The notes: a model not told the origin generated them from the sequence alone. A stretch of DNA of 64,000 bases from Alphaproteobacteria bacterium (GCA_017465405.1 JAFTWG010000015.1:1-64000); one strand, 5' to 3'. Counted from the first letter of the stretch, positions 1 to 64,000 are shown. Numbers and translations are program-made.

Positions 1-384
1 CTTAAATTAATTTAATCCTGCCTGTCATTACTTACTCTAAAGAATTTACTCTAGGTTCCTTAATATACAGACTTTATATTCTTTCTAAACAAATATACCG
101 TCCGCATATCCTCTAGTCTTATTTACTATCTTATTATAACCATTCAAGCTTTCGCTCAAACATTGTTGTCGTCCGTGACAACGAGGTGGGTTATATGCTA
201 CTCATTCGCTAATGTCAACAACTTTTTTCAAAAAAAAATACATTTTTTGTGAATAACTATATAACTAACTGATTACCCTTGATTTATATTCTAAAAAATA
301 TTCATTGTCAAATAAATTTTAACTCTTTTTTAATCATTGGGGAGATTTTTTATCCTTACTTATATATATATTAGTATTATTTAC
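1..384. other. Intergenic region upstream of infC, no gene recognised
   Basis: This AT-rich stretch contains no plausible protein gene on either strand. It carries the leftward promoter at 190-218 with its leader (1-183). The 220-384 part is very AT-rich and shows no strong structure. The divergent infC promoter begins at 385. Confidence 0.6.
190..218 (-). promoter_or_regulatory. Strong sigma70-type promoter firing left, out of the window
   Basis: On the minus strand a perfect TTGACA (213-218) and TATAAC (190-195) are separated by 17 bases, with A/T runs upstream of the -35 that resemble an UP element. The predicted transcript starts near 183 and runs off the left edge through about 180 bases with no convincing reading frame. 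It contains a GTTGTC/GACAAC hairpin near the start and a repeated TAGAGTAA near 30-55. A promoter this strong with a long untranslated leader suggests a stable-RNA operon or a long leader, but the transcript itself cannot be identified here. Confidence 0.6.
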
Positions 385-412
385 TTGCAAATAAAGTAAG
401 CTTTTGTAATAT
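385..412 (+). promoter_or_regulatory. Probable infC promoter
   Basis: TTGCAA (385-390) and TAATAT (407-412) are 16 bases apart. The predicted start near 419 leaves a short leader before the AGGAGG ribosome binding site at 435-440. It is a reasonable but not perfect sigma70 match. Confidence 0.4.
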
Positions 413-448
413 TAGTATTGTAAACAACAAATACAGGAGGTTAAAATA

Positions 449-985
449 ATAAAAGAAAACAACAATACGCCAGTACGAGAAGGTGACGGACCGCGTGTTA
501 ACCAAGAAATTAGAGTAAAAGAGATTCGATTAATTGATGCAAATGGAGAAAATAAAGGAATCGTTGCTATAAAAGAAGCCCTTATGTTGGCCGACGAAGT
601 TGGGCTTGATTTGATAGAGATTTCTCCACAGGCTGTTCCTCCGGTATGTAAGATTATGGATTATGGCAAATATAAGTATGAACAGCAAAAAAAGAAAAAC
701 GAAGCTAGAAAAAATCAAAAAGTTGTTAATATCAAAGAGTTAAAACTTCGCCCGATGATTGATGTTCATGATTATGAAGTGAAAGTTAAACAAGCCAAAA
801 AGTTCCTTTCTCAAGGGGATAAGGTTAAGTTTACTATCCGATTTAAGGGACGTGAAATGAGTGCCAATGATATGGGACAAAAGGTTTTGAGCAATTTAGT
901 AGATGATTTGGAAAATGTTTGCAAAGTAGAATCGGAACCTAAATTGGAAGGTCGTCAAATGATGATGGTGGTAGCACCATTATAA
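449..985 (+). CDS. infC: Translation initiation factor IF-3, ATA start
   Basis: IF-3 binds the 30S subunit, keeps subunits apart and proofreads the start codon. The frame has no usable ATG until 584, which would remove most of the N-terminal domain, yet it is open upstream and encodes a typical IF-3 beginning (RVNQEIRVKEIRLID). An AGGAGG at 435-440 sits eight bases before an ATA codon at 449 (a second ATA at 446 is less well spaced). Starting there gives 178 residues, the usual family length. Non-ATG infC starts are known in many bacteria and allow IF-3 to limit its own translation by rejecting its poor start codon. A strong hairpin terminator follows. Confidence 0.93.
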   Translation: MKENNNTPVREGDGPRVNQEIRVKEIRLIDANGENKGIVAIKEALMLADEVGLDLIEISPQAVPPVCKIMDYGKYKYEQQKKKNEARKNQKVVNIKELKLRPMIDVHDYEVKVKQAKKFLSQGDKVKFTIRFKGREMSANDMGQKVLSNLVDDLENVCKVESEPKLEGRQMMMVVAPL

Positions 986-1003
986 TATCAGATACCAGAA
1001 TCG

Positions 1004-1034
1004 AAAAAAGCAGTTCATAAGGAACTGCTTTTTT
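1004..1034. terminator. Bidirectional terminator between infC and the 1502- gene
   Basis: AAAAAAGCAGTTC and GAACTGCTTTTTT form a 13-base-pair stem around a five-base loop. T-tracts on both strands let it serve both converging genes. Confidence 0.85.
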
Positions 1035-1052
1035 CGTATTCGTTTTGAACGA

Positions 1053-1502
1053 TTAGCGTTTCCGCTTCTCAAATCGTTCCAGTGTATATAATGCCGAATC
1101 GGCATTACCGGTAACACTGATGATTATCCAACCTTCTTGTGTCAGGTCTCTTAAAAGAATCGCAAAATTGTTTTGCTCACCACTTTCCTCTTTCTTACGA
1201 AGTGGCAACAACGGAGAATAGGCAGACTTTTCATCGGCATAGCACCATAGTCCGTAAAGTTTCCATTGTTCGTTTTCTTTGTCTTTCTCTTTACGATAAA
1301 CTTTTCTTTCTCCGTCACGGATCACATAAGAAAGCATACCGTCTTCCACACCGATAACGATAATTTTGCGTTCTTTTTTAGCCTCTTCGGCCTGTAACTG
1401 TTTTTTGGCACGCTCAATATAATAACTGTCGGGAACGCTGATTTGTGCATGCAAAGAGCTACAAAATACGACAGCCAGAAGCGCCATAAAAAAGTTCTTC
1501 AT
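1053..1502 (-). CDS. Small exported protein of unknown function
   Basis: The 149-residue product starts with a classic signal peptide (positive MKN, hydrophobic core, cleavage near HAQ at residues 18-20). A Lys/Glu-rich segment follows (about residues 32-46). The C-terminus has a short GWIIISVTG strand-like stretch and a basic end. I do not recognise the family. There is no Shine-Dalgarno site before the ATG. The GC content (roughly 37-40% in sampled lines) is slightly above the neighbours, so it may belong to the foreign-looking gene group described in the findings. Confidence 0.7.
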   Translation of the reverse strand: MKNFFMALLAVVFCSSLHAQISVPDSYYIERAKKQLQAEEAKKERKIIVIGVEDGMLSYVIRDGERKVYRKEKDKENEQWKLYGLWCYADEKSAYSPLLPLRKKEESGEQNNFAILLRDLTQEGWIIISVTGNADSALYTLERFEKRKR

Positions 1503-1541
1503 AGTTTTAATAGTTTAGTTAATTGTATCGGATTACTTATA

Positions 1542-1570
1542 TAGATATACTTTTTTGTATTTTTTGTCAA
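1542..1570 (-). promoter_or_regulatory. Promoter of the 1502- gene
   Basis: On the minus strand TTGACA (1565-1570) and TATCTA (1542-1547) are 17 bases apart, upstream of the ATG at 1502. Confidence 0.55.
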
Positions 1571-1655
1571 TAATTACCGTTATGATTTTTGTGTAAAAAA
1601 AACTTATTATTGGATTTTCGTTGAGAGCCGATATATATTGAATAAGTTATTATAA

Positions 1656-3749
<2,094 letters not shown>

Positions 3750-3750
3750 A

Positions 3751-4014
3751 TTACATAATAGCAAATGTTTTGGCAAAATCATCCAACCATCTGTTTATCC
3801 CTTCTTGCAACATTTTTCTAAATTTCACTATATCCTGTTCGTCATCAGATTGTAAAAATTCTGATAAATCGGTATTGGTTAATTCTTCAATATAATCTGC
3901 AAAAGCAAATACTAAATTTGTGTTATATGAAAAATTACCCTTATTATCAAAAATGTTGTTTTCAAATAAATACCAAAGTTCATCGGCTTTTTGTTTTAGT
4001 TGATTATTATTCAT
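3751..4014 (-). CDS. Small hypothetical protein, 87 residues
   Basis: An acidic, helical small protein (MNNNQLKQKADELWYLFENN...) of unrecognised family. The frame can start at 4032, but the ATG at 4014 is preferred because a GAGG ribosome binding site lies just upstream of it, inside the longer version. A TTGATT/TAAATA pair 17 bases apart lies upstream. Its stop codon nearly touches that of ligA, so the two genes converge without a visible terminator. Confidence 0.6.
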   Translation of the reverse strand: MNNNQLKQKADELWYLFENNIFDNKGNFSYNTNLVFAFADYIEELTNTDLSEFLQSDDEQDIVKFRKMLQEGINRWLDDFAKTFAIM

Positions 4015-4149
4015 TTTTACCTCAAAATACATTTTATGTATTATTTAGTATACTAAAAATGTAAAATCAACTATTGAACATCATAATCTTTAATTGACAT
4101 TTAATATTCTTATTTTAGAATAGAAGCAATTATATGTAGGAGAAACGTT

Positions 4150-4668
4150 ATGCTAAAAAAATTACTTATTGCGACCGCCATTGTGTTATCTTTTACAAAT
4201 ATGGCAAATGCTCAAAATACGGCAAATAAAGATTCGGTATTTATTGCACAGTACGATTTTGACCAAAAAGATTATAAAAAATGTCTTGAACAAATCAGAG
4301 GCTTTACTGCAAGAGAATATGTCGCTTGCCTTAATACCGAAATTAAAAAACAAAATGCAGCTATTGAAAACTATTATAAAAAATTGCTTGTTTATCCGGA
4401 ATTTAAAAAATGGAACAACGGAAACGAGCTGTTCAGAGGAAATATAAAAGACATGAACGACCAGTATGTTGCATATCGTGAACGTTTATGCTCTATGTAT
4501 GGAATGGGATTATATAGTCTTTATGGCGATTTGGAACATGGACGCAAAGAATGTATGATGGAAATGAACGATCAGCTCTTGCGCCGTTTAGAAAGAATTT
4601 ATAACAGCAGTCAAGCTGACTTTGGACCGGATTCATACAACGGTGAAACTTATCCGATTTCTAAATAA
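4150..4668 (+). CDS. Exported LprI/DUF1311-like protein
   Basis: The 172-residue product has a signal peptide ending near ANA|Q (residue 22). The mature part has spaced cysteines and the layout C...AC...ln..y..l......YRERLC...., resembling the LprI N-terminal (DUF1311) fold of small periplasmic proteins, some of which inhibit lysozyme. This assignment rests on pattern, not alignment. It has a good AGGAG site eight bases before the ATG and its own terminator, so it is probably a single-gene unit. Confidence 0.65.
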   Translation: MLKKLLIATAIVLSFTNMANAQNTANKDSVFIAQYDFDQKDYKKCLEQIRGFTAREYVACLNTEIKKQNAAIENYYKKLLVYPEFKKWNNGNELFRGNIKDMNDQYVAYRERLCSMYGMGLYSLYGDLEHGRKECMMEMNDQLLRRLERIYNSSQADFGPDSYNGETYPISK

Positions 4669-4685
4669 ATATAAAAAGTTTCCTT

Positions 4686-4720
4686 AAATGACACCGCTGT
4701 TTAATCGGTGTCATTTTTTT
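4686..4720 (+). terminator. Rho-independent terminator
   Basis: AAATGACACCG and CGGTGTCATTT pair around a nine-base loop, followed by a T run, just after the LprI-like gene. Confidence 0.85.
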
Positions 4721-4791
4721 AATAAACATTTGCGTAAAATTATATTTTCCCATTGCAGAAATGGGAGAAATAAGTTATTGGCACAACTGTT

Positions 4792-5577
4792 TTATCTGAT
4801 TCTATCATAAAACTTATTGATAATTGTTAATGTTTGTGAATCAAGATATGGTTTAGATTTATCTTTTATATCTTTTGGAATACCAAAACGAGCTTCGGCA
4901 ATTCCTCCTGCCATACAAGCCAAAGTATCACTATCTCCACCGATTGACACAGCATTTCTTATTGCATCTTCGTATGAATTTGCTTCTAATGCACAAACAA
5001 TAGCTTGTGGAACAGAGTTTTTGCAAGAACAATAAAATTTGTTATAATTAGGACGAATTACATCTACGCTTTCAGGCAGATTATAACCATATTTTTTAGA
5101 AATATAATTTTTGATTATATTGGGATTTGTGTTTTTCTTGGCTAAATACATCGTTTCAATATAAACTCTTGTTGCCAAAATGCTTTCCGGATGATTATGG
5201 GTTATTTGAGTTAATTCTACCGCCTTATCCAGTGCTGTTTTTAAATCTTCTACCATAAGCGGTATCGGGCTCAAACGCATAATGCACCCGTTAGTTTTTG
5301 CTTGATAAGCCTTTCCGTTTTTAAGCCAATTCATAAAACCGGAACCAAAGGCTGCAACCTTACCTTCTTCGTAAGAACGTTCTTTGTAAAAACTCCCCCA
5401 TTTTCTCAAAATATCTTTTGGGTTTGCATCAGTTAAAAGCCATTCTGCTGTTGCACAAGTCAATATTGTATCATCGGTAAAGCAGCATTTTTCAGAAAAT
5501 AGCTCAAAATCTTTTGTTTTGATATTATGAAACTCATAAGGAGAACCGACAATATCTCCTATAATTGCCCCCAGCAT
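4792..5577 (-). CDS. ADP-ribosylglycohydrolase family protein
   Basis: The 261-residue protein matches the ADP_ribosyl_GH fold, whose members remove ADP-ribose from proteins or nucleic acids. It begins LGAIIGDIVGSPYEF, has the metal-binding TDDT motif near residue 35, and near the C-terminus the second signature GGDSDTLACMAGGIAEA. The length is normal. Its ATG follows directly on the stop codon of the upstream membrane-protein gene, so the two are translationally coupled. Substrate cannot be told from sequence. Confidence 0.88.
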   Translation of the reverse strand: MLGAIIGDIVGSPYEFHNIKTKDFELFSEKCCFTDDTILTCATAEWLLTDANPKDILRKWGSFYKERSYEEGKVAAFGSGFMNWLKNGKAYQAKTNGCIMRLSPIPLMVEDLKTALDKAVELTQITHNHPESILATRVYIETMYLAKKNTNPNIIKNYISKKYGYNLPESVDVIRPNYNKFYCSCKNSVPQAIVCALEANSYEDAIRNAVSIGGDSDTLACMAGGIAEARFGIPKDIKDKSKPYLDSQTLTIINKFYDRIR

Positions 5578-6669
5578 TTATTTTGTTCCTATTTTCCACG
5601 GATTAGCCAATATTTCGCTTAAACCTAATTGGTCTCGATATAAAACTACCACCGCAATTATTATCAACAAAACAGCGAATGCAATCAATGAGCTGATAGC
5701 TTTTGATGATGTTTCAGGAAGTTTTATTTCGATATTTTTTTCTCTTGTATAAAAAGCATAAATTCGGCAAGCAGATATAATATAAATAGGACGGAAGATA
5801 ACCATTATAAAAGTCAATGTTACGACAATCGGGAAACCGGTAATAAAATAAAACGAATAAATTGTGTTATGTTCTCCGCCCATCTTTGGTATAATTTGTG
5901 TAGTTGCCATTAGAATAAATGTTCCAAGATAACATGCTATTGCCAAAATCCAACAGATGGCCGAATAGCCCAAACGCAATTTTGCCAGTTGTACAAATTT
6001 ATTTTTAAGCAAAGATAACGAATCTTTACAGGCTTCACTGACACTTCTTCCGCAAATAAGAGCCGGCATAAATCCTAATGAGGCCATTTTCCATGCTTGA
6101 TAGATTATTTCATTTCTTATTTTTACCGAACGAGGAGTTCTGTCATTTTTTTTGGGCAAACGTTCTAAAATTCTCAAAACTGTCCACCAACCGTCAAGCC
6201 AAGAAAAAATCCACATAGTCCAAGATCTGTGCATAACAATTTTCAAACATTCGGCAATGGTGGAAGGTTTGCCTTGAAAACGCAAAATATATGAGGCTCC
6301 CATACATGAGGTTAAAATCCCTAAAGGATAAGCCACAATACCTACGCAAACAAAAGACCACACAAGTAAAATTATATCTAATATGCTCGCTCCGTCATCA
6401 CAATCATTTTTTATTTCGTCCCATACATCTTGAGGAATCCAATTAAGCATTTGTGTCCACAAAAAATATCCCAATCCGACAACAGCAAGCTGTAAAAGAG
6501 CAAATAAGATATTTTCCTTCTCAGAAAAAATGAAATGCAAAGAAGCGCAGCCGCTACGAAAGAACCCTTTGCAAGATTCTGTTTTGCTTGGACATTCTCC
6601 CTCTTGATAATTGGAATACGCTTTGTCTTTTAACGAATATAATTCTTGTGTTATTTCTGATGTTTTCAT
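5578..6669 (-). CDS. Polytopic membrane protein of unknown function
   Basis: The 363-residue protein has an N-terminal cytoplasmic stretch with several cysteines, then about six hydrophobic segments (roughly residues 55-75, 95-130, 200-215, 235-255, 275-300, 325-345). I recognise no catalytic motif. It is the first gene of a two-gene operon with the ADP-ribosylglycohydrolase and ends exactly where that gene begins. The pairing hints at a linked role but gives no function. Confidence 0.75.
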   Translation of the reverse strand: MKTSEITQELYSLKDKAYSNYQEGECPSKTESCKGFFRSGCASLHFIFSEKENILFALLQLAVVGLGYFLWTQMLNWIPQDVWDEIKNDCDDGASILDIILLVWSFVCVGIVAYPLGILTSCMGASYILRFQGKPSTIAECLKIVMHRSWTMWIFSWLDGWWTVLRILERLPKKNDRTPRSVKIRNEIIYQAWKMASLGFMPALICGRSVSEACKDSLSLLKNKFVQLAKLRLGYSAICWILAIACYLGTFILMATTQIIPKMGGEHNTIYSFYFITGFPIVVTLTFIMVIFRPIYIISACRIYAFYTREKNIEIKLPETSSKAISSLIAFAVLLIIIAVVVLYRDQLGLSEILANPWKIGTK

Positions 6670-6779
6670 TTTGTATTCTCCTCAAGCAAGAAGTATATAT
6701 GAAAAACATTAAATATCAATTTACTTTTTTTTTAAATGAGTTAGTCTGTCGTCATTATAAATTTTAGAAAGGAAGAATT

Positions 6780-7331
6780 ATGTTACACCCATGGCATGGA
6801 GTTAGTAGGGGCGAAAACGCTCCGGATATTATTACGGCAATCATCGAAGTTCCCAAAGGTTCACAAACAAAATATGAACTCGATAAATTAAGCGGTCTTC
6901 CAAAGGTTGATCGAATTCTATACAGTGCCGTTCACTATCCGGCTAATTATGGTTTTATTCCGCAGAGCTATTGTGAAGACAATGACCCGTTAGATGTTTT
7001 GGTATTGTGCCAAGAAGCGGTATTACCCCTATCAATTATGCGTGTTCGCCCGATTGGTGTTATGAAGATGGTTGATCAAGGTGAAGCTGACGATAAGATA
7101 ATTGCCGTACACGTTGACGATCCGGAATTTGCTCACTATCAATCTATTGACGAATTACCGCCTCATAGCCTAAAAATTTTGCGTCGTTTTTTTGAAGACT
7201 ATAAATTGTTAGAAAACAAAGAAGTAAAAATTGAACAATTTTTAGGGGTTAATGAAGCAAAGCAAATTATAAATGACGCATTTAAGCTATATGAGGAGCA
7301 TAAGACAGAACTTCCCGGATATGAGGAATAA
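6780..7331 (+). CDS. ppa: Inorganic pyrophosphatase, family I
   Basis: This cytoplasmic enzyme hydrolyses pyrophosphate and so drives biosynthetic reactions. The 183-residue protein has the family signature [10 protein letters not shown] (about residues 65-75), the E/K active-site context at the N-terminus and [13 protein letters not shown] in the centre. An AGAAAGGA site precedes the ATG. A Nudix gene follows three bases after the stop, so both are probably co-transcribed. Confidence 0.96.
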
Positions 7332-7334
7332 AAG

Positions 7335-7799
7335 ATGGAAAATATTTTTCGTTATTCAATAAAAGCAATCATTATCAAAGATAATAAACTATTGGTAGAA
7401 AATTGCGATTATGGTCGAGGTCGTTTTTCAAAACTTCCCGGTGGCGGCCATCAATGGGGAGAAACAATGGAACAAGCCTTGATCAGAGAATGCAAAGAAG
7501 AATTGTGTATTGATGTGAAACCAACAAGATTGGTATTAGCACGTGATTATATTGCTAAAAACCACAATACAACTATTGATAACCCGAATTTTCATCAGGC
7601 GGAATTGATGTTCGAATGTGAAGTCGATGATTTTTCAACTCTTTGCGTCGGAGATGAACCTGACAGTGAATCTGAAGAAATAAAATGGATTGATTTAGAT
7701 GAATTGGAACAATCAGATTTTATTCCGAAAGCAATAATTCCTCACTTAAAAAATTTGAAAAACATTAAAGAAACTATTGTTCTCGGAGATGTTAATTAG
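7335..7799 (+). CDS. Nudix hydrolase
   Basis: The 154-residue protein contains a Nudix box at residues 37-59 (G..... E43 ....... R51 E52 .. E55 E56), which binds metal and hydrolyses nucleoside diphosphates linked to another group. The usual Gly after the EE pair is Cys58. Substrate is unknown. It lies three bases downstream of ppa, suiting a housecleaning role. Its 3' end overlaps the converging kinase gene by eight bases. Confidence 0.9.
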   Translation: MENIFRYSIKAIIIKDNKLLVENCDYGRGRFSKLPGGGHQWGETMEQALIRECKEELCIDVKPTRLVLARDYIAKNHNTTIDNPNFHQAELMFECEVDDFSTLCVGDEPDSESEEIKWIDLDELEQSDFIPKAIIPHLKNLKNIKETIVLGDVN

Positions 7800-9141
7800 G
7801 ATAAATTTTTACAACAAAGCAATCTTTATCGCTTGAACATTCAAAACGGCAGTTATGTATTGAGGCAATTTTTTTGACAATCGAAAGTCCCAAGCCACTG
7901 CCGTTTTCTTTTTGTCCCGATGGCCTGAAAAAACGTTCTCCTAAACGCATTATATGTTGTTTATCAACATCAGTTTTATTGTTAGTTACGGTCAAATAAT
8001 CTTCTGTTACATTAATTTTTATATCAGCTTGTACGTCACTGTAGCGAGTGGCATTATCTATCAAGTTACGCAACATTAAAGAACATAAAAAAGCATTACC
8101 TTGTGATAAAAAACTTTTATCGGCAATTTGATATTCTACATTAAGTTTTTTATTCTCAATTATTGATGATTGTTCGTCGATTATAGCTGAAATGATAACT
8201 TTCCAATCGATAATGTCATTTGCTTTATCTTGCATATTATTATCCAATTTAGAAAGAGCCAATAACTGCTCTACTAAACGGCTCCCCCGCTCCACTCCTA
8301 TTTTTAGGTTAGATAAAGAATTTGCAATACTCGTTTTATCATCTAATGAAAGTTCAGCAACTTCCAAATGTACTTTTAGTGCTGTCAACGGGCTTCGCAA
8401 CTCATGAGCTGCATCAGAAATAAAACTGCGTTCAAGTTTTATCATTTCGTCAATTCGTTCAAACAAACTGTTTACCGCAGAAACAAGCGGGATAATCTCA
8501 CTGGGAATTATATCTTCACTAAGCGGGGTAAAATCATCGGATTTCCTAATCTGTAATTCTTTAGTAATTTTTTTAAGCGGTGATAATTCATGATGTATCA
8601 TTATTATGGTAAGGGACAAAAGCAACAATAAACCTAACGCCCAAGGTAAAATTGTTTCTTCAACCATATCCATAGCTGCATCTGCACGAAAATCCATTTC
8701 CTGTCCGATTGCGATTGTATAATTTTTATCAGCACTCGGCATCCAAATTATACGCCATGTTTTTTGTTTGCGACCTATGTTCTGATTTTTAAATCCGGAT
8801 ATTTCATGATTATATTTGAATCGGCGACCGTTTTTACCATCGTTAAAAATCATATTTCCCTGACGGTCAAATATGGCAAAACCCAGAGCTTCGTCTTCTT
8901 CATCTCCGTCATTATCAAGCTCTTTTACAATACTATCGATTTGTTTTTGAGGAAGATTTTCGCCCTGCTTCCAGTCAACTGCAGCAAATTGTCTGGCCAA
9001 AACGAGTTGGTATGTATCAAAAAATTCATTGACTTGTTCTTTACTTTCATTCAATGACAAAACAGCAGAAACCATCCATACGGTCACTGCCATAAAAGTA
9101 AAGGATATTATAAGTCGTAATTTTAAGCTCAATTTTTTCAT
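7792..9141 (-). CDS. Sensor histidine kinase, QseC/PmrB type
   Basis: The 449-residue inner-membrane kinase has an N-terminal transmembrane helix (about 10-28), a periplasmic sensor region, a second helix (about 167-186), then the H-box FISDAAHELRSPLTALK, the N-box NLIDNATRYS and the G-box GSGLGLSIVKKI. It should autophosphorylate the H-box His and pass phosphate to the regulator encoded just upstream, whose stop overlaps its ATG by four bases. With a YgiW-like protein first in the operon, the set resembles the QseBC system. The signal sensed cannot be read from sequence. Confidence 0.92.
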   Translation of the reverse strand: MKKLSLKLRLIISFTFMAVTVWMVSAVLSLNESKEQVNEFFDTYQLVLARQFAAVDWKQGENLPQKQIDSIVKELDNDGDEEDEALGFAIFDRQGNMIFNDGKNGRRFKYNHEISGFKNQNIGRKQKTWRIIWMPSADKNYTIAIGQEMDFRADAAMDMVEETILPWALGLLLLLSLTIIMIHHELSPLKKITKELQIRKSDDFTPLSEDIIPSEIIPLVSAVNSLFERIDEMIKLERSFISDAAHELRSPLTALKVHLEVAELSLDDKTSIANSLSNLKIGVERGSRLVEQLLALSKLDNNMQDKANDIIDWKVIISAIIDEQSSIIENKKLNVEYQIADKSFLSQGNAFLCSLMLRNLIDNATRYSDVQADIKINVTEDYLTVTNNKTDVDKQHIMRLGERFFRPSGQKENGSGLGLSIVKKIASIHNCRFECSSDKDCFVVKIYPN

Positions 9142-9797
9142 ACGTCACCTAGTGTATAGCCTATTTTATTAATTGTTTTAATAATATCTTTGCCAAGTTT
9201 TTTGCGTAAATGATGAACATGAACCTCTATCGCATTGCTTTGAACTTCATCTTCCCAAGAGTATAATTTATTTTCCAATATATCTTTTGAGAGTACTTTG
9301 TTTTTATTCATAAGTAAAATTTCAAACAATAATACCTCTTTAGGTGCTAAAGATACAACTTCGTTGTTTTTGCTAACAGTTTTCGTTTCGGGATAAAATT
9401 TAACATCTCCAATCGAAAATACAGGTTCTAACTTGTCATTATATCTGCGTATTAAGGCCTTAAGACGTGCAGCGACTTCGGCTAAAGCAAATGGCTTAGG
9501 CAGATAATCGTCGGCTCCGCTATCTAAACCGGCAATTCTTTTATCAACATCACCTTGCGCCGTCAATATCAAAACCGGTTCCTTACGTCTTTGTACCCGC
9601 CAATCTTTGAGAACTGATAATCCATCTTTAGATGGTAAGGCCAAATCTAAAACAACCGCATCATACGGAGCTTGGAAGAGAGCTTCAAAACCCTCTTCCC
9701 CATCAGTAAACCAATCCACGGTAAAACCTAGTTTTGTCAAACCAATATTTAATCCTTCTCCGATAAGTCGGTCATCTTCAATCAGTAAAATACGCAT
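9138..9797 (-). CDS. OmpR-family response regulator, QseB/PmrA type
   Basis: The 219-residue protein has an N-terminal receiver domain with the phosphoacceptor Asp51 (VVLDLALPSKDG) and the conserved Lys in LPKPF. A C-terminal winged helix follows (SNAIEVHVHHLRKKLG). It lies between the ygiW-like gene and the kinase in one minus-strand operon. A PmrA/QseB-type direct repeat upstream of the operon makes autoregulation likely. Confidence 0.93.
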   Translation of the reverse strand: MRILLIEDDRLIGEGLNIGLTKLGFTVDWFTDGEEGFEALFQAPYDAVVLDLALPSKDGLSVLKDWRVQRRKEPVLILTAQGDVDKRIAGLDSGADDYLPKPFALAEVAARLKALIRRYNDKLEPVFSIGDVKFYPETKTVSKNNEVVSLAPKEVLLFEILLMNKNKVLSKDILENKLYSWEDEVQSNAIEVHVHHLRKKLGKDIIKTINKIGYTLGDV

Positions 9798-9810
9798 TCA
9801 TCAATCCAAC

Positions 9811-10152
9811 TTATTTCTTTGTAATGCTATCAACGTCAATGATAAAACTGGTAAATTCTTTATCAACCTCTCCTTTGATTTCAACTGTATCTTTTTCATT
9901 AACAGTCAAACCACGCCAGTCTTCATCATCTATTTCGACAGTAACTTGTCCGGTTGCATCGGAAAACAAATATTTTTCACCACCAAGACTTTTTTCGATA
10001 ACACCGGTTAAAACAACAGGGGTATCATCTCTTAAGTTAGAAGCTTCAGCAACAGTCATTGTTGCTACTGACGGTCCTGTGTATTGAGCTAAAGCATTAT
10101 TTGATATTCCCAACATTAAAGCAAAAGTTGAAATTACTAATATTTTTTTCAT
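9811..10152 (-). CDS. YgiW-like periplasmic OB-fold protein
   Basis: The 113-residue product has a signal peptide (cleavage near ALA|Q, residue 22) and one small BOF (bacterial OB-fold) domain (VVLTGVIEKSLGGEKYLFSD ... DWRGL). This family includes Escherichia coli YgiW, which is encoded beside qseBC, so the neighbourhood supports the call. Members are exported stress-related proteins. It heads the three-gene operon, 13 bases from the regulator gene. Confidence 0.85.
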   Translation of the reverse strand: MKKILVISTFALMLGISNNALAQYTGPSVATMTVAEASNLRDDTPVVLTGVIEKSLGGEKYLFSDATGQVTVEIDDEDWRGLTVNEKDTVEIKGEVDKEFTSFIIDVDSITKK

Positions 10153-10175
10153 TGTTTTTCTCCTATCTTATACAT

Positions 10176-10221
10176 TATTTACATTTAGAGTTGAACATTT
10201 CAAACTTAAGGTTTGCTTAAG
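10176..10221 (-). promoter_or_regulatory. PmrA/QseB-like box and promoter of the two-component operon
   Basis: CTTAAG occurs twice, at 10205-10210 and 10216-10221, separated by five bases. This is the spacing of the PmrA/QseB box CTTAAT-N5-CTTAAT, with 11-base-pair periodicity. It abuts a possible -35 (TTTGAA, 10199-10204) and lies 17 bases further from TAAATA (10176-10181). The site is about 53 bases upstream of the first gene, as expected for an activator site. The divergent methyltransferase gene could also be affected. Confidence 0.6.
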
Positions 10222-10293
10222 GAAATATTTTTTTATAAAATTCTATCCGAAAATATCATATAATCAAGAAAAAACACAATAAAAGGAGCTGAC

Positions 10294-11058
10294 ATGAAAG
10301 AACATTTATTTAATGCAAAGGCAAAAATTTATGATATTGCACGCCCTCGTTATGCTCAAGAAATGTTAGATTTTTTGAAAAAAAATGAAAAATTAACAAA
10401 TAAAAAAATTGCCGATATAGGTGCAGGAACAGGAATTTTCAGTAAACAGCTGTATGAAATCGGAAATGAAATATTTGCGATAGAACCTAATGACGATATG
10501 CGCAATGTTATGTATGAAAAAATGAAAAATGAAGATAATTTTCATATTATAAACGGCAATGCCGAAGCTTCCGGACTACAGGAAAATTCTGTTGACGTTG
10601 TTTGTGCAGCTCAAGCTTTTCATTGGTTTGATTATAAAGCTTTTGCCAAAGAATGTTTACGTATTATGAAAAAAGGTGGCAAAGTATACTTAACTTGGAA
10701 TAACAGCGATGCTGACAATGAAAGCGAAGTCAAAAAGAAATGTAATGATATTATGGATAAATACTGTGCAAAAAACATTAAACAGTCGACCCATAACAGT
10801 AATGATAAGGTATTAGAGGCCATAGATGATTTTTATGAAGAATATGAGGTTTTTAAATTTGATAATCCGATTGCCAGAAACAAAGAAAACTTTTTACAAA
10901 TGGTGTTATCGGCATCTTATGCTTTGCGTCCCGATGATGACGAATATGAAAATCTTGTTGCTGAATTGAGTGATTATTTTGATAAATATAATCAAGACGG
11001 ATATATAATCTCACATAATATCAGTGTATTATATTGTGGATATCCGAAGGAATTTTAA
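10294..11058 (+). CDS. Class I SAM-dependent methyltransferase
   Basis: The 254-residue protein has the SAM-binding motif IADIGAGTGIFS (about residues 40-51), the acidic second motif (IFAIEPND) and VVCAAQAFHWFD, typical of the UbiE/YcgJ-like methyltransferase group. The substrate is unknown. It has an AAGGAG site, and the sirtuin gene begins two bases after its stop, suggesting co-transcription. Confidence 0.85.
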   Translation: MKEHLFNAKAKIYDIARPRYAQEMLDFLKKNEKLTNKKIADIGAGTGIFSKQLYEIGNEIFAIEPNDDMRNVMYEKMKNEDNFHIINGNAEASGLQENSVDVVCAAQAFHWFDYKAFAKECLRIMKKGGKVYLTWNNSDADNESEVKKKCNDIMDKYCAKNIKQSTHNSNDKVLEAIDDFYEEYEVFKFDNPIARNKENFLQMVLSASYALRPDDDEYENLVAELSDYFDKYNQDGYIISHNISVLYCGYPKEF

Positions 11059-11059
11059 A

Positions 11060-11767
11060 ATGTCAAAATATAAAAATATTGTAATTTTGACCGGTGCGGG
11101 AATTTCTGCCGAATCGGGATTAGCTACCTTTCGAGATGAAGAAGGCTTGTGGAACAAACATAAAGTAGAAGATGTTGCAACCATAGAAGGTTTTGCACGC
11201 AATCCCGATTATGTTCATGATTTTTATAACGAAATGAAAAAAGAACTAATAGACGTAAAACCGAATAAAGCTCATTTAGCAATAACCGAATTACAAAAAA
11301 ACTACCCTGCCGATATTTCTGTTATTACTCAAAACGTCGATACTTTGCATGAAAAAGCCGGAAATGAAAATGTTTACCATATTCATGGACAAATTAATCA
11401 AGCGGTTTGTATGAATTGTGGAAATGTAATAGCTACTTGGGATGATGTAACAACGGAAGATATATGCCAAAACTGTGGTGTACTCGGTATGTTTAAACCT
11501 AATATTGTATTTTTTGGAGAAAGTTTGCTCTGCATGAATAAAGTTGATGAGTTGTTGCGTAAATGTGATTTATTTATTTCTATCGGCACATCCGGTGTTG
11601 TTTTTCCCGCAAATACTTTTGTTCGTACTGCAAAATATCATCATGCGGAGACTATAGAGTTTAATTTGAAATCAACTGCCAATAATTATGATTTTGATAA
11701 ACATATCATAGGCAAAGCAGGAGAAACATTTCCGCAATATGTCAAAGATTTAATTAGTTGTGAGTAA
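11060..11767 (+). CDS. cobB: NAD-dependent protein deacylase, CobB-type sirtuin
   Basis: The 236-residue enzyme removes acyl groups from lysines using NAD+. It has GAGISAESGLATFR, TQNVDTLHEKAG, the catalytic His in YHIHG, and four zinc cysteines (CMNCG and CQNCG). The start at 11060 follows an AAGGA; an in-frame start at 11024 inside the previous gene is less likely. CobB-type class III sirtuins usually carry YxxR for succinyl-lysine. Here the segment reads FYNEMKK, keeping the Tyr but replacing the Arg with Met, so acyl preference may differ. Confidence 0.93.
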   Translation: MSKYKNIVILTGAGISAESGLATFRDEEGLWNKHKVEDVATIEGFARNPDYVHDFYNEMKKELIDVKPNKAHLAITELQKNYPADISVITQNVDTLHEKAGNENVYHIHGQINQAVCMNCGNVIATWDDVTTEDICQNCGVLGMFKPNIVFFGESLLCMNKVDELLRKCDLFISIGTSGVVFPANTFVRTAKYHHAETIEFNLKSTANNYDFDKHIIGKAGETFPQYVKDLISCE

Positions 11768-11833
11768 AAACAAATTAAAATTGCGCCTTTATGTATAACC
11801 TTATTATTATATTTTCTATCGAAGGAGGTTCTT

Positions 11834-12820
11834 ATGAGGTTACATAAAAAACTTAATTTATGGGAAAAAAATCAGCTTATAAGTTCGGAACAAAAGCAAA
11901 AGATTCTTAATTTTGAAAAAAATTATCGTAGTCCTATTTTATTTTCCGGTTTTATATGGCTTGGAATTTTCGTAATTGCTTTAGGATTTATAAGTATTGT
12001 TGCGGCAAATTGGATGTATATTCCCGGATATGCTAAAATTTTTGCCGACTTTATGTTTTTAGGAGCAGTTGCTTGTGCAACATATCGAGCTTATAAAAAC
12101 AAAAGTGAAGTTTGGTTTGAAGGCGGTATGTTAGCACTTTATATGCTAAGTGCTGCAAGTATCGGATTAATCGGACAAGTATTTCAAACTAACGGAAGTT
12201 TCGCTTCTTTCGGATTTTTCTGGAGCTTAATAACTTTCCCGATGTTATTGGTTAGCAAACGCAAAATTATACCGGCTTTATGGCTTATAGTCTTTATATC
12301 CAGCTTTGGTTTTATTGAAAATATATGGGATATAATTGAGATTTTATTCTGGTGGTGTATACATGTTCCTTTGGTACAACGTATCATTTCTGCCTTTTTA
12401 CTTATCGGCGCTTTAGCCTATCTGTTTGATTGGGCATACAAAAAAACGAATTTGCCGATTTTTGATATAGCAAATATTTATGCTAATATTGCTCTTTATA
12501 TCAACGGATTTTATTGTCTGTCATTGGCTTTTGATTATCATGGTTATTTCTGGCTATATTATCCGATTACAGTTGCATTTTTGATTATAATGGCTGTTAT
12601 CTCGGAAAAACTGGGGAATATTAAAAAGGTTAATTTCAACATAGTTCTGTTGTATATTTGCTTTATTGTTTTATATTTTGATTTAGTAGGAAGCCTTATT
12701 TCTACAAGTCTGGGATTAATTGTAAGCGGTGGCGTTATTATCGGCGGTGTATATTTGGTCAAATATACCATCCGTAAATTAAAAATTTTTAGAGGAGCAC
12801 AAAACAATGCAAATAAATAA
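11834..12820 (+). CDS. DUF2157 membrane protein
   Basis: The 328-residue inner-membrane protein starts with a soluble segment typical of DUF2157 (LHKKLNLWEKNQLISSEQ), followed by about eight hydrophobic helices. It has a strong GAAGGAGG site. DUF2157 proteins are often encoded beside a GDYXXLXY protein, and that gene overlaps its 3' end by 14 bases here. The function of the pair is not established. Confidence 0.85.
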   Translation: MRLHKKLNLWEKNQLISSEQKQKILNFEKNYRSPILFSGFIWLGIFVIALGFISIVAANWMYIPGYAKIFADFMFLGAVACATYRAYKNKSEVWFEGGMLALYMLSAASIGLIGQVFQTNGSFASFGFFWSLITFPMLLVSKRKIIPALWLIVFISSFGFIENIWDIIEILFWWCIHVPLVQRIISAFLLIGALAYLFDWAYKKTNLPIFDIANIYANIALYINGFYCLSLAFDYHGYFWLYYPITVAFLIIMAVISEKLGNIKKVNFNIVLLYICFIVLYFDLVGSLISTSLGLIVSGGVIIGGVYLVKYTIRKLKIFRGAQNNANK

Positions 12821-13277
12821 AACTGTAATTGCGTTAGGATTTCCTGTTATAGCTTTGTTATTATGGGTTTTGTTGTTGAGTGCAAAAATGATGTTTTTGC
12901 CTGAAGTTGTTGTTCGTATAAGAGGATATGATCCCAGAGATTTGTTAGCAGGACATTATATCGCATATACAATAAACTGGGATGATACGGATTGTAAGCA
13001 ATTCAAAGACAATGTTTGCCCCGTAAAAGAATTTGAGATACATGCGAATAAAGCCCGTTGGGGAGAGCAGCATCGCTACTACATTCCAGAGGAATATGCA
13101 AAAGAGCTGGATTATGCTTTTCGCAATCAGTGGAAAGAAAAATCCGTTTTTGAGGTTATATATAAATATACTCCGGGGTTAGCCCCGATTGCAAAAGAAT
13201 TATTGATTAACGGAAAGCCTTGGAAAGAAACAATAGTAAAAAAAACAGGAGAAAATAATGGAAGCAGTAAAAATTAG
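12807..13277 (+). CDS. GDYXXLXY-type membrane-anchored protein
   Basis: The 156-residue protein has one N-terminal transmembrane helix (about 8-30) and then the family motif region RGYDPRDLLAGHYIAY, a variant of GDYxxLxY. It is the usual partner of DUF2157 proteins. Genes overlap on both sides (14 bases with DUF2157, 20 bases with the flavodiiron gene), indicating one operon. Confidence 0.85.
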   Translation: MQINKTVIALGFPVIALLLWVLLLSAKMMFLPEVVVRIRGYDPRDLLAGHYIAYTINWDDTDCKQFKDNVCPVKEFEIHANKARWGEQHRYYIPEEYAKELDYAFRNQWKEKSVFEVIYKYTPGLAPIAKELLINGKPWKETIVKKTGENNGSSKN

Positions 13278-14436
13278 AGAAAGTATATATTGGACAGGTG
13301 TTAAAGATTGGAATTTAGAAGAATTTCACGGCTATAAAACACCCAACGGTTCAACTTATAACTCTTATTTAATATTAGATGAAAAAATAGCTCTCATTGA
13401 CGGAGCCAAGCACTATTTATCGCATCAAAATATTGCCAGAGTTAAAAGTGTTATCGATTTTTCAAAAATTGATTATATTATCGTTAATCACGTTGAAATG
13501 GATCACTCCGGCAACATTCCCGAACTGGTAAAACTTGCTCCGCAAGCAACAATTGTCACAAACTCTGCCGGTAAAATGGCTTTAGAAGCCCATTTTGATA
13601 CCGAAGGATGGAATTTTCAAATTATCAAAACCGGAGATGTTTTGTCTTTAGGCAAAAGAAATCTTACCTTTGTAACTACACCTTTATTACATTGGCCGGA
13701 TTCTATGATGACTTATTGTCCGGAAGAAAAGATTTTGTTTTCAAATGACGGTTTCGGACAACATTATTGTGCTAACACCATTTGGGTAAAAGAAGCTCCT
13801 TTCGATATTGTTTGTAACGAAGCAAAATCATATTATGCCAACATATTATATCCTTACGGAATGCAGGCTCAAAAAGCCTTAAACACCGCAAGCGAACTAA
13901 ATCTTGATATTGAAATGATTGCAACCGGTCATGGTTGTATTTGGGAAGGAAAAGAAGAAGTTTCGTGGATTTTAAATTCTTATGCAAAATGGGCTTCGGC
14001 ACAAAATGACGGTTCCGCAGTTGTTGTTTACGATACCATGTGGGGAGCAACTGCAAAATTAGCCGAGACAATTACTTCTGTTTTTGAAGATGCGGGTATC
14101 AGAGTGGTAAAACGCTCATTATCAAATAAGCATATTGCTGAAGTAATGACCGATATTTTAGAGGCAAAATATGTTGTTATCGGAACACCGACATTAAATA
14201 ACGAACTTTTTCCGAGAGTTGCGGCTTTTGTAACTTATCTTAAAGGATTGGCTCCCAAAAACAAAAAAGGGTTTGCATTTGCTTCTTACGGATGGAAACC
14301 TGGGGTAGTAAACAAGATTCAAGCAGTAATGGAAGAACTGAAATGGGATACCATCGCTCCGTTTGAAGAAAAATATACTCCAAAATCAGATGTATTAGAA
14401 AAATTAAAAGAACATACAAAAACTATTTTTGATTAG
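13258..14436 (+). CDS. Flavodiiron protein (A-type flavoprotein, FprA-like)
   Basis: The 392-residue cytoplasmic enzyme reduces O2 to water or NO to N2O. The N-terminal metallo-beta-lactamase domain has the diiron motif HVEMDHSGN (about residues 79-87), a further His in TPLLHWPDS and GHG near residue 223. The C-terminal flavodoxin domain (VVVYDTMWGATAKLAETI, about 258-275) binds FMN. No rubredoxin domain is fused. Its presence fits an anaerobe or microaerophile coping with oxygen or nitric oxide. It ends the operon before a strong terminator. Confidence 0.93.
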   Translation: MEAVKIRESIYWTGVKDWNLEEFHGYKTPNGSTYNSYLILDEKIALIDGAKHYLSHQNIARVKSVIDFSKIDYIIVNHVEMDHSGNIPELVKLAPQATIVTNSAGKMALEAHFDTEGWNFQIIKTGDVLSLGKRNLTFVTTPLLHWPDSMMTYCPEEKILFSNDGFGQHYCANTIWVKEAPFDIVCNEAKSYYANILYPYGMQAQKALNTASELNLDIEMIATGHGCIWEGKEEVSWILNSYAKWASAQNDGSAVVVYDTMWGATAKLAETITSVFEDAGIRVVKRSLSNKHIAEVMTDILEAKYVVIGTPTLNNELFPRVAAFVTYLKGLAPKNKKGFAFASYGWKPGVVNKIQAVMEELKWDTIAPFEEKYTPKSDVLEKLKEHTKTIFD

Positions 14437-14443
14437 TTTTTAT

Positions 14444-14481
14444 AAAGAATCCCGAAATTGTTAAAATTTCGGGATTCTTTT
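14444..14481. terminator. Bidirectional terminator
   Basis: AAAGAATCCCGAAATT and AATTTCGGGATTCTTT form a 16-base-pair stem with a short loop between the flavodiiron gene and the converging gene at 14483-15163. Confidence 0.88.
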
Positions 14482-14482
14482 A

Positions 14483-15163
14483 TTATATTCTGGGCAAGCG
14501 ACGATGATGTCTGAAATATAAAAATGTAAATAAGGAATAAAATGCAATTAATCCTAATATTCCCAAAAACATTATTTTTTGAGTTTGCTTACGATTGAGT
14601 GTCTGATTAATTTCATTTACACCTGCTGCCGAGCCGATAATTTTAAATTGACTATAATTTTGTTCACTAAATAAATTTACGGAAATACTGTTGCCGGGAT
14701 TTAGAAACGAGAATTTTATAACAATAGAATTATTTATATTTTCCAACTTTACCGAAACATCGGGAGATGTATTTTCATAATCAACATTATAATATAATAC
14801 CTTAATTTGTGCAGGAACAGGGATTCTTATCGGATCATGTCCTATCGGAGATACATCATTTCCCGATAAGGCTTCTTCTCCGCTATTGGTTAAAGTAACA
14901 ACAGATTTATAAATATTTTTATAATCTGTACCATTAATATGTATATGTATTCCGTCTTCTTCCGTTGATGAAATAACTTTATCGGTAGAAGAGGTATATT
15001 CTAATATCGGTCGAGAGAGATAAAATTGATAATAACCGATGATTATTGCAGATACAGCCAACATAAATGCCATTGTACTACTGGTTAAAAAATTCCATAA
15101 CTGATTTAAAAATCGGGAATGATGATGTGTATGTCTATATGATCGATGATAGGTTTTATACAT
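14483..15163 (-). CDS. Membrane protein with a central periplasmic domain, unknown
   Basis: The 226-residue protein has a His/Tyr-rich N-terminus, a transmembrane helix (about 31-48), a roughly 140-residue beta-rich extracytoplasmic domain (VVTLTNSGEEALSGNDV...), a second helix (about 196-216) and a basic C-terminus. The middle looks like an immunoglobulin-type fold, but I cannot name a family. It has an AAGGAGAA site before the ATG and appears monocistronic. Confidence 0.65.
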   Translation of the reverse strand: MYKTYHRSYRHTHHHSRFLNQLWNFLTSSTMAFMLAVSAIIIGYYQFYLSRPILEYTSSTDKVISSTEEDGIHIHINGTDYKNIYKSVVTLTNSGEEALSGNDVSPIGHDPIRIPVPAQIKVLYYNVDYENTSPDVSVKLENINNSIVIKFSFLNPGNSISVNLFSEQNYSQFKIIGSAAGVNEINQTLNRKQTQKIMFLGILGLIAFYSLFTFLYFRHHRRLPRI

Positions 15164-15236
15164 TTTATTCTCCTTTTTGCCTATCTATATAATCATTATC
15201 AAAACTAAATAAAGACGACGTTTTTTGTCTATTTTG

Positions 15237-15265
15237 TTGACAGATTAATATAAAAAATATATAAT
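15237..15265 (+). promoter_or_regulatory. Consensus sigma70 promoter of the 15316 gene
   Basis: TTGACA (15237-15242) and TATAAT (15260-15265) with a 17-base spacer match the consensus in all 12 positions. The predicted start near 15272 leaves an untranslated leader of about 44 bases. Confidence 0.75.
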
Positions 15266-15315
15266 GAATGCCGTGATAGAAAAATTATTTTAGTAACTTT
15301 TAAAAATATTTGCTT

Positions 15316-16656
15316 ATGCAGAAAACATGTTATCAAGAACTTGTTGAAAGAGTTGTAAACGAAGGTGATAACCTTTTGTTTTGCACAATGATTAACGAAC
15401 TGTTCCCAAGGTTTGCCCAGCGAGGACATTCATTGGAAGAGTTTTGTGACTGGTATAAGATTGTGTTCGAAACCTACAAACTCATCATGGAAAACGGTGA
15501 CTTAAGTTTGAACGCAGTTAAGGAAATTGCTCGCAAGCAATTTGACATGCCAATACCTCGTTATCGTCTTACTGAAGATGAAATCAGCACAATTTATGAT
15601 GCTGAAAGTTTCGGTGCAGGCGAATCCGGAGTTTTGTACGAATACTTCGATACAAAGGAAGTCAAAGATGTACGCTTGTATCCGGCAATGAAAATACCTT
15701 GCTGTGAGGACGGACGCAAAGATGTTTTGGTTGTATTTTCCGGTCATCCCGAGAGTGCAACCGTGGCGGCACGAGCTTTTTATAAATATGTTCGCCGTTA
15801 TCGTCAGTTACCATACGGAATTATGTTTTTAGGTTTGGAAGATAACCAAAACATGACAGAGTTTAATCCGAAATTCAAACTTCGTAAGAACTCGGAATAT
15901 CGTATGTATATGCGACAGATGTTGGCTTTGGGAATACCGAAGGACTTATGCGGCAAACTGCTCATGACACCTAACGACACATCTACTGCCGGTAACATTG
16001 AGCTGATTGCCGAAACTTTACGCAAATATGATTTGCATGATGTTAATCTTATTTGTATTACTTATCCGCTCTATCAGCTACGAGTGGCTACCGAACTTCC
16101 GTTCGGTTTGCGAAAGTTAGGTGTTAGCGACGCTTGGGTACGAGTTGCAGAAGTTCCTATTAAGCCGACAAAGCCGGTACGCAAAATTAGCGATGCGGCA
16201 CAAGTTTTTGCAATGCGTGAATTTTCGTATGATCAGGCCGAATTCCAGCTTGCGGATTTGAGCTTAGCTAACGGAGTTGCTCATCTTTTCCGTGAACACG
16301 GCAAAACTCGTTTTGCGGTTCCCGGATTGATAGAAGGCAGATATCCTCGCCAGTTCAAGTCGTTAGCTCCTTTGTTTCTTGCTTATTCTTATCCGAATGT
16401 GATGAAGGAGCTTATCGGAACCGATGAGATGGTATCTTCAGTATTGAAGATTATTCGTACTTTGATGCTCGATGCTCACGATCCGGGAGTAAGCGGTGAA
16501 GCTCAGGATGTTCAGCAGTTTATGAATACTATTCATACTGCAGAAGTTATGGTTCTCGAAGGGTTGGTTTCAGAAGAGATTATCCGAAAGGGGGCTATGA
16601 TGAACAGCGGAGACTTCTTGCAGGCTCTTTGCAAATTCTACGATAGCATAAAATAA
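15316..16656 (+). CDS. Hypothetical protein with a possible DUF218/YdcF-like domain
   Basis: The 446-residue protein has no signal peptide. A central stretch (DVLVVFSGHPESATVAARA, then PNDTSTAGNIELIAETLRKY and NLICITYPLYQLRVA) follows the layout of the DUF218 (SanA/YdcF/ElyC) fold, where a nucleotide-like ligand site is formed by the E/D..ST..N segment. This is a tentative pattern match. Flanking N- and C-terminal helical regions are unrecognised. Sampled lines are near 50% GC, while the next gene drops below 20% in places. There is no Shine-Dalgarno site before the ATG, despite a perfect promoter. This suggests recent transfer. Confidence 0.7.
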   Translation: MQKTCYQELVERVVNEGDNLLFCTMINELFPRFAQRGHSLEEFCDWYKIVFETYKLIMENGDLSLNAVKEIARKQFDMPIPRYRLTEDEISTIYDAESFGAGESGVLYEYFDTKEVKDVRLYPAMKIPCCEDGRKDVLVVFSGHPESATVAARAFYKYVRRYRQLPYGIMFLGLEDNQNMTEFNPKFKLRKNSEYRMYMRQMLALGIPKDLCGKLLMTPNDTSTAGNIELIAETLRKYDLHDVNLICITYPLYQLRVATELPFGLRKLGVSDAWVRVAEVPIKPTKPVRKISDAAQVFAMREFSYDQAEFQLADLSLANGVAHLFREHGKTRFAVPGLIEGRYPRQFKSLAPLFLAYSYPNVMKELIGTDEMVSSVLKIIRTLMLDAHDPGVSGEAQDVQQFMNTIHTAEVMVLEGLVSEEIIRKGAMMNSGDFLQALCKFYDSIK

Positions 16657-16676
16657 TCTGCGTAGAATAATCTAGT

Positions 16677-16712
16677 AAAAAAAGACAGTTCAAAATTGAA
16701 CTGTCTTTTTTT
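16677..16712 (+). terminator. Rho-independent terminator
   Basis: AAAAAAAGACAGTTCAA pairs with TTGAACTGTCTTTTTTT, separating the 15316 gene from the AAA/WYL/nuclease cassette. Confidence 0.9.
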
Positions 16713-16779
16713 ACTATACGACATTTTTTGTCATATTAATATTTTAGATTTAAGACATAAACAACAAAGTGAGGTTAAA

Positions 16780-18828
16780 ATGTCTGAATCTTATGAACGC
16801 AAAAAAAACTTATATTATATCGCAAACGCTTTTAGTGATTTTAATTATGTAAATAATAACTTAAAAGAAATTTGCGAATGGATTTTTGGAAAAGGCTCTA
16901 TTTATATTAAATATAAATGGCTTGAGAATGAAGAAGATGATGATGAGGATAAATTTTATAGTTATGCTCAAAAAAATAAAAACGAAGCATTTAAGAAAAT
17001 AAAAGATTTTGCAAAAAAATTACAAAAATTAGCAGCTGAAACTCCTTATCAAAATTTAAGTGTTCTTGAAAAAAATTTATTTTTATTACAAAAAATATTC
17101 AAGCTTAAAAAATATGAAAAAGAATTTTTAGGCTATATGATTAGAGAAAAAAGCAGTAATGTATTTAGAAAAACCTTTGCTGAGATGCATTGGCGTGATT
17201 TTAGCGCTGATGACAGAGCCCTATTTTTAAATATTGATATAAATAAAATTCATAACTTATCACATTATAACAGCTTCTTTTACCAAATCGGATTTCTGGA
17301 AAAAGAATATGATGGTAATATTGATGTTACCGGATTGGCAAAATCTTTTAATTTTCAAAAGTTTAATAATGAAAACGAATTAAAGGAATATTTACTAGGT
17401 ACTCCGGTTAAAGCTAATTTGTCATGGGAAGATTTCAGTCATATAAAACAAGCTGAAAATGTCGCAAAAATATTGAGTGCTTCAATTAAAAAAAGAGCAA
17501 AGGGGGTTAATATTTTGCTCTATGGAGAACCGGGAACCGGCAAAACCGAGTTTGTGAAAACCTTGGCGGAAAAACTTAAAATTTCTTTATATTCAATCGG
17601 TGAAAATGATAATAAGTGGGCTGAAGAAGATAATTTTAATCGCAAAAAACAACTGATTCGAGCTCAAATAATCCTAAAAAAAGAAAAAAATTCAATATTT
17701 TTAATAGATGAAGCAGATGATATTTTAGGTGAATGCAGGAGTTTTTTATTTTCTAAACGAGATTATGAAAAAAATACCAAATTAGGTATTAATCGACTTT
17801 TAGAAAACAATAATCTTCCTACAATATGGATTTTAAATAGTATTTGGGATATTGACAAAGCCTATTTACGTCGTTTTACCTATGCAATCAATTTTACTCG
17901 CCCCCAAAAAAACGTAGTAGAACAAATGTGGTTAAAAAGTTTGAAGGCAAATAATATTACTCAAGATGAAAATATTGCAAAATATTTTGCGAAAAAATAT
18001 TTTATTTCTCCATCTTTTATTGATACGGCAACAAAATCCGTAAAATTAATTAATGGAGATATAAAAGACATTGAACAGGTTTTGGACAATCTGCAACAGG
18101 CTTATAATAACGGACGGAAAATAAAAGAAGAAAACAATGACATTTCAACAAACTTTAATCCTTTTTTGTTAAATACCGACACCGATTTAATAAAGCTTAA
18201 GGATAGAGTTATTTCATTAAATAAATTAAATTTTTCCCTCTGTTTATATGGGGCATCAGGAACAGGAAAATCTGCATTTGCTCAATATTTGGCTGATAGT
18301 TTGCATATTCCGGCAATTAAGAAAAAATGTTCCGATTTAATGGATATGTACGTCGGGCAAACAGAAAAATATATTGCTCAAGCGTTTGAAGAAGCTAAAG
18401 ATAAAGGAGCAATGCTGATTTTTGATGAAGCAGACAGCTTTTTACGTGATAGAACATCTGCGGTAAGAAATTGGGAAATAACACAGGTTAATGAAATGCT
18501 TACGCAAATGGAAAAACATACTTACCCTTTTGTATGTACAACAAATTTGATGAACAAAATAGACCAAGCATCTTTACGTCGTTTTACATTCAAAATAAAA
18601 TATGACTATATGACCAATGAACAAAAAACTCTTTGTTTCGAACATTTTTTCGGAATAAAAAATGTTTGTCTTAATCATATTTTGTCTTTAACTCCGGGAG
18701 ATTTTGTGGTAGTAAAAAATAAGGCTGAAATTTTGGATTGTTTAAATGATAAAAACGAATTAATTAAAATGTTAGAACAAGAACAAATTAATAAAACCCC
18801 TGTTCGCCCAAAAATTGGTTTTATTTAA
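16780..18828 (+). CDS. Tandem AAA+ ATPase, first gene of a defence-like cassette
   Basis: The ATG at 16780 is chosen over an in-frame start at 16696 because GAGG lies just before it. The 682-residue protein has an N-terminal helical domain (about 1-225, with an acidic patch near 48-58) and two AAA+ modules. Module one has Walker A GEPGTGKT (about 248-255) and Walker B FLIDEAD. Module two has GASGTGKS (about 490-497) and Walker B LIFDEAD. Both end in a sensor-type R-R-F (YLRRFTYAINF, SLRRFTFKIKY). The architecture resembles the SpoVK/COG0464 group of remodelling ATPases. No protease, nuclease or membrane segment is present in the chain. A WYL regulator and a nuclease-like gene follow. Confidence 0.88.
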   Translation: MSESYERKKNLYYIANAFSDFNYVNNNLKEICEWIFGKGSIYIKYKWLENEEDDDEDKFYSYAQKNKNEAFKKIKDFAKKLQKLAAETPYQNLSVLEKNLFLLQKIFKLKKYEKEFLGYMIREKSSNVFRKTFAEMHWRDFSADDRALFLNIDINKIHNLSHYNSFFYQIGFLEKEYDGNIDVTGLAKSFNFQKFNNENELKEYLLGTPVKANLSWEDFSHIKQAENVAKILSASIKKRAKGVNILLYGEPGTGKTEFVKTLAEKLKISLYSIGENDNKWAEEDNFNRKKQLIRAQIILKKEKNSIFLIDEADDILGECRSFLFSKRDYEKNTKLGINRLLENNNLPTIWILNSIWDIDKAYLRRFTYAINFTRPQKNVVEQMWLKSLKANNITQDENIAKYFAKKYFISPSFIDTATKSVKLINGDIKDIEQVLDNLQQAYNNGRKIKEENNDISTNFNPFLLNTDTDLIKLKDRVISLNKLNFSLCLYGASGTGKSAFAQYLADSLHIPAIKKKCSDLMDMYVGQTEKYIAQAFEEAKDKGAMLIFDEADSFLRDRTSAVRNWEITQVNEMLTQMEKHTYPFVCTTNLMNKIDQASLRRFTFKIKYDYMTNEQKTLCFEHFFGIKNVCLNHILSLTPGDFVVVKNKAEILDCLNDKNELIKMLEQEQINKTPVRPKIGFI

Positions 18829-18866
18829 TATATCGGCAATACCGTCAGTCATATACGGAGGGAATT

Positions 18867-19820
18867 ATGGCTTATGAAAAAACGTATGATTTGCTGGATT
18901 TGGCAATTTGGATGCAATCTTCTCGTGAAGGAGTATCTCTAAACAATATTATGGATAGATTTAATGTTTCTCGCCGAACAGCAGAAAGAATGCGAGATAT
19001 GATTGTTACAAAATTTACGCAAACAGAAGAAATTATCGGAGAAAACAACACTAAACGCTGGTATATTCCGCAAGGAACACTAAAAGATTTTATTCAATTT
19101 TCTGCAGAAGAATTAGCGGTATTAGAGTTAGCCTGTTCTCTATTGGAAAACAATCAACTTCAAGGTAAAAAAGAAACTTTTATCAATCTAATAAATAAAA
19201 TAAAAGCAAGTATAAAACCCGATGTATATCGTCGAATAGAACCTGATACGGAAGCTCTGCTCGAAGCTGAAGGTTTTATTTGCCGTCCCGGACCTAAGCT
19301 AAAAATAAACAATCAAATTGTTGGCACAATTCGACAAGCTATTTTAGAATGTCATCAAATAAAAATAATCTATTACAATAAAAACTCTAAAAAACAGAGT
19401 GTAAATATACTCGACCCGTATGGTTTTTTATATGGTGAAAGAAATCATTATTTGGTAGCACATCATAGCGATGGCTACTATGGTGATGAAGTTCATAATT
19501 TTATCTTGAGCAATATCAAAAAAGTGGAGATTTTGGAAAAAAGTTTTGTTCCTGTTGAAGGGTTTAATTTAAAAAAATATGCCGAACTTTCTTTTGGTGC
19601 TTTTCATGAAGAACCTTTTGAAGTTGAATGGCTTTTTGATAAAGAAGTGGCTGAAGAAGCTGCTCAATATATTTTCCACCCGTCTCAAACTGTTTTTAAT
19701 AATTCTGATGGCAGTCTCACCGTAAAGTTTAAGGCAGGAGGACATTTAGAAATGGATTGGCATTTATATACTTGGGGCGATAAAGTAAAAGTTATCAAAC
19801 CGGAAAACTGGAGAAAATAA
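18867..19820 (+). CDS. WYL-domain transcriptional regulator
   Basis: The 317-residue protein has an N-terminal helix-turn-helix (VSLNNIMDRFNVSRRTAERMRD, about 22-43), then a WYL domain (about 155-235: IKIIYYNKNSKKQ ... LDPYGFLYGERNHYLVAHH) and a C-terminal WCX-like region. WYL proteins bind DNA, sense nucleic-acid or nucleotide ligands, and often control phage-defence genes. It has a CGGAGGG site, lies 38 bases after the ATPase gene, and its stop is two bases from the nuclease gene, so it is probably the dedicated regulator of this cassette. Confidence 0.9.
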   Translation: MAYEKTYDLLDLAIWMQSSREGVSLNNIMDRFNVSRRTAERMRDMIVTKFTQTEEIIGENNTKRWYIPQGTLKDFIQFSAEELAVLELACSLLENNQLQGKKETFINLINKIKASIKPDVYRRIEPDTEALLEAEGFICRPGPKLKINNQIVGTIRQAILECHQIKIIYYNKNSKKQSVNILDPYGFLYGERNHYLVAHHSDGYYGDEVHNFILSNIKKVEILEKSFVPVEGFNLKKYAELSFGAFHEEPFEVEWLFDKEVAEEAAQYIFHPSQTVFNNSDGSLTVKFKAGGHLEMDWHLYTWGDKVKVIKPENWRK

Positions 19821-19822
19821 AT

Positions 19823-20386
19823 ATGGTTTATAATGAGGATGAGACAGCTAATATGTTGGCTAATATACTGGCTGAAAAATTAGAAAAAGAATTTGGAACA
19901 AAATATATTGTTAAGTGTAAATATAATATTTGCTATATGGCTAAAATTTTGGGATATAACGAAAAAGGGATTCCGGTATTTGAAGAAGCAGACGGAAAAA
20001 AATATAAATATCAAACGGATATTTGTATTTTCAAAAAACAAAATGACTTATTAATTCCGATAATTATAATCGAAACAAAACTTCGCACATATACCACTCA
20101 CGATGTTATAACATATTGCAATAAAGCTTCTGACCATAAGAGATTTCATAACAATCTTAAATATGGTTTTGTTGTAATGAATCCCGAAGAAGAATGTTTT
20201 AAAAGTCGATTTTTTGCCCATAATGACAGTTTCGATTTTGCTGCAATGGTCAATGTTACAAATAAATCAAATAATGGTATTTCAACAAATGATTTTTTTA
20301 ATGAATATATAAAAAAAATAATTGATGCTTATGAAAAAAGTGGTGGAGAAGTTAAAGGTTTTATAAACTACTGTAAAAATTTTTAA
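19823..20386 (+). CDS. Putative PD-(D/E)XK nuclease-like protein
   Basis: The 187-residue protein shows the spacing of a PD-(D/E)XK core: Asp66 in QTDICIF, then a hydrophobic strand ending in Glu84-Thr-Lys86 (IIIIETKL), followed by a helix. No other motif was recognised. The fold assignment is by motif only. It is translationally close to the WYL gene (two-base gap) and is the last gene before a terminator, so it would be the effector of the AAA/WYL cassette if that is a defence system. Confidence 0.6.
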   Translation: MVYNEDETANMLANILAEKLEKEFGTKYIVKCKYNICYMAKILGYNEKGIPVFEEADGKKYKYQTDICIFKKQNDLLIPIIIIETKLRTYTTHDVITYCNKASDHKRFHNNLKYGFVVMNPEEECFKSRFFAHNDSFDFAAMVNVTNKSNNGISTNDFFNEYIKKIIDAYEKSGGEVKGFINYCKNF

Positions 20387-20391
20387 GATAG

Positions 20392-20416
20392 AAGGCGGAT
20401 TTCTCCGCCTTTTTTT
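20392..20416 (+). terminator. Terminator of the AAA/WYL/nuclease cassette
   Basis: AAGGCGGA and TCCGCCTT form an eight-base-pair stem with a TTTC loop and a T run, ending at the converging pepA stop codon. Confidence 0.85.
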
Positions 20417-21878
20417 AATAACAACCGAAAAATTTGGTTAATAGTCGAACACCGAATGCTGTTGCTCCTTTAGGTGTGAGCGGATGCCCTTTGTCATCCT
20501 TATCAACACCTGCAATATCCAAATGTGACCAGCTGTTTTTAGGAACAATAAAACGTTGCAGGAAACAAGCCGCCGTAATACCTCCGGCATTGGCTGGACC
20601 GCAATTTTTCATATCTGCAATATCTGAATTAATAAGTTTATCATATTCCTTATTAACAGGCAAACGCCATACTTTTTCACCGCTTTCTTCACCTAAACGA
20701 CACAAATCTCTGGACATCATATCACTATTGCTGAACAAGCCGGCATATTCAAAACCGAATGTCCTCATTGTTGAGCCGGTTAATGTAGCTATATCAATCA
20801 TAACATGACAATCTTCTTTTTGTTGTATATACCACAAGCAATCGCCTAAAACCAAACGTCCTTCCGCATCGGTATTAATTATTTCTACAGTCTGTCCGGA
20901 CATAGATTTTACAATATCACCAGGTCTGCTTGCAGTAGCTGAAGGCATATTTTCAACCAAGCCCACCACTCCGACAATATTACGTTTAATTTTGCATAGT
21001 GCCAAAGCTTTCATTGTAGCTACAACTACCGCTGCTCCGGTCATATCCCCTTTCATATCCCCCATACCCGATGATGGCTTTATTGAAATTCCTCCGGAAT
21101 CAAAAGTAACTCCCTTACCTACAAGTCCGAAAGTAGGATGTTTGTTATCAGGTTCTCCTGTCCAACGAATAACCGCAACACGAGGAGAATTAATTGAGCC
21201 TTGTGAAACTGATAGCAACATATTCATTCCCAAACCACGAATTTGTTCTTCATCATAAATATCAACTTTAAGCCCTAAATATTCCAGCCTCTTAATATCT
21301 TCGGCAAAAACTTCCGGTGTTAAATAATTTCCGGGTTCATTACATAAATCACGTGCATAACGAACAGCATTTGCGACTGCACATAAATTTTGATAATCAT
21401 CTGCATTCAGCTTCCCGTCTGCAGCATAAAATTCTACAGTTTCCAGTTTAGGATAAGCAGATGCCTCTTTTTTGGTAAAATATTTATCAAAACTATATCC
21501 GCCTATTTCAAGACCAAATGCCAAATTGCAAGCAATTTCCGAGCTTGTAAGATTATATTTCGGCATCGGATTTATATAAAAGGCAACTTTTTCAAACTTT
21601 GATATTTGTTTATATAATTTTCCTCCCAAAGTTTGAATATCAAGTTTTACAACCTTATTTCCCGTTCCTATTAAAATGATATGATTTTTTCCGTCATAAA
21701 CAGAAACACTTTTACCGTATTCGCCCTTAAAATCGCCCTCTTTTATAGCTAATTTTAAAGCTTTAAGCTCTTCTTCCTTTAAAAATTTACCGACATTAAG
21801 CGATGCAGTATCGGTCAATATAACTTTAACCTTACTTTTTACACTGTTTTTTGATGAATTAAATGAAAATTCTGTCAT
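20415..21878 (-). CDS. pepA: Leucyl aminopeptidase, M17 family
   Basis: This two-metal aminopeptidase releases N-terminal residues from peptides in the cytoplasm. The 487-residue length is normal. It carries the family signature NTDAEGRLVLGD, the metal and active-site region GKGVTFDSGGISIKPSSGM, and DMKGDMTGAA. A good AAGGAG site precedes the ATG. It is monocistronic. Confidence 0.96.
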   Translation of the reverse strand: MTEFSFNSSKNSVKSKVKVILTDTASLNVGKFLKEEELKALKLAIKEGDFKGEYGKSVSVYDGKNHIILIGTGNKVVKLDIQTLGGKLYKQISKFEKVAFYINPMPKYNLTSSEIACNLAFGLEIGGYSFDKYFTKKEASAYPKLETVEFYAADGKLNADDYQNLCAVANAVRYARDLCNEPGNYLTPEVFAEDIKRLEYLGLKVDIYDEEQIRGLGMNMLLSVSQGSINSPRVAVIRWTGEPDNKHPTFGLVGKGVTFDSGGISIKPSSGMGDMKGDMTGAAVVVATMKALALCKIKRNIVGVVGLVENMPSATASRPGDIVKSMSGQTVEIINTDAEGRLVLGDCLWYIQQKEDCHVMIDIATLTGSTMRTFGFEYAGLFSNSDMMSRDLCRLGEESGEKVWRLPVNKEYDKLINSDIADMKNCGPANAGGITAACFLQRFIVPKNSWSHLDIAGVDKDDKGHPLTPKGATAFGVRLLTKFFGCY

Positions 21879-21993
21879 TGTATTCTCCTTGATTTCTTTT
21901 ATAAAATAATAATCATTAAATACTTAAATAAAAGTTTAGACTTTTTATAAAATATAGGTTATAATCTGGACAAAATAGCAGAAAGGAATAGTC

Positions 21994-23088
21994 GTGAGTG
22001 GAAAAGCCCGCAGAGAACTGATGGAATCAAAAAGAGAATGCGAACATGCCGCCTATGTATTGGGAGGAGCATATCGCACCCTTGCATCATTGCCTAACGG
22101 AGAAGACAAAGAACATCTTATCAGCATGCTACGAATGTATGTTATTAATAATAATTGTTCACTTATCGTCACTCCTGAAAGCCCTATCAGTGCCGAGCAT
22201 AAATTATTGATTAGAGATGATTGTAACGGTCTGATAAAAGGTACAGGAGGACATTTATCAGAAGAATATATTGAAGCTAGCAAACAACCGACTACCGAAA
22301 TTTATAATTTATCACAATATCAAGATGCCTTTGACGAATCTGTTTTCAGGAGAGAAATGTGCGACTATCCCACATATCGCTCCATAAGAAAACAACTGTT
22401 CTGCAATTTGGTAGATCAGAGAATTCCACCGCAAGTTATAAAATCAATGGGAATTAGTGATTATCGTGATTTTGTCAGAGAACATTGCCATGAAGATTTT
22501 ATGAAATATCGTGAAAAAGAAGGTTTTATAAAGGTTTTTATAAGAGAAAACGAAGATGATTTTCGCAGTCTTTTGCAAAGTGGCGGTGTCCACCCTGCCT
22601 ACATTGAGCAATTAATAAAAAATATGAAAGAAAAAGGCAATGCGGAAGAATTTGAACTAAAATATAAAGGTCAAATCATTACCGGTCCGGGATTTGATAT
22701 TGATCATAAAAATCCTGTATATTGCCCAAATGATATAGCTTCGTACCCTGAAGTTAATCTTCCAAACTCACTTTGTCTTGTCGAAAAGAAAATTCATCGG
22801 CTAAAACATAAGTTAGAACGAATGGTTACCACGGAAGATGGTGTTAAAATGTTCGAAAAAATACTTTTACCTCGCCAATGTGCTGCAATGTTAGATTTTG
22901 AACATTATCTTTTGCATGACTTTGATAACCCTCAACGTGTAGTTTCTTACCAGAAACCTCTTGCCAATAATTTAGTTCATCTGAACAAAATAGAACAATT
23001 TGTCATAAAATTAGGCTTGCAAAACGAAAATGGTAATGGTAAATCTGCTCAAGTATATGTAAATCGCGGTAAAGGCGGACGCAAATAG
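21994..23088 (+). CDS. Protein with a C-terminal HNH-type nuclease motif
   Basis: The 364-residue protein starts with GTG, supported by an AGAAAGGA site six bases upstream. Residues 1-220 are unrecognised. Around 229-270 it reads GPGFDIDHKNPVYC, then NLPNSLCLVEKKIHRLKH. This is the HNH layout: Asp-His, a central Asn, and a final His-x3-H. Similar modules occur in toxins and homing or defence nucleases. The remaining C-terminus ends in a basic tail (RGKGGRK). A Sua5 gene follows after 15 bases. The biological role is unknown. Confidence 0.7.
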   Translation: MSGKARRELMESKRECEHAAYVLGGAYRTLASLPNGEDKEHLISMLRMYVINNNCSLIVTPESPISAEHKLLIRDDCNGLIKGTGGHLSEEYIEASKQPTTEIYNLSQYQDAFDESVFRREMCDYPTYRSIRKQLFCNLVDQRIPPQVIKSMGISDYRDFVREHCHEDFMKYREKEGFIKVFIRENEDDFRSLLQSGGVHPAYIEQLIKNMKEKGNAEEFELKYKGQIITGPGFDIDHKNPVYCPNDIASYPEVNLPNSLCLVEKKIHRLKHKLERMVTTEDGVKMFEKILLPRQCAAMLDFEHYLLHDFDNPQRVVSYQKPLANNLVHLNKIEQFVIKLGLQNENGNGKSAQVYVNRGKGGRK

Positions 23089-23103
23089 TTTTGAGAATAA
23101 CAA

Positions 23104-24051
23104 ATGTATTCAAATATATATCAGGCAAATAACAGCAATATACAAAAAGCTGCTCAAATAATTAAGAATGGCGGATTGGTAGCATTTCCGACTGAAACCG
23201 TTTATGGTTTGGGAGCTAATGTATATAACGCAAAGGCTGTTGCTTCTATTTTTGAAGCAAAAGGTCGCCCTGCTTTTAATCCGCTGATTTCGCATATTGC
23301 CGATATTAATTTTTTGAATGAATATGTTGAAGTTGACAGTCGTGCCATGAGTTTGGCAAAACATTTTTGGCCCGGCCCTTTTACTATGGTATTAAAAAGA
23401 AAAGAACATAATACTTCTATAGATTTAGCTTGTGCCGGATTACCTACCGCTACGGTCAGAATGCCTAATAATCAGATAGCATTGGAACTTATAAAACAAA
23501 GCGGTGTTCCTATCGTTGCCCCATCGGCTAATCGCTCTCAAACAATCAGTCCTACTACGGCAGAACATGTTTTTGAAAGTCTGGGAACAAGAGTAGATAT
23601 GATTTTAGATGGTGGCAAATGTGATGTGGGGGTTGAATCAACCATTGTCGATGTTACAGGTAAAGATGTCGTGCTTCTTCGTGCTGGTGGAGTGGCTCTA
23701 GAAGATATTGAAGAATTTTTGAACGAGAAAGTTATTATATCTCACGGCGAGCCTGACAAACCAAGTTCTCCGGGGCAGTTATTAAAACATTATGCCCCAA
23801 ATCATCGTTTTCAAATTAATATTAACGAGCCTGAAGACGGAGTGTTTTATATCGGTTTCGGTCAGAGTGAAAGAGCTGATATAAATTTAAGTCCCAACGG
23901 AGATTTAAATGAAGCTGCGGCGAATCTGTTTGCTTATATGCGTTTAGCAGATGAACTTGCCGGTGAAAAAGGAATTGCTATGGCCCCTATTCCTGAAACA
24001 GGATTAGGCCTTGCAATAAATGACCGTATTCGTCGCGCATCATATAGATAG
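23104..24051 (+). CDS. sua5: L-threonylcarbamoyladenylate synthase, Sua5 type
   Basis: This enzyme makes threonylcarbamoyl-AMP from threonine, bicarbonate and ATP for the t6A37 modification of tRNAs. The 315-residue length shows a YrdC domain (AFPTETVYGLGANV, residues 21-34; SNR/PSANRS region near 145) plus the extra C-terminal Sua5 domain (SSPGQLLKHYAPNH ...). It is the long Sua5 form, not the short TsaC form. Confidence 0.93.
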   Translation: MYSNIYQANNSNIQKAAQIIKNGGLVAFPTETVYGLGANVYNAKAVASIFEAKGRPAFNPLISHIADINFLNEYVEVDSRAMSLAKHFWPGPFTMVLKRKEHNTSIDLACAGLPTATVRMPNNQIALELIKQSGVPIVAPSANRSQTISPTTAEHVFESLGTRVDMILDGGKCDVGVESTIVDVTGKDVVLLRAGGVALEDIEEFLNEKVIISHGEPDKPSSPGQLLKHYAPNHRFQININEPEDGVFYIGFGQSERADINLSPNGDLNEAAANLFAYMRLADELAGEKGIAMAPIPETGLGLAINDRIRRASYR

Positions 24052-24202
24052 TTTTTTATTACGTTCCAAAATATTCTTTTATTTTAGATGTTACCTGTAA
24101 TATATATTTTTTATTGTTTTTTCTTGTATATTAACAATTTGTTGAATAAATCATAATAAAATGCTACAAGCTTAATTATATTTAAAAGAAGGAAAATAAG
24201 AA

Positions 24203-24820
24203 ATGGCAGGTATTGATATTTATGATCGTTTAGTTCCTATGGTTATTGAGCAAACTCCGCAAGGAGAACGTTCTTTTGATATTTTTTCTCGTTTGTTGAA
24301 GGAACGCATTATTTTCTTAACCGGACAAGTAGAAGACGATATGGCGTCATTGGTTTGTGCTCAACTTTTATTTTTAGAAGCAGAAGATCCTGATAAAGAT
24401 ATTTATATGTACATAAATTCTCCGGGTGGTGTTATCACTTCCGGTATGGCCATATATGACACTATGCGATATGTAAATTGCGATATTAATACTTTGTGTA
24501 TAGGACAAGCTTGTTCAATGGGTTCATTTTTGTTAGCAGGTGGAACTAAAGGTAAACGCTTTTCTTTGCCAAATTCTCAAATTATGATTCACCAACCTTC
24601 CGGCGGAGCTCAAGGAAAAGCTTCTGATATTGAAATTCAGGCAAAACTTATCTTAGATATGCGTCGCCGTTTGAATCTTATATATTCCGAAAATACCGGA
24701 CAAAAGCTTTCAGTAATTGAAAAAGCTATGGATAGAGATAATTTTATGACACCGGAAGAAGCTTTGAAATTCGGTTTGATTGATCATATTGTAACTAATC
24801 GTAAAGAAATAGGTAAATAA
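24203..24820 (+). CDS. clpP: ATP-dependent Clp protease proteolytic subunit
   Basis: ClpP forms the barrel-shaped peptidase that degrades substrates unfolded by ClpX. The 205-residue protein has Ser105 in [11 protein letters not shown], His130 in MIHQPSGG and probable Asp179 in MDRDNFM as catalytic triad. The serine motif reads ACSMGS where most homologues have AASMGA or AASMGS. It has an AAGGAAAA-type site and is one base from clpX, forming the classic clpP-clpX operon. Confidence 0.97.
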
Positions 24821-24821
24821 A

Positions 24822-26093
24822 ATGAGTGATAAAGATAATCAATTATGTTGTTCTTTTTGTGGTAAAAGCCAATCAGAAGTAAAAAAGCTTATTGCCGGTC
24901 GTGGTGTGTATATTTGTGATGAGTGTATTCAGGTATGTATCAGCATTGTTACTGATGAAATGAACGAAATTGAAAAAGAAAACAAACCTAAAATAGAAGG
25001 AACTCATCAGGGGGAATTGCCGACACCTTCTAAAATGAAGGCTTTTCTCGATCAATATGTAATCGGACAAGATTTGGCTAAAAAGGTTTTGTCCGTTGCG
25101 GTCTATAACCATTATAAACGTTTAAACAGTAAAGAAAAAAACAGTGATGTTGAAGTTTCTAAATCTAATGTGATATTGATTGGACCAACCGGAAGCGGAA
25201 AAACATTATTGGCACAAACATTAGCAAAAATATTGGATGTTCCTTTTGCAATATCTGATGCAACAACTTTAACCGAAGCCGGATATGTTGGTGAAGATGT
25301 TGAGAATATTATCTTAAAATTGGTTCAAGCCGCTGACTATGATATTGAAAAAGCTCAAAGAGGAATTGTTTATATCGATGAAATCGATAAAATAAATCGT
25401 AAGGGTGATGGCCCTTCAATTACTCGAGATGTATCAGGTGAAGGAGTTCAACAAGCCTTGCTAAAAATTATTGAAGGAACAGTTGCCAATGTTCCTCCGC
25501 AAGGTGGTCGTAAACATCCGCAACAAGAATTTTTGCACGTAGATACAACGAATATTTTGTTTATTTGCGGCGGAGCTTTTGCCGGTATTGAAAAAATCAT
25601 CAACAATCGCAGTCAAAAGACATCTATCGGTTTTGGAGCAACTGTTGCCAGCAAAGCTGATAAACCGGTTGGTGAAGCAATGAAATTGGTTCAACCGGAA
25701 GACTTATTGAAATACGGTTTAATTCCTGAATTTATCGGTCGTTTACCGATTATAGCTTCTTTAGAAGATTTAGATGAAAAAGCCCTTGTTCGTATTTTGA
25801 CCGAACCTAAAAATGCCTTGGTTAAACAATATGTCGAATTGTTTAATATGGAAAATGTTAAACTCACAATAACAGATGAAGCATTATTGGCTATTGCGAA
25901 AAAAGCCATTGAACGCAAGAGCGGAGCTCGTGGTTTGCGTGCAATTATGGAAGAACGTTTGTTAGAATTGATGTATAATATTCCAGATAAAAAAGATGTT
26001 ACTGAAATTGTTGTTGACGCTGAGGTTATTGCCGGTAAAAAGGAGCCAATTCTTATTTATTCCGAAGAAGAAAAAGTAATAGGCGCAGAATAA
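24822..26093 (+). CDS. clpX: ATP-dependent Clp protease ATP-binding subunit ClpX
   Basis: ClpX is the hexameric AAA+ unfoldase that feeds ClpP. The 423-residue protein has the N-terminal zinc finger (Cys10, Cys13, Cys32, Cys35), Walker A GPTGSGKT, Walker [10 protein letters not shown] and the C-terminal small domain. No lon gene follows, unlike in many proteobacteria; a Gld-type ABC operon comes next. A long inverted repeat starts seven bases after its stop (see repeat at 26100). Confidence 0.97.
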
Positions 26094-26099
26094 TATTGT

Positions 26100-26177
26100 C
26101 AGAGCTGTAAAGTAGGAAAATTGAATATGTTGGAAGTAAAAAATCTGGTTAAAAAATTTGATGATTTTACAGCTCTG
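26100..26177 (+). repeat. 12-base-pair inverted repeat enclosing the ABC operon start
   Basis: CAGAGCTGTAAA (26100-26111) and its exact reverse complement TTTACAGCTCTG (26166-26177) enclose 54 bases that contain the ribosome binding site and ATG of the ABC ATPase gene. In RNA this could fold into a long hairpin with the start site in the loop. It may influence clpX transcript end formation or ABC translation. Chance cannot be excluded, because the right arm is coding sequence. Confidence 0.5.
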
Positions 26178-26861
26178 GATAATGTTAATTTTAGTGCCGA
26201 GGCAGGAGAAATTATTACACTTTTAGGCCCTAACGGAGCAGGAAAATCTACATTAATCAGATGTATATGCGGATACCTAAAACAAAATAGCGGAAATATT
26301 TATATCAATAAAAATACTCTGGAAGATAATTTTGAAAAATATTTATCAAAAATCGGATATATGCCTGAAAACACACCACTTTATGGCGAAATGAAAGTGT
26401 TTGAATATTTGCAATTTATATCCGGCATATACAAACTAAAAAAGGATGATTTTGTTCAAAATTTACAGCTTGTTATCGAAAAACTGGAAATATCATCGGT
26501 ATTAAAACAAAAAATATCTACCTTATCTAAAGGATATAGAAGAAGAGTCGGAATTGCTGCCGCAATTTTGCATAAACCGGATATTTTAATCCTTGATGAA
26601 CCGACAGAAGGGCTTGATCCAAATCAAAAAATAACTTTGCGTAATTTTCTAATTGAATATTCTAAAACACACCTGGTTTTTATTTCTACCCATTTATTGG
26701 AGGAAGCAGAGGCATTATCTTCTCGTATATTGATATTAAATCATGGAAAATTAATCAAGGATACAACTGCAAAAGAAATGAAAATTGAAGCTCAAGATAA
26801 AGGTTTGAGCGATTTATTTTATAAACTTACTAACCCCGACGGAGTAACAAATGTGGAGTAG
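26127..26861 (+). CDS. ABC transporter ATP-binding protein, GldA type
   Basis: The 244-residue ATPase has Walker A GPNGAGKST, the signature LSKGYRRRVG and Walker B ILILDEPTEGLDP. The ATG at 26127 is preferred to an in-frame TTG at 26121 because AGGA lies nine bases before it. It heads a four-gene operon (ATPase, permease, GldG-like protein, DUF4340 protein). Such sets are named after gliding genes but are widespread in non-gliding bacteria and probably export an unknown envelope component. Confidence 0.93.
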   Translation: MLEVKNLVKKFDDFTALDNVNFSAEAGEIITLLGPNGAGKSTLIRCICGYLKQNSGNIYINKNTLEDNFEKYLSKIGYMPENTPLYGEMKVFEYLQFISGIYKLKKDDFVQNLQLVIEKLEISSVLKQKISTLSKGYRRRVGIAAAILHKPDILILDEPTEGLDPNQKITLRNFLIEYSKTHLVFISTHLLEEAEALSSRILILNHGKLIKDTTAKEMKIEAQDKGLSDLFYKLTNPDGVTNVE

Positions 26862-27570
26862 TATATATAAACGTGATTTAATGAGTTTTTTTTATGGAAG
26901 CTCTGCATATTTTGTTTTTGCGGTTTATGTACTTATATCGATGATATTAGCTTTTTTTTGGGGAACATATTTTTTTAGTGCCAACCAATCAATGTATTCA
27001 TATTTTTCGTACCAACCACAAATTTTTGCAATATTAATACCGATAATAACAATGCGTAGTTGGGCAGAAGAACATAAAAACGGAACGGTTGAAAACTTGC
27101 TGACATTTCCGGTATCCGGACTAAAAATAGTTACCGCAAAATTTTTAGCAGCTTGCACAATTTCTTTTGTAATGCTTGCTTTTTCGATACCTTTATTAAT
27201 AACAACTGCCATCTATCTTGATATGGATTGGGGAAATATTATCAGCTCATATTTAGGAACAATATTGGCAATAATGTTTATCACAGCTGTCGGTTGTTTT
27301 GTTTCCTCAATAACCTCATTACCTATTGTTGCATATTTATCAGGATTGATTTCCGGTTTGTTATTAATTGGAATTAATTGGGGAAGCATAATTATTTCAA
27401 AAATGGATAATGTACCTTTTTATCTTAATGGGGTTCTTGATTTTAGTTCTAATTATCGAGACTTTTTGACCGGACAGTTAAATATTGCATCTATGTTTTA
27501 TTTTGTTAGTGCAACTATATTATTTTTATTTTTTAATTGGCTAGTTATTTGCGACAGGAGAATAAGATAA
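26851..27570 (+). CDS. ABC-2 type permease, GldF type
   Basis: The 239-residue protein has six predicted transmembrane helices and the short conserved RSWAEEHKNGTVENLLTFPVS segment typical of ABC-2/GldF permeases, which contacts the ATPase. It overlaps the ATPase gene by 11 bases and shares its last base with the next ATG, so the operon is tightly coupled. Confidence 0.9.
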   Translation: MWSSIYKRDLMSFFYGSSAYFVFAVYVLISMILAFFWGTYFFSANQSMYSYFSYQPQIFAILIPIITMRSWAEEHKNGTVENLLTFPVSGLKIVTAKFLAACTISFVMLAFSIPLLITTAIYLDMDWGNIISSYLGTILAIMFITAVGCFVSSITSLPIVAYLSGLISGLLLIGINWGSIIISKMDNVPFYLNGVLDFSSNYRDFLTGQLNIASMFYFVSATILFLFFNWLVICDRRIR

Positions 27571-29351
27571 TGAAAAAAATTGTTGTTGGTCTTGTTGCAT
27601 TTGTAGTTTGGGTAATTACTAATTTAAGCATAGAGTGGATATTTGGGGCTTTCAATTTTGATACCACCTCATCAAAACAATATACATTAAACAATATATC
27701 TGTAGAAGCTGCCAAAATAATAAATAAACCGATTAAATTTAAGCTCTATGTATCTGACAATTTGTCATCATATAATTTAGATGCTTTTAATTATGCAAAT
27801 TATGTATCGGCAATTTTAGGACAATATCAAAAACAAAATCCGCAAAACATATCATTTGAAATTATAGAGATAAAACCCTATTCCGCAGAAGCCAAAATAG
27901 CCGAAATTGCAGGTATTAAAGCCTTGCCGTATAATGATGAATATGTTTATTTCGGACTTGAAATTAATAGCGATAATGAAATACGTTCAATTCCCGAATT
28001 AATAATCGGACGTAGAGCATATTTTGAAAACGATATTAACAGAATTATCGCAAATTTGATAAGCGAAAACCAAACTACTGTAGGCATAGTATCATCGGAT
28101 ATACCTCTTTTTTCTAATGGAACAAAGCAAAAAGTATGGTCTGTTACCGATGAAATGATGCTCGACTATAAATTTGTAAATATATCGGATAGAGTTGCAT
28201 ATATTCCTACAGAAGTAAAACTTCTCATTGTGTTAAATCCGACCAATTATCCCGAACTTTTTGTTTATGCTATTGATCAATATTTAATGCGTGGCGGAAA
28301 ATTGATAATATTTGTTGATCCATATTCTGAAATTTCACATTATTACAAGGGTTTTCCTCCAACAAGCAAAACAAATATTGACGGATTAATCAGATCTTGG
28401 GGAATAGATTATGATAACAACATCGCTATAGGTAATTTAGGTCAATCTTTGAAAATTGCAGGAGGAATAGATTATCCTTTATGGTTTTTCACGGAGAATA
28501 ACAAATATAAAAAATTACATTTTCGTTCTCCCGGACATTTAAATATTATTCCGCGAGAAGATTTACGATATGAGGTATTGGTATCTTCCCCAAAAGACAG
28601 CGGAATAATAGACAGCAATAAAATGCGTTATGCGACAAAAAAATCAATCGCAGAACATTTTGAAAATAAAAAACAAATATATAATTTGGCCGTAAAAATT
28701 AAGGGAACATTTATTTCTAACTATGACAAAGGATTTTTTGACGGCACAAAGCATGAAAAAGATATACCACCATATGAGGTTTTATCAAATGACAATGCCG
28801 AAGTTGTTATTATTGCAGATTCTGATTTTATGTCTGATGACACATGGGCATTATCACAAGATAAAAATAACCGAGTTTACGGAACGGAACCATATGCTGA
28901 TAATGGGGAATTTATTTTATCAACAATCAACAATTTGTTGAAAGATGAAAATCATCATATAAAAAATTCACAGCCTAAATATATTGATATTATGGACATA
29001 ACCACTAAAATTTCAAAACCGATAATAGAGGATTCTGAAACAAGAAAAAGAGAACTTACCGAAAATTATAATAAAGTTCAAAAACAATTGGATGAAGCAA
29101 AATTTTCAATGATGACTGCAGATGCCGGTACAAAAATCATGTATCGTCAACAAATTGAAAAATTACAAACAGAAGCTCAACAATATGCTTCCGAACTTGA
29201 TAAAATTAATGCTCAAATCGGTTATCAGACCGAAAAAGCAATAAACAAACTTATGTTGAGCAATCTATTATATTATCCGCTGATAATTTTAGTTGTCATC
29301 GGTTTATTATGTTATTTTTTACGCAATAAAAACTTAAAGAGAATAAAATGA
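27570..29351 (+). CDS. GldG-like ABC auxiliary protein
   Basis: The 593-residue protein has an N-terminal transmembrane helix, a large extracytoplasmic region matching the ABC_transp_aux/GldG pattern (ISFEIIEIKPYS, then GGKLIIFVDPYSE), a coiled-coil stretch (about 500-565) and a C-terminal transmembrane helix. The ATG at 27570 has AGGAG upstream and is preferred to a TTG at 27537. It works with the GldF-type permease in the membrane. Confidence 0.88.
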   Translation: MKKIVVGLVAFVVWVITNLSIEWIFGAFNFDTTSSKQYTLNNISVEAAKIINKPIKFKLYVSDNLSSYNLDAFNYANYVSAILGQYQKQNPQNISFEIIEIKPYSAEAKIAEIAGIKALPYNDEYVYFGLEINSDNEIRSIPELIIGRRAYFENDINRIIANLISENQTTVGIVSSDIPLFSNGTKQKVWSVTDEMMLDYKFVNISDRVAYIPTEVKLLIVLNPTNYPELFVYAIDQYLMRGGKLIIFVDPYSEISHYYKGFPPTSKTNIDGLIRSWGIDYDNNIAIGNLGQSLKIAGGIDYPLWFFTENNKYKKLHFRSPGHLNIIPREDLRYEVLVSSPKDSGIIDSNKMRYATKKSIAEHFENKKQIYNLAVKIKGTFISNYDKGFFDGTKHEKDIPPYEVLSNDNAEVVIIADSDFMSDDTWALSQDKNNRVYGTEPYADNGEFILSTINNLLKDENHHIKNSQPKYIDIMDITTKISKPIIEDSETRKRELTENYNKVQKQLDEAKFSMMTADAGTKIMYRQQIEKLQTEAQQYASELDKINAQIGYQTEKAINKLMLSNLLYYPLIILVVIGLLCYFLRNKNLKRIK

Positions 29352-30145
29352 ATAAAAAACTGATTAAAATATTGTTGGTTTTAATTTTGATGGGAATATT
29401 ATCGTTCCTTGCATTTTTATATGTTCCTAAATCATATAAAAACACTCTAAAATTGCCGGAAGCAATATTATCGGCAAATGAATTGTTTTATAATAACAGT
29501 TTAAGCTTAAGCAAAAAAGAAGGTGTATGGGTAAGTACTGCTGATGACAATTATCCCGTTGACAATGATTTGGTCGAAGTATTACTAAAAGAACTTTATC
29601 AAGCATCAATAAATGCAAAAAAATACAATGAAGATGTTTGGGGTAATGATGAAATTACAATCAAAACACCTACAAATGATGAAATAAAACTCTATTTCGA
29701 TGAAATATCCGGTCAAACTCAAGAAATTTTAGCTGTTATTAATGATAACAAATATTTATTAAACGGACAATTTGCCATTCCATCTCAACCTTTTGAATGG
29801 TTTTTGCAACCGCTTTTACCTTTTGAAAATGAAAATATAAGTGAAATATATGGAATTGATCCATCAAAATTTTCTTTTTCGGATATAGTTTTTTATCAAG
29901 CCTCAAAAAATAATGACTTTATTGAGTGGGACAATAAAGAGATAAAAGTTATTACGAATGATGGAATTGTTTTGACCTTTACTATATATGCTATGGGGCA
30001 CAGCTATTGGATGGGAGTTGATATTACAACAACCGTAATGCCGACAATAGCAGCTGATGAATTTATAAAAAACAACAATTTTTTGTATAAAGATTGGTTC
30101 TTTGAACTCCCTCAGCCGATAGGAAGTAAGTTATTCGGCAATTAA
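29348..30145 (+). CDS. DUF4340-type membrane-anchored protein
   Basis: The 265-residue protein has one N-terminal transmembrane helix (about 8-28) and a beta-rich extracytoplasmic domain. Its place as last gene of a GldA/F/G operon, overlapping GldG by ATGA, is the usual position of DUF4340 proteins. The molecular role of this family is unknown. A hairpin terminator follows directly. Confidence 0.8.
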   Translation: MNKKLIKILLVLILMGILSFLAFLYVPKSYKNTLKLPEAILSANELFYNNSLSLSKKEGVWVSTADDNYPVDNDLVEVLLKELYQASINAKKYNEDVWGNDEITIKTPTNDEIKLYFDEISGQTQEILAVINDNKYLLNGQFAIPSQPFEWFLQPLLPFENENISEIYGIDPSKFSFSDIVFYQASKNNDFIEWDNKEIKVITNDGIVLTFTIYAMGHSYWMGVDITTTVMPTIAADEFIKNNNFLYKDWFFELPQPIGSKLFGN

Positions 30146-30172
30146 AAAAGCGAGGAGAATTCCTCGCTTTTT
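30144..30172 (+). terminator. Terminator of the ABC operon
   Basis: AAAAAGCGAGGA and TCCTCGCTTTTT pair around a GAAT loop, overlapping the last base pairs of the DUF4340 stop codon. Confidence 0.88.
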
Positions 30173-30269
30173 AAACTGCTACAATCTATATATATTCTAT
30201 ACTGCCATAACGAAAAAAACTTTCTTGTAATAACGAAAGAAACAGAATATTGCTTACAGTTTTTCGGAA

Positions 30270-31415
30270 TTATTTTTCCAAAAATTCAATATTTTTTGTT
30301 TTAGGATTATAATGAATAGAAAGAGCCCCGTCTCGCAATTTTAAGGCTTTTTGGCCAAAAATTTCTTTACGCCATCCACACAATACGGCACAATCCTTAT
30401 CCTTGTATGCTCCCATTTTTTGCAAATCGGTGTCAGATGCTATTACACGAGCAACAACCCCCTCTTCTTGGCTGACAATTTTAAGCAACATTTTGAACAT
30501 TTCTACCAATGAAGGAATACTGTTATAGACATCGTTTTTCTTCTGTTTGCTGATTTTATTATCAACTTTCACATTTGCTAAAACTTCCAGCATTTCATCA
30601 GCTAATTTTCCGTTAGCAACATCTTTGCGCATTCCTCTGATTTTCTCTAGATCTTCTCTAGTTTTAGGATTAGCGGTAGCTATCATTGTCAAAACATCAT
30701 CTTTAATAATGCTTTGTCTGGGAACGTTTTTATCTTGAGCTCTCTTTTCTCTCCAAGCTGCCAAATCTCGCAAATTTGACAACACCTTGCTGTTATGTGA
30801 ACGAAATTTTATGCGTTCCCAAGCTTCTAACGGTTCCACAATATAGTTTTTTTCGCTTGAGGCAATATCCAGTTCTTCTTTAATCCAATCTGTTCTTCCC
30901 TTTTCCTCAAGTTGACGTTTAAGATATTCATATATATTGATAAGATGTGTAACATCACCGCAAGCATATTCAAGTTGGTGTTCATTTAAAGGACGCAGTT
31001 GCCAATTCGACAAACAGTCAGTTTTATCAAGTTCAATATTCAATACTGCTTTTACAAGTCGCTCGTATCCTATACTTTCACCAAAACCGCACACCATAGC
31101 CGCAATTTGAGTATCAAACAGAGGTTGCGGAACTTTTCCTGAAAGCTGATATAAAATTTCAACGTCTTGTCGGCAAGAATGAAAAACTTTTACCACTTTA
31201 TCATTTTGCATCAAATCAAAAAATGAGCTTAAATCAATATCCGGTGCCAACGGATCAATAATTGCAGCTTCGTCTTTGCTCGCAACTTGTATTAGGCACA
31301 ACAAGGGATAATATGTTTTTTCGCGTATGAACTCTAAATCAACTGCCAAAAAATCATATTTCGACAAGCGAGCGCATAAGTTTTTCAATTCATCAGTATT
31401 GTATATTAATTGCAT
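30270..31415 (-). CDS. rnd: Ribonuclease D
   Basis: RNase D is a 3'-5' exoribonuclease that trims tRNA and other stable RNA precursors. The 381-residue protein has the DEDD exonuclease residues (VDLEF, HSCRQDVE, YACGDVTHL) and a C-terminal HRDC domain. The ATG at 31415 is preceded by GAGGAA; an in-frame TTG at 31439 is rejected. It is divergent from aspS, an arrangement often seen in alphaproteobacteria. Confidence 0.95.
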   Translation of the reverse strand: MQLIYNTDELKNLCARLSKYDFLAVDLEFIREKTYYPLLCLIQVASKDEAAIIDPLAPDIDLSSFFDLMQNDKVVKVFHSCRQDVEILYQLSGKVPQPLFDTQIAAMVCGFGESIGYERLVKAVLNIELDKTDCLSNWQLRPLNEHQLEYACGDVTHLINIYEYLKRQLEEKGRTDWIKEELDIASSEKNYIVEPLEAWERIKFRSHNSKVLSNLRDLAAWREKRAQDKNVPRQSIIKDDVLTMIATANPKTREDLEKIRGMRKDVANGKLADEMLEVLANVKVDNKISKQKKNDVYNSIPSLVEMFKMLLKIVSQEEGVVARVIASDTDLQKMGAYKDKDCAVLCGWRKEIFGQKALKLRDGALSIHYNPKTKNIEFLEK

Positions 31416-31496
31416 TACAAGTTCCTCATTTCGGCACAATTTTTACACAAACATACTTAATATTGTTTTAAAATGTAAAGTTTTTTGTTTTTGATA

Positions 31497-31524
31497 TTGA
31501 TTTTCATTTATTTTAGCTTAATAA
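31497..31524 (+). promoter_or_regulatory. Probable aspS promoter
   Basis: TTGATT (31497-31502) and TAATAA (31519-31524) with a 16-base spacer lie about 40 bases upstream of the aspS ATG. Confidence 0.45.
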
Positions 31525-31564
31525 TACTTCTCCGTTAATAAACTTAAACAATAGGAAAATAAAA

Positions 31565-33334
31565 ATGAATCAATATCGTAATTTTACATGCGGACAGCTC
31601 AGAGCGTCCGATGCCGGAAAAAGAGTTAAACTTGCCGGTTGGATACATCGCAAACGTAATCTCGGAAACTTATGTTTCGTCGATTTGCGAGATCATTACG
31701 GTATTACACAATGCGTTTTTGATAGTGCTTCACCTTTGTTTGAACAAATACAAGAATTGAGAGTAGAATCGGTTATAGGAATCGATGGTGAAGCGGTTAT
31801 CAGAGAAAGTATTAATAAAAATATTCCGACCGGAGAAATTGAAATTAAGGTTGACGGCTTAGTTGTTTATTCTAAAGCAGAGATGTTGCCATTCCAAATT
31901 GCTATTGAAGATGACGCTCCGGAAGAGTTGCGTCTTAAATATCGTTTTTTGGATTTACGTAAGGACAGAATACATAAAAATATTTTGCTTCGTTCTGCCG
32001 TAATTCAACGCACAAGAGAATTGATGAGAGAACAAGGTTTCACCGAATATCAAACTCCCATTTTGACAGCATCTTCACCGGAAGGAGCTCGTGACTTTTT
32101 GGTACCTTCTCGTATCAATCCGGGCAAATTTTATGCTCTTCCCCAAGCTCCTCAACAGTTTAAACAATTATTGATGGTTTCCGGTTTTGACAGATACTTT
32201 CAAGTAGCTCCCTGTTTTAGAGATGAAGACCCTCGTGCAGATCGTTCTCCGGGTGAATTTTATCAAATGGATATGGAGATGAGTTTTGCAACCCAAGAAG
32301 ATGTATTCAAAGTTATTGAACATACTTTAGGAACAATTTTTAATGAGTTTGCAAACGGAAGAACCGTTGACCAAGCTCCTTTTATTCGTATTCCGTTCCG
32401 TGAAGCAATGATGACATACGGCTCAGATAAGCCTGATTTACGCAACCCGTTAAAATTGCAAAATGCTACATCTTTCTTTGGAGATACAGGTTTCGGAGTA
32501 TATGATAATTTGGTTAAAGAAGGAAAAATTGTTAAAGCAATGACGGTTAAAGGAATTGCCGACAAACCCCGTTCTTTCTTTGATAAATTAGATGCTTATG
32601 CAAAAGAAGAAGGTATGGGCGGAATTGCTTATGTAGCTTTAGCTTCCGGCGGTGCAAAAGGTATTGCTCGTTTCTTTAATGAAGAAAAAATGAACGAACT
32701 TAAACAAACATTCAGTGCTGAAGATGGCGACGCCGTATTGTTTATGGTCGGCAAAGGTATGAAATTTGATAAATTTAGCGGAAGACTTCGTAACAAAGTC
32801 GGCGAGGAATTGAATTTGGTTGATAAAAACAGTTTCAAGATGTGCTGGATTGTAGATTTTCCGTTCTATGAAGAAAATGAAGAAACCGGAGCTGTTGAAT
32901 TTTCACATAATCCGTTCTCTATGCCTCAAGGAGGTATGGAAGATTTGCTTAATAAAAATCCTTTGGATATTTTGGCATATCAATACGATTTTGTTTGTAA
33001 CGGAGCAGAATTATTATCAGGTGCAGTAAGAAATCACGAACCGGAGATTATGTATAAAGCATTTGAAATTGCCGGATATGATAATTCAGTCGTAGATAAC
33101 AAATTTGGCGGTATGATTAGCGCTTTCAAATTTGGAGCTCCACCGCACGCAGGATCTGCATATGGTATTGACCGTTTGGTTATGCTGATTTTGGATGAAC
33201 CGATTATTCGTGACGTAATTTTGTTCCCGCTTAACGGAAAAGCACAAGATTTGTTAATGCAAGCTCCTAATTTTGTTACCGAACAACAATTAAACGAGTT
33301 ACATATCAAACTTGATTTAGAAGAAAAGAAATAA
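31565..33334 (+). CDS. aspS: Aspartyl-tRNA synthetase
   Basis: This class II synthetase charges tRNA-Asp. The 589-residue length and the bacterial GAD insert (about 280-410) mark the bacterial type. It has the N-terminal OB-fold anticodon domain ([23 protein letters not shown]), motif 2 ([19 protein letters not shown]) and motif 3 ([12 protein letters not shown]). A terminator follows. It is the known target of microcin-C-type aspartyl-nucleotide inhibitors, which matters for the MccF-like gene at 45236. Confidence 0.97.
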
Positions 33335-33337
33335 ACT

Positions 33338-33367
33338 GAAAAAGCTCCGAAATTACGGAGCTTTTTT
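33338..33367. terminator. Bidirectional terminator after aspS
   Basis: GAAAAAGCTCCG and CGGAGCTTTTTT form the stem between aspS and the converging glycosyltransferase gene. Confidence 0.87.
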
Positions 33368-33368
33368 A

Positions 33369-34412
33369 TTATTCTAATGCTTCCTTGAGTAAACACACAT
33401 ATTCTGAATATTGTTCCTCGGTTATAATGACATTTTTAACATCATTGTGAGTATCAAACCAATCCATTATTTTTTGAGCTAATAACTTTTTTATATCAGG
33501 TGATGAAGCCCTTAAATAACAAGAAGTTTCTCGCACTACAAATGAACAAAACTGAGGTTTTAATTCTGTGAAAACATTTTCTTGTTTCAAAAAATCGTAG
33601 CACATATCTATTGCATCTATAATATGAATATTCTTTTTGCTATTTTTTGAAGTATTCATAATAGAGGAAGGATTATCCATTCGATAACAATAAAATTTTT
33701 CATTATAAATGCTAATTCTTGATGCTTTTACAATGCTTTTTACGTGAAAAATTACATCTTCATAAAGTTTTCCTATGGGGAAACACATTTCATTTTCTTT
33801 CAAAAATGATGCTCGAAATATTTTTTGCCAAACAGAGAATCTGAAAAAGACTTTATCGCAGATATCTTTATATGAAAAAATTTCATTCTGCTTTTTTTGA
33901 TAAAATTCTCTGCAAGATTTAGAATGAATATATTTACCATTTTTCAAAATATTATAATCGAAAATACAAAAATCCGCTTTAGTTTTATTCATATATTCTG
34001 TCAGCTTATCAAAAGCTCCGTTTTTAATTTTGTCGTCACTATCAATAAATATAACATATTTACCTTTGATATATTTTAAGCCGGCATTACGGGCAGCAGA
34101 TAATCCTTGATTACGCTGATTTATAATTTTGATTCTTTTATCTTTTTTTCGGTATTTTTTCAAAATTTCCAAAGAATTATCCGTAGACCCGTCATTAATA
34201 CAGATTATCTGCATACGAACAAAATTTTGATTTACAATACTATCCAAACATTCTTCTAAATATTGTGCTACATTATAAACAGGAACAATGACAGAAACAC
34301 GCGGTTTTGATATTATAGGAAATAGCCAACTATTTTTAGGTATTGATATTTTTATACCTAATATGTTTATTTTTAATCCCTTTACCGTGTATTGTTTTCG
34401 TATAATTTTCAT
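33369..34412 (-). CDS. Family 2 glycosyltransferase
   Basis: The 347-residue protein is a GT-A fold transferase (SVIVPVYNVAQYLEECLDSI, INDGSTDNS, and the nucleotide-sugar/metal motif FIDSDDK). Such enzymes extend surface polysaccharides, but acceptor and sugar are unknown. The N-terminal 38 residues before the fold are basic and hydrophobic and may associate with the membrane. It is AT-rich with no sugar-cluster neighbours. Confidence 0.92.
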   Translation of the reverse strand: MKIIRKQYTVKGLKINILGIKISIPKNSWLFPIISKPRVSVIVPVYNVAQYLEECLDSIVNQNFVRMQIICINDGSTDNSLEILKKYRKKDKRIKIINQRNQGLSAARNAGLKYIKGKYVIFIDSDDKIKNGAFDKLTEYMNKTKADFCIFDYNILKNGKYIHSKSCREFYQKKQNEIFSYKDICDKVFFRFSVWQKIFRASFLKENEMCFPIGKLYEDVIFHVKSIVKASRISIYNEKFYCYRMDNPSSIMNTSKNSKKNIHIIDAIDMCYDFLKQENVFTELKPQFCSFVVRETSCYLRASSPDIKKLLAQKIMDWFDTHNDVKNVIITEEQYSEYVCLLKEALE

Positions 34413-34448
34413 TTGTTATCTGTTTGATATATTTTGAGTTATAAATTT

Positions 34449-34474
34449 AATAAAGGAGCCGAAACTCCTTTATT
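34449..34474 (-). terminator. Terminator of the autotransporter gene
   Basis: AATAAAGGAG and CTCCTTTATT pair around CCGAAA immediately downstream of the autotransporter stop. Confidence 0.7.
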
Positions 34475-34475
34475 A

Positions 34476-36827
34476 TTATTGAAATCTATAATTAATTCCA
34501 AGCCCTGCAGAAGCATTACTATAGTCGTTTCCCGCAGTATAATTAGCATAACCATAAATGCTAAGATTATTATCTATAGCAACACGTCCTCCAAGTTCAA
34601 TCCGACCAAGGGTTTGATTGTCATATCCATCAAGTTCACTCAGCCCTGTTACCTTAACACCATTTCCAATCACAAACGATTGAATTACACTTGGCTTTAC
34701 ATAAACTTTACTATAACCAAATCCTTGATTAAACGTCTTTTCTAATTTTAATGATAATTCTCCTTCAAATACATGCATAAGATCGTATTTTGCAGTTTTC
34801 CCAAAATCATCCTTAACACTATCTATATCTGTTCCAGTATAAAAAATTCCGAAAGAAGGATCTAAAGTTAAGTTATACGCAGGCACAAAAGTATGTCCGA
34901 CTTCAAAATTAGCGCCATATTGAAATGCTTTTGCTTCTTCAGATACAGCACCATCTTCTACAGAGATATCCATACTATGTTTTCCGGCATATAAGCTTGA
35001 AAAACTCCAAAAATTATCATTATCATAGCGATAATACAATCCTGCCATAAAACTATTGTCTGTTATATCACTGGATAGTTCTGAACTATATTCTTCACCA
35101 TTACCATTGAATTCATATTCACCGCGACGATATGAAGCAAAAATACCGAGCTTATTACTAATATTGCCTTGAACATCAAAACCTAAATCTATACCGGTTA
35201 TGTCTGTTTCAAACTCTACCGGTGAAGTTACATCACTATAACTATATACAGGTGTTATCCACATATTGAGTCCTGATTGATTACGATAGTGATCTTCTCT
35301 CATTCCGTATTTTCCTTGAGCAGGAAACTTATTGGATGAAACTTTATCTTTAACATTAAGAAGCATATTTCTATGTTGTTCCATAACAACACTTGGAACA
35401 CCTATATATGCGACAACTTCCGGAGTTAAAACTCTCGTTCCTTCTCCTCCTGTATTAGGAGTTTCCGTCATATAAATAGACCAAGTACTACCTACACCAT
35501 CTCCATTTTCAACTTTTGTTTCCCACATATAAGGACTTGTAATAACTCTAGTAACCGTAAAGTTTGTTTCTGTACTTAAATCATCGTTTGGGGCTTCAAG
35601 AAACACTACGGATCTATCCGGTGAAATAATCGTTGCATCAGAAGTACTAACAACAATATTTGCATTTCCAGACACATCGCCTTCAAAAGACATTTTGGGA
35701 GAAGATAAATTACCATCTTTTGTATCAACATTCAATACTACGCTTGGATTATTGATAAGGGACAAATCTCCTGCAGTTACATTAGTATGTAAATCTAATG
35801 TGGTTCCATTTAGGCTAAAACCAGCCGCCCCAGTTATTCCATTCCCTTTCAGTACAATACTATCCTCAGCAAGTCCCGTCATAATTACATTGTATGCATT
35901 ACCGGTAATTCCTCCTTCAAACTCGATATCACCCCCATCTGCATTTATGTAAATATCAGCATTATCCATATAAATATCGTTTTTATCCAAAAGACCTGTA
36001 TCATCATAATTGATAGAATAGTGACTGTTTTCAGAAAATTTTAATCCTCCGCCTGAATTAAGAATTAACCTGCCGGATGAATATATAGCTCCTCCTTCTA
36101 ATTTTGAATTATTATAAGAAAAATCTCCTCCTGTAATTGTTAATTCAGAGGTATTATATATCGCTCCACCTTTTTCTGCTATATTGTTAGAAAAATTAGA
36201 ATCGTATATATATACTGTACCTGCATTGTGCATAAAACCACCAGTTCCTGCCCAATATTCTATTGTATCTGTATAAGAGGGATGGTTTTCTAATATATTT
36301 TTATAATCATCAAGATTATTGACCAATATATTTTCTGAAAAACTGCCATTTCTTATGGTTAGTTTTCCCTCATTATATATAGCAGCCCCCCCTAAATTTC
36401 CATCATATGTAACTTTATTATCTTTAATATTAACATGATCAATCTCCGTCATTTTTTCTTCACCACCACTATACTCATATCCTTCATCGATATAAGAATC
36501 TAGAGATTTGTTAATCAAGAAACGTTGAAAATCGGACACATTCATGTGACCAAAATATAGTGTTCCATTTTCTACAGAAAAACCTATATTTGAATTACCA
36601 TTAATGATAAAATTATTACCCTCTACTTTTCCATTTCCTCTCTTCCACGTATTTCCTTGACTAGTTGCATCAATGCTTTCTATTAAAGAAACATTCTCTC
36701 CTATTTCTACTGCATCAATCAAATCATTCCAATTTGATACATCCGCTGCATTTACATTTAATGAAAAAGCCGAAACTCCGCAAAAAAGCAGAGCACTTGA
36801 TACAGTCTTAACTACTAAAGTTTTCAT
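34476..36827 (-). CDS. Autotransporter with beta-helix passenger
   Basis: The 783-residue protein has a signal peptide (about 1-27), a passenger (about 28-490) built of right-handed beta-helix repeats with the recurrent G-G-A-I-Y element (GGAAIYNEGKLTI, GGAIYNTSELTI, GGAIYSSGRLIL), and a C-terminal beta-barrel (about 500-783) that inserts in the outer membrane. Such proteins display adhesins or enzymes; no catalytic motif or cysteine pair indicates which. The C-terminus is YRFQ, one residue beyond the usual terminal Phe. An ACGGAG site precedes the ATG. Confidence 0.92.
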   Translation of the reverse strand: MKTLVVKTVSSALLFCGVSAFSLNVNAADVSNWNDLIDAVEIGENVSLIESIDATSQGNTWKRGNGKVEGNNFIINGNSNIGFSVENGTLYFGHMNVSDFQRFLINKSLDSYIDEGYEYSGGEEKMTEIDHVNIKDNKVTYDGNLGGAAIYNEGKLTIRNGSFSENILVNNLDDYKNILENHPSYTDTIEYWAGTGGFMHNAGTVYIYDSNFSNNIAEKGGAIYNTSELTITGGDFSYNNSKLEGGAIYSSGRLILNSGGGLKFSENSHYSINYDDTGLLDKNDIYMDNADIYINADGGDIEFEGGITGNAYNVIMTGLAEDSIVLKGNGITGAAGFSLNGTTLDLHTNVTAGDLSLINNPSVVLNVDTKDGNLSSPKMSFEGDVSGNANIVVSTSDATIISPDRSVVFLEAPNDDLSTETNFTVTRVITSPYMWETKVENGDGVGSTWSIYMTETPNTGGEGTRVLTPEVVAYIGVPSVVMEQHRNMLLNVKDKVSSNKFPAQGKYGMREDHYRNQSGLNMWITPVYSYSDVTSPVEFETDITGIDLGFDVQGNISNKLGIFASYRRGEYEFNGNGEEYSSELSSDITDNSFMAGLYYRYDNDNFWSFSSLYAGKHSMDISVEDGAVSEEAKAFQYGANFEVGHTFVPAYNLTLDPSFGIFYTGTDIDSVKDDFGKTAKYDLMHVFEGELSLKLEKTFNQGFGYSKVYVKPSVIQSFVIGNGVKVTGLSELDGYDNQTLGRIELGGRVAIDNNLSIYGYANYTAGNDYSNASAGLGINYRFQ

Positions 36828-36914
36828 ATTTTAACTCCGTTTATAAAATCCCCCATTTAGATATTATACATATTTCATTTTAAAATCAACTAATAAAAAA
36901 TCTTTATATTTATA

Positions 36915-36943
36915 TTGACATTTTTGGATAAATAACATAGAAA
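36915..36943 (+). promoter_or_regulatory. tRNA-Gln promoter
   Basis: TTGACA (36915-36920) and TAGAAA (36938-36943), 17 bases apart, place the start about 10 bases before the tRNA. Confidence 0.6.
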
Positions 36944-36959
36944 AATGCTAGTTTTATAT

Positions 36960-37033
36960 TGCTTCATCGTCTAATGGTAGGACAGCGGATTCTGACTCCG
37001 TCAATCTTGGTTCGAGTCCAGGTGAAGCAGCCA
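36960..37033 (+). tRNA. tRNA-Gln (CTG anticodon)
   Basis: A complete cloverleaf with encoded CCA. The acceptor arms TGCTTCA and TGAAGCA pair fully, the anticodon loop TTCTGAC gives CTG, and the T-arm carries GGTTCGAGTCC. The U1-A72 pair is typical of tRNA-Gln. Confidence 0.95.
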
Positions 37034-37046
37034 ACGACAAAAAAAG

Positions 37047-37076
37047 AAAGGCCGCCATCTTCCGATGGTGGCCTTT
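37047..37076 (-). terminator. Terminator of pepF
   Basis: A 13-base-pair stem (AAAGGCCGCCATC with GATGGTGGCCTTT, one mismatch or wobble) closes a four-base loop. The T-tract (TTTCTTTTTTTG) follows on the minus strand, so it stops pepF transcription before the tRNA-Gln 3' end. Confidence 0.85.
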
Positions 37077-37094
37077 CGATTAAAGAGTACTCAC

Positions 37095-38906
37095 TTAGAG
37101 CAGTCCTTCACTCTTTGCTAACTTCTCAATCTCGTCGATATACTCTGTAATGACAGAAAGTCCGTTAGCCCAAAACTCGGGATCATCAGCGTCAATTCCG
37201 AACGGTTCAAGCAAGCTCTTGAAATCCTCGATACCGGTATTTGACAACATGTCAAGATACAGATCATCGAAACTTTCCTGCATCTGGAACTCATCATTCT
37301 CGTTCCAATTCTCGTAGGCCTTAATCAGGTTATTTACAACCAAACCTGCAAAGGCGTACGAATAGACGTAATATGGCATTCCGAAGATATGAGAAATTCC
37401 CATCCACATATATTCGGCATCCTCGCCAACGTCAAAGCCAAAGCAGCGAGAGTTCTCCTCTCGCCAAATCTGATTCAATCTGGCGGTCGAAAGCTCACCC
37501 TTCTTACGTTCACGATGTGTACGCTCCTCAAACTTGTAGAACGCCACCTGACGATGAATTGAGTTAATCATGTCCTGTACACGAGAAATAAGCAAAGCTA
37601 ACTTCTCACGATTGTCTTTGACACTTGCTAACTGCTGCTTAAACAACAGATTTTCAGCAAATTCAGATGCGACCTCTGCAAGAGCTGTAGGTGTAGTGTC
37701 GTTCAGAACACCGACCTGCGCCGACAACAAATGGTGTACGGCATGACCGAGCTCGTGAGCAAAAGTGTTGGCATCATCCTCATCTCCGGTAAAGTTCAGC
37801 AAAATGTACGGAACTTCACCCCGTATGCAGTACGCACCGCTGGTCTTTCCCTTGCGAGGAGGCACATCAACGATGTTACTGTTGACAATCTCCGCTGCAT
37901 AGGTTGCATACTCAAGCGAGAAAGAAGCATAAGCCTGAATCACCTTTTGTACGCACTCCGGCCAAGTAATCTTCTTGCCGGTAACCTCAACAGGATTGTA
38001 GCAACGGTCAGCATAGTTGAGCTGCTCAACCTTCATCATCTTTGCCATCATCTTGTAGAAACGCTGAGAAATAGGGATATAAGAATCCGATACTTCATTA
38101 ATCATCGCCAACAAGTCTTCCTTGCAGATGTGGTTGTGAGACAGGCTCTCTGATACCGGCTCTCGGTTACCGTAGAGTTCATCGTCAACACTCTTGTCCT
38201 TCAAAATCATGTTGTAACACATGGTCAAGACATGAGCGTTCTCTTTGTACACACGGTTCATCTCAGCCATCGCAAGGCGGCGATCCTCCGGAGACTTCGA
38301 CCTCATCTTTGCTCTGATTTCAGCCTCGTTGAGTATCTTGCCCTTGAAACGGAACTTCAAGTTGGCGCAAGTCTCGTCATACAATCGGTCCCATGATGAA
38401 GACACCAAAGACTTCTTGTTGATGATAAACGATGCACCTTCCGAAAGCGACCAATAGCCGATAAACAGGCTGCGCAACCACGAAATCCAACGCTGCAACT
38501 TCGGATGATTGAGGAACTCAATCTTCTTGTAGTCAGGCAGAGCATTGAGCTCGAAATGGATAAATCCAAGGCTCTCAAAAGCTCGAGAAACCTCTTCATT
38601 AATCTTCGACTTGAAGCGAGATGCCTCTGCATCGTTCTTGTGCGTATCCGAATAGAGGAACGCAAAATACGATAACTTACGGCTGAGTTGGATAATCGTC
38701 TCATACTTGCCCAACAAAATGCTGAGTTCATAAGGAGCCAACTCAACAATCTGATCACGATAGATTGATACACTCTTAACGAGTTTAATCATCGCCTTCT
38801 TGTCAGCCTCAATCTGAGGGTCTTCCAAATTGCTGTAGAATGCCACAGACAAATCCCAACCTGGCAACTCTTGTGCCAAATTGGCCTGATTTTTAACTTT
38901 TCCCAT
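37095..38906 (-). CDS. pepF: M3-family oligoendopeptidase F
   Basis: This zinc metallopeptidase cuts oligopeptides in the cytoplasm. The 603-residue protein is full length and has the HExxH motif in FAHELGHAVHH (about 389-399) with the downstream Glu in ALAEVASEFAENLL. The gene is markedly GC-richer than its surroundings (about 48% in a sampled line) and lacks a Shine-Dalgarno site. Upstream on the minus strand is a TTG-N20-TATGTTTA arrangement resembling Bacteroidota promoters. Lateral origin is suspected. Confidence 0.93.
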   Translation of the reverse strand: MGKVKNQANLAQELPGWDLSVAFYSNLEDPQIEADKKAMIKLVKSVSIYRDQIVELAPYELSILLGKYETIIQLSRKLSYFAFLYSDTHKNDAEASRFKSKINEEVSRAFESLGFIHFELNALPDYKKIEFLNHPKLQRWISWLRSLFIGYWSLSEGASFIINKKSLVSSSWDRLYDETCANLKFRFKGKILNEAEIRAKMRSKSPEDRRLAMAEMNRVYKENAHVLTMCYNMILKDKSVDDELYGNREPVSESLSHNHICKEDLLAMINEVSDSYIPISQRFYKMMAKMMKVEQLNYADRCYNPVEVTGKKITWPECVQKVIQAYASFSLEYATYAAEIVNSNIVDVPPRKGKTSGAYCIRGEVPYILLNFTGDEDDANTFAHELGHAVHHLLSAQVGVLNDTTPTALAEVASEFAENLLFKQQLASVKDNREKLALLISRVQDMINSIHRQVAFYKFEERTHRERKKGELSTARLNQIWREENSRCFGFDVGEDAEYMWMGISHIFGMPYYVYSYAFAGLVVNNLIKAYENWNENDEFQMQESFDDLYLDMLSNTGIEDFKSLLEPFGIDADDPEFWANGLSVITEYIDEIEKLAKSEGLL

Positions 38907-39058
38907 AATTAAATTGGTGTTAAATTATTAAAAATTGAAATAAGAATATTTTCAGTTATATATAAACATACTCTTTAAATTGAACAAAATCAACAAAAAA
39001 TATTTCTTTTTGGCTATTTTTTGTTTTTTTGGCTATCAAAAACTTAATTTGTAGTATC

Positions 39059-39589
39059 TTATCCGAAGACTTGTTCCACTAACTTTTTGTATTCTTTATA
39101 TTCTCTTGTATTTTTTATTTCTTCAAAACATTCTACAAGACCTTTATAGTACCAACCTTGCATGGTTTTATCTTTAACATTAAAACGTTCCCATAATCTG
39201 TCGCTGATTTTCTCATAATCGTTGGCCATTGAACGCATATTAGATAACTTATCGCCCATTGCGACAATCTTGATTTCTATCGGTTCATTTTTTAATGTTT
39301 GGAGAGTGTGTGATTTTCTTTCGTGCCAAGTTTTGTCTTTATCCTCACTTTCTCCGGCAACTATTCGTGCTATTTTTTCACCAAATTCCTTTTTTATGTC
39401 TTCATAAGTGACATCGGTGTCTTCAATTGTATCATGCAAAAGAGCCGCTATAACCAAATCTATATCATCAGTCATTCTGGCAACTATTGAAGCCGCTTCA
39501 AGTGGATGGAGAATAAACGGAGTGTCACACCCTTTTCTGGTTGCTCCGCAATGAGCATTAATTGCAAAATTTAAGGCTTTATTTATCAT
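39059..39589 (-). CDS. Small HD-domain hydrolase, alarmone-hydrolase (SAH/MESH1) type
   Basis: The 176-residue protein matches the hydrolase half of RelA/SpoT: AINAHCGATRKGCDTPFILHPLEAA, then the HD motif ALLHDTIEDTDV and GDKLSNMR. Stand-alone proteins of this type remove pyrophosphate from (p)ppGpp or related nucleotides. No synthetase domain is attached. It has an AGGGAGA-type site and is divergent from ackA. Confidence 0.88.
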   Translation of the reverse strand: MINKALNFAINAHCGATRKGCDTPFILHPLEAASIVARMTDDIDLVIAALLHDTIEDTDVTYEDIKKEFGEKIARIVAGESEDKDKTWHERKSHTLQTLKNEPIEIKIVAMGDKLSNMRSMANDYEKISDRLWERFNVKDKTMQGWYYKGLVECFEEIKNTREYKEYKKLVEQVFG

Positions 39590-39677
39590 AATCTCCCTCC
39601 TCTGTCGAATTGTATTGATATGTTAACAGATTGGTACAAATTAGTAAACGATATATAAATATGGCTGTGGTTTATTT

Positions 39678-39706
39678 ATGACATTTTGTTTCTTTTTTTA
39701 TAATAT
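39678..39706 (+). promoter_or_regulatory. ackA promoter
   Basis: ATGACA (39678-39683) and TAATAT (39701-39706) are 17 bases apart, about 40 bases before the ackA start. Confidence 0.5.
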
Positions 39707-39748
39707 ACTTTACAATGCCATACAGATATTAAAGTAAGGACTGTTTAC

Positions 39749-40933
39749 ATGAAAAAAATTTTAGTAATAAATTCCGGTTCATCTTCGTTAAAATTTCAAC
39801 TCTTTGCGACAGATGGTAATGAATATAAGGTTATAATAAAAGGTTTGGCAGAGCGTATCGGTATTGACGGCTCCAATATCTCCTATCAAAAAGAAGGAGA
39901 AAAAAAGCAAGTCGAGACTATTCCTTTGGATAATCATAAAACAACCCTTAAAGCTATTTTAGATATATTGTTGAAAGGTTCTCTGAAAAGCATTGATGAG
40001 TTATGGGCTATCGGACATAGACTCGGGCACGGAGGAGAATATTTTGACAAATCGGTTGTTATCGATGATGAGGTCATGGAAAAAATCTACGAAACAAAAG
40101 ATTTATTACCTCTTCATGGCAATGCTTTTGTATATGGAATCGAAGCAATGAAAAGTTTGTTACCTAATATAAAACAAGTTGCTACTTTTGATTCCGCTTT
40201 TCATCAAACTATGCCTAAAGAGGCATTTTTATATGCTTTACCATTGGAACAATACGAAAAATATCGAATTAGAAGATATGGTTTCCATGGTACATCACAT
40301 TATTATGTATCTAACGAACTGCGAAAAATTATGCCGAGTGCAGAAAAAATTATTTCTTGTCATTTGGGAAGCGGTTCTTCAATAACTGCAATTAAAAACG
40401 GAAAAAGTATTGATACATCATTTGGTTTTGCGGCAAGTTGCGGGGTTACAATGGGAACAAGATGTGGCGATATAGATGCCTATATTCCTCTTTATATAAT
40501 GCAAACGCAAAATAAAACTGCTGATGAAGTAAATCAGATGATGAACAAAGAATCCGGGCTTTGGGCTCTATCGGGAGGGTATTCAGATACACGAGATATT
40601 GAAAAAATGTATAACGAAGGCAATGAACAAGCTATTACAACCATCAACATTTATGTTCATAATGTTATAAAATATATTGGTGCCTATACTGCCGAAATGG
40701 GTGGAGTTGATGCAATAATTTTCACTGCGGGAATTGGTGAAAATTCATCATTTTTACGACAAAAAATATGCGAGCGGCTAAAATTTATGGGAGTGGAGAT
40801 AGATGAAGAAAAGAATAAACTTCGCTCTCAATTTGTTGAACTATCAACCCCTGCAAGCAAAGTTAAGGTATATATGATACCTACTAACGAAGAACTGGTA
40901 ATAGCTCAAGATACATATAAACTTTGTGCATAG
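39749..40933 (+). CDS. ackA: Acetate kinase
   Basis: AckA interconverts acetyl phosphate plus ADP with acetate plus ATP, yielding ATP in fermentation. The 394-residue protein begins ILVINSGSSSLKFQ and contains GHRLGHGGEYF, RYGFHGTSH and CHLGSGSSITAI. No pta (phosphotransacetylase) gene is adjacent. It ends at a strong terminator and appears monocistronic. Confidence 0.96.
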   Translation: MKKILVINSGSSSLKFQLFATDGNEYKVIIKGLAERIGIDGSNISYQKEGEKKQVETIPLDNHKTTLKAILDILLKGSLKSIDELWAIGHRLGHGGEYFDKSVVIDDEVMEKIYETKDLLPLHGNAFVYGIEAMKSLLPNIKQVATFDSAFHQTMPKEAFLYALPLEQYEKYRIRRYGFHGTSHYYVSNELRKIMPSAEKIISCHLGSGSSITAIKNGKSIDTSFGFAASCGVTMGTRCGDIDAYIPLYIMQTQNKTADEVNQMMNKESGLWALSGGYSDTRDIEKMYNEGNEQAITTINIYVHNVIKYIGAYTAEMGGVDAIIFTAGIGENSSFLRQKICERLKFMGVEIDEEKNKLRSQFVELSTPASKVKVYMIPTNEELVIAQDTYKLCA

Positions 40934-40961
40934 AAAAGGAGCGGTTTCCCGCTCCTTTTCT
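40934..40961. terminator. Terminator after ackA
   Basis: AAAAGGAGCGG and CCGCTCCTTTT pair, with a T-rich tail, between ackA and the converging outer-membrane gene. Confidence 0.87.
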
Positions 40962-40983
40962 TTATTTTTAAATTTTTAACTAA

Positions 40984-41769
40984 TTAAAACAATACTTTTA
41001 AGTTTACACCTGCGGTATAGTCATAATCAATGTATTTATCCGATGTTCCGTCAAGATAATAGTCTCCGAATACACCGACAGCTACATTATCTTTTACAAA
41101 ATAGTTAGCTTCCGCTTGAACATACCATTCGTTTGTATTTGAACCGTCATCGGTTTCAAATTCATAACGAATACCTGCATCAAAAGCGGCTTTGTCAAAT
41201 GTTTTATGGAAACCGGCAAATACTGTGTAATAAATATCTCTATCACTTTCATCAATATCGCCATCAGCCGTAAACATTGCATAAGGTGTTAAGCCATTAT
41301 CCATAGCATAACCTACTTGAGCTTCAAATTTCAAAGCTTTATACCAATCATCATTCCAAGCATCTTTATGTCCATACCAAGAAGCTTCATCATATGTATA
41401 ATAACCCAATCCAACTTGTGTTAACAAACGTCCGTTGCTCCAGTTATATTTTACACCAACTTCGTAATCAAGGTTAATTTCGTTATTATATGCACGATTG
41501 GTTAAACCTTCAAAATCAAAAGCATTGGCAATTGCACCGTAAACTGAGAAATTGTCTGTTACACCATAGGTAAGATGTTCTTTTGCAAACAAATCTTCCC
41601 ATGCATAATCAACATCTTTTAAATTTGTACGTTCATAAAAAACGCTGGTATTAGAAAGAACTTCACCTTTAGCAGGCAAAAACAAAGAACCTGTAAAATC
41701 TTTTGCAGATGCAGCACCGGCAATTAATGTTGCGGCAGCAGTAGTTAAAAGCATAGTTTTAAAGTTCAT
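40984..41769 (-). CDS. Small outer-membrane beta-barrel protein
   Basis: The 261-residue product has a signal peptide (cleavage near ASA|K, residue 22), alternating hydrophobic/polar strands rich in Tyr and Trp, and a terminal Phe (NLKVLF) as needed for barrel assembly. No ligand motif is visible. Negative charge and aromatic girdles are typical of small porin-like proteins. It has an AAAGGAGA site and a long inverted repeat around its promoter region (see 41815). Confidence 0.85.
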   Translation of the reverse strand: MNFKTMLLTTAAATLIAGAASAKDFTGSLFLPAKGEVLSNTSVFYERTNLKDVDYAWEDLFAKEHLTYGVTDNFSVYGAIANAFDFEGLTNRAYNNEINLDYEVGVKYNWSNGRLLTQVGLGYYTYDEASWYGHKDAWNDDWYKALKFEAQVGYAMDNGLTPYAMFTADGDIDESDRDIYYTVFAGFHKTFDKAAFDAGIRYEFETDDGSNTNEWYVQAEANYFVKDNVAVGVFGDYYLDGTSDKYIDYDYTAGVNLKVLF

Positions 41770-41814
41770 GAGATAGTCTCCTTTTTTTGTTAAACTGTCC
41801 GGATTTAGTCCCCG

Positions 41815-41872
41815 GGATAACTTGAGCTTATTTATATATTATTTAATAATCAATTAATTTTTTAAGTTATCC
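41815..41872. repeat. Inverted repeat flanking the barrel-protein promoter region
   Basis: GGATAACTT (41815-41823) and AAGTTATCC (41864-41872) are perfect nine-base-pair inverted copies separated by 40 AT-rich bases. That interval carries a possible minus-strand promoter (TTGATT followed by TATATAA). Paired sites of this kind often bind a regulator that loops or blocks the promoter. Confidence 0.5.
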
Positions 41873-41975
41873 TAATAACAAAAAATTTCGATTAAGAAAC
41901 ATTTTTAAAACTGTTGCAAAAATAAAATTTATCAGTATAATTAATGCGTTATAAATTATATTATATGGTAAAAAT

Positions 41976-42554
41976 ATGTCAAAAATTTATATGTTTCGTC
42001 ATGGTCAAAGTACATTCAATAAACAAGGATTGATACAAGGACATACGGACAGTTCTTTGCTTACGGAATTGGGACAACAACAAGCTATTGATGCCGGAAA
42101 AAAACTGGCCGATAAGAATATTTCTCTAATTATATCTTCCCCTCTTAAGAGAGCTAAAGAAACTGCAGAATTAGTAAATAAAAGCATTGGTGCCGATATT
42201 TGTACAGACAATTGTTTTATTGAGGTAAATGTCGGTGAAGCCGAGGGTATCAGCTATCTTGAAGCAATACAAAAATATGGCGAATTTTATAAAAATTGGC
42301 GAAGCAATGATGAAAAATTTTTAGATATTTCCATAAAAGGCGGGGAAAGCAAAAGACAGGTTCGAAAACGTATTTTTGAAGGACTTAACAAATATGCCGA
42401 TATAAATAAAAATATTGCCATTGCCGGACACGGAATAATTTTATCACAAACGTTGTTGGGGCTGGGATATAAAGCAGTAGAAATAAATAATTGTTCGATT
42501 ATATGTCTGGATTTTGATGGTAAAGATTTCACCGTTGACGGGTTTGTGGACTAA
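41976..42554 (+). CDS. Histidine phosphatase family protein
   Basis: The 192-residue protein begins IYMFRHGQSTFN, with the phospho-accepting His9, and has Arg in SSPLKRAKETAE and the second catalytic His in AGHGIILSQ. It belongs to the phosphoglycerate-mutase-like/CobC-type phosphatases; the substrate is not evident. It starts a run of three plus-strand genes, followed by a membrane-anchored protein whose ATG is five bases after its stop. Confidence 0.88.
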   Translation: MSKIYMFRHGQSTFNKQGLIQGHTDSSLLTELGQQQAIDAGKKLADKNISLIISSPLKRAKETAELVNKSIGADICTDNCFIEVNVGEAEGISYLEAIQKYGEFYKNWRSNDEKFLDISIKGGESKRQVRKRIFEGLNKYADINKNIAIAGHGIILSQTLLGLGYKAVEINNCSIICLDFDGKDFTVDGFVD

Positions 42555-42558
42555 TTGC

Positions 42559-43272
42559 ATGAAAAAGAATTGGAAAATTATACTCATCATTTTTTGTTGC
42601 TTGTTTTGTTGGTTTGGCAAAAAACCTTTATACCAGTTTTTATGGGGAGAATATACCGGACGACAAATTGAAATAGGCGAAGAAAAGTTTGAACGCTTTC
42701 CTGAAAATCAACCATGGGATAAAGCCCAAATAGGCGGATATGATATAGAATACGTATTACGTCGTAAATATTCAGTCAAAGGGAGAGTTGTATTTGTTGA
42801 CTGGAACGACGGAGTAATAAAAACATGGTATCATTCTGCCGGAAGAAAAAACGTGAAACTGTATAATGCCGTTGCTTCTGTTGATTTATCAATAATCCAT
42901 GGAGAAACTGCACAAGATAATAATTGGAAGAAAATAAAGTTTGACCACGAAGAAAGAGGTTTGTTATGGTCATATAAATATGCCGATAATCCGATTGTAA
43001 ACGATTATGAAATCAATAATAACCACGTAATTCCGGCAAATTTGGCCATAAAAAAAGCAATTGCAATTTTGAAAGTCGGTGATATTGTAGAAATTGAGGG
43101 CTACTTGATGGATTGGAAAGGAACCGGCAAATTTAGTCAATTTAATATAGAAACAGCTAAAGAACCCGGTGATATTCATGAAAAAATACTCTATGGAGGT
43201 CGCCCGGGGGCCGGACTTTGCAGACAATTTTATGTTACTAAAATCACTTTTGACGGATACACTTTTGAATAG
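42559..43272 (+). CDS. Membrane-anchored protein of unknown function
   Basis: The 237-residue protein has one N-terminal hydrophobic helix (about 5-22) and a soluble domain with a GDIVEIEGYLMDWKGTG segment, likely beta-rich. I recognise no family. The start at 42559 follows directly on the phosphatase stop, so the longer in-frame start at 42514 is rejected. The Shine-Dalgarno site is weak, so translation may depend on coupling. Confidence 0.65.
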   Translation: MKKNWKIILIIFCCLFCWFGKKPLYQFLWGEYTGRQIEIGEEKFERFPENQPWDKAQIGGYDIEYVLRRKYSVKGRVVFVDWNDGVIKTWYHSAGRKNVKLYNAVASVDLSIIHGETAQDNNWKKIKFDHEERGLLWSYKYADNPIVNDYEINNNHVIPANLAIKKAIAILKVGDIVEIEGYLMDWKGTGKFSQFNIETAKEPGDIHEKILYGGRPGAGLCRQFYVTKITFDGYTFE

Positions 43273-43281
43273 GGATAAAAA

Positions 43282-44199
43282 ATGGAACAAATAATCAATG
43301 CAGTTAAAAATTTATTAGATAAAGATAATACCGGACATGGATTTGAGCATATTGAAAAGGTTTATCAAAATGCTATGAAAATTTGTGATACCGAAAAAGA
43401 CGCAAACAGAGATATTGTTGCGTTGGCTGCCCTGCTTCATGATTGCGATGATTATAAACTGTTCGGAAATGAGTGTGCCGAAAAATTAATAAATTCTCGC
43501 AGAATTATGACTGATGCCAAAATAGGTAAAAGAATACAACAAAAAGTTTGTGACATTATTTCAACAATCGGATATTCTAAACGTATTAGTGGAATTGAGC
43601 CTAAAACCTTGGAAGGACAAATCGTATCCGATGCTGATATGTTGGAAGCTATGGGAGCCGTGGGTGTCGTGCGATGCCTGACTTTTGCACTTGCACGATG
43701 TAACAAATATGGCACTCCGCTTTTTGATAAAAATGTTTGGCCTGTGGTTAATATGTCTGCAAAGGAATATAAAGAAAAAGATCGTCGCTCTGATAATTTT
43801 ATAAATCATTTTTTTGAAAAAATGTTTAAACTTTACGAATTACTTCTAACTCCGGCAGGTAAAAAAGAAGGGGCCAGAAGACACGAATTTATGATTATCT
43901 TTTTAGAGCAATTTTTTGAAGAACAAGGTTGTGCCAACTGGAAAGCATACCTAAAAAATTATATACGAAGACAAAGAACATCCATAAGCACTAAAGCAAC
44001 ATTAAAAAGACTGAGAGATGCGGGAAAGAAACTGGGAAGACCCGTCGGTTCTAAAAAACCTAACAAATTAATTAAAAGAGAAGCTAAAATAAAAGAAATG
44101 CTAAAAAACAAGGAACCGAAGAGCAATATAGCAAAAAAATTAAAATGCTCTCGCTCGACATTGTACAGATATCTCAATACATGTATCAAGAAGAAATAG
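43282..44199 (+). CDS. HD-domain hydrolase fused to a serine-recombinase-type HTH tail
   Basis: The 305-residue protein has an N-terminal HD domain (GHGFEHIEKVYQNA, His53-Asp54 in ALLHDCDD, later DADMLEAMGAVG near 108-120), resembling YpgQ/YedJ nucleotide phosphohydrolases. From about residue 227 it changes to a very basic segment (RRQRTSISTKATLKRLRDAG, then KKLGRPVGSKK and SNIAKKLKCSRSTLYRYL). This is the E-helix end and helix-turn-helix of resolvase/invertase recombinases. The catalytic recombinase domain is absent. The frame is continuous, so it is a true fusion in this sequence. Confidence 0.78.
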   Translation: MEQIINAVKNLLDKDNTGHGFEHIEKVYQNAMKICDTEKDANRDIVALAALLHDCDDYKLFGNECAEKLINSRRIMTDAKIGKRIQQKVCDIISTIGYSKRISGIEPKTLEGQIVSDADMLEAMGAVGVVRCLTFALARCNKYGTPLFDKNVWPVVNMSAKEYKEKDRRSDNFINHFFEKMFKLYELLLTPAGKKEGARRHEFMIIFLEQFFEEQGCANWKAYLKNYIRRQRTSISTKATLKRLRDAGKKLGRPVGSKKPNKLIKREAKIKEMLKNKEPKSNIAKKLKCSRSTLYRYLNTCIKKK

Positions 44200-44201
44200 A
44201 T

Positions 44202-44720
44202 TTACTTAAAATCTTTATATATCCTTGAAGCTACTGCTCCATGGTCATTCTGATATTTGCCGTTGTATAATTTTATATCACCTAATGTTTTCCAAAACGT
44301 AAGTTGAGCGATTGGCATATTTTTATATAATTTTATCGGCATTGTTGCATACAGATGAAAAGTTACATTGCATTTGCAACCAATATCAAACAGTCCCGAT
44401 GTTATATGAATAAACAGTCCAAGCCTTGCAATGCTTGATTTTGCGTGAACGATGGGAACATAAAAATCGCTGCCGACAAATTCGTTACTGCTACCTAAGA
44501 GAAACTCTCCTCGTTTAAGTTCATATCCTTCATCAGGAATTTCAACTATTTTGGTATGAGGTTCTTTTTTAGGATCTAAAATTTCATCGGTATATATAAC
44601 CAACTTATCGGACAAAGTTAAATCGTAAGAATTGGTAGTTACCGCATCTTTATTAAACGGCTTAATAATGATATGATTATTTTTAACTTCTTCAATTATC
44701 TTATTACCTGTCAAAATCAT
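44202..44720 (-). CDS. dCTP deaminase-like protein, apparently lacking the catalytic Glu
   Basis: The 172-residue protein has the dCTP deaminase/dUTPase fold: LGSSNEFVGSDFY, then KSSIARLGL at 94-102. The family RSS motif is changed to KSS. The position where active enzymes have Glu (GxxGxxxLE) reads FHLYAT, with His122. It overlaps its paralogue by four bases. Loss of the catalytic Glu suggests a non-catalytic or altered role, possibly as a subunit with the paralogue. It is the last gene of a five-gene operon. Confidence 0.78.
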   Translation of the reverse strand: MILTGNKIIEEVKNNHIIIKPFNKDAVTTNSYDLTLSDKLVIYTDEILDPKKEPHTKIVEIPDEGYELKRGEFLLGSSNEFVGSDFYVPIVHAKSSIARLGLFIHITSGLFDIGCKCNVTFHLYATMPIKLYKNMPIAQLTFWKTLGDIKLYNGKYQNDHGAVASRIYKDFK

Positions 44721-45226
44721 TTTTTATGCCCCATAAATTGTTCTTCATATTTAGATATCTGCGGTTCGGAATAAGAAGAATATCCTTCTTCATATAATGT
44801 AGCCTCGCCATAATTTTCCCAAAACGAAATTTGTCCGATTATCATATTAGGGTAAATTCTTATCGGTTTTGCAGCAACGAGTTCTAAAGTCCATTTATGT
44901 TCTGCTCCGGTATGTCCCAAGTCGGCAGAAACTTGTAAAAAAAGGCCTAATCTTCCGGTAGAACTGCGCCCAATTAAGGACATGGCACATTTTTTACTGC
45001 CTAAAACTTCAAATGTATGTCCCAAATAAACTCGATTGGGATAAAGAACAAATCCCTCTTCGGGAATAGTAATGGTTTTATATTCTCCATTATCTTCTTT
45101 ATATGTCAAAATATCTCCCAAACGATAATTATAACTGTTTGGATTGAGTTGTTCTTCATTAAACGGACTAATGACAATATCCCCTTTTCGGAGATATTTT
45201 TTTATTTCCGAACCGGTAAGTATCAT
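44717..45226 (-). CDS. dCTP deaminase-like protein
   Basis: The 169-residue protein keeps the key features of dCTP deaminases and bifunctional dCTP deaminase/dUTPases: GRSSTGRLGL (residues 86-95) and Glu115 in WTLELVA, plus the trimer-forming PNMIIGQISF. Such enzymes turn dCTP to dUTP, supplying dTMP synthesis. Some act in phage defence by depleting dCTP. Here it is embedded with an MccF-like peptidase, an AlaRS-like protein and a methyltransferase rather than with housekeeping genes. Confidence 0.83.
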   Translation of the reverse strand: MILTGSEIKKYLRKGDIVISPFNEEQLNPNSYNYRLGDILTYKEDNGEYKTITIPEEGFVLYPNRVYLGHTFEVLGSKKCAMSLIGRSSTGRLGLFLQVSADLGHTGAEHKWTLELVAAKPIRIYPNMIIGQISFWENYGEATLYEEGYSSYSEPQISKYEEQFMGHKK

Positions 45227-45235
45227 TTATTTTCT

Positions 45236-46204
45236 CTAAAACTTCGTAATTTTAATTTTGTTACCGTCAATTATACAATGTCCGCCTATCGGAAAACTGA
45301 TAATCGGAGTGGTGTGACCAAAATCAACATTTCCGATAATAACTTTGCCTTCCAACTCTTTTTTGGATAAAACCATTTTTTCCAATAGCTCTTTCGTCAT
45401 CGGATTAGCAGGTTCAAAACGTCCGAAAACAATAGCTTTTACGGTTTTGAAGTCAGGATGTTGAGCAAGTGCCTGAAGGTTTCGATTAAACACCCAAAGT
45501 TCATGTTCGGCACAATGCTCTAAAAACAGAATACTGTCTTTTATATCAGGAAAATATGGAGTTCCTTTGAGCTCATCTAACAAACCTAAATTACCGCCGA
45601 CAATTTTCCCTTCAGCTTTGCCGGAATTGATAGTCCAAAATCCGTCATTTTTGATAAAGTTACGATTTTCCTGATCCAAAAACCACATATCATCAGACCA
45701 ATCAGGAGACGGCAAAAGTTCAAAAGATTCATCTTGCATAAAACATTTTTTGAAATATTCAACTGTATATTCTATGCCTTTTATCATCCCGAAACTTGAA
45801 AAATGCGGACCGGAATAAGTGACCAAACCGGTTTTAGCATAAATAGCATTGCATAAAGCGGTAATGTCCGAAAAACCGCAAAGTATTTTGGGATTGTTTT
45901 TAATCAATTCATAATCAATATGAGACAAAAGTTCATTAGAATTAAACCCGCCGATAGCCGTAAAAATTCCGTCAACGGTTTTGTCGGCAAAAGCTTCGTG
46001 CAAATCAGCAACTCGAGAAGCAACGGAAGATGATGCAACATCATCAAATTCATCGGCATTAGCTGAATATGATATGGTTATTCCCATTTCTGCAAAACAT
46101 TTTTTTGCAATTTCCCGACAGTCTTCTGATATTATTTTAAAGCTTCTTGATGGTGCAATAACTCTGATATGTGATCCCGGCTTTAATTTTTTTGGAAAAA
46201 TCAT
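45236..46204 (-). CDS. MccF-like S66 peptidase
   Basis: The 322-residue protein belongs to the S66 family, which includes LD-carboxypeptidases of murein recycling and the microcin C resistance protein MccF. Features favouring the MccF branch are AIGGFNSNELLSHIDY, CGFSDITAL (nucleophile Ser), GLVTYSGPHFSSFG and GKIVGGNLGLLDELKGT, with the C-terminal Glu/His region (ILFLEHC, GHTTPIISFP). MccF cleaves the amide between an amino acid and a nucleotide. The position in an operon with an AlaRS-like protein fits that type of substrate, but housekeeping murein recycling is not excluded. Confidence 0.82.
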   Translation of the reverse strand: MIFPKKLKPGSHIRVIAPSRSFKIISEDCREIAKKCFAEMGITISYSANADEFDDVASSSVASRVADLHEAFADKTVDGIFTAIGGFNSNELLSHIDYELIKNNPKILCGFSDITALCNAIYAKTGLVTYSGPHFSSFGMIKGIEYTVEYFKKCFMQDESFELLPSPDWSDDMWFLDQENRNFIKNDGFWTINSGKAEGKIVGGNLGLLDELKGTPYFPDIKDSILFLEHCAEHELWVFNRNLQALAQHPDFKTVKAIVFGRFEPANPMTKELLEKMVLSKKELEGKVIIGNVDFGHTTPIISFPIGGHCIIDGNKIKITKF

Positions 46205-46207
46205 ATT

Positions 46208-47248
46208 CTACTCTCCTCTTTGTTTTTTTAATGCCATAATTGTTGCTGCATTAAGTTCTGTAATTCTTTGCTCTTTATTGTTGAACAAATCTATAATTTT
46301 TTGATGTGCTTTTACATCTCCAAAAATCATATTTTCGGAATGATATATAAGTTTTGAAGTTTCTTCAATTCTTAAACCGCTTTTATTAGCAAAATAATGC
46401 AAACCTCGCAAATATTTGTATAAAATTTTGGTTTGTTCATCTTTGCTGGAAGGCTCTAAACCTTCTCGCATGAGCGCTAAAGAAGTTATTATACAATCCT
46501 TAAATTTATGATTGGTATTTAAGGCTTCGTGATTTGGAAAAGGATAACAGTCCAAAATGTGGGGCAATCCGCAAGTTTGTTGCATAATTGACGTATCTCC
46601 GAATCCTACTTCCAAAAACAAAGGCTTTTTTGTATCTTTATCTCGAAATATAATATAATTTCCTACATCGGAAAATTCTCCGCTTTGCCTGTTTTTAACC
46701 GCAAAATTAAAGTTTTCGCCATAAACACCTTCTATTCCGATTGTGTGACGATAATACTTTTCCGGATGAGCATCATATTCAACCGTAGGGTGTCCGGTCA
46801 TTTCAACAATTTTCATCAATTCTTCATCTTGACTATTCACCCGCAGGAGAAGTTCATCATCTTCAAGACCTACCGTATTTTTGAAAAAATCTAATGCTTG
46901 AAATATGGCATCTTCTTTACCTTCATACGGCCTTACCGTATCTATGTTAGTGAAATATGAACCCCATTTGGGATTAACTTCATCATTAAGCATATTTCGA
47001 ATATTTCTGGTTCTTACCGAATCCTGTGCTAAAACCAATCCTGTTTCTGGAATATTTAACGGAAGAACATAATCTTTTTTCAAAGCAGAAACCGCAGCTC
47101 CGATAAAAATAACACTTTTATCTTCTTTTGAAGTTATCGGTAAAGGGGTAGCTTGTTGATAACCGTATTTTTTATAATTATCAATAAATCCTTTTACTAA
47201 AGCTTGACGATAATCATTTAGTTCTTTTGCATATGGAGGAAAAAACAT
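46208..47248 (-). CDS. Alanyl-tRNA synthetase-like stand-alone protein
   Basis: The 346-residue protein resembles the N-terminal half of AlaRS. It has VLAQDSVRTRNIRNMLND, YFTNIDTVRPYEGKEDAIFQALDFFKNTVGLEDDELLLRV and GLEPSSKDEQTKILYKYLRG. These parallel the AlaRS motif 2 region, catalytic core and tRNA-binding region. AlaRS is about 870 residues; the editing and C-Ala domains are absent. The AlaRS motif 3 GLER appears as GLPH, losing the Arg. It may activate an amino acid without charging tRNA, or be inactive. The function is inferred, not known. The ATG directly follows the stop of the methyltransferase gene. Confidence 0.7.
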   Translation of the reverse strand: MFFPPYAKELNDYRQALVKGFIDNYKKYGYQQATPLPITSKEDKSVIFIGAAVSALKKDYVLPLNIPETGLVLAQDSVRTRNIRNMLNDEVNPKWGSYFTNIDTVRPYEGKEDAIFQALDFFKNTVGLEDDELLLRVNSQDEELMKIVEMTGHPTVEYDAHPEKYYRHTIGIEGVYGENFNFAVKNRQSGEFSDVGNYIIFRDKDTKKPLFLEVGFGDTSIMQQTCGLPHILDCYPFPNHEALNTNHKFKDCIITSLALMREGLEPSSKDEQTKILYKYLRGLHYFANKSGLRIEETSKLIYHSENMIFGDVKAHQKIIDLFNNKEQRITELNAATIMALKKQRGE

Positions 47249-48040
47249 TTATCTTCCTTTCTGTTGTTTAACACAATCAAAAATCAATTCTCCGGGGTAC
47301 TGCCCTTTTCCAAACGGAGTTCTGTCAAAATTACCATACAAGTTTTCAACGGTCAGCTGATTTTTTTCCAAAATTAGTGCCGCCGTATCTTTGAAAAAGT
47401 AACTGGTAGTATATAACCATTCGAAATTGTCTTTTTTACCGTCAGTATATTCTACGGAATAATATTCTTCAATATTTTGAGTTTGTTTGAAATAGTCCCG
47501 TTCATTAACTTCAACTCTGCGATTGATTTTATTTCCGTCATCATCGTGATAATTGCCTTCAAATACAACACCTTCTCGGACCAACATATGAACCCAAGGA
47601 TTAAACAAATCAAAAACGAAACGACCGTCATCGGTAAGCAAGTCTTTTGTACTTTTTACAAATCGGTCCATTTCATCCAATGATTGACAATGTTGCATAA
47701 CTCTAAACGGAGCAAATGCAAAAGAAAATTTTTCTTTAGGTTGGAAATCATTTATATCGGTAACGTGAGTTACAATATTTTTTATTCCCTCTCTTGCGGC
47801 TTTTTCTTTCAAAACTTCAATTTCATCACCAATAACGTCAACGGCATGAAATTCTAAATCAGGATTGCGGGCGGCTATCGGTAACAAAACTCTGCCCGTA
47901 CCGGCGCCTATTTCAATAACCTTATTATTGGAAAAAGTTTTTTTATATTCTTTTAATATCCTGTTATAGAAAGCAATATCCTCTTTACGCTCTTTATAAA
48001 ATATATCGTAAAGTTCTGATGCGTTTTTATATCTTTTCAT
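47249..48040 (-). CDS. Class I SAM-dependent methyltransferase, first gene of the operon
   Basis: The 263-residue protein has the SAM motif VIEIGAGTGRVLLPI (about 41-55), acidic loop FHAVDV and the FAFAPFRVMQH segment. The substrate is unknown. A GAGG ribosome binding site precedes the ATG. It heads the five-gene minus-strand operon, all gaps being nine bases or fewer. Confidence 0.86.
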   Translation of the reverse strand: MKRYKNASELYDIFYKERKEDIAFYNRILKEYKKTFSNNKVIEIGAGTGRVLLPIAARNPDLEFHAVDVIGDEIEVLKEKAAREGIKNIVTHVTDINDFQPKEKFSFAFAPFRVMQHCQSLDEMDRFVKSTKDLLTDDGRFVFDLFNPWVHMLVREGVVFEGNYHDDDGNKINRRVEVNERDYFKQTQNIEEYYSVEYTDGKKDNFEWLYTTSYFFKDTAALILEKNQLTVENLYGNFDRTPFGKGQYPGELIFDCVKQQKGR

Positions 48041-48067
48041 GATAACCTCAAATCAATTAATAATATA

Positions 48068-48095
48068 CTTATACTCTTTTATCGTTTTTAGTCAA
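48068..48095 (-). promoter_or_regulatory. Promoter of the methyltransferase/AlaRS-like/MccF-like operon
   Basis: On the minus strand TTGACT (48090-48095) and TATAAG (48068-48073) have a 16-base spacer. They lie about 25 bases upstream of the first ATG. Confidence 0.6.
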
Positions 48096-48153
48096 TATTT
48101 TTATATATTTCCCTTTGATTTTATGCAAATTTTATACATTTAAAAATATTTTC

Positions 48154-48187
48154 TTGCACATTTTAGACAAATATATTAATATTTGTC
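48154..48187 (+). promoter_or_regulatory. Racemase promoter overlapped by a palindromic operator-like site
   Basis: TTGCAC (48154-48159) and TAATAT (48177-48182) with a 17-base spacer form the promoter. A palindrome of nine-base arms (GACAAATAT at 48166-48174 and ATATTTGTC at 48179-48187) covers the spacer and -10, as expected for a repressor site. Confidence 0.5.
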
Positions 48188-48225
48188 ACATTGAATTTGA
48201 TTATTAACCTTTAACTATTATCCAA

Positions 48226-48915
48226 ATGAAAAAAATCGGTATTATCGGTGGTATGAGTATGGAATCTACTCTCCACTATTGTAGTGCTATCTACGAGCAT
48301 ATAAATAAAATGCTCGGCGGTCACAATTCTCCGGAAATTATCATGATAACTGTTAATTTCGCCGAGATTGTCGAACTGCAAAATAAAAATGACTGGGCTT
48401 CCGCTGCCGTTATACTTAACAATGCAGCTAAAAACTTGGAAGAGGCCGGAGCTGACTTTATCGTCATGGCGACCAATACTATGCACAAAGTTGCTGAAAA
48501 TATGATGGAAGGTGTAAACATTCCGTTAGTTCATATTGTTGAAGCAACTATAGAAAAGCTCAAGGCTAACAACATCACAAAGGTCGGACTTCTCGGAACG
48601 AAAATTACCATGTCTGACGAGTTCTATGTAAAAATGCTCGCAGATGCAGGTATTGAGGCTATTGTTCCTGAAGTGACGCAACAAAATGAGCTCAATCGCA
48701 TTATTTTCGACGAATTGTGCAAAGGCGAAGTAAGACCTTTTTCTCGTGCAATATACAAAGCAATCATTGAGCAGTTGCGAAAAAAAGGAGCACAAGGCAT
48801 TATATTCGGGTGTACAGAGCTTGAGATATTACGAGTTAACATATCTCCTATCCCCGTGTATAACAGTACCGAAATCCACGTCAAAAAAGCTGTATCAGAA
48901 GCTTTAAAAGACTAA
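48226..48915 (+). CDS. Aspartate/glutamate racemase family protein
   Basis: The 229-residue protein has the two-cysteine racemase layout: IIGGMSMESTLHYCSAI at the N-terminus, IVMATNTMHKVA in the middle (Thr in place of the usual first Cys), and GIIFGCTELEIL near residue 190 with the second Cys. Loss of one Cys would make it act on only one enantiomer or another substrate. GC is higher than the surroundings (about 47% in a sampled line) and there is no Shine-Dalgarno site. A terminator follows. Confidence 0.85.
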   Translation: MKKIGIIGGMSMESTLHYCSAIYEHINKMLGGHNSPEIIMITVNFAEIVELQNKNDWASAAVILNNAAKNLEEAGADFIVMATNTMHKVAENMMEGVNIPLVHIVEATIEKLKANNITKVGLLGTKITMSDEFYVKMLADAGIEAIVPEVTQQNELNRIIFDELCKGEVRPFSRAIYKAIIEQLRKKGAQGIIFGCTELEILRVNISPIPVYNSTEIHVKKAVSEALKD

Positions 48916-48930
48916 ATTTGACGTCATAAT

Positions 48931-48967
48931 CAAAAATCCCTTTGATAAAAATCAAAGGGATTTTTTT
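48931..48967. terminator. Bidirectional terminator overlapping the 49980- gene end
   Basis: AAAATCCCTTTGAT and ATCAAAGGGATTTT pair around a short loop. On the minus strand the stop codon and last codons (KKSL) of the neighbouring gene lie within the stem. Confidence 0.85.
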
Positions 48968-49980
48968 AACATATCTATATGTTGTTGATAGATTAAATCT
49001 TTGTCATAATATTCAGCATACATTTTTTCTTTCGGCCGAGGTCTGATATTGTTTAATCCTAAAAATCCGGTATTTACACTATTATAATATGGATTATTTT
49101 CGGTAATTTTATGAGTTATTATCCTTTGTGCAACTTGCCAATTTCCGGCAAACTGTACATTATTAACATATTGATTTAAATCATTTTCATCAAACTTAAT
49201 AATCTGAAAACTGGTTAAATATGAAAACTTCAATAATTCTCGGCATAGTTTACTTTTGTAAAACCCGTGTTGCTCACGATAATCTATATTATCAAACACT
49301 TTTTTTGATTGTTCTTCCAACATTATAATCGCAGGAATATATTTGTGTTCTTCTAACGGTTCTCCCCTATCGGAAAATGCTTTAATCATCTTGTCATTTA
49401 TTTTTTCAAGAGCTTTCATATAAGTTGGTTGATGAAGATCATTATCTTTATTATGATAAAGATTTGATAATAATAAATCTAATTCTTCATCTCCTGTTTT
49501 AGGGCAATTTAAGACAACATAACTCCGTTTTTCTACAGTATCACGTAAAACTTCTGCCACACTTACATTTTCATATTGTTTACCAACTTCGTTAAAACTC
49601 ATATAATCAAAAACATAAATTGTATGTTTTTCATCATATTTGCTTAAATCCGCCCAATATGACTCTCTTCCCTCATCAAAACTCCAGTCAGTGACTATTT
49701 TCTTTCCGTCTTTCACATCTATTGATATATTTGGTATCCCTAAACATTGGCTTTCTATGTTTTCAATATCCGCTATAAGAGTGTCTTTGTCCTTTGTTTG
49801 ATAATATCTGTACAAAGCTGATAACATATCATCGGCATACCATGTACCATTATGAATAAGCTTGCGAACAGCCTCTCCATCTTGCATCGCCTGACTTAAA
49901 AAAAGACCATTTAACCGGTTTCCGTTACCGGTATATTCTGGTTTTTGTAATCTGACAGCATTCGGGCAAGATAATTCCAT
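48952..49980 (-). CDS. Hypothetical protein, 342 residues
   Basis: No signal peptide or membrane segment is seen. The N-terminus (CPNAVRLQKPEYTGNGNRLNGLFLSQAMQDG) and the central HTIYVFDYMSFNEVG segment are distinctive, but I recognise no family. Composition is AT-rich like the host. It lies 18 bases downstream of the N-formylglutamate-amidohydrolase-like gene with a GAGAGA-type site, so the two are likely one operon. Confidence 0.65.
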   Translation of the reverse strand: MELSCPNAVRLQKPEYTGNGNRLNGLFLSQAMQDGEAVRKLIHNGTWYADDMLSALYRYYQTKDKDTLIADIENIESQCLGIPNISIDVKDGKKIVTDWSFDEGRESYWADLSKYDEKHTIYVFDYMSFNEVGKQYENVSVAEVLRDTVEKRSYVVLNCPKTGDEELDLLLSNLYHNKDNDLHQPTYMKALEKINDKMIKAFSDRGEPLEEHKYIPAIIMLEEQSKKVFDNIDYREQHGFYKSKLCRELLKFSYLTSFQIIKFDENDLNQYVNNVQFAGNWQVAQRIITHKITENNPYYNSVNTGFLGLNNIRPRPKEKMYAEYYDKDLIYQQHIDMLKKSL

Positions 49981-49998
49981 ATATATTCTCTCTCTTTA

Positions 49999-50619
49999 TT
50001 ACAACTTATATAAACCTGTGATTTTTTCTAACATTGGAATAGTTATTTTTTGTACATTTTCCTGATTATTATAAAAATCTCGTAAATGACGTCGCATTTC
50101 CATTTGAATAACGTTAGGTTTATTATACATTTTTTGATAGCATCCGGTTAAACCGTGTAATCCCATATAGTTTTCATGATTGATTGCTACTCGCAAATCA
50201 AAACTTTGTATAATTTGAGCAATCTCTTGTAAATAGGGATAATTATTCTTATCCATTTCCCCTATTCCCAAACAAATATCATAAGGAATATCTTTCTCAA
50301 ATCCGTGAATATCTAAAAAATAATGTTTTTGCAAATTGCTATCGGTAATAAAATCGGAAATAAGAGCTTTGTACGATACATATTTTTGTCTTATAATGGC
50401 TGATGTTTCTGTTGTTTCACCAACATATTGTGTTATTGCTCCGGTATATAAATCGGAAAACCGTTCTTTTTGATTTATAAAAATACGGGTAGAATGAGGC
50501 GCAGTTAATATAAGTTTTGTTCCTTTGTCATAAAATTTATATACACAAGAAGATGTTTCATCTCCGTGCGAACAGTTTTGATGATAAAACTCATTATATT
50601 TTTTCAAAATTTCAATCAT
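49999..50619 (-). CDS. N-formylglutamate amidohydrolase-like protein
   Basis: The 206-residue version shows LILTAPHSTRIF near residue 35 and YFLDIHGFEKD near 103, matching the metal-binding pattern of the N-formylglutamate deformylase/zinc amidase family, and a later NHENYMGLHG. The frame is open to 50754, but that would run through the divergent Nudix start and promoter, so the ATG at 50619 is chosen despite a weak ribosome binding site. The substrate is unknown. Confidence 0.65.
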   Translation of the reverse strand: MIEILKKYNEFYHQNCSHGDETSSCVYKFYDKGTKLILTAPHSTRIFINQKERFSDLYTGAITQYVGETTETSAIIRQKYVSYKALISDFITDSNLQKHYFLDIHGFEKDIPYDICLGIGEMDKNNYPYLQEIAQIIQSFDLRVAINHENYMGLHGLTGCYQKMYNKPNVIQMEMRRHLRDFYNNQENVQKITIPMLEKITGLYKL

Positions 50620-50665
50620 AAGAAGATAATAACATATATTTTTATTATTTCCAATAAAGAAAACA

Positions 50666-50694
50666 TTGATAACATACTTATTTTGGACTATTAT
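50666..50694 (+). promoter_or_regulatory. Promoter of the second Nudix gene
   Basis: TTGATA (50666-50671) and TATTAT (50689-50694), 17 bases apart, lie about 36 bases before the ATG at 50730. Confidence 0.55.
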
Positions 50695-50729
50695 GGGAGT
50701 GTTTATTAAATAACTTAAACGAGGAAAAA

Positions 50730-51176
50730 ATGAGAAAAGAAGCTTCTTTATCAATTATCGAGGACACCGTAAACCACAAATTTTTAATGATAAGACACCA
50801 AAGAGGCATTAATAAAGGATGTATTAATTTCCCCGGAGGCAAAAAAGAAGAAGGCGAGACCATGGAAGAATGTGTTCGCCGAGAAACATTGGAAGAAACA
50901 GGCTTAACTATCGAAAATCCGGTTCAGGTCGGGTATGTCGAGTTTCCGACAATGAACTTCTATGTTCATATATTTAGGAGTACCAAATATTCCGGTACAA
51001 TTAAGGGCAAAGAAGATGAAGTTAACGCTTTTTGGCAAGATGCAGATAAGATTCCGTACGAAGAAATGCGTGAAGCAGATAAAAACTTTTTGCCCGATAT
51101 ATTGGCCGGAAAATATGTCAAAAGAAGATATATGTACGACGAAAATTTCAAACTAAATGAAATTATCGATCTGTAA
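50730..51176 (+). CDS. Nudix hydrolase, MutT/8-oxo-dGTPase-like
   Basis: The 148-residue protein has a complete Nudix box (GGKKEEGETMEECVRRETLEETG, about residues 31-53). Combined with LMIRHQRGINKGCINFPGG, it resembles MutT-type nucleotide sanitation enzymes acting on oxidised purine nucleotides. The exact substrate is not determined. It has an AACGAGGAAA site and precedes the 51192 gene by 15 bases. Confidence 0.9.
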   Translation: MRKEASLSIIEDTVNHKFLMIRHQRGINKGCINFPGGKKEEGETMEECVRRETLEETGLTIENPVQVGYVEFPTMNFYVHIFRSTKYSGTIKGKEDEVNAFWQDADKIPYEEMREADKNFLPDILAGKYVKRRYMYDENFKLNEIIDL

Positions 51177-51191
51177 AAGGTTGAATAAGTC

Positions 51192-51818
51192 ATGATTGAC
51201 GGTTACACCATTTTTTTGAATAACTTTAACATTACCGAAGATGAATTTATTGATTTTGGTATTAACGGTATTATTTGGCCAAGTATTGAAAAGATTGACG
51301 AAGAATGGCTAAAACTGAAAAACAAAATTAATAATCATGAAGAGCTTACTATCAGAAAATATGCTCAAGATAAAGTTAAAGCCACAGATTTTAACAAAAT
51401 TATTGAAGCAATTTTTGATTGTCACATATATTCTGACGGGACAGGAAATAATAAGCCGCAGAAAATGATTGAAAGATTAACGGGATATGTAAGAAACAAG
51501 ACTATCTTTAACTATCAAGTTTCTCACATATTCGGAATGACAAAAAATCCATATTTATTTGAATGTCCTTGGAACGTTTTGTTAATTCCCAAAATCTACG
51601 ACCCGCTAACCGGTCATGAAAGCATTGGTAATTTAACTGAAAAATTCAAAAAAACTTTACAAGATGAAGTTGTAACCCGTTATCATAAATATATTGAAGA
51701 TTATAATAAAGAAATGGAGAATATAGCAGAAAAAAGAGATAATATTATAGAAACGTGGGATATTAATAGCAAAATGAAAAATGAGATAGAAAAAAACATT
51801 TGCCCTATTAAATTTTAA
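51192..51818 (+). CDS. Hypothetical protein with a possible HNH/restriction-type motif
   Basis: The 208-residue protein has a distinctive middle (about 110-145): NYQVSHIFGMTKNPYLFECPWN followed by VLLIPKIYDPLTGHE. The S-H-I-x-G ... N-P ... N ... P-K arrangement resembles His-metal nuclease modules, but the match is from memory of the pattern only. It is rich in Asn, Lys and Glu with a long C-terminal helix. It is co-oriented with the Nudix gene and likely co-transcribed. Confidence 0.55.
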   Translation: MIDGYTIFLNNFNITEDEFIDFGINGIIWPSIEKIDEEWLKLKNKINNHEELTIRKYAQDKVKATDFNKIIEAIFDCHIYSDGTGNNKPQKMIERLTGYVRNKTIFNYQVSHIFGMTKNPYLFECPWNVLLIPKIYDPLTGHESIGNLTEKFKKTLQDEVVTRYHKYIEDYNKEMENIAEKRDNIIETWDINSKMKNEIEKNICPIKF

Positions 51819-51831
51819 TAATCCACTTAAT

Positions 51832-51865
51832 AAAAAAACTCTCTGAAAGTTCAGAGAGTTTTTTT
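51832..51865. terminator. Bidirectional terminator
   Basis: AAAAAAACTCTCTGAA and TTCAGAGAGTTTTTTT form a long stem between the 51192 gene and the converging RNase J-like gene. Confidence 0.9.
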
Positions 51866-51868
51866 ATT

Positions 51869-53542
51869 TTATCTTGCATCTTTACCTTGCGACATTTCCT
51901 TTAAGTTGCTTGGCTTTCTTGCAATACTCCTTACAACTTTTTTGATTTCTTCCATAACCACAAAGTTTTCATCTGTTAACGTATAAGTATATGTTTGTTT
52001 GCTTGTGCTATTATCACTTTCTTCGCAAACACCAATCCAATATTCGGAAGTAATTTCATCTGTTTTTTCTGTTTTATCTTTACCCATTTTGAGAACATCA
52101 AGATTGTTGGCAAAATAAAAATTTGCCCCTTCAGATTTAACTGCTTTTGCCGTATTAATCATTTGTGTCGGATTGCCGTGTGTAGGAACATACACCACAT
52201 CATTAGGATTTTCTACCGTATCTTGGATAGTTCTCACCATTTTTTTGGTTTCTGATTTAGAAGCATGACCGCTACGCTGCATTCTGGCCGTTTGGAAATT
52301 ACCCAACGCAACTTCCGACTCATTTGCCACAATGGTTGCTCCCGTACTTGCCAATCTTGCATACATCGCCCTAACTTGTTTGCCGTTGATTTCTTCAATA
52401 CATCTTTGACGAGCCAAAATAAGTGTATCTTCGCCAACTTCAAAATCAGGATGTCCTAATAAACGAGCTTTATTGTTTTTATCTTTTTTTCCATTTTTTG
52501 TCGGTCTTATTTTTTCTTGTTCAGACATTTTATAAAGACCGGATTTTTTACCTTTTTTAGATTCCGCAAAAGCACCGCTCGGAATGATATATCTTTGTGA
52601 AGCCGGATATTTTGACTTATATTCTGATGCCGAACCTCTAAACACAATGTCATCAAATTCTGTAATACCGCTTTTTTGCATTGCTCTAAAAGCTTTTTTA
52701 GCCCAATATCCGTCTAAAAACACCTTTCTTCCGGTTTCTCTGGCTGCATCTAAATCAACCGCCAAGTTTTGAATACTGCGAGAAATAACTGCGGAAACAA
52801 CTTGTTTTTCAGGATGTTGTTTAACTACTTCAACGGTATTCGCAACAGCTTCTTTGTGGTCAATTAAATATTTATCATCTGTTGCCGAAGAAGTAGAATC
52901 TAAAATTACGTTAGTAACCAGTTTTCTGGATAATAAATCTTTGAATTGTTTTTCGTTAAATCCTTCGCCAACTCTTGTTGTCCCTAAATGATAATCTCCG
53001 GGGTGCAAAATTCCGGCTTCGGGTTCTCCGTTAATTGTGGTCAAGGTATGATATCCCAAAGCTCCGAAAGTTGAGTGCGAAACACCGAAAGCTTCAATTT
53101 CGACTTCATCAAATTTCACGGGAACTCCGGGCTCGACTTCGTGCATTTTCGGCCATTTAGCTATATCAACACCGCCTTCTTCAAGAGCTGCTTTTAAGAG
53201 TTCCAATGTTCCTTTGGAAGCATAAGTAGGCGGCATTTCAAAACCGGCACGGGCCAAATGTACATAACCGCCGATATGGTCTTCGTGTCCGTGAGAAATA
53301 AACATTGCGTCAATTGTATTTTCAGCCAAAGTTGTTTCGCTGTTTAAATATTTTCTGACATCGGGAATTGCAGCATCGACATCTAAACAATATTCCGGAG
53401 CAAACAAAGCTCCCAAGTCAAACATAACTCTGGTCGGACGGCGATATGCGTCGTATTTATGCTCAAGAATTGAACAACTGCCACCGATACGATTTTTATT
53501 ATTTCCACCGACAAAAATATACTTTGTTCCCAACTCTGACAT
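51869..53542 (-). CDS. RNase J-like beta-CASP metallo-hydrolase
   Basis: RNase J enzymes mature and degrade RNA with two zinc ions. The 557-residue protein has HGHEDH at residues 84-89, ILHPGDYHLGTT near 177, DSTSSATDDKY near 220 and a C-terminal THGNPTQ. The usual N-terminal IGGVGEIGMN segment is replaced by NRIGGSCSILEH, and a Lys/Gly-rich insertion (KKGKKSG, then KNGKKDKNNK) interrupts the beta-CASP part. It is a divergent member, and the substrate may differ from standard RNase J. Confidence 0.8.
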   Translation of the reverse strand: MSELGTKYIFVGGNNKNRIGGSCSILEHKYDAYRRPTRVMFDLGALFAPEYCLDVDAAIPDVRKYLNSETTLAENTIDAMFISHGHEDHIGGYVHLARAGFEMPPTYASKGTLELLKAALEEGGVDIAKWPKMHEVEPGVPVKFDEVEIEAFGVSHSTFGALGYHTLTTINGEPEAGILHPGDYHLGTTRVGEGFNEKQFKDLLSRKLVTNVILDSTSSATDDKYLIDHKEAVANTVEVVKQHPEKQVVSAVISRSIQNLAVDLDAARETGRKVFLDGYWAKKAFRAMQKSGITEFDDIVFRGSASEYKSKYPASQRYIIPSGAFAESKKGKKSGLYKMSEQEKIRPTKNGKKDKNNKARLLGHPDFEVGEDTLILARQRCIEEINGKQVRAMYARLASTGATIVANESEVALGNFQTARMQRSGHASKSETKKMVRTIQDTVENPNDVVYVPTHGNPTQMINTAKAVKSEGANFYFANNLDVLKMGKDKTEKTDEITSEYWIGVCEESDNSTSKQTYTYTLTDENFVVMEEIKKVVRSIARKPSNLKEMSQGKDAR

Positions 53543-53575
53543 GAAAAAGACTCCCGAAAATATTAATTATGACTT

Positions 53576-53604
53576 TTTATAACACTCTTTAGACAAAAGT
53601 TCAA
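53576..53604 (-). promoter_or_regulatory. Promoter of the RNase J-like gene
   Basis: On the minus strand TTGAAC (53599-53604) and TATAAA (53576-53581) are 17 bases apart. Confidence 0.55.
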
Positions 53605-53781
53605 GCTTTTTGTCATTATTTTTTCATTGTAAAAATATCTTTCCCATGTTACAAGCGAGGACCAAACATTATAATTGTGTCTATTACTTTGGATTTCCGG
53701 TAAAATTGATTTTGTTTCCGAGAATAGATTATATTATAAACTCTGACATAGACCGGAATATGTTATAAAAAACAAATCATA

Positions 53782-54219
53782 ATGAAAGCATTAAAGTTTT
53801 TTGTTTTGACCATTATGGTCGCGTTTGTTTCTGTTGCATGTGCACAAACTAGGTCTGCATTGATTAAGATTGATGACTTGGCACTATTAATGCCCGAAAA
53901 CGATATGAAGGCATTGAAAAAGTATGACTACATCATTCCTATCGAAATGTCGATTGATGTTGATGACTATGAAGAGTGCACAATGTACACCGATGGTTGC
54001 GGAAGATGGATTATTCATGCTGATAACCGCTTGATATTGTTTAACAAGGAAGGGGTTATCTGCGATAATCTGAAAAATGTTCCTCCTCTGTTTAAAGAAA
54101 CGTCAAATGCGTATTATGCCTTTGCTTTCGCCATTGAAATGTGTGATTGTTATGTTTTTGTCGGTATAAACGAACCGAAACCTAACCATCAAAAGAAAAA
54201 AAGTGATTGCAAAATCTGA
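53782..54219 (+). CDS. Small exported protein, unknown
   Basis: The 145-residue protein has an N-terminal signal segment (MKALKFFVLTIMVAFVSVACAQT) that could be cut after ACA or processed as a lipoprotein at Cys20. The mature part has four to five cysteines and an acidic DVDDYEECTMYTDGCGRW segment. The family is unrecognised. GC is raised (about 42% in a sampled line), and the leader has no Shine-Dalgarno site. The style (MKALKFF... VACAQ) resembles exported Bacteroidota proteins. Confidence 0.65.
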   Translation: MKALKFFVLTIMVAFVSVACAQTRSALIKIDDLALLMPENDMKALKKYDYIIPIEMSIDVDDYEECTMYTDGCGRWIIHADNRLILFNKEGVICDNLKNVPPLFKETSNAYYAFAFAIEMCDCYVFVGINEPKPNHQKKKSDCKI

Positions 54220-54239
54220 TTTTTGCCACAAACTAATCG

Positions 54240-54267
54240 AAGCGACTTTACCAAAAGTCGCTTTTTT
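54240..54267 (+). terminator. Rho-independent terminator
   Basis: AGCGACTTT and AAAGTCGCT pair around a short loop, followed by T6, after the 53782 gene. Confidence 0.85.
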
Positions 54268-54363
54268 GTTGCTCTTGTTGACATTTTTTATAAAAAATTT
54301 GCTTTTAAATCTTCATAAAGATACACTTTCGGAAAATGTAAAACACTTACACAGGAGATTATA

Positions 54364-55185
54364 ATGAAAAAAATTAGTGTAATCGGTGCCGGTTTGGTCG
54401 GAGCAACCTCAGTTTATTCTATGATGCTTAGGGAAATTGCCGACGAAATTGCCCTAATTGATATTGATGATAAACGCTCAAATGCCGAAGTTTGGGATAT
54501 TCGTCACGGGTTTCCCGAAATTAGCAAAACGGTTGTTAAAAAAGGTACTTATGCAGATTGTAAAGACAGCGATGTTATCGTGATTACGGCCGGTGTTGCT
54601 CGTAAAGTTGGAGAAAGCCGTAACGATTTGTTGATGAAAAACTCTAAAATTATGGAGAGTATTTGCAACGAAATCAAAAATACAAATACCAATGCTGTCG
54701 TTATTGTCGTGTCCAATCCGGTTGATGTGTTGGCTAACCATGCGGCAAAATTTTTGCAAATGCCTAAAGGAAGAGTTTTTGGTACCGGTTGCACACTCGA
54801 CACTTCTCGTATGGTCGCCCTTTTGGCCGAAAGATTTAATAAGCCGGCATCTGCCATTAATGCTCCGGTGGTCGGAGAACATGGCGATGAGCAAATTGTG
54901 TTGTGGAATGAAGTGACTATCGATGGAAAACCTGTCGATTTTTCGGATGAAGAAAAACAAGAACTTGCCGAAGCAGTTAAACGTGCCGGAATGACAATTA
55001 TTGAAGGAAAAGGCAAAACATATTATGGAATTGCAACTACAGTTTGCGCTTTGGCAACTGCCGTTTTGACCGATAAACCGATGAAATATGCCGTTTCGGT
55101 GCCTGATGAAAACGAAGAAAAAGCTTTGAGTATGCTTTGCACTATCGCAAAACAAGGTATTGTTCAAACTTTCCCTTATAAATAG
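54364..55185 (+). CDS. LDH-like malate dehydrogenase, short C-terminus
   Basis: The 273-residue protein has the Rossmann GAGLVGAT, Asp33/35 for NAD+, and catalytic His173 in GEHGDEQ with Asp146/Arg149. At the specificity position it has Arg80 (GVARKVGESR), where lactate dehydrogenases have Gln, which points to oxaloacetate/malate. Family members are about 310-320 residues. Here the segment between VLTDK and the terminal helix appears shortened by roughly 35 residues. It has AGGAG before the ATG and precedes the aminotransferase by nine bases. Confidence 0.85.
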   Translation: MKKISVIGAGLVGATSVYSMMLREIADEIALIDIDDKRSNAEVWDIRHGFPEISKTVVKKGTYADCKDSDVIVITAGVARKVGESRNDLLMKNSKIMESICNEIKNTNTNAVVIVVSNPVDVLANHAAKFLQMPKGRVFGTGCTLDTSRMVALLAERFNKPASAINAPVVGEHGDEQIVLWNEVTIDGKPVDFSDEEKQELAEAVKRAGMTIIEGKGKTYYGIATTVCALATAVLTDKPMKYAVSVPDENEEKALSMLCTIAKQGIVQTFPYK

Positions 55186-55194
55186 GAGTAGAAA

Positions 55195-56373
55195 ATGGAA
55201 AATTTGCAAAATAATTTCAGCCCGTTGGGTACATTGTCGCCGTCAGTTACTTTATCTCTGGCCGCTCGTGCTAAAGAACTGAAAAAACAAGGATTAGATG
55301 TATATTCCATGTCGGTAGGAGAACCCGATTTTGACACTCCGCAAGCAATTAAAAATGCAGCTATCAAAGCCTTAAATGAGGGAAAAGTTCGCTATATCGC
55401 TTCAAGCGGTTTGCCGGAATTAAAAGATGAAATTGTTAAAAAAATGGCCGAAAACGGAGTAAAAACCACCGCAAATAATGTTATTGTGACAACCGGTGCA
55501 AAGCTCGCTTTGTTTGAAACAATTACCGCTCTTTGCGGTGCCGGTGATGAGGTTATTGTTTTGGCTCCGTATTGGTTGTCATATCCTGAAATGATAAAGG
55601 CTTCCGGCGCAAAAACAGTGGTGGTTAATACTAAAGCCGAAAATAATTTTGCTCCTACAAAAGAAGATTTAGAAAAAGCTATAACCCCGAATACTAAATT
55701 GATTATCGTTAATTCGCCAAGCAATCCTACCGGTGCGGTATATTCTAAAGAAACTTTACAAATGATTGCCGATTTGGCGGTTAAGCATAATATTATGGTT
55801 TTGTCTGATGAAATCTACGAAAAACTGATTTATGATGAAAATATAAAGCATATCAGTATTGCTTCGCTAAATGATAAAATTGCCGATTTAACCATTACAA
55901 TCAACGGTTTTTCAAAAGCTTATGCAATGACCGGTTGGAGATTGGGATATTTGGTGGCGCCTTTGTGGTTGGCTAAGAGAATCTCGGCTTTACAAAGCCA
56001 TGCAACAAGTAATGCTACAACTTTTGTTCAATATGCTGCTGTCGATGCCCTACAAGGAAAGGCAGATGCAGAAGTTGAAAATATGGTTAAAACTTTTGCT
56101 CGTCGCAGAGAATTGTTGTGTAAATTGTTGAAAGATATTCCGCAAATCGATTTCATTGAACCGCAAGGTGCGTTTTATGTTATGTGTAATATTGCAAAAA
56201 CCGGAAAAACGGCAAAAGATTTTGCTCAAGAATTGTTGGAACAAAAATTGTTAACCGTTATTCCTTGCGAATCTTTCGGAGCTCCGGAATATGTGCGCTT
56301 GAGCTACGCTTGTTCGGAAGAACAAATAATTGAAGCAATAAAACGACTTAAGCAATTTTGCCAAGATTTATAA
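55195..56373 (+). CDS. Class I/II aspartate-type aminotransferase
   Basis: The 392-residue PLP enzyme matches aspartate aminotransferase of the AspC/AatA subgroup: SMSVGEPDFDTPQAI, SNPTGAVYSKE (Asn for PLP), SDEIYEKLIYD and the PLP Lys in NGFSKAYAMTGWRLGY. It exchanges amino groups between aspartate and 2-oxoglutarate. With the malate dehydrogenase just upstream it can link malate, oxaloacetate and aspartate. AGGAG precedes its ATG. Confidence 0.94.
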   Translation: MENLQNNFSPLGTLSPSVTLSLAARAKELKKQGLDVYSMSVGEPDFDTPQAIKNAAIKALNEGKVRYIASSGLPELKDEIVKKMAENGVKTTANNVIVTTGAKLALFETITALCGAGDEVIVLAPYWLSYPEMIKASGAKTVVVNTKAENNFAPTKEDLEKAITPNTKLIIVNSPSNPTGAVYSKETLQMIADLAVKHNIMVLSDEIYEKLIYDENIKHISIASLNDKIADLTITINGFSKAYAMTGWRLGYLVAPLWLAKRISALQSHATSNATTFVQYAAVDALQGKADAEVENMVKTFARRRELLCKLLKDIPQIDFIEPQGAFYVMCNIAKTGKTAKDFAQELLEQKLLTVIPCESFGAPEYVRLSYACSEEQIIEAIKRLKQFCQDL

Positions 56374-56374
56374 A

Positions 56375-56530
56375 ATGAACAAAATTAAAAGTCTGATAAA
56401 ATATATCGTTATTTTGGGAGTAATACTGTTTACAGATGCCGTTATCTACGAACCGTATTCTCTCAAGATAACGTCTTATGATATAAAATATCATAACCCG
56501 ATGCTGTCAAAATTGGAATGGTGGTTTTGA
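56375..56530 (+). pseudogene. Truncated N-terminal fragment of a metallophosphoesterase-like gene
   Basis: A 51-residue frame starts one base after the aminotransferase stop: a basic start, a hydrophobic helix (IVILGVILFTDAVIY), then EPYSLKITSYDIK. This is the typical beginning of YkuE-type membrane-linked calcineurin phosphoesterases, whose metal-binding domain should follow. It stops instead in sequence that belongs to the opposite-strand GrpB fragment. I infer a deletion that joined two gene ends. Confidence 0.6.
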
Positions 56531-56735
56531 GAGTTGCAATATCTTTTACGCCAACAGCAATATCTATAATCGGCTTTGCTATCAACTCTGGAATAGATGT
56601 GCTCCCAGTATGCTCAATGGCTATTGCGATGTTCCCTAATATAGTTTTTAATCTCTCTTTTTCTGGCTCAAATTCTTTATACCAATTTGAACTGTGCGGA
56701 ACTAAACTAGCTTTATCTTTATGTAAGTCTAACAT
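56463..56735 (-). pseudogene. Truncated GrpB-family (UPF0157) gene
   Basis: The 90-residue frame has the GrpB start (LVPHSSNWYKEFEPEKERLKTIL, IEHTGSTSIPELIAKPIIDIAVGV) but ends at about half the usual 170 residues. The C-terminal half, with the nucleotidyltransferase-related second part, is missing. The truncation coincides with the phosphoesterase fragment and an AT-rich palindrome near 56474-56495. Confidence 0.7.
56474..56495. repeat. AT-rich palindrome at the junction of two broken genes
   Basis: TTATGATAT and ATATCATAA flank an AAA centre where the two truncated frames meet. Such a perfect palindrome at a gene-fusion point could be a rearrangement joint. Confidence 0.5.
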
Positions 56736-56834
56736 ATTTTTTACTTTTGTTTGTTGCTATCCCATTGCCTTAAATCAAATTTGTACAAATTGTTAATTAA
56801 TACAAAAATGATTATTACAAAAATTGATTAGCAC

Positions 56835-56863
56835 AAAAAAGCCTCTCGTAAAGAGAGGCTTTC
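56835..56863 (-). terminator. Hairpin copy, second terminator downstream of tRNA-Glu
   Basis: AAAGCCTCTC and GAGAGGCTTT pair. It resembles the hairpin at 57024-57052, and both are followed on the plus strand by the same tRNA-derived 21 bases. Confidence 0.7.
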
Positions 56864-56865
56864 AA

Positions 56866-56886
56866 ATTGGTGATCCCAACGGGATT
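56866..56886. repeat. Direct repeat of the tRNA-Glu 3' end, copy 1
   Basis: These 21 bases are identical to 57055-57075, which cover the CCA end, acceptor 3' arm and half of the T-arm of tRNA-Glu. This is the layout of an attachment-site duplication or of a partial tRNA duplication. Confidence 0.8.
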
Positions 56887-56973
56887 GTCCGCGACATTGC
56901 TTGCGCAATGCTTGTTCCTCTGCGCTCATCAGCTTACGCTGACCGGCGTTCTTCACCCGCCTTTCGCTTGTAG
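56887..56973. mobile_element. GC-rich palindrome-bearing insert in the T-loop of a tRNA-Glu remnant
   Basis: About 87 bases separate ...GGGAT(T) from TCGAACCCAT (56974-56983), which are adjacent in the intact tRNA-Glu. The insert is GC-richer than the region and contains small inverted repeats (CATTGC/GCAATG, CAGC/GCTG). It lies exactly in the T-loop sequence, a known integrase and insertion site. It may be a small non-coding palindromic element, or a scar of integration. No coding capacity is seen. Confidence 0.5.
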
Positions 56974-57023
56974 TCGAACCCATTTCTATGGGTTCAAATC
57001 TCTGTTGTTACCATTACCAATAC

Positions 57024-57052
57024 AAAAAACCTCTCACAAGGAGAGGTTTTTT
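57024..57052 (-). terminator. tRNA-Glu terminator
   Basis: AAAAAACCTCTC and GAGAGGTTTTTT pair directly downstream of the tRNA-Glu CCA end on the minus strand. Confidence 0.85.
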
Positions 57053-57056
57053 GTAT

Positions 57057-57131
57057 TGGTGATCCCAACGGGATTCGAACCCATATTACCACCGTGAAAG
57101 GGTGATGTCCTAACCATTAGACGATGGGACC
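57057..57131 (-). tRNA. tRNA-Glu (TTC anticodon)
   Basis: A complete 75-base cloverleaf with encoded CCA on the minus strand. The acceptor stem starts GGTCCCA, the D-arm has GTCTAATGGTTAGGAC, the anticodon loop CTTTCAC gives TTC, and the T-arm carries GGGTTCGAATCCC. Its 3' end is duplicated at 56866-56886. Confidence 0.96.
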
Positions 57132-57296
57132 ATCGTTATGACTGGGTTAGTATATACATATAAAAATATATTAGGTAAAGAATTTTTTTTACTATTTTTT
57201 ATTTTTTTTCTTTTTTTGAGTAATTACCACGACGACCAAAAAAATATTGCTATTTGTCTAAAATTTGATATACTATGTACACTTAACATTATTACT

Positions 57297-57968
57297 ATGG
57301 AGGAAATTAAGGGTTTTATTGTTCTCGCCGATAACGACGGAACAATTCGTGACACGAACTCAGTAAAAGACGACTGTCTTAATGAGTTCTGTAATGTTGA
57401 GTTTGGTAAAGCTGTCAATTTTGACGTTTTGCCGACTGAGCTTCATCGCAAGATGCATGGTCGTCCGATGGCTGAAATTTTCGTAGAGATTGCTAAGGTT
57501 GTTTATGCTCGAATCATCACTTTAGATGAGGGACAAGCAGTTACCGAACGTCTCAACGAATTCATCAAGGAAGAGTATGTAGGAAGAAAGGTTTATGACG
57601 GAGCTGAAAAGTTCTATCGTAAACTAAAGGCGATGGGCTGTCCAATGTTCATTCTTACAGGAATGGAGCCCGATCTTGTTCAGGCAGGTCTTGAACACCA
57701 TGGTCTCGGTGATGTTTTCGAAGGTATTTTGGGTGCACCAAAGACTAAAGAAGAAAACATCAAGGATATCTTGGATAAATATCCCGGATACCATATTCTG
57801 GCAATGGGTGATGCCATGTCAGAATATCGAGCAACAATGGCTTATGAAGGAACTATCTTTCTGGCATTTGATTTTGAAAATCGTGCTAAAAGAGTGTTTC
57901 CTGACGAAGTTAAGGTGTTCACATCTTATGATGAGCAGGTTTGGAATGAGATATATTCTCAGCTGTAA
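57297..57968 (+). CDS. HAD-superfamily phosphatase
   Basis: The 223-residue version starts at the ATG at 57297, because the upstream in-frame extension to 57138 is low-complexity hydrophobic sequence. It has the HAD motif I Asp12-x-Asp14 (LADNDGT), motif II Thr in ILTGME, a Lys, and motif III MGDAMSEYRA. A small helical cap lies between. It resembles beta-phosphoglucomutase/phosphoglycolate phosphatase-like enzymes, but the substrate is unclear. GC is raised (about 42% in a sampled line) and there is no Shine-Dalgarno site. Confidence 0.85.
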   Translation: MEEIKGFIVLADNDGTIRDTNSVKDDCLNEFCNVEFGKAVNFDVLPTELHRKMHGRPMAEIFVEIAKVVYARIITLDEGQAVTERLNEFIKEEYVGRKVYDGAEKFYRKLKAMGCPMFILTGMEPDLVQAGLEHHGLGDVFEGILGAPKTKEENIKDILDKYPGYHILAMGDAMSEYRATMAYEGTIFLAFDFENRAKRVFPDEVKVFTSYDEQVWNEIYSQL

Positions 57969-57973
57969 AAAGA

Positions 57974-58000
57974 AGGGGGAGTCAAAGACATCCCCCTCTT
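57974..58000. terminator. Terminator after the HAD gene
   Basis: AGGGGGA and TCCCCCT pair around a ten-base loop, followed by a pyrimidine-rich tail. Confidence 0.7.
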
Positions 58001-58005
58001 TCCTT

Positions 58006-60141
58006 TTATCTTTCTTTTTTTACTGCCGATAAATTACGTTTATATGCAATATTATCCTCTATATCCTCAATATTAATCGGCAACTTACGACGCCAATTCG
58101 GGTGTTTATCTCTATCTGTTCCGGGAAGATTTTGCAATTTGTCTACTTGAAAAACATCTTCCGGCTGAACTAAAAACACTTTAGCATTCGTTCTGGCCAT
58201 ATATCGATGAGCCGCTTCTTCTAAACCTTCGGGATAACCTTCACCATACATATAATCACCATGTCGATAATTATCTTCCGGCCAAACAGATTGTTCATCC
58301 ATAGCTTTTAACAATTTCCATCGGTCTGCCTCTCTTTTATGATAAGCACTATACATTTCTTCATCACTTGTCATAATTCCGAGTTCTCGAGAAGTTGATA
58401 TATCATATCCGAACCACCACATTTTTAGCGGAGCCATGTCATGAGTTCCGATTGAGGTAAATGTTTTTTCCGGATAAAAATGCGGTTGTTTGAAATCCCC
58501 CCAACCGGCATCCCAACGTTCTGACCACAAAATCGACATAGAATAAATATTCTTACTTTCGATTTTTTCTAAAAATCCGTCAGGAACATTACCGATGCTT
58601 TCACCGACAATCATACATTTGTTTAAGTGACTTTCTATCGCAACAATATTCAGCATATCATCAAAATTATAATAAATATATGTTCCTTGCTTGTTTGCTG
58701 CTTCCGGAATTACAAACAAACGCATTAAACACATTACGTGGTCAATTCTCAACGCACCGGCATTTTCAGCAGCGGCTCGTAACATTTTTATAAATGGCAG
58801 ATAAGCTCTTTCTTTTAACTCAACCGGATGAAAAGCCCCTAAATTCCATTTTTGTCCGGCAGGGAAAAAAGCGTCGGGAGGGGCACCTGCACCCGATGAT
58901 TTAAGATATGCTCCCTCATCACCCCAAACTTCTGCACTGTCTCGCCCTACTCCGACAGCCAAATCTCGATAAATACCGATTTTCAGCCCTTGTTCTTTTA
59001 TCGATTGAGCAACTAAATTAAATTGGCGATAAGCCTCAAATTGAAGATATTTGAAAAATCCGATACGTTCTTTATTAGCCGTTTTATATTTTTTCATTGC
59101 AGCCGTTGTCGGTTTCAAAAATTCTTTTTCCCAACTTTTCCATCCGCCCCAATGGTCTTGCCATTTTTGCTCGTATAAACACTGAAAAGCAGCTAAATTC
59201 TCCAGTTCCTCACCTTTTTCTTTGCAAAAATCTTCAAATTCTTTTTTGCGTTTTTCATTTTTTTGCATACGTGGATAAAACTTCTCCATAAAGGACATTT
59301 TAAGAGGATAAACCTCACCATACAGAATCGTTTCCGAAGCATTTAATTGAGAGATTTTTTCTCGATAATTTTCAATATCTTCCGGTTTAAATTCCGGTAC
59401 TTTTTCAACATCTATATATATCGGATTTAAAAATAAACGACTGGTAGACAAGTATGGGCTTGCTTCTTCAGGAAAACAATGATTAGGAACATTAATCGGA
59501 TTTAAGCCTATCACATCGGCACCATTTTGACCGCAAAGTTTTATAAAAGATTCCAAATCGGTAAAGTCGCCTACACCCCAATTACGTTTGCTACGCAATG
59601 AATATAGTTGCAGGGCATATCCCCACAATTTTGAACCATCCAAAACTTCCGGCTGGTAACAATGTTCGGGGGCAACAGCCAAAACAGATTTATATTCTTT
59701 TTCACCGACTGAAAAATATAAGTCATAATAACCTATCGCAAGCGGAGTAGTAATTTCTATAAGAAGTTTTGTATATTTTCCGTGAGTTTCCTCGGTTACA
59801 TTTACAATAAAAGAAACATTTTCAAAACTTGAGTTTTGTTGATTATAAAGTTTTAGTGCAAAATCACTTTCAATTAACGAAGTTTCAATTACTGCAGTAA
59901 AATTAAGTGATTTTTGTTCACGAACATATACACTTTCAAGAACAGACTGCCAAAATTTATTTTCTACCTTTTTAAGCGATTTTTCTATATCTGCTTCAGT
60001 ATCTGCTTTATAGCCTAAAACATTTGCAAAAAAACGTATTGTATCATCTTCAACATAATATGTTTTTGCATTTAATCCGGCATCATTGTATTCCGTTGCG
60101 ATGCCTATTTTAGAGGCCAAAAGTCTTAATTTGTCAGTCAT
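58006..60141 (-). CDS. malQ: 4-alpha-glucanotransferase
   Basis: MalQ transfers alpha-1,4-glucan segments between maltodextrins (GH77). The 711-residue protein has SLRSKRNWGVGDFTDLE, IGIYRDLAVGVGRDSAEVW with the catalytic Asp, DHVMCLMRLF (Arg/Asp site) and the later acid in TSIGTHDMAPLKMWW. Length is normal for the bacterial form. It is the last gene of glgB-glgX-malQ, nine bases after glgX, with AGGAGA before the ATG. Confidence 0.95.
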   Translation of the reverse strand: MTDKLRLLASKIGIATEYNDAGLNAKTYYVEDDTIRFFANVLGYKADTEADIEKSLKKVENKFWQSVLESVYVREQKSLNFTAVIETSLIESDFALKLYNQQNSSFENVSFIVNVTEETHGKYTKLLIEITTPLAIGYYDLYFSVGEKEYKSVLAVAPEHCYQPEVLDGSKLWGYALQLYSLRSKRNWGVGDFTDLESFIKLCGQNGADVIGLNPINVPNHCFPEEASPYLSTSRLFLNPIYIDVEKVPEFKPEDIENYREKISQLNASETILYGEVYPLKMSFMEKFYPRMQKNEKRKKEFEDFCKEKGEELENLAAFQCLYEQKWQDHWGGWKSWEKEFLKPTTAAMKKYKTANKERIGFFKYLQFEAYRQFNLVAQSIKEQGLKIGIYRDLAVGVGRDSAEVWGDEGAYLKSSGAGAPPDAFFPAGQKWNLGAFHPVELKERAYLPFIKMLRAAAENAGALRIDHVMCLMRLFVIPEAANKQGTYIYYNFDDMLNIVAIESHLNKCMIVGESIGNVPDGFLEKIESKNIYSMSILWSERWDAGWGDFKQPHFYPEKTFTSIGTHDMAPLKMWWFGYDISTSRELGIMTSDEEMYSAYHKREADRWKLLKAMDEQSVWPEDNYRHGDYMYGEGYPEGLEEAAHRYMARTNAKVFLVQPEDVFQVDKLQNLPGTDRDKHPNWRRKLPINIEDIEDNIAYKRNLSAVKKER

Positions 60142-60150
60142 ATCCTCTCC

Positions 60151-62223
60151 TTATTTAACTTCAAATAATAAAACACTCCATGCCGGAACTTTAATTTCTT
60201 TACCCGATTTCAAAATTTTGGGCGGTGAGAACTTTTCCGAACTATCCAAAAGCAAATTCCATTCTTTATATTCTAATTGCGGAAGTTTCCATTTTATATC
60301 ATTACTGTCACTGTTTAGAATAAAATATAGAAAACGACTACGATAATGTGCACAACAAGAAACCGTTTTGCGATTTCCGTCATACCAATCAGCATCAATA
60401 AATTCTTTTCCTTTTTCGTTATACCATGCTAAATCTTTATTGCCTGTTTCATCAATTTTTCCGGTAAAGAAATCCTTTTTATTGAAAAATTTTAATTTCT
60501 TTCGCAATGAAATAACTTTTTTAACATAACGAGCAAAATCTTTATCTTCTTTGCTTATTGCCTCCCACACCAGCCATGTTAAACAGTTATCCTGACAGTA
60601 GGGATTATTATTTCCCATTTGCGTATTTAAAAACTCATCACCTGCCAATAACATCGGTGTACCGAAAGACAGCAACAGAGTTGTAATCATTGCCTTGGCT
60701 CGTATAATACGATTATTCTTCACAATTTTATCTTGGCATTCTCCTTCTACACCGGAGTTCCAACTCCAGTTAGAATTTGAACCGTCTCGATTTTCCTCTC
60801 CATTAGCCGAATTGTGCTTTTGATTATAACTGACTAAATCATTTAAGCTAAAACCATCATGAGCAGTTATAAAATTAATACTACTCCATATATTGCGGTT
60901 ATTATAATTAAAAATGTCGCTTGAACCGGTAATGCGACTTGCAAGTTCCGCTATTTGATATTGGTCACCTTTCCAAAAACGGCGAACGACATCACGAAAA
61001 CGATCATTCCATTCGGCCCAACCGGATGGAAACGCTCCCAGCTGATAACCTCCCATTCCGACGTCCCATGGTTCTGCTATCATCTTAGTTTTTTGCAAAA
61101 CCGGATCTTGTTGAATTGCGTATATAAAGCCGCTTTCGGTAGTAAAATTGTTTTTACGACGGCAGAGCGATGTTGCTAAATCGAAACGAAAACCGTCAAT
61201 GTGCATTTCTTGCACCCAATAACGCAACGAATCAAGAATCATTCTTACCACATACGGATTTTCTGCATTTAAAGATGCTCCGCAACCGGTGCTGTCAAAA
61301 TAATAACGAGGATTTTCCGGATTAAGAGAATAATACGACTGGTTATCAATTCCTCGATAACTCAAAGTAGGCCCCATCTGATTGCCTTCTCCGGTATGAT
61401 TGTAAACCACATCAATAAAAACTTCTAAACCATTGGTGTGGAATGTATCCACCATCGTTTTAAATTCATTAATATCATCACGACTTAAATATGATTGCTC
61501 GGGAGCAAAATAATTGAATGTTTCATATCCCCAATAATTTTGTTTTTGATTAGACTGTAAATATTTATCTGCAAAGAACGATTGAACAGGCAATAGCTCT
61601 ACTGCGGTAATGCCTAGCCATTTTAAATATTTTATTACCGACGGAGAAGTTAAACCTAAAAAACGTCCTCGTAAAGAATCGGGAATTTGCGGATGTAATT
61701 TGGTGTATCCCTTTACATGTGTTTCATATATAATTGTTTCAGGAAAAGAGCGTGAAGAAAATCCCTCGTCTTTCCACTCAAAATTATTACTATCTACAAC
61801 CACTGATTTCGGAACATATGGGGCGCTATCCAATTCACTGAAAGACAAGTCTTTATTCGGACTTTCCGTATCATATCCGAATATTGCTTTATGCCATATT
61901 AATTTTCCGACAAGTTTTTTGGCATAAGGATCTATCAAAAGTTTATTCGGATTAAATCTTTTTCCGATTTCGGGCTTATAAGGACCATATACACGATAGC
62001 CATAAACTTGTCCCGGCTTTATATCCGGTAAATAAATATGCCAAATATTATTATCATTTTTATCAATAGAATACCTGTTTTTTTCCACACTTCCGGTTTC
62101 GTCGAAAAGGCACAATTCTACCTTTTCGGCATTAGCCGAAAACAGAGCAAAATTTACGCCTTTTCCATCATACGTTGCACCAAGCGGATATACATTTCCT
62201 TTTTGCGGTTTTATTTCTGCCAT
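60151..62223 (-). CDS. glgX: Glycogen debranching enzyme GlgX
   Basis: GlgX (GH13) hydrolyses alpha-1,6 branches in limit dextrins. The 690-residue protein has an N-terminal CBM48 (GATYDGKGVNFALFSANAEKVEL), then conserved GH13 regions: VYNHTGEGN, DGFRFDLATSLCR with nucleophile Asp, IAEPWDVG with the acid Glu, and FITAHDGFSLNDLV. It is the middle gene of the glycogen operon, 27 bases after glgB. Confidence 0.95.
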   Translation of the reverse strand: MAEIKPQKGNVYPLGATYDGKGVNFALFSANAEKVELCLFDETGSVEKNRYSIDKNDNNIWHIYLPDIKPGQVYGYRVYGPYKPEIGKRFNPNKLLIDPYAKKLVGKLIWHKAIFGYDTESPNKDLSFSELDSAPYVPKSVVVDSNNFEWKDEGFSSRSFPETIIYETHVKGYTKLHPQIPDSLRGRFLGLTSPSVIKYLKWLGITAVELLPVQSFFADKYLQSNQKQNYWGYETFNYFAPEQSYLSRDDINEFKTMVDTFHTNGLEVFIDVVYNHTGEGNQMGPTLSYRGIDNQSYYSLNPENPRYYFDSTGCGASLNAENPYVVRMILDSLRYWVQEMHIDGFRFDLATSLCRRKNNFTTESGFIYAIQQDPVLQKTKMIAEPWDVGMGGYQLGAFPSGWAEWNDRFRDVVRRFWKGDQYQIAELASRITGSSDIFNYNNRNIWSSINFITAHDGFSLNDLVSYNQKHNSANGEENRDGSNSNWSWNSGVEGECQDKIVKNNRIIRAKAMITTLLLSFGTPMLLAGDEFLNTQMGNNNPYCQDNCLTWLVWEAISKEDKDFARYVKKVISLRKKLKFFNKKDFFTGKIDETGNKDLAWYNEKGKEFIDADWYDGNRKTVSCCAHYRSRFLYFILNSDSNDIKWKLPQLEYKEWNLLLDSSEKFSPPKILKSGKEIKVPAWSVLLFEVK

Positions 62224-62250
62224 CCAAAATCCTCCCGGTGTATAGAAATA

Positions 62251-64000
62251 TTATCTTACGGGCTTAATAACAACAGTGGATAATGCCGGTAAATTAATTT
62301 CTATTGAAAACGGCTTGTCATTCCACCCTTGTTGTTGAGCCTGACGTTGTCCGTCATTTTTAACCCCACTTCCCCAGTAATTTACATCATCACTGTTAAA
62401 AATTTCTTGATAAGCACAATTTTCGGGTACCCCGATACGATAATTATTTCTGACAACCGGTGTAAAGTTGCAAATTACAATCAAATAATCTCCCGGTTCT
62501 TTACCTTTACGAATATAAGATATTACACTATCTGCGGCATTTGAATGTTCAATCCATTCAAAACCGTTATAATCAAAATCAACTTCATATAACGGAGAAT
62601 TTCCTTTATACATGAGGTTCAAATCTCTTACACAATTTTGCATCCCTTTATACATCGGATGTTCAAGTAAATGCCAACGCAAACTTTCGGCACTGTTCCA
62701 CTCCCAATCTTGTCCGAAATCGCATCCCATAAACAAGAGTTTTTTACCGGGGTGAGTATACATAAATCCGTAATATGCACGGAGATTTGCAAATTTTTGC
62801 CATTCATCACCCGGCATTTTTGAAAGCATAGAGCCCTTTCCGTGAACAACCTCATCGTGAGAAATCGGTAAAATAAAGTTTTCATTAAATGCGTATAACA
62901 AACCGAAAGTAAGCATTCCATGATGATATTTACGATGGATAGGATCTTTGTTGATGTATCGCAAAGTATCGTTCATCCAGCCCATATTCCACTTATATCC
63001 GAATCCTAATCCTCCCATTGATGTAGGACGAGAAACCATCGGCCAAGCAGTAGACTCTTCTGCACAAGTGCAAGCAGACGGATTAGCACCATAAACGAGC
63101 TCATTCATTTTACGCATAAAAGCGATAGCTTCCAAATTTTCATTACCGCCGTAAATATTGGGAATCCACTCTCCGGCTTTGCGAGAATAGTCAAGATAGA
63201 GCATTGAAGCAACGGCATCAACACGTAACCCGTCGATATGATATTCTTTAATCCAATAAAGGGCATTGGCACAAAGGTAGTTCATAACTTCTGTACGTCC
63301 GTAGTTATAAATTTTTGTTCCCCAATCTTTGTGTTCTCCTTTTCTCGGATCTGCGTGTTCATACAAATGTGTTCCGTCAAATTCGCATAATCCGTGTCCG
63401 TCCTTCGGAAAGTGAGCTGGCACCCAGTCCATAATTACGGCAATTCCGGCTTGGTGGAATTTATCAATCAAATAACGTAAATCATCCGGCGTTCCGAAAC
63501 GACTGGTAGGAGCAAACATTCCCAAAACCTGATATCCCCAAGAAGCATCTAACGGATGCTCTGATAACGGCAAAAACTCAACATGGGTATACCCCATATT
63601 AGCAACATACGGAACCAATGTATCTGCAAGCTCTCTATATGATAAAAACTCACTACCGTTTTCCCCCTTGCGACGCCAAGAACCTGCGTGAACTTCGTAT
63701 ATGGACATAGGCTTATCCATAGCGTTGTGATTTTGATTGTTTTGCATCCATTCATCATCATTCCAACGATAATGATTTAAGTCGTATACAACTGATGCGG
63801 TCTTTGGTCTGTGTTCTGCATAAAAGCCTACGGGATCAGCTTTAGTCAAAATATAATCTTGTTGAGTTTTAATCTCAAATTTGTATATTTCGCCTTCACC
63901 AAGCCCCGGAATAAATATATCCCAAACACCGCATGAAGGATATTTGCGCATTACATGGCATCTGCCATCCCAGTTATTAAAATTACCTATAACAGAAACT
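62251..64000 (-). CDS. glgB: 1,4-alpha-glucan branching enzyme, 5' end cut by the window
   Basis: GlgB makes alpha-1,6 branches in glycogen. The visible frame runs off the right edge: upstream of the internal Met at 63951 it continues as [19 protein letters not shown], the usual GlgB CBM48 segment. The GH13 part shows [26 protein letters not shown] (nucleophile Asp), [11 protein letters not shown] (acid Glu) and [14 protein letters not shown]. About 583 residues are present of a family length near 630-730. It is the first known gene of the glgB-glgX-malQ operon. Confidence 0.96.

Follow-up and report, generated by a model that had tools for sequence, protein, structure and literature searches.

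A five-gene operon of an alphaproteobacterium as a candidate AlaRS-derived pathway to an aminoacyl-nucleotide

What could a bacterium do with a methyltransferase, a truncated alanyl-tRNA synthetase (AlaRS), an S66 peptidase and two dCTP-deaminase-like (DCD) proteins encoded in a single operon? The locus that raises this question lies at 44202-48040 of a 64,000-nucleotide stretch of DNA from an uncultured gut alphaproteobacterium (hereafter, the window) and consists of five open reading frames, which all run on the minus strand. Listed in the direction of transcription, they encode a class I SAM-dependent methyltransferase (MT; 47249..48040, 263 residues, PF13847 with 6.6e-12), an AlaRS-like protein (46208..47248, 346 residues), an S66 peptidase (45236..46204, 322 residues, S66 N with 1.9e-32 and S66 C with 3.2e-25), DCD2 (44717..45226, 169 residues, PF22769 with 3.3e-31), and DCD1 (44202..44720, 172 residues, PF22769 with 5.6e-32; TIGR02274, 104.5 bits over cut-off). 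The genes are spaced by 0, 3, and 9 nt, followed by a 4-nt overlap between DCD2 and DCD1; reading frames and family matches agree with an earlier, sequence-only reading of this DNA, which had proposed a five-gene operon of these families with gaps of nine bases or fewer, or overlaps. A promoter had also been placed before the first gene. A GAGG ribosome-binding site and a possible sigma-70-type element, TTGACT-16-TATAAG (48095-48068, minus strand), are indeed found ahead of the MT gene, but promoter-like sites are not in excess in the region (18 versus 19.4 ± 4.7 in shuffles), and the element is not statistically distinguishable from chance. No anomaly in composition was found (G+C of 34.1% in the operon and 34.5% in the window). 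Convergent with DCD1, and two bases from it, is a plus-strand gene (43282-44199) for a protein that has an HD domain and, at its C-terminus, an HTH of the resolvase type. An HD gene without a blast match to this protein overlaps the methyltransferase gene of a related locus (L024, 6495-7142). At 48952-49980 (minus strand), a 342-residue protein without Pfam or NCBIfam match is encoded, adjoined by a weak N-formylglutamate amidohydrolase-like gene (49999-50754).

The arrangement goes beyond chance. In three congeneric genomes, all five genes recur in the identical order MT, AlaRS-like, S66, DCD2, DCD1, with identities to the window proteins of 75-79%, 61-63%, 69-73%, 78-82%, and 82-85%, respectively. 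None of the flanking genes tested from the window lies beside the operon in these congeners, so that the operon has been passed on as one piece, in differing surroundings. Searching genome contigs with the single AlaRS-like sequence gave no match, but an alignment-based search found relatives in other Alphaproteobacteria, in Candidatus Colwellbacteria, in a Bacillota genome (Coprosoma), and in an unassigned bacterium, and further relatives came from searching the window's family and the phylum of the Colwellbacteria genome. This yielded 18 AlaRS-like loci including the window, mostly from metagenome assemblies; some loci (L072, L074, L077) stop at contig edges. An S66 gene lies within about 1 kb of the AlaRS-like gene in 17 of the 18, where random placement would, by a rough estimate, give about 0.8% per locus. 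Two genomes (G1305, G1280) of a second phylum, that of the Colwellbacteria genome, have a counterpart of each of the five genes, with identities of 25-50%. The homologues are thus linked rather than scattered. Within the window's family, AlaRS-like genes are patchily distributed, with 10 carriers among 152 genomes, and a class-wide search of 385 genomes returned, besides the window protein, only canonical AlaRS.

The AlaRS-like protein itself matches tRNA-synt_2c with 1.9e-5 and 23.9 bits, under the cut-off of 30.3, and a PDB sequence search with the single sequence produced chance asparaginase matches only. The AlphaFold model (pLDDT 88) matches AlaRS alone in Foldseek and VIA, with Z scores of 28-29 across more than 300 residues; the best VIA match is AlaRS 3htz (Z 29.3, 318 residues), whereas the next class II chain that is not an AlaRS scores 15.6. 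Profile alignment of the family to canonical AlaRS (hhalign, 99.2%) points the same way. The fold takes in the catalytic core as well as the first helical, tRNA-recognition domain, and lacks the editing and C-Ala domains. The genome has a separate, normal full-length AlaRS of 876 residues elsewhere. The active site was compared in 16 aligned members. The motif-2 Arg is kept (Arg79 in the window protein), but the motif-3 Arg that binds ATP is lost in all 16 and replaced by Ser, Thr, or Lys (Ser220 in the window). The Asp of the amino-acid site has become Glu in 14 of the 16 (Glu213 in the window) and Ala in the other two, and the Asn of this site (N197) is likewise kept in 14, with Gln in L072 and L073 only. 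Loss of the motif-3 Arg disfavors adenylate synthesis, and the suggestion that this protein could make aminoacyl-adenylates is probably wrong, although the motif-2 Arg has persisted. Judged from these residues and by analogy with AcmF of the ascamycin pathway, it is probably a transferase that uses aminoacyl-tRNA.

For the S66 protein, grouping with the murein LD-carboxypeptidases would have spoken against a link to aminoacyl-nucleotides. The window protein scores 367 bits with BA_5613 (4e5s, MccF-like), 147 with BaMccF, 117 with EcMccF, and 78 with a murein tetrapeptide carboxypeptidase. Its catalytic triad, Ser112-Glu229-His297, aligns residue by residue with S118/E243/H311 of Escherichia coli MccF. 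In the tree, it falls in a clade with Lmo1638 and with the S66 proteins encoded in most of the other AlaRS-like clusters; E. coli LdcA, the genome's own LdcA-like protein, and also E. coli MccF lie outside, on a tree whose outer and LdcA branches are long, and the proteins of L072 and L087/L088 are placed elsewhere. The genome's second S66 gene is the LdcA-like one, located beside an Mpl-like ligase gene. By scores and alignment, the window S66 is MccF-like rather than LdcA-like. MccF breaks the carboxamide bond of an aminoacyl-nucleotide (PMC9239234), and HIT enzymes, which occur in some of the related clusters, break the phosphoramide bond (PMC7157772).

The two DCD proteins differ at the catalytic Glu. 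In alignments, DCD2 has this Glu along with the catalytic Ser and Arg, whereas the Glu position of DCD1 is occupied by His in the window and its congeners and by Gln or Met elsewhere; the division at the Glu holds in all eight pairs compared. In the PDB alignment, this position is Gln in 3gf0 and Glu in 1ogh. DCD1 is nonetheless better conserved than any other protein of the operon, and since DCD2 has kept the Glu that DCD1 lost, the two likely form a heteromer of an active and an inactive subunit. It is DCD1 that passes the NCBIfam cut-off for dCTP deaminase, and DCD2 that fails it. Among 128 genomes from the window's family, only 6 have DCD genes, two in tandem in each case; a housekeeping role, which we had considered, was rejected on account of the 122 relatives without any DCD. 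Five of the six also contain an AlaRS-like gene (Fisher p ~5.5e-6, assuming that all ten AlaRS-like genomes are within the 128-genome sample). The sixth is a fragmentary genome in which the short contig breaks inside a cluster of the PLP-decarboxylase type described below. Genome G000 contains no further DCD gene.

The AlaRS-like loci fall into six types that differ in their companions. Besides the window type, the second-phylum loci of G1305 and G1280 have AlaRS-like, MT, DCD2, DCD1, and a convergent S66 gene. In G494 and G422, a PLP decarboxylase, DCD1, DCD2, MT, and a protein without Pfam match, which looks phosphoribosyltransferase-like by eye, are found together, continuing in G494 with a cytidine deaminase, an NDK-like gene, and the AlaRS-like gene; G507, of the same type, has NDK, S66, and AlaRS-like. 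Another type combines a radical SAM enzyme (rSAM), a kinase-like protein, a HIT protein with an intact HAHLH motif, AlaRS-like, and S66. Four loci (L024, L029, L030, L086) contain an AsnRS-like gene of the AgnA type with MT and S66, and, variably, a P450, an amidohydrolase, a HAD protein, or two GlyRS copies. In L085, finally, the AlaRS-like protein and a methyltransferase are fused, by sequence, beside S66. One congener, G011, has two different clusters, of the window type (L013/L021) and of the rSAM/kinase/HIT type (L017). The GlyRS paralogues of L030 (4437-10143), inside an AgnA-like/AlaRS-like cluster, are possibly self-immunity copies. The S66 gene of L086 (7563-8539) is split over two frames, by decay or an assembly error.

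Taken together, the gene set, its linkage, the folds, the states of the catalytic residues, and the co-occurrence lead us to favor, with some confidence, an operon that makes and controls an aminoacylated nucleotide small molecule, probably pyrimidine-based; its substrates, order of reactions, product, and toxicity are our proposal. A cytidine-type nucleotide scaffold would be deaminated or shaped by DCD2, with the catalytically substituted DCD1 serving as a structural or substrate-binding subunit; which role the DCD proteins have in the pathway is a guess. The AlaRS-derived protein would then use aminoacyl-tRNA as donor and place the amino acid, probably a small one such as alanine, on an amine of the nucleotide, as AcmF does in finishing ascamycin, without forming the adenylate itself. 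The methyltransferase may cap the product, and the MccF-like S66 protein would hydrolyze the amide of the aminoacyl-nucleotide and thereby keep it from poisoning the cell's own aminoacyl-tRNA synthetase. By analogy, the operon most likely represents a compact version, derived from AlaRS, of the pathways that make aminoacyl-nucleotides, with control of the MccF type and chemistry of the agrocin-84/ascamycin type. Several observations argue for this: co-inheritance of the five gene types in three congeners and two second-phylum genomes, with S66 adjacency and the DCD pair; the separate full-length AlaRS and LdcA-like S66 in the same genome; the sister clusters with AgnA-type, NDK, cytidine deaminase, HIT, GlyRS, and P450 genes and the AlaRS-like/methyltransferase fusion; the agn operon, with agnA, a methyltransferase related to that of L073, a resistant LeuRS, and AgnC5; and the motif-3 Arg loss and AcmF-like Asp-to-Glu change (PMC12945691), together with the bonds that MccF (PMC9239234) and HIT enzymes (PMC7157772) cleave. 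Against it stand the lack of an exporter, a precursor peptide, and an adenylating enzyme in the operon, the absence of an AgnA-type gene, a window MT that does not match the agn one, and the consideration that a true dCTP deaminase would yield dUTP, an ordinary metabolite.

The enzymes could, however, also destroy such a compound rather than make it. In a resistance or detoxification module, S66, joined by HIT and NDK in relatives, would attack incoming aminoacyl-nucleotide toxins, the AlaRS-like protein would be a decoy or an inactivating aminoacyl transferase, and the DCDs and methyltransferase would modify the nucleotide. MccF and HIT enzymes are well established as degrading aminoacyl-nucleotides, the S66 and HIT families are known for self-immunity, and a DCD1 subunit without catalytic Glu would suit such a module; but the tailoring enzymes recurring in sister clusters (P450, amidohydrolase, rSAM, PLP decarboxylase, AgnA-type ligase) would be unneeded for resistance alone, and the extra GlyRS copies in L030 resemble the self-immunity of a producer. 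We consider this explanation unlikely. The absence of an exporter, which favors resistance, also suits a pathway that serves a cofactor, a signal, or the nucleotide pool inside the cell, in which S66 would recycle a non-toxic aminoacylated nucleotide. Many carriers have streamlined genomes of 1-1.6 Mb and G000 has no other DCD gene, as such a pathway might lead one to expect. A core cofactor, on the other hand, would hardly be spread so patchily (10 of 152 family genomes) with changing tailoring genes, a pattern reminiscent of secondary metabolism, and 122 of 128 relatives live without DCD; we regard this alternative as slightly less likely than resistance.

Anti-phage defense, the nucleotide-based alternative raised by the sequence-only reading, found no support. 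dCTP deaminases are a known defense class, and the patchy distribution would be in keeping with one; yet no specific PADLOC match was obtained, the sole match being to the methyltransferase domain of mad2, a part of that profile, no AlaRS-like homologues were found in phages, plasmids, or viral contigs, and the companions in sister clusters are biosynthetic, so that defense appears very improbable. A microcin C-like, RiPP-type reading was dropped, as no conserved precursor was found among the small open reading frames upstream of the operon. The earlier interpretation as a whole is thus partly supported: its proposal that the operon makes, modifies, or resists an aminoacyl-nucleotide compound is borne out by linkage across phyla, the MccF-like S66, and the sister-cluster genes, and its remark that no MccB-type enzyme or exporter is present holds for ThiF-type matches among the operon and flanking genes scanned and for exporters within the operon. 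Of the three findings that it had named as refuting, scattered homologues and an S66 of the murein type are contradicted by the data, and the third, an AlaRS-like protein without ATP binding, applies in part through the missing motif-3 Arg.

To our knowledge, few systems have turned an aminoacyl-tRNA synthetase fold to the biosynthesis of aminoacyl-nucleotide inhibitors, namely agrocin 84, ascamycin, and SB-203208. The present gene set joins agrocin-type and ascamycin-type logic in one family that spans several phyla of uncultured bacteria, and it would bring into such a pathway a dCTP-deaminase pair, for which no role of this kind is known. We tentatively suggest, short of an even chance, that these are undescribed, cross-phylum minimal clusters, present in uncultured gut Alphaproteobacteria and, in a second phylum, in bacteria with small genomes. 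In them, a pyrimidine aminoacyl-nucleotide would be built by an AlaRS-derived aminoacyl transferase that works without ATP and by an obligate DCD pair of one active and one inactive member. With only five genes, the operon would be a short path, open to direct testing, toward a new class of nucleotide natural products. DCD1, passing the dCTP deaminase cut-off despite its missing Glu, also calls for caution with automatic annotation.

In agrocin 84, a nucleotide carries a moiety that resembles an amino acid, and the self-immunity enzyme for it is AgnB2 (PMC4392301, PMC5059758). The agn operon on pAgK84 contains agnA, an adjacent methyltransferase, a resistant LeuRS, and, further along, the MccF-like AgnC5, and shares with the window operon a truncated class II synthetase-like enzyme, a SAM methyltransferase, and an MccF-like S66 (28% identity between AgnC5 and the window protein, E=4e-32). 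AgnA relatives (39% in L030) and extra synthetase copies are found in sister clusters. The synthetase-like enzyme is, however, AsnRS-derived in agn and AlaRS-derived in the window, where no AgnA-type gene is found in the operon, and the window operon has the DCD pair but neither a resistant LeuRS nor counterparts of other agn tailoring genes. The methyltransferase beside agnA is matched by that of the DCD-bearing L073 (E=1e-20), but not by the window MT at E 0.01. Sets related to agn genes also occur on Streptomyces and Bradyrhizobium plasmids, and a row of AsnRS-like, MT, S66, nucleoside phosphorylase, and leuS genes lies on a Xenorhabdus megaplasmid. On the symbiosis plasmid of Bradyrhizobium barranii (L095:3980-7765), S66, AgnA-like, HAD, and methyltransferase genes lie beside nodU, making an agrocin-like pathway on nodulation plasmids possible; B. 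elkanii has an AsnRS-like gene, too. A possible nucleotide natural-product cluster on a plasmid of Streptomyces sp. NBC_01707 (L101:8421-19623) comprises a condensation domain, AgnA-like, MT, a molybdopterin enzyme, an HGTP-type synthetase-like protein, S66, and a P450. Because defining genes are absent or were compared by description only, we do not assign the operon to the agrocin or ascamycin families themselves.

Among S66 peptidases, the window protein shares fold, triad, and the MccF-type W-S-D loop with MccF, BA_5613, and Lmo1638 of Listeria, the last at 49.5% identity (tblastn); unlike microcin C, the operon lacks an mccA peptide and a ThiF-type MccB enzyme. Both DCDs match the dCTP deaminase/DCD-DUT family PF22769, DCD2 with Ser, Arg, and Glu, but differ from it in always forming a tandem pair in the window's family and in the missing Glu of DCD1. 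AcmF of Streptomyces sp. 80H647 is described (PMC12945691) as a truncated AlaRS-like protein that has lost ATP residues, has Glu in place of Asp where the amino acid is bound, and takes alanine from Ala-tRNA to attach it to a nucleoside sulfamate. The window protein is similarly truncated to catalytic and tRNA-recognition parts, with an ATP residue lost and the same Asp-to-Glu change, whereas an Asn-to-Gln change in AcmF contrasts with the Asn kept in most AlaRS-like members. The acm cluster further differs in having its own AlaRS (AcmD), a hydrolase, AcmE, of the alpha/beta-hydrolase rather than the S66 type, and, in the passages covered, no reported DCD genes. That the window enzymes would work like AcmF and MccF is a case made on residues and folds; by this analogy, and as AcmF is described there, it is a close mechanistic precedent for the AlaRS-like protein of the operon.
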